In this document: positions 1 through 30,167 of the stretch, in pieces
Layout: each line of letters begins with the position of its first letter
How positions within the stretch are numbered: the stretch's first letter is position 1
Assembly: GCA_021789095.1 (NCBI GenBank)
Contig: JAJYJX010000006.1
Span: forward strand, 1 to 30,167
Source: a bacterium
Lineage (GTDB): Bacteria > JAMCPX01
DNA: 30,167 bases
Reading direction: 5' to 3'
Made by a program: the position numbers and the translations under genes
The notes under the pieces: model-generated
Database searches by the model: none
What the model was told of the DNA's origin: nothing
What the model saw: only the letters and a program-made list of their open reading frames with translations

Positions 1-27
1 TTCATTATTATACCTGAAGGTAAATTT

Positions 28-1563
28 TCAATGTTTGAAATGTCTTATACCGGTAAACAACATTGCAATGCCGGCTTCATCTGCAGCCTTTATAACCTCT
101 TCGTCCCTTATGGATCCGCCCGGCTGCACAACCGCTGTAATGCCGGCATCTATGAGTACCTTAAGTCCGTCAGCAAACGGAAAGAAGGCGTCTGAAGCAC
201 CGGCGGCGCCCTTTGTACTCAGGTTTGATTTCATGATTGCTATCTTTGCAGAGTCGACCCTGCTCATCTGACCGGCTCCAACCCCTACAAGCTGCAGGGA
301 TTTTGCAACGATGATCGTGTTGCTCTTTGTATGTTTGCACACCTTCATGGCAAAGTCCAAGTCCTTTATCTCATCTGCGGTCGGGGCTCTTTTTGTAACA
401 ACGCGGCTGTTCTTCAATTCATCAGACATGGTGTCCCTGGTCTGTACCAGTACACCGAACGCCGTGTCATGTATCTCGAATTGCGTGGTTGCCGGAATGT
501 TCTGCAGGACCTTTATGAGCCTGAGATTTTTTTTCTTTAACAGGATGTCAAATGCGGTCTGTGAAAACGAGGGGGCCACGATAACCTCATAGAAAGTATC
601 CGCTATGAGTTTTGCGGTTGCTTCATCGAGCTCTCTGTTAAACCCGCAGATCCCGCCATAGCTCGATGCCGGGTCCGTTTTGAAACCGCGTTCATATGCC
701 TTTGCACTATTTTCGGCAACAGCAGCTCCGCACGGGTTGGTGTGCTTTATGATAATGCACGCAGGCTCCTTGAATTCGGACACAAGCTCATACGCACTGC
801 TCATGTCGACAATATTGTTATAGGAGAGCTCTTTACCTCCGAGCTGCTCGAACCTTAAATCTTCGTGCTGTTCCAGATCAGATGTCAAGTACAGTGCTGC
901 CTGCTGGTGCGGGTTTTCCCCGTATCTCATGGATTGCAGCCTGTCCAGGGTAAAGTGGATTTGTCCCGGCAGGTCCTTTTCCAGTTTCTTGTTCAGCCAG
1001 TTGGCGATGACGCTGTCGTATGAAGCGGTATGATTGAAGGCCTTTGCCGCAAGCCTTAACCTTTCCTGTTCGGTTATGGTATCCTTCTTTATATGTTCCA
1101 TCAACCATGTATAATCGGCTGGATCGACGATAACAATGACATCCCTGAAATTTTTTGAAGCCGCCCGTATCATTGATGGGCCGCCGATATCTATCATTTC
1201 TACAATCTCCTCAAAAGATGCACCCTGTTTCCGGGCAGTCTGCTTAAATGGATACAGATTTACGATAACAATGTCAATAAGGCCTATGGAGTGTTCCGCC
1301 AGCGATTTCATGTGGCTGTCGCTGCTCCTTATCGCGAGAATACCGCCGTGTATTTTCGGATGGAGGGTCTTGACCCTGCCGTCAAGCATTTCCGGGAACC
1401 CTGTGTAATCCGCAACATCCGTTACAGGGATCCCCTTTTCTTTCAAGAGTTTTGCCGTTCCTCCTGTTGAAAGTATCTCTATATGTGAGTCTGCCAGGAC
1501 CTTTCCAAGCTCTTCTATGCCTGTTTTATCCGATACACTTATGAGTGCTCTTTTGAAAGACAT
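28..1563 (-). CDS. purH: Bifunctional AICAR formyltransferase / IMP cyclohydrolase
   Basis: This 511-residue protein catalyses the last two steps of de novo purine synthesis: formylation of AICAR with 10-formyl-THF, then ring closure to IMP, in the cytosol. The N-terminal MGS-like cyclohydrolase domain (about residues 1-150) contains SDKTG and STGGTAKLL. The C-terminal transformylase domain contains RYGENPHQQAALY near residue 215 and the catalytic Lys-His motif IIKHTNPCGAA near 275. The length is normal for the family. The start is supported by AAAGGAG about 5 bases upstream of the ATG. The gene appears to be monocistronic here, separated by 222 bases and a terminator from the upstream wrbA-like gene. 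The identification is secure. Confidence 0.97.
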   Translation of the reverse strand: MSFKRALISVSDKTGIEELGKVLADSHIEILSTGGTAKLLKEKGIPVTDVADYTGFPEMLDGRVKTLHPKIHGGILAIRSSDSHMKSLAEHSIGLIDIVIVNLYPFKQTARKQGASFEEIVEMIDIGGPSMIRAASKNFRDVIVIVDPADYTWLMEHIKKDTITEQERLRLAAKAFNHTASYDSVIANWLNKKLEKDLPGQIHFTLDRLQSMRYGENPHQQAALYLTSDLEQHEDLRFEQLGGKELSYNNIVDMSSAYELVSEFKEPACIIIKHTNPCGAAVAENSAKAYERGFKTDPASSYGGICGFNRELDEATAKLIADTFYEVIVAPSFSQTAFDILLKKKNLRLIKVLQNIPATTQFEIHDTAFGVLVQTRDTMSDELKNSRVVTKRAPTADEIKDLDFAMKVCKHTKSNTIIVAKSLQLVGVGAGQMSRVDSAKIAIMKSNLSTKGAAGASDAFFPFADGLKVLIDAGITAVVQPGGSIRDEEVIKAADEAGIAMLFTGIRHFKH

Positions 1564-1692
1564 TTTCGCTCCTTTAAAAATATTTATTTCAATAGTCTAT
1601 GCTGAAGTAATATACAAAATCAAGTGGTATTGAAAGTATGGGGCAAAAAGCAGGGGTGGCCGGGGGCCCTGGCATAAACAGATTATAAAAAA

Positions 1693-1721
1693 GGGGCGTC
1701 CCGCGTTTCGCGGAACGCCCC
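1693..1721 (-). terminator. Rho-independent terminator of the wrbA-like gene
   Basis: A 12-13 bp GC-rich stem (GGGGCGT.CCGCG pairing with CGCGG.ACGCCCC, one mismatch, TTT loop) is followed on the minus strand by a run of six T. It lies just after the wrbA-like stop and before purH, so it would end minus-strand wrbA transcription. The stem shares AGGGGCGT...ACGCCCCTGCA with another palindrome at 6373-6404, so it may also be a member of a dispersed repeat family. Confidence 0.75.
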
Positions 1722-1729
1722 TGCAGGAA

Positions 1730-1765
1730 CCCCCGTTATAAAAAACTCGGTTTTCTAACGGAGTA
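1730..1765. repeat. Short inverted repeat of the CCCCGTTAGAAA family
   Basis: The two arms CCCCGTTATAAAAAA and GGTTTTCTAACGGAG are imperfect inverted copies. The same core recurs at 10284-10387 and at 28106-28124, always between genes. It could fold into a hairpin just upstream of the terminator at 1693-1721. Confidence 0.55.
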
Positions 1766-1785
1766 AAAAAACATTTTCAGGTTTG

Positions 1786-2376
1786 TTATTTTCCTGCCAG
1801 TTTCTGTGCGACTTTTGCAAGGTTCTTGCCGAACTCCTGCGCGAGCCTCTTTTCTTCTTCTCCAACGGGTTTTGAACCGTCGCCTGAAATGTATGTAGGT
1901 CCATAAGGATCGACCGAGCCTTTGATTGTGTACCCCATGGGCAAGATGAGCATGCCGTGATGATATGCGAATGTACTTAAGGTAAGTATTGTTGTTTCAT
2001 GACCCCCGTGAGGCGTGGATGCTCCCGTGAAAAATGCCGCGACCTTGCCTGCAAGCGCGCCCTTCCCCCATAACGGACCTGTTTGGTCAAGAAAGTTTCT
2101 GATCTGGGCTGTTGTATTGCCGAACCTGGTTGGTGTGCCGAAGGCAATGCCGTCCGCCCATGTCAGATCATCCAGCGTGGCTTCCTGCACACCCTTTTGC
2201 AGGTCCCTGCCATAGGACATGCCCTTGTTTGCTTTTATTATGTCCTCCGGTACCAGTTCTTTTACCTTCCTTAACCTTGTTTCAGCTCCTGCGTCCTTTG
2301 CCCCTTTTTCAATTGCCTGTGCTAGATCAAAGGTGTGGCCATAAGCTGAGTAGTAAATAACGGATATTTTCGCCAT
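1786..2376 (-). CDS. wrbA: WrbA-type NAD(P)H:quinone oxidoreductase (flavodoxin fold)
   Basis: A 196-residue flavoprotein of the WrbA family, which reduces quinones by two electrons and protects against semiquinone formation; it acts in the cytosol as an FMN-binding multimer. The flavodoxin-like N-terminus (ISVIYYSAYGHTF) binds the FMN phosphate. GTPTRFGN and the conserved PHGGHETT follow, at about residues 78 and 132. The open frame continues about 105 codons upstream, but family alignment places the start at MAKISV, and a perfect AGGAGGT lies 5 bases upstream of it. It is divergent from the outer-membrane protein gene, with 183 bases between them. The family assignment is sure; its physiological quinone is unknown. 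Confidence 0.93.
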   Translation of the reverse strand: MAKISVIYYSAYGHTFDLAQAIEKGAKDAGAETRLRKVKELVPEDIIKANKGMSYGRDLQKGVQEATLDDLTWADGIAFGTPTRFGNTTAQIRNFLDQTGPLWGKGALAGKVAAFFTGASTPHGGHETTILTLSTFAYHHGMLILPMGYTIKGSVDPYGPTYISGDGSKPVGEEEKRLAQEFGKNLAKVAQKLAGK

Positions 2377-2504
2377 AGTTACCTCCTTTGAATAAGCATA
2401 ATTTAAGCACAATTTGATGAGAGTGAAGTTTTTGCGCCAATGCCAGAGTGGCCCTGTTCTGACCAATGATGCATTGCCTGGGTGCAGCCCGGTGACCGAT
2501 TTGC

Positions 2505-2532
2505 TTGATGGCAGAATTCTTTCTGATAAGAT
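2505..2532 (+). promoter_or_regulatory. Possible sigma-70-type promoter for the outer-membrane protein gene
   Basis: TTGATG and TAAGAT are separated by 16 bases and end about 28 bases before the start codon, followed by an A-rich tract and a clear AAGGAG ribosome binding site. The -10 box matches consensus at only four positions, so this is a tentative call. Confidence 0.35.
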
Positions 2533-2559
2533 AAAAAAAACTTTTACAAGGAGCATAAA

Positions 2560-3090
2560 ATGAAACAAAAAACAGTTTATCTGATTCTGATAATGATCCT
2601 CTGGCTGGCAGTAACTCCCAGAGTTATGGCAATGAATCTGGCGCAAAGGGTCGGTGCAGGATTCAACTCGCAGATAGGTTTGACCCAGCACCTTGATGCG
2701 GCGTCCGTAAGATACTGGATGGATAGGGACATGGGCATTCAGGGAGATTTCGCGTTCCTGAGTTTATCTCCAAACAACGGGGGCGGCCAGACGGCATTCG
2801 GTATAGGCGGTAAGTTCCTTTACAACGTTATAGAAGAAAAGAACATGAACCTGTATGCAGGCGGAGGCATTTATGTATTTAACCAGCCAGTCGATACATC
2901 AACCGGAACAAAGATGAAAACGGGCTTCAGCCTCGGCGCTTTGAGCGGTATAGAGTTTTTCTTCCAGGGACTGCCAAATCTCGGGTTCAATCTGGAGCTT
3001 GATCTCGGCGTAAAACACCTGGACGGTTATGGAACGACATTCGGCATTTCAGCCGATTCAATAAACGCAGGGGTACATTATTACTTTTAA
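2560..3090 (+). CDS. Small outer-membrane beta-barrel protein, function unknown
   Basis: A 176-residue protein with a signal peptide (residues 1 to about 24, cleavage near VMAM). The rest is made of alternating polar/hydrophobic strands rich in Gly and aromatic residues (for example FGIGGKFLYNVIEE, MNLYAGGGIYVF, LGFNLELDLGVK) and ends in YYF. A C-terminal aromatic is the usual signal for insertion by the BAM complex. Size and strand number suggest an 8-stranded OmpA/OmpW-like barrel. AAGGAGC lies 6 bases upstream of the ATG. It stands alone, divergent from the wrbA-like gene, with the cytochrome gene 148 bases downstream. I cannot assign a specific function. Confidence 0.75.
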   Translation: MKQKTVYLILIMILWLAVTPRVMAMNLAQRVGAGFNSQIGLTQHLDAASVRYWMDRDMGIQGDFAFLSLSPNNGGGQTAFGIGGKFLYNVIEEKNMNLYAGGGIYVFNQPVDTSTGTKMKTGFSLGALSGIEFFFQGLPNLGFNLELDLGVKHLDGYGTTFGISADSINAGVHYYF

Positions 3091-3126
3091 CGAAACACAA
3101 TCACCTTTATTATAAAAGCAGAAGTA

Positions 3127-3159
3127 GAGCAGGGGCAGGTTTAAACCCTGTCCCTGCTC
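3127..3159. terminator. Palindrome after the outer-membrane protein gene, terminator-like
   Basis: GAGCAGGG pairs with CCCTGCTC around a second palindrome (GGTTTAAACC), giving a stable hairpin 36 bases after the stop codon. There is no downstream T-run on either strand, so it may be a repetitive palindrome, related in its AGGGGC core to those at 1693 and 6373, rather than a classical terminator. Confidence 0.45.
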
Positions 3160-3238
3160 CTCATGGATAAAGATTTGTTTGATATAAATTGCAATTTCTA
3201 ATAAAACAGTATAATTGATTTCAATACGTGGAGGTTGT

Positions 3239-4459
3239 ATGAAAAAGATATTACTGTTTATTTCAATAGCATTCATTGTTGCCGGATGTGGTAAAAGCGA
3301 GTTGAACACGACGAATACGTGCAAATCATGCCATACGAACGCACCTATGCTGCAAAATGCTGATCCGTCTGTAAATCCTTCTGACTTCCTTGTTACGTCG
3401 GGCTTTTTCAATTCGCCTCACAATATTTTGCAGTGTGCCGACTGCCACAAGGGTGATCCGTCAAGCACCTCCATGCAGCAGGCTCACAACGGCATGATCA
3501 GTAATGCGGCCTCCATAGATAGTGTATGCGCAAACTGCCATGCAGGTATTGTCCAGAGCGCGACAACCAGTCTGCACTACACGCTTTCAGGCGAACAAAC
3601 ATACCTCCATACGATCTCCTGCCCTTACAACAACAATCTTGACACGCCTTATCAGGCAGACTGCCAGGGGTGTCATGCATCCTGCGGAAGCTGTCATATC
3701 CAAAAACCCCTTACAGGCGGTCTTATATCAGGGCATACATTTATGAACCCTCCGCCCACGCAGGATACATGCGTGCAGTGTCATAAAGAACAGGCAGAAG
3801 AGTTCCTGGGGCTGTCAGGCCAGGCGCCGGACGTTCATTATACACTGCGTAGTAAACAATATCCAAACGGTATGCAGTGCATAGACTGCCACGGAAATGC
3901 CATACATGGCGACGGCATCACCTATACGACCATGTGGCAGGTGAAGGAAATGCCGAGATGCGGACAATGCCATACGGATGTTACCACAGGGGCTTCAACA
4001 GTGGCTGAGCACAATATACCGCAGATGGCATTCCTGAACTGCACGGTGTGTCATGCCCAGCCTTATACAAATACATATAATTATACCAGCATGTTTGACG
4101 GAGACCAGTACATCGGTGCAGCAGGTATAACCGTAACGGACTTCAAGATAGGGTTTAACACCATACCAACCGAGCCGTACCTTTATACGACTGTCAGGCA
4201 TTATCCGATAACAAGGAATACATTTGATTACTTCGGCATAAACCTGCTGAACGGCTTTGATCTTGTGACAACGTGGCAGACGACATCACCGCACAACATC
4301 CAGCTTGATACGCCCCAGAACGGCGGCGGACAGCCTGCAGCCTGCAACAACTGCCATAAAAATGCAGGGTACTTTTTGACAAGGAACCTGCTTGATCCGA
4401 ATGATTCTGCTGCAAACATCGGTGTCGCGATTACGCAGCTGCCGCCTGCTGTGCCCTGA
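3239..4459 (+). CDS. Decahaem c-type cytochrome lipoprotein
   Basis: A 406-residue lipoprotein with ten CxxCH haem-binding motifs: CKSCH, CADCH, CANCH, CQGCH, CGSCH, CVQCH, CIDCH, CGQCH, CTVCH and CNNCH. Motifs four and five are almost adjacent. A type II signal ends in IVAGC, placing the lipidated Cys at residue 17. Multiple extra His residues (HNI, HYT, HGDG, RHYP) could act as distal ligands. It would be a periplasmic or outer-membrane electron carrier, as in respiratory or extracellular electron-transfer chains. The start was chosen at MKKILL because GGAGG lies 4-5 bases upstream; an in-frame start 24 bases earlier is less likely. It has no adjacent reductase or porin partner, so the electron donor and acceptor are unknown. 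Confidence 0.9.
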   Translation: MKKILLFISIAFIVAGCGKSELNTTNTCKSCHTNAPMLQNADPSVNPSDFLVTSGFFNSPHNILQCADCHKGDPSSTSMQQAHNGMISNAASIDSVCANCHAGIVQSATTSLHYTLSGEQTYLHTISCPYNNNLDTPYQADCQGCHASCGSCHIQKPLTGGLISGHTFMNPPPTQDTCVQCHKEQAEEFLGLSGQAPDVHYTLRSKQYPNGMQCIDCHGNAIHGDGITYTTMWQVKEMPRCGQCHTDVTTGASTVAEHNIPQMAFLNCTVCHAQPYTNTYNYTSMFDGDQYIGAAGITVTDFKIGFNTIPTEPYLYTTVRHYPITRNTFDYFGINLLNGFDLVTTWQTTSPHNIQLDTPQNGGGQPAACNNCHKNAGYFLTRNLLDPNDSAANIGVAITQLPPAVP

Positions 4460-4507
4460 GGCATGTACAGCGTCCTGTGCTTTTGTACGTAGTACAGAGT
4501 CATTTCT

Positions 4508-4575
4508 GTCATTCCGTGCTTGACACGGAATCCAGAAAAAAAAGTAATCTGGATTCCTGCTTTCGCAGGAATGAC
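4508..4575. repeat. MITE/REP-like element, copy 1
   Basis: A 68-base element bounded by GTCATTCC and GGAATGAC. It contains two nested hairpins: ATTCCGTG..CACGGAAT and ATTCCTGC..GCAGGAAT. The central GGAATCCAGA and TCTGGATTCC are inverted. The second copy is at 6988-7048. It fills the gap between the cytochrome and the dGTPase-like gene. Confidence 0.8.
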
Positions 4576-4664
4576 AAATATTGGAGACATAGAATTCCAG
4601 TTGCGGGATGCCCGGTACTCAGAGAGGTGAAGGGAAAGACAGGATTACTTTAAGAATTGTTTAA

Positions 4665-5732
4665 ATGAACAAGGATAATAATATCAGACCCATGCTGATC
4701 CGTGAACTGCTTGAGCACAGGGAAAAACAGACCCTGCATCCAAAGGCAATGCTGAGCGCCAATTCTAAAGGCAGGGAAACGCCGGAGCCTGCATGCGATG
4801 TCCGTCCGATCTTCCAGCATGACAGGGACAGGATCCTGCACAGCAAGTCATTCAGAAGGCTCATGTACAAGACCCAGGTGCTTTTGCTGCCGAAGGGTGA
4901 TCATTACAGGACAAGGTTGACGCACACACTGGAGGTCTCGCAGATAGCGCGCACCATATCAAAATCATTGATGCTGAACGAAGACCTTACCGAGGCCATA
5001 GCGCTCGGCCATGACCTCGGGCATACGCCGTTCGGACATGCCGGAGAAGCAGTGCTTGATAAACTGAACCCCGGGGGGTTCAGGCACTATGAGCAGAGCC
5101 TGCGTGTTATCGAGCTTCTTGAACGGGACGGCAGAGGGCTCAATCTTTCTTTTGAGGTAAGAGAGGGTATTTTAAAGCATTCAAAAGGCAAAGGGCCCAT
5201 AGTAACGACATCACCCGAGGTCACTGCATCCACACTTGAAGGCAGGGTTTTGAGGCTTGCTGATATCATTGCATATATCAACCATGATATAGATGATGCA
5301 ATAAGGGCAGGTGTTATAAAAGGGGATGATCTGCCTGAAAAAGCCGTGAAAATACTCGGCAGCACATATTCCAAACGCATTGATACAATGATCAAGGCCG
5401 TTATCAGTGCAACAAAGGATACAGACTATCAGACCGTTGCCATTACTGAAGAAGTGATGTTTTCCTTGAATGCGATGAGAGATTTTTTATACGAGAAAGT
5501 CTATGACAGTGAGGTTGTGCACGGCGACCTTGAGAAGTGTGAAAAGATCCTCGGTGAACTGTTTCATTACTACAAAACCCATACGGGTGTCTTTGAGAAG
5601 GAGGCGGGGTTTAACATAGCAGAGGATACAATGGAGAGGCGCATTACCGACTTTATCGCGGGCATGACGGACAGGTATGCACTGGACAGGTTCAACGAGA
5701 TCTTCATGCCCAAGCCTTGGAGCATCGTTTAA
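4665..5732 (+). CDS. dgt: dGTPase-like dNTP triphosphohydrolase (HD domain)
   Basis: A 355-residue HD-superfamily protein that would hydrolyse deoxynucleoside triphosphates to the nucleoside and tripolyphosphate, adjusting dNTP pools. Metal-binding residues are visible: RLTHTLE (His87), the GHDLGHTPFGH stretch (His116-Asp117, His120, His125) and a late Asp/His group in INHDIDD (about 207-211). The length matches the dGTPase-like subgroup common in Deltaproteobacteria rather than the longer E. coli Dgt. No strong ribosome binding site precedes the start at 4665, so the exact N-terminus is uncertain. The 3' end meets the histidine phosphatase gene tail to tail; the TTAA at 5729-5732 supplies both stop codons. 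Confidence 0.9.
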   Translation: MNKDNNIRPMLIRELLEHREKQTLHPKAMLSANSKGRETPEPACDVRPIFQHDRDRILHSKSFRRLMYKTQVLLLPKGDHYRTRLTHTLEVSQIARTISKSLMLNEDLTEAIALGHDLGHTPFGHAGEAVLDKLNPGGFRHYEQSLRVIELLERDGRGLNLSFEVREGILKHSKGKGPIVTTSPEVTASTLEGRVLRLADIIAYINHDIDDAIRAGVIKGDDLPEKAVKILGSTYSKRIDTMIKAVISATKDTDYQTVAITEEVMFSLNAMRDFLYEKVYDSEVVHGDLEKCEKILGELFHYYKTHTGVFEKEAGFNIAEDTMERRITDFIAGMTDRYALDRFNEIFMPKPWSIV

Positions 5733-6337
5733 CCTAAAAATACCCCGTTCAGCAGTTTGACGACAGGGTATTTTTCATGGAACTCGATTATGTTCAGTGC
5801 GCCGAAGTCCTGCTCGAGCCTGAAGATGTTCTCCAGCGATATACCGAGGGTATCGCAGAGTATGATCCTGTTCACGGCTCCGTGTGCAACGACTGCAACG
5901 GTCCCGTTCCTGTGATTGTCCAGTACGCTCTTCAGGGCATTGACGGACCTTTCCCTGACACCCTGGATTGTTTCGCCGTTCACAGGGCCTTGCTTCATGG
6001 GATTGTTTGCCCATGCGCTGAATTCTGCAGGGTATCGTTCTTTTACCTCTGGAAATGACATGCCTTCCCATGAGCCGAAGTTGAGTTCCCGGAATTCAGG
6101 TGCAACAATGGGCATTAATCCATACGGTTGAGCAATGAGATCCGCACTGCTCAATGCCCTGCTCAGGGGGGAAGAGTAGATTGCGTCAGGCGGTTTATGC
6201 CGTGATAAAAAGGCAGAGAGCGCTTTCATCTGTTTCATACCCTCTTCAGAAAGGGGGATATCCATGCTGCCTTTGTACCGCGTTATACCGTCGCTTTCGG
6301 TCATGCCGTGCCGTATCAGATAAAGTGTTGTCGCCAT
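5729..6337 (-). CDS. Histidine phosphatase family protein (phosphoglycerate mutase-like)
   Basis: A 202-residue branch-1 histidine phosphatase. The catalytic phospho-His sits in LIRHGMTES at the N-terminus (about residues 7-15). SPLSRALSSAD supplies the second conserved Arg, NFGSWEGMSF is the acid motif, and VVAHGAVNR holds the second His. This pattern fits the cofactor-independent GpmB/CobC group (alpha-ribazole phosphatase or a broad-specificity phosphatase). No cobalamin genes are nearby, so the substrate is undetermined. The start at MATTLYLIRHG is right for the family. The gene is convergent with dgt, and its promoter lies in the short gap before the DoxX gene. Confidence 0.9.
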   Translation of the reverse strand: MATTLYLIRHGMTESDGITRYKGSMDIPLSEEGMKQMKALSAFLSRHKPPDAIYSSPLSRALSSADLIAQPYGLMPIVAPEFRELNFGSWEGMSFPEVKERYPAEFSAWANNPMKQGPVNGETIQGVRERSVNALKSVLDNHRNGTVAVVAHGAVNRIILCDTLGISLENIFRLEQDFGALNIIEFHEKYPVVKLLNGVFLG

Positions 6338-6372
6338 GGTCCGTCGTTAATCCGGAAAGTGCAATGATGAAA

Positions 6373-6404
6373 CAGGGGCGTGGCGACAAGGCGCCACGCC
6401 CCTG
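6373..6404. repeat. Perfect 13-bp palindrome between the doxX-like and phosphatase genes
   Basis: CAGGGGCGTGGCG and CGCCACGCCCCTG are exact inverted copies with a 6-base loop. The hairpin lies after the DoxX stop codon on the minus strand. The A-run lies on the wrong side for a T-tail, leaving only TTT after the stem in the direction of doxX transcription, so a repetitive palindrome with weak terminator activity is the best reading. Confidence 0.65.
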
Positions 6405-6428
6405 CAAAAAAAAACAAACTTCATTGTC

Positions 6429-6842
6429 TTATTTCTTGTTCCCGTCTATGCTGAATCCGCCGGGTCCAGAAACAGCTATGTATATGGCTCCGCCGACCAG
6501 CCCGGTATTTTTAAGAAAGTTTATCATCTGCATCTGCATTTGCATCTGGTCTGTAGCGTGAATCATTGGCAAAAAGTGCATCTGGTACGTTACCGGGATA
6601 AGAAAAAGTATCAGGATGATTGCGCCGTACGTTGCTTTCCATCCGAGTATGATCGAGACGCTGCCGATTAACAGCATTAATCCTGTAACTATTATCGCGA
6701 GCTTTGGATACGGAACGCCAAATGCGCGTGCGTACCCCGCCATATAATTGATCTTTGTTAAATGTCCTATTGCACCCTCGACGAATATCACCGAAAACAG
6801 CAGCCTGCCTATCAACAGAAATATGTTTTTAAATGTTCCCAT
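6429..6842 (-). CDS. DoxX family membrane protein
   Basis: A 137-residue integral membrane protein with about four transmembrane segments (near residues 7-25, 45-65, 70-88 and 108-128). The N-terminus IGRLLFSVIFVEGAIGHL and the C-terminal MINFLKNTGLVGGAIYI are typical of the DoxX/DoxD-like family. The biochemical role of most such proteins is unknown; some affect redox or sulphur metabolism. The segment before TM4 has alternating Gln-Met (QMQMQMQM) encoded by a short CATCTG-like hexamer tandem. AGGAGGG lies 6 bases upstream of the start. It precedes the phosphatase gene on the same strand but is separated from it by the palindrome at 6373. Confidence 0.85.
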   Translation of the reverse strand: MGTFKNIFLLIGRLLFSVIFVEGAIGHLTKINYMAGYARAFGVPYPKLAIIVTGLMLLIGSVSIILGWKATYGAIILILFLIPVTYQMHFLPMIHATDQMQMQMQMINFLKNTGLVGGAIYIAVSGPGGFSIDGNKK

Positions 6843-6987
6843 AGAACCCTCCTTTTGTGCAAAATATAAGAAGCGTATACGTTAAAGTCAAAGAGGGCGG
6901 ACTGACTGGTTGACACAGATATTTGCAACGGTTAACGTAATACAAACTAAATGAAGGATGTGGTATATTTGGTTATACTGACTATGC

Positions 6988-7048
6988 GTCATTCCCGTGA
7001 AAACGGGAATCCAGAAAACACTGGATTCCGCATCAAGTGCGGAATGAC
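6988..7048. repeat. MITE/REP-like element, copy 2
   Basis: A 61-base element with ends GTCATTCC and GGAATGAC and internal hairpins ATTCCCGT..ACGGGAAT and ATTCCGCA..TGCGGAAT. It has the same architecture as 4508-4575. It ends 26 bases before the murA start, so it lies inside the murA leader or promoter region. Confidence 0.8.
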
Positions 7049-7074
7049 AGAAAAAGGTGGATTCTGAGATCATT

Positions 7075-8361
7075 ATGGATAAATTTATTATAGAAGGCGG
7101 GAACAGTCTTTACGGCAGCGTCAGAATCAGCGGTGCGAAGAACGCAGCACTGCCTGCAATGGCCGCTGCCATACTTACATCCGACGATGTACACCTGAGC
7201 GGTATGCCGGATCTCGCGGATGTGACAACCATGGTCGATCTTCTTGAAAAGATGGGCATACGCACCGAGGGATATAAAGAGAATGCGCAGGATACGGATC
7301 TCCAGCGCAGCATAACAATAAACACGTCCGGCATAAACACGTATGATGCACCTTATGAGCTGGTTAAAACAATGAGGGCATCAGTGCTTGTACTTGGTCC
7401 CCTTGCTGCAAGGTACGGCAGTGCAAGGGTTTCCCTGCCCGGAGGATGTGCGATTGGCAGCAGGCCCATAGACCTTCACCTCAAAGGGCTTGCGGCGCTC
7501 GGTGCAAATGTATCAATTGATCACGGGTATATCAATATCAAGGCAAAAAAGCTAAAGGCCGCAAAGATCGTGTTCGATACTACGACCGTAACAGGCACCG
7601 AGAATATCATGATGGCCGCAACACTTGCCGAAGGGACAACAGTCGTAGAGAATGCGGCAAAGGAACCGGAGGTAACGAGCCTTGCAGAGCAGCTTGTAAG
7701 GATGGGAGCAAGAATAAAAGGCGCAGGCACCGACATTCTTGTGATAGAGGGCGTGCATAAGCTTCAAGGCTGCAGTTTTGACATCATCCCTGACAGGATC
7801 GAAGCAGGAACATATATCATAGCAGCTGCCGCATCAGGCGGTGAGGTTGAAATAACGAACTGCAACCCCAGGCATCTCGATGCATTGCTTTTCAAGATAA
7901 AAGAAGCAGGTATAAGTTACACCGAGACAGACAGCAGTATAACCGTAAAGAGGGAAAAGCAGTCGCGGATCAGGAGTGTGAGCATAAAAACAATGCCTTA
8001 TCCCAACTTTCCTACAGACCTGCAGGCACAGTTCATGACACTTATGACCCAGGGCGACAATACAAGCGTTATAACAGAAACCATCTTTGAGAACAGGTTG
8101 ATGCATGTTGGTGAATTGAGAAGGATGGGCGCTGATATAAGGGTGGAGGGCAATATTGCTATTGTAAAAGGCAAAACAGGGTTGATGGGAGCACCGATCA
8201 TGGCAACAGACCTGCGTGCAAGCGCATCACTGGTCATTGCGGGGCTTATCGCAGACGGCAGAACAGAGGTATCAAGGATATATCATCTTGACAGGGGGTA
8301 CGAGATTATGGAAAAAAAACTGTCATCGATTGGTGCAAGGGTTAAAAGGGTGAAGGAATGA
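7075..8361 (+). CDS. murA: UDP-N-acetylglucosamine 1-carboxyvinyltransferase
   Basis: This 428-residue enzyme transfers enolpyruvate from PEP to UDP-GlcNAc, the first committed step of peptidoglycan synthesis. Lys22-Asn23 (SGAKNAALP) match the substrate-contacting pair of E. coli MurA. The active-site loop [11 protein letters not shown] carries the catalytic Cys125, the residue targeted by fosfomycin. The inside-out alpha/beta barrel length is normal. I chose the ATG giving MDKFIIEGG, as in other MurA proteins; an in-frame GTG six codons earlier (7057) is possible. It is the first gene of murA-hisG-hisD, and its stop overlaps the hisG start by 4 bases. Confidence 0.96.
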
Positions 8362-8987
8362 ATTTAAAAATAGGGCTTCCCAATGGGAGGCTGCTTGAGG
8401 AATCTGTAGCTGTGCTGAAAAGGACGGGTCTTGATTTTTCAGCAGCGCTCGGCAATTCAAGGAGTCTCAGGTTTAAAACCGCAGATGGTTCTGCTGAGGC
8501 GATTGTTATAAGGGCTGTCGACCTGCTTACCTATATCGAGCATGGCGCGGTTGATGTTGGTATCATAGGATATGATCTTATAAGGGAACAGATGCACGAT
8601 GTTATAACTGTACTATCATTGAACTTCGGCAAATGCAGGCTGTCAATAGCAGGGCCGAAGGGCGGCGGGGTAATGAAAGGGCAGGATCTCTCTGGCATAA
8701 GGGTGGCTACAAAGTACCCGTACCTTGCATCGCAGTACTTCAAGAAAAAGGGCATTCAGGCCGATATCATCAAGCTGTACGGTGCTGTTGAACTTGCCCC
8801 TCTTTTCGGTATCTCAGACCTGATTGTTGATCTCGTTTCAACGGGTGAAACATTAAGGACCAATGGTCTTGAGGAGAAAGAGGTCATAATGCAGTCCTCT
8901 GCAAGACTTGTTATAAACAGGGCATCCATGAGGACAAAACAGAACAGTATGAATAAGTTGATCGCAGGGCTTAAGAGAACGTTATGA
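8358..8987 (+). CDS. hisG: ATP phosphoribosyltransferase, short form (catalytic subunit)
   Basis: A 209-residue enzyme for the first step of histidine synthesis, condensing ATP and PRPP. The N-terminus LKIGLPNGRLLEESV is characteristic. VDVGIIGYDLI and the PRPP-binding segment DLIVDLVSTGETLRTNGL (about residues 153-172) are present. The protein lacks the C-terminal ACT-like regulatory domain, so it is the HisG-S type, which normally works with the HisRS-like regulator HisZ; no hisZ is in this window. The start overlaps murA and the stop overlaps hisD (ATGA at both junctions), implying translational coupling. Confidence 0.95.
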   Translation: MNLKIGLPNGRLLEESVAVLKRTGLDFSAALGNSRSLRFKTADGSAEAIVIRAVDLLTYIEHGAVDVGIIGYDLIREQMHDVITVLSLNFGKCRLSIAGPKGGGVMKGQDLSGIRVATKYPYLASQYFKKKGIQADIIKLYGAVELAPLFGISDLIVDLVSTGETLRTNGLEEKEVIMQSSARLVINRASMRTKQNSMNKLIAGLKRTL

Positions 8988-10249
8988 TAAAGATAGTGAA
9001 GCGCTCGGATATTGGTTCAATCCTCTTAAAGAGGAAAGACTCTTACGGTGACATAGATAAGACTGTGCGCAGGATCGTCGATGATGTAAGAAGATACGGT
9101 GACAGGGCACTGTTAAAATACCGGAGACTTTACGACCGCATCGGTACGCAAGGTATGATCATAGATAAAGGCAGGATAAACAGGGCAGTAAAAGGCATTG
9201 ACATCAGGACGAAACAGGCATTTGAACTCGCAATAAGCAGGGTGACCGCTTTTCATGAGCTTGAAAAAAAGCATATAACCTCATGGAATATCAGGGAGAG
9301 CGGGGACATCTATTATGGGGAGATCTTTACACCTGTAGAACGTGTTGGCCTGTATGTTCCCGGCGGCGGTGCAGCGTATCCGTCTTCCGTGATCATGAAT
9401 GCTGTACCGGCTGTTATTGCCGGTGTCAGGGAGATTTATCTTGCAACGCCCATGCCCAATGACTATGTGCTTGCAGCAGCGGGCATGCTCGGCATGAATA
9501 AGGTATATTCAATGGGCGGGGCGCATGCAATCGCTGCACTTGCGTACGGAACATGCAGTGTAGAAAAGGTCGACAAGATAGCCGGACCCGGAAACAGGTA
9601 CGTTACACTTGCAAAAAGGCTTGTGTATGGTGACGTTGGCATTGACATGGTGGCAGGCCCGAGCGAGGTTGTTGTTGTGGCAGACGGCAGCGTAAATCCT
9701 TCATATGTTGCCGCGGACCTTATGGCGCAGGCCGAGCATGACGAACATGCCATGAGTGTACTGATTTCGCTGGACAGAGCCTATGTAGGTCGGGTGGATA
9801 AGAGCATGCAGGTGTTGCTCGGTTACATGAGCAGGAAAGACACGATCAAAAAGAGTCTTAAGAAAAACGGCTTTGCAGTTATTGCCAGGGACATGGAGCA
9901 TGCAATGGATATGGCGAACATAATAGCGCCCGAGCACCTTGAGCTTGCAGTAGAATCGCCGCGCGCGTACCTTTATCACGTGAGGCATGCAGGTGCTGTT
10001 TTCCTTGGCCCATACACACCCGAGGTGCTTGGAGATTATGTTGCGGGTCCTGACCACGTTTTGCCGACAACCGGATCGGCCAGGTTTTCCTCGGGCCTTG
10101 GCGTATACGACTTTATGAAAAGGACCACGGTGCTTGAGGTCGGACAAAATGGGTTTGCAAAGCTTGCACCGCATGCCGAGCAGTTCGGGAAGGTGGAAGG
10201 CCTTGATGCGCACGTCCAGGCGGCAAGCATACGAATGAAAAACGATTGA
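8984..10249 (+). CDS. hisD: Histidinol dehydrogenase
   Basis: This 421-residue zinc enzyme oxidises L-histidinol to histidine in two NAD-dependent steps. The conserved blocks are ERVGLYVPGG near residue 117, GAHAIAALAYGT, AGPGNRYV and AGPSEVVVVADG. The zinc ligands are visible as MAQAEHDEH (Gln/His pair, about 250), GPDHVLPTTGSARF (Asp, about 353) and a C-terminal His in LDAHVQAASIRM. The length is normal. It is coupled to hisG by a 4-base overlap. A hairpin and repeat cluster follows the stop, probably ending the murA-hisG-hisD transcript. Confidence 0.96.
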   Translation: MIKIVKRSDIGSILLKRKDSYGDIDKTVRRIVDDVRRYGDRALLKYRRLYDRIGTQGMIIDKGRINRAVKGIDIRTKQAFELAISRVTAFHELEKKHITSWNIRESGDIYYGEIFTPVERVGLYVPGGGAAYPSSVIMNAVPAVIAGVREIYLATPMPNDYVLAAAGMLGMNKVYSMGGAHAIAALAYGTCSVEKVDKIAGPGNRYVTLAKRLVYGDVGIDMVAGPSEVVVVADGSVNPSYVAADLMAQAEHDEHAMSVLISLDRAYVGRVDKSMQVLLGYMSRKDTIKKSLKKNGFAVIARDMEHAMDMANIIAPEHLELAVESPRAYLYHVRHAGAVFLGPYTPEVLGDYVAGPDHVLPTTGSARFSSGLGVYDFMKRTTVLEVGQNGFAKLAPHAEQFGKVEGLDAHVQAASIRMKND

Positions 10250-10283
10250 AAAATCCGCAATATATGATTACTGTTACTGAATA

Positions 10284-10387
10284 AACCCCATTAGAAAGTA
10301 CGTGGCCTTAGACCACGCCCTTTCTATAATGACTTAAAATCTATTATATTATCCCGGCTATGCAGGCTGGGTTTTCTAACGGGGTAA
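10284..10387. repeat. Nested inverted repeat between hisD and lgt
   Basis: The outer arms AAACCCCATTAGAAAG and TTTTCTAACGGGGTAAA are inverted copies about 75 bases apart. Inside is a hairpin at 10293-10325 (AGAAAG.CGTGG...CCACG.CTTTCT) and a second weaker one (CCCGGC...GCTGGG). The outer core matches 1749-1765 and 28106-28124, so this looks like a small MITE-like element. The inner hairpin may terminate the hisD transcript. Confidence 0.65.
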
Positions 10388-10403
10388 AATTAAAGGAGAA
10401 CAT

Positions 10404-11234
10404 ATGTACCCGATTCTTTTTCACTACGGACCGATAACCATCCACACGTACGGTGTTGCCATGGCAACAGCGTTTATCGTGGCGATCTTCCTCGCCGCAA
10501 GAAAGGGTAAGAAGCTTGGGATGGACCCTAATATTGTACTGGATATGAGCTTCTGGATCATGGTGGGTTCAATCATCGGGGCAAGGATTGTTTTTATCAT
10601 CACGATGTGGAGCTATTATATGCAGCACCCGCTCGAGATGCTTGAGATCTGGAAAGGCGGGCTTGTTTTCTACGGAGGATTGTTCGGCGGCATACTCGCA
10701 ATGTATGTTTATCTGAAATGGATACGGCAGGGATTCTTCAAGTTTGCGGACCTGATCTCGCCGTACATGGGGCTTGGGTATGCGATCCACAGGGCTTTCG
10801 GCTGTTATATGAACGGATGTTGCTTCGGCAAGCCCACGACGCTGCCGTGGCCCCTGGGCTCTGTTTTTGCGTCTGACAGCGACGCGGGCATTGCTTTTCC
10901 CGGGCAGAGGCTGCTCTCAACCGAGCTGTTTGAATCATTGAACGGGCTGATCCTGTTCGGTTTTCTGCTCTGGTATGAGAAGCATTTAAAAAGGCACGAC
11001 GGCGAGCTCGTCGGTCTTTTCCTTATACTGTATTCATTCAACAGGTTTATCATAGAATTTTTCAGAGGTGATGTGATCCGGGGATTTATAGGCCCGGCAA
11101 TATCATGGCCATGGGGCAGCAGCCAGCTTTCGACATCCCAGTTCATTGCCATCCCGACGTTTATTGCAGGCTGGATCATCTTTATATGGACAAGGACAAG
11201 GTCGGCCGATGGAAGAAGCACTTCCGGCGTTTAG
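10404..11234 (+). CDS. lgt: Prolipoprotein diacylglyceryl transferase
   Basis: A 276-residue inner-membrane enzyme that attaches diacylglycerol from phosphatidylglycerol to the lipobox Cys of prolipoproteins, first step of lipoprotein maturation. The N-terminus PILFHYGPITIHTYGV is typical. Helices follow at about 20-35, 50-70, 85-105, 180-200, 215-235 and 245-262. The Lgt signature appears as AIHRAFGCYMNGCCFGKPT (about residues 128-146), the Cys-containing variant in place of the GRIGNFIN form; the Arg is kept. RFIIEFFRGD is also conserved. AAAGGAG lies upstream. It would process the lipoproteins predicted here, such as the decahaem cytochrome. Confidence 0.93.
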   Translation: MYPILFHYGPITIHTYGVAMATAFIVAIFLAARKGKKLGMDPNIVLDMSFWIMVGSIIGARIVFIITMWSYYMQHPLEMLEIWKGGLVFYGGLFGGILAMYVYLKWIRQGFFKFADLISPYMGLGYAIHRAFGCYMNGCCFGKPTTLPWPLGSVFASDSDAGIAFPGQRLLSTELFESLNGLILFGFLLWYEKHLKRHDGELVGLFLILYSFNRFIIEFFRGDVIRGFIGPAISWPWGSSQLSTSQFIAIPTFIAGWIIFIWTRTRSADGRSTSGV

Positions 11235-11520
11235 AACACTCAATAAGGCCCGCAAGGTCCTCGGCGTACCGGAGATTGCCACGCTTGATCAGATAAAGAC
11301 CGCTTACAGAAAACTGGTACTCACGTATCATCCCGACAGGTGCTTTGACAGGGATAAACCGTTGTACACCCGGAAGATGGCGGAGATTAACCGTGCATAC
11401 AGGATCCTCATGGATTATGTACAAAATTATAAATATATCTTTACAGAAAAGGCATACAGGGAGCAGGATACGGAGTATGCGGTCAGAAGATTTTTTGAAC
11501 CCCGCAGACCTGCAAAATAG
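11209..11520 (+). CDS. Short J-domain protein
   Basis: A 103-residue protein that is almost entirely a DnaJ-type J domain: helix I (ARKVLGV), helix II (LDQIKTAYRKLVLTY), the invariant HPD motif in YHPDR at about residue 45, and helix III (KMAEINRAYRILMDY). It lacks the Gly/Phe, zinc-finger and C-terminal substrate domains of DnaJ, so it would act as a specialised co-chaperone that stimulates an Hsp70. It overlaps the end of lgt by 26 bases in another frame, with AAGG before the ATG. A longer in-frame start at 11146 would lie further inside lgt and adds only non-homologous residues. Confidence 0.8.
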   Translation: MEEALPAFRTLNKARKVLGVPEIATLDQIKTAYRKLVLTYHPDRCFDRDKPLYTRKMAEINRAYRILMDYVQNYKYIFTEKAYREQDTEYAVRRFFEPRRPAK

Positions 11521-11533
11521 AAGGCAAAAAACG

Positions 11534-11561
11534 GGATTGCTTCGCCTTCGGCTCGCAATGA
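11534..11561. repeat. Dispersed-repeat fragment
   Basis: The segment containing ATTGCTTCGCC and GGCTCGCAAT is a short imperfect inverted repeat of the kind found as remnants of dispersed intergenic repeats. It lies in the 92-base gap before the acetyl-CoA synthetase gene. Only one copy is seen in this window, so membership of a family is inferred. Confidence 0.35.
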
Positions 11562-11612
11562 TATGGAGCTATACGAATGCAAAGCTATAGAGAATAGATA
11601 AGAATAAGCCAT

Positions 11613-13706
11613 ATGCTGGATACAATATTTAAGCCTGCAAGCCTGGCACTTGTCGGAGTGTCAAAGGTACCCGGGAAAGTAGGGTACAGTGTCCTTAAGA
11701 ATGTTATAGAAGGCGGCTATGCAGGGAAGGTCTATCCTGTAAACCCTTCCGCACAGGAAATACTCGGGGTAAAGATTTACCCGGATATCAAAAGCATCCC
11801 CGATACAGTAGAGCTTGCCGTATTCATGATACCGCCTAAAGCCATTATAGAATCATTGAAGGACTGTGCGCAGAAAAAGGTAAAATATGCCGTTGTCATA
11901 TCTGCGGGTTTCAAAGAAGTGGGAGCCGAAGGCGCGCTGCTTGAAAAGCAGTTGAAGGAGCAGGCAGATATCTATGGTATACATCTCGTCGGACCGAACT
12001 GCCTTGGCGTCATAGATACAAAGTCAAAACTGAACGCCTCTTTTTCCGCCGACATGCCTCTGGGGGGAGATATATCCATCCTTTCGCAGTCCGGCGCCCT
12101 GCTTACCGCAATACTTGACTGGGCGCTTGCGAACGATGTGGGGTTCTCAAAGTTCATAAGTCTCGGGAACAAGGCGGACCTGAACGAGGCGGATTTTATA
12201 GAGTACCTGTCGGACGATCCTGATACAAAGGTCATCCTGGGTTATATAGAGGGTGTTTCAGACGGCAGGGCATTTATTGACAAGGCGTACAAGGCTTCCA
12301 GAAAAAAACCCGTTATCCTTATCAAGGCAGGCGGAACAAAGGTCGGTGCAAGGGCTTCGTCATCCCATACCGGTACGCTTGCAGGCTCGGACGCTGCATT
12401 CGAAGCCGCTTTTAAGCAGTCGGGCGTTATACGGGCGCATACCATTGAGGAATTGTTCGATATAGGAAAGCTGCTGGAGGCCCAGCCCCTGCCTGCTGAA
12501 GGCGGACTTGCCATTGTTACCAATGCAGGCGGACCGGGCATAATCACTGCGGACGCAACGGAGCGTGCAGGCATAAGGCTTGCGCACCTGAGCGATGACA
12601 GCATACTTGAGCTGAAAAAGGTCCTGCCGCCGTCGGCTGCATTCGGCAACCCGTTTGATATTATCGGTGATGCGCTTGCAGACAGGTATAAAGCAGCCCT
12701 TGATATCATAAGCAAAGACAGGGACGTTTCAGGCATGATCGTCCTGCTGACGCCGCAGGACATGACCGAGATAGACAAGACAGCACAGTCGGTGGTTGAT
12801 ATTACAACACACACAAAGAAAACGATCCTTGCGGCATTCATGGGCGGCAAAAACGTCAATTCCGGCATCAAGGTGCTGAGCAACGGCAGGGTGCCGAACT
12901 ATATTTTTCCGGAATCGGCAGTAAAGGCTTACCGGACGGTGCTTGATTATAAAGACTGGCTTGGGAAGCCGGAAAAGACCTACAGGAAATATGAAGTGGA
13001 TATAAGCAAAGTCAAGAACAACCTGAACACAGTTCAGGCGTCGGGCAGGTCAAGCCTTGTTGATGTAGAGGCAAGGGAGATTGTCGGGTTATACGGATTT
13101 AAAACACCAATGAGCATGCTTGCACATACTGTTGAGGAGGCAAAGACTTATGCATCAACAGCAGGCTATCCTCTTGTGATGAAGATCGCGTCCCCGGACA
13201 TACTCCATAAAACGGATGTTGGAGGCGTTGTCGTCGGTATAAAGGACGAGCAGGAGCTTGAGATGTCATTTTCAACTATAACAAACAATGCAAAGAAGTT
13301 CATGCCGTCTGCAAGGATATGGGGTGTTGTTATCCAACAGCTCCTGACGAGCGGCACGGAGACCATAGTCGGCATGCATATGGATCCGAACTTCGGCCCG
13401 CTTGTCATGTTCGGACTGGGCGGTATTTATGTTGAGATCCTTAAGGACGTTTCGTTCAGGGTTGCCCCTGTATCGGAAGCGGAGGCCCAGGAGATGATAA
13501 GGGAGATCAGGTCATACCCGCTGCTCCAGGGCATACGGGGAGAAAAGAAAAGGGATATCGATGCGATCGCAGATGCCATACTGCGCGTGTCCCAGCTTGT
13601 TACGGACAATCCGGAGATCGTTGAACTGGACATAAATCCCATGCTTGTGAAGGAAGAGGGCGCAGGAGCGATAGCGGTAGATGCACGTATCTCTATAAAA
13701 CATTGA
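11613..13706 (+). CDS. ADP-forming acetyl/acyl-CoA synthetase, alpha-beta fusion
   Basis: A 697-residue NDP-forming acyl-CoA synthetase that converts acyl-CoA, ADP and phosphate to the acid, CoA and ATP, conserving energy by substrate-level phosphorylation; it can also run in reverse. The order is: N-terminal CoA-binding Rossmann domain (PASLALVGVSKVPGKVGY), ligase-CoA domains with the phospho-accepting His in SSSHTGTLAGSD (about residue 250), then an ATP-grasp domain from about residue 475 (VMKIASPDILHKTDVGGV with the second catalytic His). The length is normal for the alpha-beta fused type. It is followed 12 bases later by the DRTGG protein gene, as an operon. Substrate preference (acetate or another short acid) cannot be read from sequence. 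Confidence 0.93.
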   Translation: MLDTIFKPASLALVGVSKVPGKVGYSVLKNVIEGGYAGKVYPVNPSAQEILGVKIYPDIKSIPDTVELAVFMIPPKAIIESLKDCAQKKVKYAVVISAGFKEVGAEGALLEKQLKEQADIYGIHLVGPNCLGVIDTKSKLNASFSADMPLGGDISILSQSGALLTAILDWALANDVGFSKFISLGNKADLNEADFIEYLSDDPDTKVILGYIEGVSDGRAFIDKAYKASRKKPVILIKAGGTKVGARASSSHTGTLAGSDAAFEAAFKQSGVIRAHTIEELFDIGKLLEAQPLPAEGGLAIVTNAGGPGIITADATERAGIRLAHLSDDSILELKKVLPPSAAFGNPFDIIGDALADRYKAALDIISKDRDVSGMIVLLTPQDMTEIDKTAQSVVDITTHTKKTILAAFMGGKNVNSGIKVLSNGRVPNYIFPESAVKAYRTVLDYKDWLGKPEKTYRKYEVDISKVKNNLNTVQASGRSSLVDVEAREIVGLYGFKTPMSMLAHTVEEAKTYASTAGYPLVMKIASPDILHKTDVGGVVVGIKDEQELEMSFSTITNNAKKFMPSARIWGVVIQQLLTSGTETIVGMHMDPNFGPLVMFGLGGIYVEILKDVSFRVAPVSEAEAQEMIREIRSYPLLQGIRGEKKRDIDAIADAILRVSQLVTDNPEIVELDINPMLVKEEGAGAIAVDARISIKH

Positions 13707-13718
13707 GGAGGTAAGCAA

Positions 13719-14801
13719 ATGAGTACCCAGGCAATTCCATTTTTCATTGGTTCAACAAACAGCTATTCAGGCAAAACGCTTTTATCAACCGTTCTTGGTA
13801 AAATGCTGCAGGAACAGCGGTACAAGATCGGATACATGCGGGTCATCGGCAAGTCGGTCGCAAGCAGGGGCACGAAGCTGTACGATGTTGATGCAGAGTT
13901 TGTCAAGAACACCCTCGGTATTCCTGACCCCGTCGAAAAGATGTCTCCCGTAATTCTTACCCATGATCTTATATCGTCCGTGTTCAAGGGCAAGGAGTAC
14001 GACGGCTTAAAACTGTTCAAGGACGCATATGCAGAACTGTCGGCTGATAAGGACATCATGCTTATCAGCGGTGCAGCAAACCTTTATGAAGGACTTACCA
14101 TGAGGATAAGCAGTCTGATCGCTATAAAGGCTTTAAATGCGCAGACAGTGCTTATAGATCCGTACAGGGACGAGGTATGCGTTGACTGTATTTTATCATC
14201 AAAGGAACTGCTCGGTAAGAGGCTCGCAGGCGTTATACTGAATATGGTGACATTTGACGACATGGAGTTTGTTACAGATAACATTGTACCTTATATCGAG
14301 AAGCAGGGAGTCAAGGTGTTCGGTGTTATGCCAAGGACCTCCGAGCTCGAGTCTGTTTCTGTAAGGCAGATAAGGGATGCGGTGGGTGGTGTGATGCTGT
14401 CAGGTCAGGACAAGCTTGGAGAGCTTGTGGAAAACCTTGTAGTCGGTGCAATGGATGTTGAAAACGCATTGAAGCACTTTATAAAGACGAAAAACAAGGC
14501 AGTGATCACAGGGGCAAGCAGGGCTGATATCATAATAGCGGCGCTTGAGACATCAACAAAGTGCCTTGTACTTACCGGGGACATACTGCCGAATGAGATC
14601 GTGCTTGGAAGGGCTCAGGCAATGGGCATACCTGTTATCCATGTCAAGTATGATACCTTGAGCACCATAACAAAGATTGAATCCATTATAGGCAAGGTAC
14701 GTATTGTCAGGGATGACCAGGTCAAGAAGGGCTATGAGATGCTCAAGCAGTATGTTAATACAAAGGCCCTGTTCTCATCCATGGGTATTACAGCTCAATA
14801 A
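13719..14801 (+). CDS. BioD-like / DRTGG-domain protein (Pta N-terminal-domain family)
   Basis: A 360-residue protein that resembles the N-terminal part of long phosphotransacetylases but lacks the catalytic PTA domain. The N-terminal P-loop NTPase of the dethiobiotin-synthetase type has its Walker A as GSTNSYSGKT (residues 11-20). A DRTGG domain (about 215-320; SVRQIRDAVGG, VVGAMDVENAL, AVITGASRADII) follows. In the family such proteins are thought to regulate acetyl-CoA/acetate enzymes, but the activity is not established. GAGGAGG precedes the start. Its place 12 bases after the ADP-forming synthetase supports a regulatory or accessory role for that enzyme. Confidence 0.85.
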   Translation: MSTQAIPFFIGSTNSYSGKTLLSTVLGKMLQEQRYKIGYMRVIGKSVASRGTKLYDVDAEFVKNTLGIPDPVEKMSPVILTHDLISSVFKGKEYDGLKLFKDAYAELSADKDIMLISGAANLYEGLTMRISSLIAIKALNAQTVLIDPYRDEVCVDCILSSKELLGKRLAGVILNMVTFDDMEFVTDNIVPYIEKQGVKVFGVMPRTSELESVSVRQIRDAVGGVMLSGQDKLGELVENLVVGAMDVENALKHFIKTKNKAVITGASRADIIIAALETSTKCLVLTGDILPNEIVLGRAQAMGIPVIHVKYDTLSTITKIESIIGKVRIVRDDQVKKGYEMLKQYVNTKALFSSMGITAQ

Positions 14802-14830
14802 CCGGCATACTTGAAGGAAACAGCAGCAGT

Positions 14831-16633
14831 TCATTGATCGTTTTTGTTGTACATACCCTCTATTACAGCGGCGTACTTCTCGTTCACGACCTTTCTCCTG
14901 ACCTTGAGCGTTGGTGTAAGTTCGTCTGCTTCCTGAGAGAAATCCCTGTCAAGTATTGCGAATTTCTTGATCGTTTCGTACTGTGCAAGGTCGTTGTTTA
15001 TCTTTGAGACGAATTCAGAAACGGCCTGGTTTATTACCCGGTGTTTGGAAAGGCTGGGCATGCCGGTTTCGTTTATGCCCTGTGCCTTTGCGAACTTAAG
15101 CACATTTTCCGCATTCAGCGTGAACAGCGCCGTAAGATAAGACCTTTTGTCCCCTATTACGACGACCTGGCTGATGAGCGGATTTGCTTTCAGCATGCTT
15201 TCTATGTTTGACGGTGAAATATTTTTGCCGCCCGATGTTATGATAAGGTCCTTCTTGCGGTCTGTTACTTTAAGGTGCCCTTGCAGATCAAGTTCACCAA
15301 TATCACCCGAGTGCAGCCATCCATCCCGTAATGCCTCGTTTGTTGCCTCAGGGTTTTTGAAGTAACCCATAAATACGTTACCGCCCTTGACCAGTATCTC
15401 TCCGTCAGGAGCTATCTTTACCTGTACACCGGGTACCGCAGGTCCTGTTGTATCGAACTTCACATGCCCGTGCTCGTGGATGGACGTGGGTCCTGTTACC
15501 TCTGTCTGCCCGTACACAACGCACAGGCGTATGTTGATGGAGTGGAAGAATCTTATGATTTCAGGAGGTACGGGTGCACCGCCTGCGATGAGAAGCCTGC
15601 CCCTTGAAAAGCCCAGTTCATGCTTGAGCTTGGAATAGACAAGTTTGTCCGCTATCTTCCTTTTCAATTTCAGGAATGCCGATGGCGGCACGTCTTTCCC
15701 CAGGTATTCCACCCATTGGCCGCCTGTATTAAGCGCAAAGTCAATGACCTTTTTCTTAAATCCATGCGTCTGGGAAAATGCCGCTTTGATTCCTGCATAG
15801 AACTTTTCCATGACCCTTGGCACCGCAAACATGATGTGCGGCTGGATGACTTTTATATCGGATGCAAGCTTGTCAAGGTTTTCAGGAATCCCGACAGCGC
15901 CGTCCGTATAAATTGATGAATAGTATATGCCGATGCGCTCGGCTATATGGGACAAGGGCAGGTAGCTCATGTACATGTCTGTATCAAAGTAATCGTTCGC
16001 CTTTGTCAGTGCGTCGCATGTCCATACAATATTGTGATGCGAGATCATTGCACCCTTTGGAGGGCCTGTTGTGCCGGAGGTGTATACGATGGTGGCCAGG
16101 TCCTGCGCATTTATGTCCTGTATCCTTTTTTCTACAGAACCGGGCTGCTCAGCCCGCGCCTTTTCTCCAAGTCCTTCGAGCTCCTCAAAGGTTATGACCG
16201 CCGGGTCTGTCGTGCCTTCTACCTTATCCCATACTATGATCTTCTTCAGGTTGGGCAATTGTGAACGTATTGATAAGACCTTGTCGAGCTGTGTTTTGTT
16301 TTCTGCGAAGATGATCGTTGATTCACTGTGCTGTGCTATGTACCCGATCTGTGCCGGAGTATTTGTCTGGTATACAGGGACGGATGCGCCTCCATTGCTG
16401 AGAATTGCAAGGTCGGAATAAAACCACTCGGGTCTGTTTGTTCCGATTATGTTTGCCCTGTCACCCGGCCTGAAGCCAAGGGATAGAAGCCCGTACGATG
16501 CATCGATTACATGCTCCCTGTATTCTTTCCATGGGATGTGGTGCCATTGTTCCTTTTTGTTCCATGTGATCGCCGGTTTTTCAGGATGAAGTTTTGACCT
16601 CTGGTAGAACAGTGCAACTATAGATTGTTCCAT
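14831..16633 (-). CDS. Long-chain acyl-CoA synthetase (AMP-forming)
   Basis: A 600-residue ANL-superfamily ligase that activates fatty acids to acyl-CoA through an acyl-adenylate, normally membrane-associated. The AMP/phosphate loop TIVYTSGTTGPPKGAM is near residue 175. YGQTEVTGPTS near 370, GWLHSGDIGELD near 430, and the hinge and catalytic Lys region VTDRKKDLIITSGGKNISP near 455 are all present. The start was set at MEQSIVALF, which has AGGAGGG 7 bases upstream; the open frame extends 11 codons further. It is convergent with the DRTGG gene (29 bases apart). The ATP/AMP chemistry contrasts with the ADP-forming enzyme next door, suggesting separate roles in acid activation and energy conservation. 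Confidence 0.93.
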   Translation of the reverse strand: MEQSIVALFYQRSKLHPEKPAITWNKKEQWHHIPWKEYREHVIDASYGLLSLGFRPGDRANIIGTNRPEWFYSDLAILSNGGASVPVYQTNTPAQIGYIAQHSESTIIFAENKTQLDKVLSIRSQLPNLKKIIVWDKVEGTTDPAVITFEELEGLGEKARAEQPGSVEKRIQDINAQDLATIVYTSGTTGPPKGAMISHHNIVWTCDALTKANDYFDTDMYMSYLPLSHIAERIGIYYSSIYTDGAVGIPENLDKLASDIKVIQPHIMFAVPRVMEKFYAGIKAAFSQTHGFKKKVIDFALNTGGQWVEYLGKDVPPSAFLKLKRKIADKLVYSKLKHELGFSRGRLLIAGGAPVPPEIIRFFHSINIRLCVVYGQTEVTGPTSIHEHGHVKFDTTGPAVPGVQVKIAPDGEILVKGGNVFMGYFKNPEATNEALRDGWLHSGDIGELDLQGHLKVTDRKKDLIITSGGKNISPSNIESMLKANPLISQVVVIGDKRSYLTALFTLNAENVLKFAKAQGINETGMPSLSKHRVINQAVSEFVSKINNDLAQYETIKKFAILDRDFSQEADELTPTLKVRRKVVNEKYAAVIEGMYNKNDQ

Positions 16634-16779
16634 GACACGCCCTCCTGCACAGTAGTTGTAATACATCGGCCTGCAAAAAGCAAAAACATGTGCGGGTGAG
16701 ATTATCAGGGGATTGCATTTCCCCGCTGCTGGGAGAAGAAACCATAGGGTCAGCCCTTGAAATGGTAGGGAAATTAGAA

Positions 16780-16904
16780 ATTAGGGACAGATACCCGTTT
16801 TCATTTTCACCCATTCTTTCCTCAGTCATCTTGTATTCCCCAACGTGATTTCATAAATAATATCCATGGATGGTCGGCTCACAATATTGGTATCTGTCCC
16901 TAAT
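16780..16904. repeat. Inverted-repeat element with ATTAGGGACAGATACC ends
   Basis: The exact inverted arms ATTAGGGACAGATACC (16780-16795) and GGTATCTGTCCCTAAT (16889-16904) enclose 93 bases without a convincing ORF. Both arms are bordered outside by AGGGAAATTAG-like sequence. Ends of this type are familiar from REP/MITE-like elements linked to IS200-like (TnpA-REP) transposases, but no transposase is here. The right arm abuts the broken end of the serine hydrolase fragment. Confidence 0.65.
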
Positions 16905-16912
16905 TTCCCTCT

Positions 16913-17434
16913 TTTACTACAGTACCCCTCTCATTTGCTTTGGCTGCGATGAATCCGTGGTCGAATATACGCCGTGCGCTGTGGGCTTCGCTCTATCCTC
17001 TGGACAAAGAGCATATCTATGCCCGGGACCTTGAGAGCCCGGCGGGCGGAGGAGTTGGAACAGCCCGTTCGATTGCGCAGGTGTACGGCGAGTTTGCAGC
17101 AGGCGGACGGAAACTGGGCCTGCGGGAGGAAACGCTCAGGCAGCTCATGGCACCGGCGGTTCCGCCCCTCCATGGTTTCCATGACGAGGCACTGAAAGTA
17201 GAGGTACCGTTTTCGCTCGGGTTTATGAAACCGGATAAGGGTAACCCCTTCGGTCATCCGGGCTCGTTCGGTGCGCCGGGAGCCGGAGGGTCGTTCGGAT
17301 TTGCCGACCCGGAATCAGGAATAGGATATGGTTATGTAACGAACAGGATGGATACCTATTTAATCGATCCGAGAGATCAGGCGCTCCGTACGGGGATGTA
17401 TCGCTCGATCGGCGAGCCGGATCCGTACTTCTGA
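16913..17434 (+). pseudogene. 5'-truncated serine hydrolase (class C beta-lactamase/EstB-like)
   Basis: The frame is open from about 16904 to a stop at 17432-17434, and matches only the C-terminal half of the beta-lactamase-related serine hydrolase (COG1680) family. It has GGVGTARSIAQVYGEFA and the third active-site region GHPGSFGAPGAGGSFGFADP, followed by GIGYGYVTNRM. The N-terminal half, with the SxxK nucleophile and Tyr motif, is missing. Homology starts immediately after the inverted-repeat element, with no ribosome binding site and only a TTG or internal ATG as start. The gene is therefore a remnant, probably cut by insertion or rearrangement. The GC-rich codon use differs from its AT-rich neighbours. 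Confidence 0.8.
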
Positions 17435-17499
17435 ATAGTCTGGACATGGTTGCTCCTTTCTCCTGCGCCCCGCCCGCCTTTCAATCCATTTCACCTTTC

Positions 17500-19095
17500 A
17501 ACAGGCTGTTGAAAAACTCCGTTTTTTAAGAGCAGTTTCATTCACTAAATTGCAGTATATTGATATTACGGGTAAACCGATAAAATAATTTCATCATTCC
17601 GGTTATCGAAGACGGGATAAGGGGCTTGTTTACCTCCATAGCTCCCTTTTGTGGCACTCTCCTTGAGAGCATTTTGACCATCCTCTTAATATTCTGTGCT
17701 GCAGCAGTCATCAAGATCTGCTCCCTCACAAATTCAGCACCTCGAAACTTAGCTCTCCTCAGTCCCATAAACTCTTTTGCCTCCCCGAATAATTCCTCAA
17801 TCCGCTTCCTCATCCGCTGTGATATCCGATATTCGGCGGTCCTGTTCAGGCGTCTCGCTTCTTGGAGGGAATCTTAATAAAGGTGATAACTTATCGACCG
17901 GGCTCGGTCTCTTGTGCATTCTGATTTCTTGGCACATATCCCGCAATCTTTCATGCTTGCACGGTATACATGCTGCCGGCTGTGTTTGTGTATCCCCCAA
18001 TACCTCATTTCCTTCCCTTCAGGACAGAGAAATATGTTGCGCCCTTTATCAAAAGTAAACCTCTCTATCGGATAGATGCCTTTCTCGTTCCGGCTGCGAT
18101 TATCCACTATCGGTATGTGCGGCTGTATCTTCTCCTTCAGAAGAGCATCTATAAACTCACCAGCGCAGTATCCTTTGTCCGCTCCAAGCGTTTGGGGTGT
18201 TATATTGTAGCTCTGTTTTATTCTCTGTATCTGCCTCAGTGCATTCTTGCAGTCCGTGTTCTTGTCAGGCTTGCCGATATCGGTCCCTATTATTATCCTG
18301 CTCTTACTGTCCATGACATAGGTAGCTGCATGGCTCAATTCCGTTGCCCCCATAGACGTTTTCCTCGCAAGCCGTGCATCAGGATCCGTATGCGATCGGT
18401 GAGTATCGTTGCTTATCGTCTCGCCCCGGGTCGCTTTCCCATATCCGGGTTCCCATGGCGTTTCTTCTACAGGGTTCTCCTTCTCAAGCTTCTCTATGTA
18501 TTCCTTAGGCTTCATCTCCACCACGACCGGCTCAAGGCTCTTGATCGATGCATTCGCTTTGATGTTCGTGCTGTCCACCGTCAGGTGTCTCCCCGTCAAC
18601 AAGCCAGCCCTTATACACTGCCGTACTATCTCATCAAACAGCTCTTGAAATACATTCCCCTCGGAGAATCTCTCGTGCCGGTTCTTGGAAAACGTCGAGT
18701 GATCCGGTACCTTGTCATCAAGAGTTAACCCTACAAACCATCGGTACCCTATATGCATGTTGACTTCCTCGCACAATCTCCGCTCAGAGTTGATCCCGTA
18801 CAAATATCCTACCAAAAGCATCCTCAGCAATATTTCCGGGTCTATCGAGGGGCGGCCGGTGTGACTGTATAAATGCTTCACCTTCTCCCGTACAAAACCA
18901 AAATCTACATGCTTCTCTGCCAGCTTCAATAGATGGTTCTCGGGAATTAAATCCTCTACCTTGACGTGATAAAACATCGGCTCCGTCCTCTTTTTCTCTC
19001 CTAACATCATGCCTCCTGCAAATGGATTGCCTCTGTTCTACCACTCTCAGATCATAAAATGAATCGTTTTTTGAAAGGAGTTTTCAACAGCCTGT
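17500..19095 (-). mobile_element. IS1182-type insertion sequence, inactivated
   Basis: The element is bounded by inverted ends: ACAGGCTGTTGAAAAACTCC at 17501-17520, and the reverse complement ACAGGCTGTTGAAAACTCC at 19077-19095, differing by one A. It contains a single transposase gene on the minus strand that fills most of its length. No clear target duplication is visible in the flanks. The right end interrupts an XRE regulator gene fragment. The transposase has an in-frame stop, so this copy is likely non-autonomous. Confidence 0.88.
17538..19010 (-). pseudogene. IS1182-family transposase with in-frame TAA
   Basis: A DDE transposase of about 490 codons, interrupted by one TAA at 17874-17876. 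Residues 1-378 hold the DUF772 N-terminal domain (GRPSIDPEILLRMLLVGYLYG) and the first two acidic residues (VDSTNIKAN and GADKGY). The reading frame continues unchanged after the stop as DSLQEARRLNRTAEYRIS and then IEELFGEAKEFMGLRRAKFRG, the block expected to contain the catalytic Glu. A single C-to-T change in CAA would explain the stop. The truncated product lacks the third catalytic acid, so it should be inactive unless the stop is read through. Confidence 0.9.
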
Positions 19096-19238
19096 CAAGG
19101 GCTGACCCCGTTGCCTCCGTCCATGCCGCACTCTATCCTTGATATGGTAAGGACCGATACGCCGGCTTTCCGTGCAAGTTCGGCCTTGCTCAGGAGTGCC
19201 TTGGCTCTTATCTTCTTGAGGTTGTTGTGGTTGATCAT
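19095..19238 (-). pseudogene. XRE-family HTH regulator, truncated by the IS
   Basis: 47 codons from an ATG at 19238 encode the helix-turn-helix part of an XRE/HTH_3 regulator (IRAKALLSKAELARKAGVSV then LTISRIE). Compared with its paralogue at 20483-20686, four residues (QGKD) are missing after RIE. The frame then runs into the IS right end, whose first base completes the TGA stop. It starts 26 bases after the FGE-like gene on the same strand, so it was probably co-transcribed with it. Confidence 0.75.
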
Positions 19239-19264
19239 TAAAATAGTGTAAAAATCCCGAAGTG

Positions 19265-20461
19265 TTATTTAGAGACCTGACGAGTACAACGAAAACCTCC
19301 GTTGCCGCCCCTGTACCAAGGCTCGAACCAGAAGCGCTTGAAAGTCCGAAGCTCCCTGTTAACGCCGAGGAACCAGGAGCCACCACGAACCACGCGGTCA
19401 CCTTCACTATCAGGACCTTTCCCACTCTTAGGACCTTTAGGATTATGATCTGGTGAATTCGCATAGTAGTTTTCATCATACAAGTCTGAACACCACTGAT
19501 ACACGTTACCTGCCATGTCCATTACCCCATAAGGACTTGCTCCTTGCGGGTAACTGCCAACTGCACAGGTGGATTTTTGATTATAGCACACATTTGAAAT
19601 ATCCCATTTATTCCCCCATGGGTAGGTTCTCCCATCAGTACCTCTTGCCGCTTTCTCCCACTCTGCTTCAGTAGGTAAGTCTCCCCCTTTCCACTTGCAA
19701 TATGCATTGGCTTGATTCCAGTCTACGCAGTTTATTGGATCATTTTCCCTGCCTGATACTCCATAGTTGCAATCGACACCTGTGCAAGGTACTGTGCATT
19801 TGTCTGCATTAACACATTTGGTATACTCATTCACTGTAACATCATTTCTATCTATATAATATGCATCGAGATATACCTTGTGATATGGCGTCTCAAAAGC
19901 AGGACACTTATTATTATTCGGATTGCAACCCATCCAGAACCAGCCTGCTGGTATATACACCATATCATGAGCTTGCACTCCAACAGGACGAGCGATGAAC
20001 ACCTCTTTCAGAATCTCATTCTTATCTATATTAAAGTAGATTAACTTCTGGGTGGTTTTGTATACGAATGTGTAGTTATCTGGCCAGGATATAATTGTTC
20101 CTCTACTCGCAGTGGAACTTATAGTGAAACCAGCTACTTTATTACCCGATATCGCATTATAAGTTTCTATATTATATATTTCACCTTGGCCTATCACTTT
20201 ACCATCAACTTTTATATCCTTGTAGGATATACTTTCACATACCCACCATAGCTTGTTAGGAGATAATACTGAACTAATACATGGTGTCGATCTAAAACCG
20301 AATGCAGATCCTTGCTGGCCGATGGAACCATTAACCCTATTTGTTCCGTTGGTCCCGTTTTTACTCGCTGGTCCTTGCGATCCTTGCTTGACGTTGCAGT
20401 CTGCTATTAAAAACAAAAAGACCAGAGAGAATAATAGTAATTTGAATAAACGTGTTTTCAT
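19265..20461 (-). CDS. Collagen-like, FGE-fold (SUMF1-type) secreted lipoprotein-like protein
   Basis: A 398-residue exported protein. The hydrophobic signal (residues 5-20) ends in LIADC, a lipobox-like site with an unusual Asp at -1. Degenerate collagen-like Gly-X-Y triplets follow (GSQGPA, GTNGTN, GSIGQQGSA; about residues 27-57). After a 100-residue linker the FGE/SUMF1 domain begins (MVYIPAGWFWMG near 165) and continues through NDVTVNEYTKC, LPTEAEWEKAARG, YPWGN and GVMDMAGNVYQW to RVVRGGSW and the terminal GFRC. The cysteine pair needed for formylglycine formation is replaced in the aligned segment (ELRTFKRFW), so sulfatase activation is unlikely; a C-type-lectin-like binding role is possible. 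GAGG precedes the chosen ATG. It is visibly AT-rich. Confidence 0.85.
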   Translation of the reverse strand: MKTRLFKLLLFSLVFLFLIADCNVKQGSQGPASKNGTNGTNRVNGSIGQQGSAFGFRSTPCISSVLSPNKLWWVCESISYKDIKVDGKVIGQGEIYNIETYNAISGNKVAGFTISSTASRGTIISWPDNYTFVYKTTQKLIYFNIDKNEILKEVFIARPVGVQAHDMVYIPAGWFWMGCNPNNNKCPAFETPYHKVYLDAYYIDRNDVTVNEYTKCVNADKCTVPCTGVDCNYGVSGRENDPINCVDWNQANAYCKWKGGDLPTEAEWEKAARGTDGRTYPWGNKWDISNVCYNQKSTCAVGSYPQGASPYGVMDMAGNVYQWCSDLYDENYYANSPDHNPKGPKSGKGPDSEGDRVVRGGSWFLGVNRELRTFKRFWFEPWYRGGNGGFRCTRQVSK

Positions 20462-20482
20462 ATAGACCTCTACCTTCAAAAC

Positions 20483-20686
20483 CTACCCCAGAAACACCTT
20501 CCCCTTATCGGAAATTTTCAGCCCCAGCGCCTGGATGACCTTCTTCTTGGTGTCCATCCTGCAGTCTTTACCTTGCTCTATCCTCGTTATGGTAAGAACA
20601 GATACACCAGCTTTCCTTGCAAGCTCTACCTTACTCAATAAAGCCTTTGCTCTTCATTGTTTCAGATTATTATGATTTCCCATCAT
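20483..20686 (-). pseudogene. XRE-family HTH regulator with internal TGA
   Basis: The 67-codon frame reads NHNNLKQ, stop, then RAKALLSKVELARKAGVSV, LTITRIEQGKDCRMDTKKKV and IQALGLKISDKGKVFLG. It is a full-length small XRE/HTH_3 DNA-binding protein apart from a TGA at 20654-20656 where the paralogue at 19095-19238 has an Ile codon. A TTG downstream could restart translation inside the first helix, so a shortened product cannot be excluded. It ends 21 bases before the FGE-like gene on the same strand. Confidence 0.75.
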
Positions 20687-20772
20687 ACCCAGCTTTATAA
20701 TTGCATGGTTAAATAAAAATACTACGTAAAACATACTATTAAACCCTTGATTGGTCAACATGATAAAACAGC

Positions 20773-21387
20773 CTAACAATCACACAATTTTTCTTCTTTT
20801 AAAGTTTCGTAACCCTCTCTTAGAAGAAATATTACTATAACCAATCCAGCTATCGGATCTGCTTGCCAGAATCCATACAAATAATTCAATCCCAGTCCAA
20901 TCAACAAAGCAGCCGACATGAACATGCAGGTAAGCGTTTGCTTGGAATCTGCAATCAGGCTTTTGCTGTTCATTGATTTTCCCGTTTTGTATTTCAGGTA
21001 AAATAAGACCGGCATTGCTATTAACGAAATTACAGCTATGATGATACCCAGGATACTTGGATTCACAGCTTCATGCAAATACAGCTTTTTGACTGATTCA
21101 TAGAGAACGTAAACTCCGAGCACAAAGAAGGAATATGCAACCAGCTTTGCTGCTCTTCTTTCAATTTTTTCTTCCTCAAGCTCTGACAGTTTCCCATGTT
21201 TCCTGAATCTCCAGATCATTATGCATCCGGAAAACGATTCAACGAAACTATCAAGACCGAATCCAAGAAGTGCTATGCTGCCGGCCGATGATCCTGCAAA
21301 GATAGATGCAATACCTTCCAGAATGTTATATCCAACGGTGAAATAGGATAACAAAAGCGCTTTCTTATATGGTTTTGAATACATCAT
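20773..21387 (-). CDS. TMEM163-like / CDF-superfamily cation transporter
   Basis: A 204-residue membrane protein with about six helices. It shows the family features GSIALLGFGLDSFVESFSG in TM2, and SLIADSKQTLTCMFMSAALL followed by WQADPIAGLVIVIFLLREG near the C-terminus, as in short CDF-superfamily cation transporters lacking the cytoplasmic C-terminal domain. The Asp residues in these helices would bind the metal. The C-terminus is CDC. I start it at the first of two consecutive ATGs, one base after the stop of the small Cys-rich gene, implying coupling; the open frame upstream overlaps that gene in another frame. Metal specificity is unknown; Fe or another divalent metal is likely from the promoter context. 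Confidence 0.8.
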   Translation of the reverse strand: MMYSKPYKKALLLSYFTVGYNILEGIASIFAGSSAGSIALLGFGLDSFVESFSGCIMIWRFRKHGKLSELEEEKIERRAAKLVAYSFFVLGVYVLYESVKKLYLHEAVNPSILGIIIAVISLIAMPVLFYLKYKTGKSMNSKSLIADSKQTLTCMFMSAALLIGLGLNYLYGFWQADPIAGLVIVIFLLREGYETLKEEKLCDC

Positions 21388-21388
21388 T

Positions 21389-21547
21389 TTATCTTTGCTT
21401 TTTATCGTCTTTCCAGATTTTTTTCTTGACCTTGTGAGTTTCAGAGCAATCTGGACACTGAGCTTTATTCTTCCAAATAGACGTGTAAAGCATGTACACC
21501 GCACCACCCAGAAGCAGTATTACCAGCGTAGCATTAACGAATCCCAT
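21389..21547 (-). CDS. Small Cys-rich single-span membrane protein (FeoB-associated type)
   Basis: This 52-codon gene has an excellent ribosome binding site (AAAGGAGGT, 6 bases before ATG). The product has one transmembrane segment (about residues 6-24, TLVILLLGGAVYMLYTSIW) followed by a CPDC motif and a Lys-rich tail. This is the architecture of FeoB-associated Cys-rich membrane proteins, but no feoA or feoB is present here. The stop is followed after one base by the cation transporter ATG, so the two form an operon. A role in metal handling is inferred from motif and neighbour. Confidence 0.75.
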   Translation of the reverse strand: MGFVNATLVILLLGGAVYMLYTSIWKNKAQCPDCSETHKVKKKIWKDDKKQR

Positions 21548-21589
21548 GATAGTACCTCCTTTTCCAGCATTACCAAGTTCATTTCATGC

Positions 21590-21624
21590 TAATGAAAATG
21601 AATATCGTTTAATGTTTATGTCAA
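21590..21624 (-). promoter_or_regulatory. Promoter with possible Fur-type operator
   Basis: On the minus strand a consensus -35 TTGACA (21619-21624) is followed by an AT-rich region with possible -10 sequences about 14-17 bases on. Overlapping it is GATATTCATTTTCATTAG, which resembles the repeated GATAAT/ATTATC hexamers of Fur boxes. It lies about 45 bases before the small Cys-rich gene. Iron-dependent repression is an inference. Confidence 0.45.
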
Positions 21625-21689
21625 GTAAAATTTTCCAATAGAAACAAAAAAAGCCCAGTCTCTTGTCGTATGTCGTGCTGGCAGCATTT

Positions 21690-21853
21690 TCCGCTTCCTC
21701 AGATCGCTGGCCGTCATGCCGCTGTATTTTTCGATTTCTAGTTGTAAAACGTCGCATCGCTCATCCCGTGTTTGCGGCACAGATCCATAACCTTGGTCAC
21801 GGCACGCTCTTCCTCAAGTACCGCCTATGATTTGTTCCTCGCTAGAAAGTTGG
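21690..21853 (-). pseudogene. Remnant of an IS3-family OrfA transposase
   Basis: The minus strand keeps pieces of an HTH_8 OrfA in several frames: SSEEQIIG, then after a frameshift TKVMDLCRKHGMSDATFYN, then a stop and KYSGMTASDLRKRKML in another frame. Stops and frameshifts break the gene and no OrfB or inverted ends are seen. It accounts for most of the 369-base gap between the Cys-rich gene and the HEAT protein gene. The remainder holds a GTCAGG...CCTGAC hairpin (21865-21884) and a nine-G run. Confidence 0.75.
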
Positions 21854-21916
21854 AAAGAATTGGGGTCAGGGCTACACTCCTGACAATTGGAGGGGGGGGG
21901 TAGGGGGCAGCCGTCC

Positions 21917-22297
21917 CTAATAATCTTCCAATGCTTCCAATGCGATTTCTCTGACATCCGGGTTCTCATCATTGCACAATGATTTTAAGGCAGGCAATGA
22001 AGATGGTGATTTGAGAATGCTTAATATATAGGCTACATCTCCCTTTAAAACCGGATCATTGTTTTTCAGCAGGTCTATCAGGGGAGGAACGATTTGTTCC
22101 AGTTCATTTCTCGGATTTTTACCGATTTCCTGAACAAGTGCAATAACCCCGATCTTTATTCTCAGATTATTTGTTTTTATCATATCGGGTATAAATCTGA
22201 TAAGAGAGGGATCTTCCTTGAACATATCAATGAGGTTTTCAAGCAGTCCATTGCCCATAGATGTCATAATCATTTCTTTCAGTTCAGTATCAGTCAT
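21917..22297 (-). CDS. Small HEAT-repeat protein
   Basis: A 126-residue all-helical protein with HEAT/PBS-lyase-like repeats: IPDMIKTNNLRIKIGVIALV, IVPPLIDLLKNNDPVLKGDV and LPALKSLCNDENPDVREIAL. Such short repeat proteins are protein-binding scaffolds, and no catalytic residues are evident. The start at MTDTELKEM was chosen because the 29 codons upstream look non-coding; the ribosome binding site is weak (GGGG close to the ATG), so the start is uncertain. It stands alone between IS remnants and the ABC permease gene. Confidence 0.7.
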   Translation of the reverse strand: MTDTELKEMIMTSMGNGLLENLIDMFKEDPSLIRFIPDMIKTNNLRIKIGVIALVQEIGKNPRNELEQIVPPLIDLLKNNDPVLKGDVAYILSILKSPSSLPALKSLCNDENPDVREIALEALEDY

Positions 22298-22383
22298 ATG
22301 CCCCGCATTTTTATTTACATTAACATGAGTGAAGCGCCCATAGCAATGCTTTGCAAAGGGAAAGCAGCTTACACACCCCCGCA

Positions 22384-22401
22384 CCCCTCTTTTTAGAGGG
22401 G
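22384..22401. repeat. CCCCTCT/AGAGGGG hairpin
   Basis: A perfect 7-bp stem with a TTTT loop lies between the permease stop and the HEAT gene. No T-run follows on the minus strand, so terminator function for the efflux operon is possible but unproven. Confidence 0.45.
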
Positions 22402-22470
22402 AATTGAAGAATACGATCCCGTGTCCCGCTTGAAAAACATTGAAATCCGTTGCTGTCGTTCCAACCCGGC

Positions 22471-23688
22471 CTATTCGTACCGCAGTGCCTCTATGGGGTT
22501 GAGTTTGGACGCCTTTGTCGCGGGGTACAGCCCGAAGAACACCCCGACGGCAAATGAGAAGAAGAATGCAATAAGAACGGGGAATACATTGATACTTATT
22601 GGTATTTTTATGAACGATCCCGCGGTAATGCTGAGTATACTGCCGAGTATGATTCCTATGATACCGCCTATAGTGCTCAGAGTAACTGCCTCAAGCAGGA
22701 ACTGGAGCAGGATGTCCCTCCTTTTTGCGCCCACAGCCATCCTTATGCCAATCTCCCGTGTCCTCTCGGTTACGGAAACGAGCATGATGTTCATGATGCC
22801 TATGCCGCCGACAATAAGAGATATGGATGCGATGCTTCCAAGGAAGATGGTCAGAAGGCCTGTTATGTTCATGACAGCGGCCAGCATATCGGTAACATTG
22901 CGGATGGTGAAGTCGTTGTCAGAGCCTGTTTTTATATTGTGCCTCTGGCGCAGGAGCGATTCTATTTCCTGCTGTGCCGCATTGACCGATGAACTCGATA
23001 TGGCCTTGACAAAGATAAAACTGAGATAATCTATGCCGAGCAGCTTTTTCTGTATGGTTGTGTACGGCGCGAGGATCATATCATCCTGATCCTGTCCGAA
23101 CCCTGCGGTACCCTTTGCCGCCATAACGGCAACCACCCTGAAGGGCAGGTTTTTGATCTTTATAATCTTGCCGATGGGATCAATGCCTCCGAACAGCTGC
23201 TCCTTCACGACCTGTCCGATGGCGCATACATTGGCTGCTGCGTCCACGTCCTCTTTATCGAAGAAATTACCTTCCGTAATGGGCCAATCCCGTATCATGG
23301 GGAAGCTCGATCCGACCCCCATGATTGACGTTGCCCAGTTCTGGTTCTGGTATACGGTTTGTCCGACCCACCTGACACCCGGTGAAACGTACAAAGCGTC
23401 AGGGATCTGGTTTGCTATTGCGGCAGCGTCCGACGGCATAAGGGTATTGACCGAACCAAAACCCCCGTGCACCCCGCCCATGGACGTACTGCCCGGCAGG
23501 ATCATCAGCAGGTTGGAACCAAGGGCCGAGATCTGGCTCTCTATCTTCCTGCTTACGCCCTGTCCTATGGAAACAAGGGCAACCACAGCGGCAATACCTA
23601 TGATAACGCCGAGCCCGGTGAGCACGGAGCGCATCTTGTTCTTGTACAGCGCCCTTGTCGATACCTTCATTGCCTCGGGTAAATTCAT
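22471..23688 (-). CDS. MacB/FtsX-type ABC transporter permease
   Basis: A 405-residue permease of the MacB class. TM1 is at about residues 20-42 (VLTGLGVIIGIAAVVALVSI). A large periplasmic MacB core domain follows (about 45-270, beginning IESQISALGSNLLMILPGS). Three C-terminal helices belong to the FtsX domain (about 285-310, 335-360, 370-395), with the conserved GIMNIMLVSVTERTREIGIR cytoplasmic loop. Such permeases work as mechanotransmitters that drive efflux through a MacA-TolC conduit. AGGAGA precedes the ATG. It is the last gene of the minus-strand efflux operon. Unlike E. coli MacB, ATPase and permease are separate polypeptides. Confidence 0.92.
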   Translation of the reverse strand: MNLPEAMKVSTRALYKNKMRSVLTGLGVIIGIAAVVALVSIGQGVSRKIESQISALGSNLLMILPGSTSMGGVHGGFGSVNTLMPSDAAAIANQIPDALYVSPGVRWVGQTVYQNQNWATSIMGVGSSFPMIRDWPITEGNFFDKEDVDAAANVCAIGQVVKEQLFGGIDPIGKIIKIKNLPFRVVAVMAAKGTAGFGQDQDDMILAPYTTIQKKLLGIDYLSFIFVKAISSSSVNAAQQEIESLLRQRHNIKTGSDNDFTIRNVTDMLAAVMNITGLLTIFLGSIASISLIVGGIGIMNIMLVSVTERTREIGIRMAVGAKRRDILLQFLLEAVTLSTIGGIIGIILGSILSITAGSFIKIPISINVFPVLIAFFFSFAVGVFFGLYPATKASKLNPIEALRYE

Positions 23689-23900
23689 GGTGTCTCCTTA
23701 TCAATTTCAAGAGAAGTAAGAATTGTCGAGATGAGCGAAGGATAAGCGTCCTCAGGGTATTCTTCGAATATCGGCAAGAATATTAATGAAAGAGACCCGC
23801 ATATAAGCTTACGGAGGACATTAGCATGGGTAAAAGAGTAAAAGCATGCGTGCAGGATGGATCGATTATCAGAGCGAATAAGATGATTCTTACTTCTCAT
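23685..23900 (-). CDS. Possible 71-residue ORF bridging ATPase and permease genes
   Basis: An uninterrupted frame starts at an ATG inside the last codons of the ATPase gene (11-base overlap) and ends with a TGA overlapping the permease ATG by 4 bases. That is the junction geometry used elsewhere in this operon. The product has no recognised domain; residues about 27-44 (VLRKLICGSLSLIFLPIF) are hydrophobic. There is no good ribosome binding site, and both ends of the ORF lie in an inverted repeat, so it may be a chance frame. Confidence 0.3.
   Translation of the reverse strand: MRSKNHLIRSDNRSILHACFYSFTHANVLRKLICGSLSLIFLPIFEEYPEDAYPSLISTILTSLEIDKETP
23711..23898. repeat. 188-bp region with 13-bp perfect inverted ends
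   Basis: GAGAAGTAAGAAT (23711-23723) and ATTCTTACTTCTC (23886-23898) are exact inverted copies. The right copy includes the final codons and stop of the ATPase gene. The interior has AT-rich small palindromes (TATTCTTCGAATA). It could be a MITE or a large stem-loop in the mRNA between the ATPase and permease genes. Confidence 0.5.
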
Positions 23901-24612
23901 GGTTCACCGTGTCCGATACAATAAGTCCGTCCCTGAACGTTATGATCCGCTGTGCATACGCGGCAATATCATGTTCATGGGTCACCAGTATTATGGTCAC
24001 ACCCATTTCTTCGTTGAGCTTCTTCAGTACGTGCATGATCTCGTAGCTCGTTTTGGTGTCAAGGTTGCCTGTGGGCTCGTCCGCAAGTATGATGCTCGGG
24101 GAATTGACAAGCGCCCGCGCTATCGCAACACGCTGCTGCTGACCTCCTGAAAGCTGCTGGGGAAAATGCTTCTCAAACCCTTTCAGTCCCATCATTTCAA
24201 GCAGTTCCAATGCTTTTTTCACCCTCTCATGTCTTGATGTACCCGAATATACGAGCGGGAGCTCGATATTTTCCATGGCGCTCGTCCGTGCAAGCAGGTT
24301 AAAGTTCTGGAATATAAAACCAATCCTTTCATTGCGGATCTCGGCAAGCCTGTCTGGGGTGAACGATGAGACATCCGTGCCCTGGAGGAAGTATTCGCCT
24401 TCTGTCGGTTTATCAAGGCATCCGAGTATATTCATAAAGGTTGTTTTGCCGGATCCCGATGCACCTGTTATGGATACAAAAGAGCCCTTCGGTATTTCAA
24501 GATTTACCTCTTTGATTGCCGGCACTGCGACATGGTCCAGAAAATAAGTCTTTTTCAAGCCGACAACCTTGACAACAATGCCGTTATTGTCCTGTCTGGT
24601 ATCCTGTGACAA
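23890..24612 (-). CDS. MacB/LolD-type ABC transporter ATPase
   Basis: A 240-residue nucleotide-binding subunit that energises the permease. Walker A is GASGSGKTT (about residues 50-58), the Q-loop is FIFQNFNLL, the ABC signature LSGGQQQR is near 153, Walker B is IILADEPTGNLD near 175, and the switch His is in THEHD. It belongs to the MacB/LolD/FtsE lipoprotein- and peptide-extrusion group. Its start lies within the end of the MacA-like adaptor gene (29-base overlap). It is separated from the permease gene by about 200 bases with a possible small ORF, an unusual gap in an otherwise overlapping operon. Confidence 0.94.
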   Translation of the reverse strand: MSQDTRQDNNGIVVKVVGLKKTYFLDHVAVPAIKEVNLEIPKGSFVSITGASGSGKTTFMNILGCLDKPTEGEYFLQGTDVSSFTPDRLAEIRNERIGFIFQNFNLLARTSAMENIELPLVYSGTSRHERVKKALELLEMMGLKGFEKHFPQQLSGGQQQRVAIARALVNSPSIILADEPTGNLDTKTSYEIMHVLKKLNEEMGVTIILVTHEHDIAAYAQRIITFRDGLIVSDTVNHEK

Positions 24613-25774
24613 CCTCGTCTCCTTCTTTCAAATCCCCTTTAACAAGTTCTGCAAAGTTGTTGTCCCGTATACCCGTTTGTATGGGTACAGGTATAAACTG
24701 ATTGTCCCTGTATACCCAGACCTTTGGTATGCGGTACCATGCCTTTTTCTCAGCCTCCGGATTTCCGGTCTTTGCCCAATCGGGCAGTTTGTTATGCAGG
24801 CTGTACGTTTTTATAAGGGTATCCGAATCCTTCGGGGCAAATCTGAGCGCTGCATTGGGTATCATTACGATATTATTTTTTTTGCCGACGTCTATGGTAA
24901 CATACGTGGTCATGCCCGGTTTCAATTTGAAGTCTTTGTTGTCCACGTAGATGATCACGTCGTAGTTAACGACGTTCTGGATGATTATGGGTGCGTTCCT
25001 TACAATGGCAACAGTACCCGTAAAAACGGTGGTGGGGTATGCATCGACCGTGAATTCCGATTTTTGTCCCACCTTTACCTTGCCTATGTCCGTTTCCACG
25101 ACGTTGGTGTCGCTTTCCATCTTTTCAAGGTTTTCTGCAATATCGAACATGTCCGGTGTCTGGAACGATGCCGCCACGGTCTGGCCCACGTTTATGTTGC
25201 GCGAAACAACAATGCCGTTGAGCGGAGAAATAATGCGCGTATTGGCAAGGTTAAACTGAGCTGTACTGTAATTCGCCTGTGCCTGGATAAGCGCGGCCTG
25301 TGCCGCCGAAAAATTTGCGGCAGCGACATCGTACGTTGCCTTTGTTGTATCAATGTCCTGTTTGGAAATCAGCTCGGGAGGGAGTGAAAGCTGCCTTTCA
25401 TAGTTTCCCTTATCAAGCTCCATGGTTGCTTTTGCCTGTAAGATCCCTGCCTTGGCACTGAGCAGGTTGGCGGTTGCCTGCGATAGCGCCGCCTCAAAAG
25501 GTGTCGGGTCTATGAGAGCAAGGATCTGGCCCTTTTTTACAATGCTGTTGAAATCTGCATATAATTTTATGATCTTGCCGGAAACCTGGCTGCCGACCTG
25601 TACCTCGACGATGGGATTGATCTGTCCTGTTGCAGTCACCGTTGAAGTGATATCGCCTATCCGTACTTTTTCGAACGCCAGCAATGGTTTTTTGTCCCTT
25701 TTGACAAGAACAATGACGATTATTATTACTACTGCCAGTGCTGCGCCTGCTATCAGCCAGTACTTATTCTTCAT
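24584..25774 (-). CDS. MacA-like periplasmic adaptor (membrane fusion protein)
   Basis: A 396-residue HlyD-family adaptor linking the inner-membrane ABC permease to TolC. The N-terminal anchor is at residues 4-22 (YWLIAGAALAVVIIIVIVL). The lipoyl/barrel-sandwich halves are VEVQVGSQVSGKIIKLYADF and IISPLNGIVVSRNINVGQTV. The intervening coiled-coil hairpin (about 85-180) is rich in Ala/Gln, and beta-barrel and membrane-proximal domains follow. The start MKNKYWL overlaps the end of the tolC gene by 11 bases; a longer in-frame start 15 codons upstream lies inside tolC. A GGGGG tract is the only ribosome-binding candidate, so coupling to tolC translation is likely. Confidence 0.92.
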   Translation of the reverse strand: MKNKYWLIAGAALAVVIIIVIVLVKRDKKPLLAFEKVRIGDITSTVTATGQINPIVEVQVGSQVSGKIIKLYADFNSIVKKGQILALIDPTPFEAALSQATANLLSAKAGILQAKATMELDKGNYERQLSLPPELISKQDIDTTKATYDVAAANFSAAQAALIQAQANYSTAQFNLANTRIISPLNGIVVSRNINVGQTVAASFQTPDMFDIAENLEKMESDTNVVETDIGKVKVGQKSEFTVDAYPTTVFTGTVAIVRNAPIIIQNVVNYDVIIYVDNKDFKLKPGMTTYVTIDVGKKNNIVMIPNAALRFAPKDSDTLIKTYSLHNKLPDWAKTGNPEAEKKAWYRIPKVWVYRDNQFIPVPIQTGIRDNNFAELVKGDLKEGDEVVTGYQTGQ

Positions 25775-27107
25775 AATTCGAACCCCCGTTTTCGATTGTA
25801 TTCCCGGTAACATACTCAAGGTTTGCCACTGCTATATTGTAGGACGCAAGCGCTGTTGCATAGGACGACTGGGCGTTCTGGTATGTGCCCACGGCAGTAA
25901 GGTAATCAAGGTAATTATTTATGCCTGCATTGTATCCTTTCTCGGTAAGCTCCAGATTCGCCTGGGCCTGGTCTAACGTGTCCTTTGCAACTGTTATGCT
26001 TTTTTCTGCCTGATCAATATTGTCCAATGCAGACTGTACCGACAGCCCGACCGACAATTTTTGCTGGTCGATGTTGTACTTGAGCTTCAGCATCTGCGCC
26101 CTGGCAACCTCCTTGGCCGATGTGTTCTGGAATCCGGAGAATATATTGAAATCGAGTTCGAGTCCGGCTGTCCAGTTCCATACGAGAGGGAAGTCCTGCC
26201 CGGACCAGTTGTACGATGCAACGCCTGACAGTGTGGGAAAGTATGTGCTTATGGATTGTTTGTATGAATACGTGGCAGAATCAAGCTGTTTTTTTAAAGA
26301 CAGGTAATCGGGCCGGTTGCCCAGTGCCTTGTCCACATAGGCGTCTGCGTCGCTCGTAATGGTTGTTGCAGTAAGCTCCCCCGTGAATTCAATGCCAGCC
26401 GTAAGGGGGAGTCCCATGAGTGACAGGAGATTAAGAATGTAGATCTTTTTTGCATTCTCCGCGGTTATCAGGCTCAGTTTGATGTTGCCAAGGCTGGTCT
26501 GTGCACTGAGAACGTCGATCTTTGTCTTGATACCGGCCTTGTAGTAAGCCTGCGCCTGCTGTAGCTGGGTTTCCATCTGCTGCAGGAGATACCTGTCAGC
26601 TTCGATAATCATATTGTACTGCAGTATGGAGAAAAAATTCTGTTTTACACTGTAGATCAGCGTATTCTTTGTATTTACAAAATTATACCGGGAAGCCTTT
26701 ACCAGCTCTGAGGCTGACTGCATGCCAAAATAGTTTTTGCCGAAGCTGAACAATTGCTGGTTAAGCGTTACCGATGCGGTGTAGTATGGATAGTTTGTAT
26801 TGTCCGGCGTTCTGTAGAATATAGATGTATAAGGACTTTTTGATGTTATCGCAAAATTAGAGGTGGCCCTCTGTGCATCCGCGACCGCATTTATCTGAGG
26901 CAGGAGGACCGACCTTGCGATGCCGTACGTGCCCTTGCTTGACATGATGTCCATCCCGGAGGCCTTCAGCTGCGGGTTATTTTCAAGGGTCAGCTTTACG
27001 CAGTCATCGAGTGTCATAACCTGTTGCTCATCTGCACTGACAGGCGGAACCGCTGTGATTGATAATAATAAAAATAGAAAAAAAATAGATATGCTTTTGC
27101 TCATCAT
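25764..27107 (-). CDS. TolC-family outer-membrane efflux protein
   Basis: A 447-residue outer-membrane factor with a Sec signal peptide (residues 1-25, cleavage near VSADEQ). Two structural repeats begin TLDDCVKLTLENNPQLKASG (about 31-50) and continue with long Ala/Gln/Asn-rich helices forming the periplasmic alpha-barrel, for example AYYKAGIKTKIDVLSAQTSL and KGYNAGINNYLDYLTAVGTY. These are the repeated 'G...DvL.A...' motifs typical of the family. It would form the trimeric exit duct for the MacAB-like pump encoded next to it. It starts 27 bases after the Spy-like gene. A second ATG is the next codon. Confidence 0.93.
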   Translation of the reverse strand: MMSKSISIFFLFLLLSITAVPPVSADEQQVMTLDDCVKLTLENNPQLKASGMDIMSSKGTYGIARSVLLPQINAVADAQRATSNFAITSKSPYTSIFYRTPDNTNYPYYTASVTLNQQLFSFGKNYFGMQSASELVKASRYNFVNTKNTLIYSVKQNFFSILQYNMIIEADRYLLQQMETQLQQAQAYYKAGIKTKIDVLSAQTSLGNIKLSLITAENAKKIYILNLLSLMGLPLTAGIEFTGELTATTITSDADAYVDKALGNRPDYLSLKKQLDSATYSYKQSISTYFPTLSGVASYNWSGQDFPLVWNWTAGLELDFNIFSGFQNTSAKEVARAQMLKLKYNIDQQKLSVGLSVQSALDNIDQAEKSITVAKDTLDQAQANLELTEKGYNAGINNYLDYLTAVGTYQNAQSSYATALASYNIAVANLEYVTGNTIENGGSNYEE

Positions 27108-27134
27108 AGAAACTCTCTAAGTCTTTTAAGTCCC

Positions 27135-27620
27135 TCAACGACGTGGGCCATGCGGCCCATGTCCGCCTTCTCTTTTGGTTATTGCGTTTTCTATTAAACC
27201 AAAAAACTTCTTTTGCTGGTCTTTATTCAGTATTGCCTTAACTACGATTATGTGGGCAACTATTTTCTGCTGTATGCTCTCCTGCATATCGCCTATCTCT
27301 GAAATAATTTGATTGATTTCCTTTTTATCAGGTTTATCAGCCCGCATAAGGTTGAGAAGTTTCATTCTTTTCTGAAATATCTGCTCTCGTGTTTTATCTA
27401 TTTCATCATGGAACGATTGCTCATTTTCTTCCAATGCCTTTGCCTGGTCGGGGTTCAGGGATAGTTCCCTGATAAGAAATGCGCGCCTTCCCTTCCCTGG
27501 CCCGAATGGTGCAGGCATATGTAATGAATTCCGGTAATACGAATATCCGACTGTGCCGAGGATAACTATGTTAAGGGCAACCGATAGTAAAAGTATGAAT
27601 TTCAATGTGCTATTTTTCAT
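27135..27620 (-). CDS. Spy/CpxP/ZraP-like periplasmic stress or metal-sensing protein
   Basis: A 161-residue protein anchored or exported by an N-terminal hydrophobic segment (residues 6-27). The rest is helical, with LSLNPDQAKALEENEQSFHD followed by a long amphipathic helix (IDKTREQIFQKRMKLLNLMR) and LNKDQQKKFFGLIENAI, a pattern of the heavy-metal-resistance/LTXXQ group. The tail GGHGPHGPRR could bind metal. Such proteins act as periplasmic chaperones or as sensors that modulate an envelope-stress sigma system. The start overlaps the anti-sigma gene by 11 bases, with GGAGGG upstream inside it. It probably reports on the signal that the downstream pump removes. Confidence 0.82.
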   Translation of the reverse strand: MKNSTLKFILLLSVALNIVILGTVGYSYYRNSLHMPAPFGPGKGRRAFLIRELSLNPDQAKALEENEQSFHDEIDKTREQIFQKRMKLLNLMRADKPDKKEINQIISEIGDMQESIQQKIVAHIIVVKAILNKDQQKKFFGLIENAITKREGGHGPHGPRR

Positions 27621-28059
27621 TGTTTCCCTCCATCATTGCAATATACGCCCCGCCTATAGAATTAGGCTGGACTGACTCAAACGCATCAAGAGAAAGTGAG
27701 GATACAATGGTTGTTTTCTGTCCTGCAAAAGTTTTACCAAGGAGGCTACCAGCTCGTGAACCTATAATTATTACTAAAATAACAACAGCCGCTTCTATGA
27801 GTCTGCTTAATACCGGGAACAATGACAATCTTTTTGTCCGCTTCTCGTCTATAGTAGCCATAACCCTTGTTGTAAACGCATAGGGTGCATTTAGCCTTTC
27901 CATGGAACTGAATGTATTGTGTATGGCCTGCATCTCCTCAAGCATGGTGCGACATTTCTTACAATCTCTTATATGGGCATCAAACAGCTCTGTTTCAGCT
28001 TTTGTTAATGCCTTGTCTATGTATGGTGAAAAAAGCTTTTTTGCCCTTGAACACCTCAT
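27610..28059 (-). CDS. Zinc-finger anti-sigma factor
   Basis: A 149-residue membrane anti-sigma factor of the zf-HC2 type. The cytoplasmic N-terminal domain holds the zinc motif HIRDCKKC (His29, Cys33, Cys36). A transmembrane helix is at about residues 86-106 (LIEAAVVILVIIIGSRAG), and a short periplasmic tail follows. It would bind and inhibit the ECF sigma factor encoded immediately upstream until a signal crosses the membrane. GAGGAGG precedes the ATG, and a GGAAC-N16-CGTTA promoter lies just upstream. It is coupled to the Spy-like gene by an 11-base overlap. Confidence 0.88.
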   Translation of the reverse strand: MRCSRAKKLFSPYIDKALTKAETELFDAHIRDCKKCRTMLEEMQAIHNTFSSMERLNAPYAFTTRVMATIDEKRTKRLSLFPVLSRLIEAAVVILVIIIGSRAGSLLGKTFAGQKTTIVSSLSLDAFESVQPNSIGGAYIAMMEGNNEK

Positions 28060-28078
28060 ATCTTCCTCCTCATATTAG

Positions 28079-28104
28079 TAACGATACAATCCTATTTTTG
28101 TTCC
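28079..28104 (-). promoter_or_regulatory. ECF-sigma-type promoter upstream of the anti-sigma/efflux genes
   Basis: On the minus strand GGAAC (28100-28104) and CGTTA (28079-28083) are separated by exactly 16 bases. This is the usual layout of group-IV sigma promoters, which have an AAC-containing -35 and a CGT-containing -10. The expected transcript start is near 28072, only about 13 bases before the anti-sigma ATG but just upstream of its ribosome binding site. It implies that the ECF sigma encoded next door drives anti-sigma and efflux genes. Confidence 0.6.
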
Positions 28105-28105
28105 G

Positions 28106-28124
28106 TAAACCCCGTTAGAGAACC
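28106..28124. repeat. CCCCGTTAGA-family repeat, single arm
   Basis: TAAACCCCGTTAGAGAACC matches the core of the inverted repeats at 1730-1765 and 10284-10387. Its partner arm is not recognisable. It borders the ECF-type promoter between the sigma and anti-sigma genes. Confidence 0.5.
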
Positions 28125-28146
28125 TGATTTTCCATGAGAATAAGGA

Positions 28147-28740
28147 TTACCGGTTTTCATGATTAGTCCTCTCTATCGGGGTAAATCCCTTCATTAAATC
28201 TCTTAGCTCTTCTCTTGCCCTTGAAATCCTTGATTTGACAGTGCCTATGGATATGTCCAGCACACGTGCGATGTCTTCGTAAGGGAGTCCTTCGATCTCT
28301 TTCATGACTATGATAGTCCTTAATTTCTGCGATAATTTCTTTAATGCTTTTTGCAATGCATCGGTCATTTGCCTGGATTCATAAAGCTTTTCAGGGGAAG
28401 GTTCAGTGGACTGCTCCTCTGCAATGATATCCTCTCCATTATTGGTGTGTTTGAAAAGGGATTCAAAAGCAGACTTTCGTTTATAATCAATGCAGGTATT
28501 GACTGCTATGCGGTAAAGCCATGTATAGAGCGATGCATCGGGCTTGAAGTTTTTCAGGCTCTGGTAAGCCTTCAAAAACGTGTCCTGTGCCGCGTCCTCG
28601 GCATTATGAGGGTCCCCCAGCATGTAACGGCAAAGCCTGTATATCCTGTCCTGGTATGCAAGGACGATGTCTTTAAATGCCGACGTGTCTCCCCGCTTGA
28701 AGCGTTCAAGGACGACAGGCTCGTTCAGTTTTTCGCTCAT
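28147..28740 (-). CDS. ECF RNA polymerase sigma factor (RpoE-like)
   Basis: A 197-residue group-IV sigma factor. Region 2 (about residues 22-95) includes DRIYRLCRYMLGDPHNAEDA, DTFLKAYQSL and the DNA-opening and -10-recognition segment SLYTWLYRIAVNTCIDYKR. Region 4 (about 130-185) includes LRTIIVMKEIEGLPYEDIA and the recognition helix IGTVKSRISRAREELR. There is no sigma-3 domain. The zinc-finger anti-sigma gene follows 87 bases downstream, the standard pairing. It starts 18 bases after hemW, so it may be read from the hemW promoter and be present at a basal level. Confidence 0.95.
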   Translation of the reverse strand: MSEKLNEPVVLERFKRGDTSAFKDIVLAYQDRIYRLCRYMLGDPHNAEDAAQDTFLKAYQSLKNFKPDASLYTWLYRIAVNTCIDYKRKSAFESLFKHTNNGEDIIAEEQSTEPSPEKLYESRQMTDALQKALKKLSQKLRTIIVMKEIEGLPYEDIARVLDISIGTVKSRISRAREELRDLMKGFTPIERTNHENR

Positions 28741-28758
28741 GCAAAATCCCGTCGTGTT

Positions 28759-29898
28759 TCAGAACAGTTCTGTGACAATGCCGTCCATAACGCACATGCC
28801 CCTGACTGTCAGGCTGAGTTTGTTGTCCTGTACGTTGATCAATCCGTCATCGGAAAGGTGTTTCATAAGCACCCTGTTTTTCACCAGTGCAGTATCAACA
28901 TGCTTCCATGTCCTGAGGGACAGGAAGATATATTCGAGTGTTTCGGCGTCCTTATCAAGCACCTCTGTTCTGCTGATGGGGAATATGCCTTCAGACCGTT
29001 TATTGCCCGGCTTATCCAGAAGTTTGGAAATGTAGACCGAAGGAGGATATGCATTTTCGTACCGCGCCTGTGCAGTCATGCCTATCCACGGCAGGCCTGC
29101 CTTGAAAAACCCGTGTGCTCCTGATCCTATACCGAGATAATCACCCCGCTCCCAATAGTTCATGTTGTGTATGGACTGGCAGCCTTTTTTCGCGAAGTTG
29201 GAGACCTCGTAGTGCTCATATCCGTTCCTGATCATTTCATCGTGTACGAGCATATAAAGCTCTTCGAACGCCTCGTCATTGAGCGGCCTGAATATCTTGT
29301 CCATGTATAACGGCGTGCCCTGCTCAATCGTGAGATAATAGAAAGAAACATGTTCGGGATGAATATCTTTTATGCCTTTTAATTCCCTGTCGATATTCTG
29401 CGATGGTATGCCGTATATTATGTCAACATTTATGTTTTTGAATCCCGCGTTTCTCGCCTTTTCAATGGCCGAAAAAGATGAATCGGCACTATGGAGCCTT
29501 CCCAAGGATTTCAGTACATTGTCATCAAAAGACTGGAGCCCGATGCTGAGGCGGTTAATCCCAAGAGTATGCATCGCTTTTAGTTTTTCCGCTGATACGC
29601 TCTCCGGGTTGGTCTCTATTGTAATTTCAACGTCTTCCTTTACAACGAAAGTTTCCCTGATCCCGCTTATGAGCTGCTCTACATGTGACGGCTCAAGCAG
29701 CGATGGCGTTCCGCCTCCTATATATACGCTCTTAACCTCCCTGTCTGACAGGAACGGTTTGTAAAGGTTGATCTCTGTACTCACAGCTTTTATATATGCA
29801 TCTATATCTTTTATATCCGGGGTTGTGGACAGGAAACTGCAGTATCTGCATTTCTTTTTACAGTATGGTATATGTACATAAACTGAATAAGTACTCAT
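28759..29898 (-). CDS. hemW: HemW-like radical SAM protein (haem chaperone)
   Basis: A 379-residue radical SAM protein of the HemN/HemW group. The [4Fe-4S] cluster motif CKKKCRYC (Cys13, Cys17, Cys20) comes right after YVHIPY. IGGGTPSLL, ETNPES and RLSIGLQSFDD are conserved. The C-terminal HemN-like domain is present. HemW lacks the extra N-terminal Cys of true coproporphyrinogen dehydrogenase HemN; this early cluster position and the length fit HemW, which delivers haem to respiratory proteins. No clear ribosome binding site precedes the start. It heads the minus-strand series that continues into the ECF sigma gene. Confidence 0.88.
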   Translation of the reverse strand: MSTYSVYVHIPYCKKKCRYCSFLSTTPDIKDIDAYIKAVSTEINLYKPFLSDREVKSVYIGGGTPSLLEPSHVEQLISGIRETFVVKEDVEITIETNPESVSAEKLKAMHTLGINRLSIGLQSFDDNVLKSLGRLHSADSSFSAIEKARNAGFKNINVDIIYGIPSQNIDRELKGIKDIHPEHVSFYYLTIEQGTPLYMDKIFRPLNDEAFEELYMLVHDEMIRNGYEHYEVSNFAKKGCQSIHNMNYWERGDYLGIGSGAHGFFKAGLPWIGMTAQARYENAYPPSVYISKLLDKPGNKRSEGIFPISRTEVLDKDAETLEYIFLSLRTWKHVDTALVKNRVLMKHLSDDGLINVQDNKLSLTVRGMCVMDGIVTELF

Positions 29899-30011
29899 AA
29901 TTTATGTTTAAATATAATGTCTATAGTATGCGAATACAAGCGATACAAAAACAATTATTATGTTGATATAAGATCCATACTGCCATTCCTGTGGACAAAC
30001 TGAGTGAAAAT

Positions 30012-30043
30012 GTCATTCTGGGGGAGCAAAGCGAACGAAGAAC
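30012..30043. repeat. Dispersed-repeat fragment (GTCATTCTG type)
   Basis: The segment beginning GTCATTCTGGGGGAGC and ending CGAAGAACCT resembles dispersed intergenic repeats that begin GTCATTCTG and carry GAAGCGA-like direct repeats. Only one copy lies in this window, in the 188-base gap between hemW and the last partial gene. Confidence 0.35.
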
Positions 30044-30086
30044 CTAAAACATGTATACTATTTATCGAAGAAAGCCGATTGGGGAT

Positions 30087-30167
30087 ATGGAATTGTTAAA
30101 ACAGACACTGGGAACTTTTTACAGGCGGTATGACTTAAAACAGTATATCGTGCATGATCCTATTGAG
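30087..30167 (+). CDS. Start of a TIGR02757-like protein (partial)
   Basis: Twenty-seven codons run to the window edge (MELLKQTLGTFYRRYDLKQY then IVHDPIE), resembling the N-terminus of the TIGR02757 (DUF2400) family, whose function is unknown. GGGG lies close to the ATG. An in-frame ATG at 30051 offers a 12-residue longer product. The remainder lies beyond the window, so this assignment is provisional. Confidence 0.5.
   Translation, partial: MELLKQTLGTFYRRYDLKQYIVHDPIE

Follow-up and report, generated by a model that had tools for sequence, protein, structure and literature searches.

Which genes of an ECF sigma locus does its sigma factor control, and is the sigma factor itself one of them? 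The locus that raises this question lies in a stretch of bacterial DNA of 30,167 nucleotides (the window), which is contig C73 of a draft genome of 2.15 Mb in 203 contigs. An initial annotation had read seven of its genes as a self-regulated operon, in which a periplasmic Spy/CpxP-like protein senses a metal, a misfolded protein or a drug, releases the sigma from its anti-sigma, and thereby lets the sigma induce an efflux pump. We compared the locus among nine genomes of the window's phylum (G000-G008), all from one family, and with loci in Nitrospirae; all of the evidence is sequence comparison among draft MAGs.

Gene content of the locus

All seven reading frames are minus-strand genes that run from 28740 to 22471, and profile matches bear out the families first assigned to them: Sigma70_r2/r4, zf-HC2, Metal_resist (PF13801), OEP, HlyD/MacA, ABC_tran and MacB_PCD with FtsX (Table 1). 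The genes had been described as mostly overlapping, which is correct for the anti-sigma/Spy, TolC/MacA and MacA/ATPase pairs but not for the sigma and anti-sigma genes, separated by 87 nt, or for the ATPase and permease genes, separated by 201 nt. The internal ATG at 25774 is a likely start of the MacA-like ORF. Within the sigma, PF04542 matches residues 26-90 and PF08281 residues 127-179 and no sigma3 model matches, which is the domain content of an ECF sigma; orthologues 64-72% identical were found in seven of the eight other genomes of the phylum. The pump is a complete tripartite ABC set with a TolC channel, a MacA-type adaptor and two ORFs for the parts of MacB, as had been claimed. The fusion of ATPase and permease known from E. 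coli MacB is absent, each of the two ORFs matching its own part of PRK10535, and the best NCBIfam match of the ATPase is the N-terminal part of MacB. The gap between them (window 23689-23889) is missing in G001, while G004 has a gap of similar size and different sequence in the same place.

The initial annotation mentioned neither the 87-nt gap nor the hemW-like gene on the other side of the sigma, whose stop codon is followed after 18 nt by the sigma start. The same adjacency is seen in G002, G003 and G005, and in the window the sigma is probably co-transcribed with hemW. Downstream of the operon and outside the conserved block lies a same-strand gene for cation efflux of the CDF family (window 20773-21507), and about 3.5 kb from the operon end is an ORF that, by sequence reading only, resembles an IS1182-like transposase (window 17874-19010).

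Table 1. Positions of the genes and of the promoter in the window.
Feature	Position	Strand	Basis
hemW-like radical SAM heme chaperone	28759..29898	-	TIGR00539 279 bits, cutoff 205
ECF sigma factor, 197 aa, sigma2 and sigma4 only	28147..28740	-	PF04542, PF08281
ECF promoter GGAACAAAAATAGGATTGTATCGTT, -35 GGAAC, 16-nt spacer, -10 CGTT	28080..28104	-	conserved before anti-sigma in 25/25 loci
Membrane anti-sigma factor, N-terminal zinc-finger domain	27610..28059	-	zf-HC2 33.3 bits, cutoff 22.2
CnrX/Spy-like periplasmic protein, N-terminal membrane anchor, predicted helical bundle	27135..27620	-	PF13801 67.2 bits, cutoff 29.2
TolC-family outer-membrane channel	25764..27107	-	OEP PF02321 219 bits
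MacA-like membrane-fusion protein	24584..25819	-	HlyD_D23; MacA PRK11578 183.7 bits, below equivalog cutoff
MacB-type ATPase, own polypeptide	23890..24612	-	ABC_tran 113 bits
MacB-type permease, own polypeptide	22471..23688	-	MacB_PCD 170 bits and FtsX 82 bits

Conservation in two phyla

If the genes form one module, as had been proposed, their order should be shared by relatives. The order anti-sigma-Spy-TolC-MacA-ATPase-permease is kept in all nine genomes of the phylum (two of the contigs stop inside the ATPase gene), each of which has the anti-sigma and Spy-like genes, and this supports a single conserved module; judged by the comparison of genomes, such an order is not due to chance. The sigma gene stands next to the anti-sigma gene, with the promoter described below between them, in five of the nine; it is found at a separate locus in three and was not found in one.

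A scan with the Spy-like alignment led to Nitrospirae MAGs that carry the same cassette, with sigmas that are 58-68% identical; a survey of 295 genomes of Nitrospirae found ten carriers. The sigma adjoins the anti-sigma at 14 of 16 of these loci, and sigma, anti-sigma and Spy-like protein remain constant despite exchange of the pump, which may be TolC-MacA-ATPase with one or two MacB-type permeases, a TolC-adaptor-permease-DevA/LolD-like set, or another ABC set.

Several loci show individual features. The operon of G004 (L036) is a mosaic when compared with window 28800-22400: its sigma and tolC resemble those of its genus-mate G001, whereas its anti-sigma (~84% at the nucleotide level) and macA-macB (~90%) resemble those of the window's genome, which belongs to another genus, and this suggests recombination between genera. 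In G005 (L089 5346-6536) tblastn matches macA without a break, yet the gene is called as two ORFs, owing either to an in-frame stop or to ORF picking. Paralogous sigma/anti-sigma/Spy-like cassettes occur in Nitrospirae (L131 14976-16457, L133 249-1748 and L137 4561-6057), all with a different sequence before the anti-sigma gene, and the copy in L131 adjoins the main cassette. Finally, L183 (G407:C36) is a second anti-sigma/Spy-like cassette with the motif and with no adjacent sigma, in a genome whose sigma-linked cassette is elsewhere (L180), so that one sigma may there serve two anti-sigma/sensor pairs.

A conserved promoter before the anti-sigma gene

An ECF promoter of the form GGAACAAAA-N10-ATCGTT lies between the sigma and anti-sigma genes. 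The window's copy stands 45 nt before the anti-sigma start, in the 87-nt gap, and has the -35 and -10 elements of a textbook ECF promoter, spaced by 16 nt. A promoter GGAAC-N16/17-CGT is present 44-49 nt before the anti-sigma start at all 25 loci compared (nine from the window's phylum and 16 from Nitrospirae), where chance would give 0.007 motif per 90-nt region, at a rate that was taken from the same loci with the true sites included. In the nine phylum genomes the motif is held at 45-47 nt, and the remaining upstream sequence is not conserved. ECF target promoters have AAC at -35 and CGT at -10 (PMC8103513), and the GGAAC-N16-CGTT of the linked operon, as defined by conservation, has both. 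The conserved motif supports the earlier proposal to the extent that an ECF-type promoter precedes the pump genes.

Two GAAAC variants of the motif (L111 and L113) were dropped because they lie inside coding sequence, and the matches in L045, L046 and L051 are taken as chance, being inside genes or far from gene starts. We also scanned the window for sigma-70 promoters and terminators; promoter counts were no higher than in shuffled sequences, and for the window we give them no weight. No terminator was called in the sigma/anti-sigma gap, so transcripts of the sigma gene may continue into the anti-sigma gene and the two units may not be fully separate in the window's genome.

Position of the sigma gene

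The hallmark of positive autoregulation would be the same motif upstream of the sigma gene. Within 250 nt upstream of the sigma it is present in none of the eight phylum genomes where the sigma was found and in 5 of 14 Nitrospirae, and these five also have one before the anti-sigma. What precedes the sigma is hemW in G000, G002, G003 and G005, and in G001, G004 and G008 a conserved sigma-70-like TTGCAT-N17-TATATT, recognized by eye.

In G002, G005 and G006 the sigma and the anti-sigma operon lie on different contigs, and the promoter is kept with the anti-sigma. What follows the sigma is an apparent tRNA gene on the opposite strand (by eye) in G002 and G005, and an unrelated dehydrogenase-like gene in G006. 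The eight phylum sequences group together in the sigma tree (98/97) with G002/G005 and G006 on different branches, so that sigma and operon would have been unlinked at least twice, or joined more than once. In G007, whose assembly is 80% complete, the operon, promoter and motif sites are present and the sigma was not found.

These observations speak against the "self-regulated" sigma of the initial annotation. Because the promoter stays with the anti-sigma and no site precedes the sigma in this phylum, we predict that the sigma-controlled unit consists of anti-sigma, sensor and pump, with negative feedback through the anti-sigma rather than a self-inducing sigma. The sigma could nevertheless be inducible through a promoter that lies before hemW or belongs to a class outside the scan. 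A classical operon, in which one promoter upstream of the sigma drives all seven genes and the sigma amplifies itself, would fit the seven co-directional and partly overlapping genes as well as the Nitrospirae that add a motif upstream of the sigma; we consider it improbable, however, given the phylum genomes without such a site, the location of the motif inside the unit and after the sigma, and the three genomes with sigma and operon at separate loci. Still less probable, to the point where we give it little weight, is that another sigma recognizes the motif, such as the second ECF that these genomes encode, and that the linked sigma is incidental. The phylum does have a second ECF/anti-sigma pair, and sigma and motif can be unlinked, but the sigma-anti-sigma linkage spans both phyla, the five Nitrospirae have the motif before the sigma itself, and neither the second pair nor the paralogous cassettes, which differ upstream, have such a motif. 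The second ECF of the genome (C160) is accordingly held to be an unlikely reader. By its linkage we infer, with some strength, that the linked sigma is the one paired with the motif.

Further promoter matches

In its strict form the motif has 20 matches in the nine genomes, compared with 2 for a reversed control. It also heads an MdtABC-like RND pump operon in eight of the nine, at 43-55 nt before the outer-membrane-factor lipoprotein gene that begins an OEP-MFP-RND operon (G000-G005 and G008); in G007 this operon is seen by its first gene only. Matches of the RND permease to MdtB, MdtC and RND_permease_2 reach 1064-1187 bits, and those to CusA/CzcA 391 bits. In three of the nine (G000, G005 and G008) the motif is found 138-180 nt before a gene for a family-2 glycosyltransferase, nearest to NodC/PgaC and below the cutoffs of those models. 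The regulon predicted from these sites is larger than the operon. It seems to be wider in the window's phylum than in Nitrospirae, since the strict matches in the latter are mostly the cassette itself.

The anti-sigma and the Spy-like protein

The anti-sigma has the zinc-binding motif of class I, Hx3Cx2C, as His29-x3-Cys33-x2-Cys36, invariant in 13 sequences, and by linkage it would bind and inhibit its cognate sigma. Its topology, as deduced from the sequence, has one hydrophobic segment at about residues 88-106, followed by a C-terminal tail of ~40 residues with the conserved SLSLDxFExxQPxSxGGAYxAM. This tail, which would be periplasmic, is as conserved as the zinc finger, which fits a binding partner on that side; the Spy-like protein, the product of the overlapping gene, is the natural candidate and would contact the tail.

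An AlphaFold2 model of the Spy-like protein, of moderate quality (mean pLDDT 67, ~80 in the core), has CnrX as its best match in the PDB (Z 11.1 over 105 residues, 2.4 A), and NccX, ZraP, CpxP and Spy are also matched. Helical bundles can score high by chance, yet here the leading matches come from the CnrX/Spy family, and the protein clearly matches its Pfam profile. The Spy/CpxP-like identity is upheld as a CnrX/Spy/CpxP fold, CnrX being the sensor of the ECF system CnrYXH. Specifically, profile and fold place the protein in the CnrX/Metal_resist family, while the Spy/CpxP LTXXQ model (PF07813) gives 20.0 bits, under its cutoff of 24.3.

Owing to the CnrX match, metal sensing was considered first; it was lowered after comparison of the ligands. 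We take the metal ligands of CnrX to include His42, His46 and His119. Met123 is also a ligand (PMC7689651). His123 of the Spy-like protein aligns with His119 (CnrX sequence from pMOL28) and is invariant in all 18 sequences, whereas the window's protein has Arg, Ile and Val where CnrX has His42, His46 and Met123. Only the His119 equivalent being kept, the metal sensing proposed earlier finds no support as a CnrX-type site and is doubtful for this protein, and because three of the four ligands compared are replaced, we favour a signal that does not act through such a site.

A metal-responsive switch of the CnrYXH type, in which the Spy-like protein, like CnrX, would bind a transition metal and the pump would remove the metal or its complexes, is therefore rather unlikely, if less so than the alternatives for the promoter. 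In its favour are the structural match and the name of the Pfam family, the His-rich tails of several f1 proteins, isolate names that suggest mine-drainage samples, and the cation diffusion facilitator gene ~1 kb downstream. Besides the ligand positions, however, the pumps are of the MacAB and MdtABC types and not of the CzcA/CusA type, and the facilitator gene is outside the conserved block. This alternative is about the signal and is compatible with the wiring that we propose.

A model of the circuit

We regard it as probable that the locus is a switch for envelope stress or efflux of toxic compounds, with a constitutive sigma and a sigma-induced anti-sigma, sensor and pump. This reading is based on gene content, conservation of the promoter, absence of the motif before the sigma, unlinking and the regulon sites; sigma-motif pairing, the Spy/anti-sigma contact, the signal and the direction of transport are steps supplied by inference. 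Synthesis of the sigma would be constitutive, from a housekeeping transcript that it shares with hemW in the window's genome and that starts at the sigma-70-like promoter in relatives. At rest it would be held by the zinc-finger anti-sigma in the membrane, to whose conserved periplasmic tail the anchored CnrX/Spy-like protein is probably bound. A trigger in the periplasm, most likely damaged envelope protein or an amphipathic toxic compound and less likely a metal, would engage the Spy-like protein and lead to release of the sigma. Free sigma would then fire the promoter between its own gene and that of the anti-sigma, raising anti-sigma, Spy-like protein and TolC-MacA-MacB pump together, and in trans the MdtABC-like RND pump operon and, in some genomes, the glycosyltransferase gene. 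With the anti-sigma inside the induced unit and the sigma outside it, the circuit would be self-limiting.

More generally, and with somewhat less confidence, we lean towards the view that the invariant element of this ECF family in two phyla is the sigma-dependent promoter before the anti-sigma rather than the sigma. Anti-sigma, sensor and effector would then be a self-limiting unit that can be moved away from a constitutive sigma and can swap its pump, and to which one phylum has added a second, unrelated pump as well as a polysaccharide synthase.

Comparison with known systems

In the original definition, an ECF sigma shared its transcript with the anti-sigma and activated its own expression; neither is now required, and ~55% are predicted to be autoregulated (PMC8103513). 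ECF sigmas are still usually described in this way, whereas conservation here points to a constitutive sigma and an induced anti-sigma, a wiring that predicts a graded response with rapid shut-off and offers a concrete circuit for testing. A precedent for an anti-sigma with its own transcript is SigE-RseA of Mycobacterium tuberculosis, where the anti-sigma gene directly follows the ECF sigma gene but is transcribed on its own (PMC11173970), as predicted here. However, sigE belongs to its own regulon, with positive feedback (PMC11173970), and the circuit as described has neither a CnrX/Spy-like sensor nor a linked pump operon. The variant is thus not categorically new, given the precedent of RseA; what is new, since sigE induces itself, is the consistency of the wiring and the separation of the sigma from the unit. 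In the open-licence papers searched we found no description of an ECF system that combines a Spy-like protein with MacAB.

By its parts, the nearest known system is CnrYXH-CnrCBA of Cupriavidus metallidurans (PMC7689651, PMC4803752; NC_007972), where an ECF sigma, a membrane anti-sigma and an anchored sensor of the CnrX fold likewise control a tripartite efflux pump with its own promoter. CnrYXH itself is a three-gene operon in the order anti-sigma, sensor, sigma, which differs from that of the window, and CnrY is a class II anti-sigma (PMC7406223), whereas the window's is a class I zinc-finger protein. Moreover, the window's sigma is only 31% identical to CnrH, the metal ligands of CnrX are largely absent from its Spy-like protein, the adjacent pump is of the ABC type, and the sigma lies outside the predicted induced unit. 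The pump itself resembles MacAB-TolC in its TolC, its MacA-like adaptor and a permease with the MacB-type periplasmic core and FtsX domain, but differs in the separate ATPase and permease proteins and in the ECF promoter that precedes it.

By its output, the nearest system is BaeSR, whose core envelope-stress regulon in enterobacteria comprises spy, mdtA and acrD (PMC3160322). The similarity lies in a Spy-family protein and an MdtABC-like RND pump; BaeSR is under two-component control rather than that of an ECF sigma, and MacAB is outside its core regulon. For an uncultured and little-known phylum, the promoter footprint gives a predicted regulon of two efflux pumps with different energy sources and an envelope polysaccharide gene, close to an output that enterobacteria reach through another kind of regulator.
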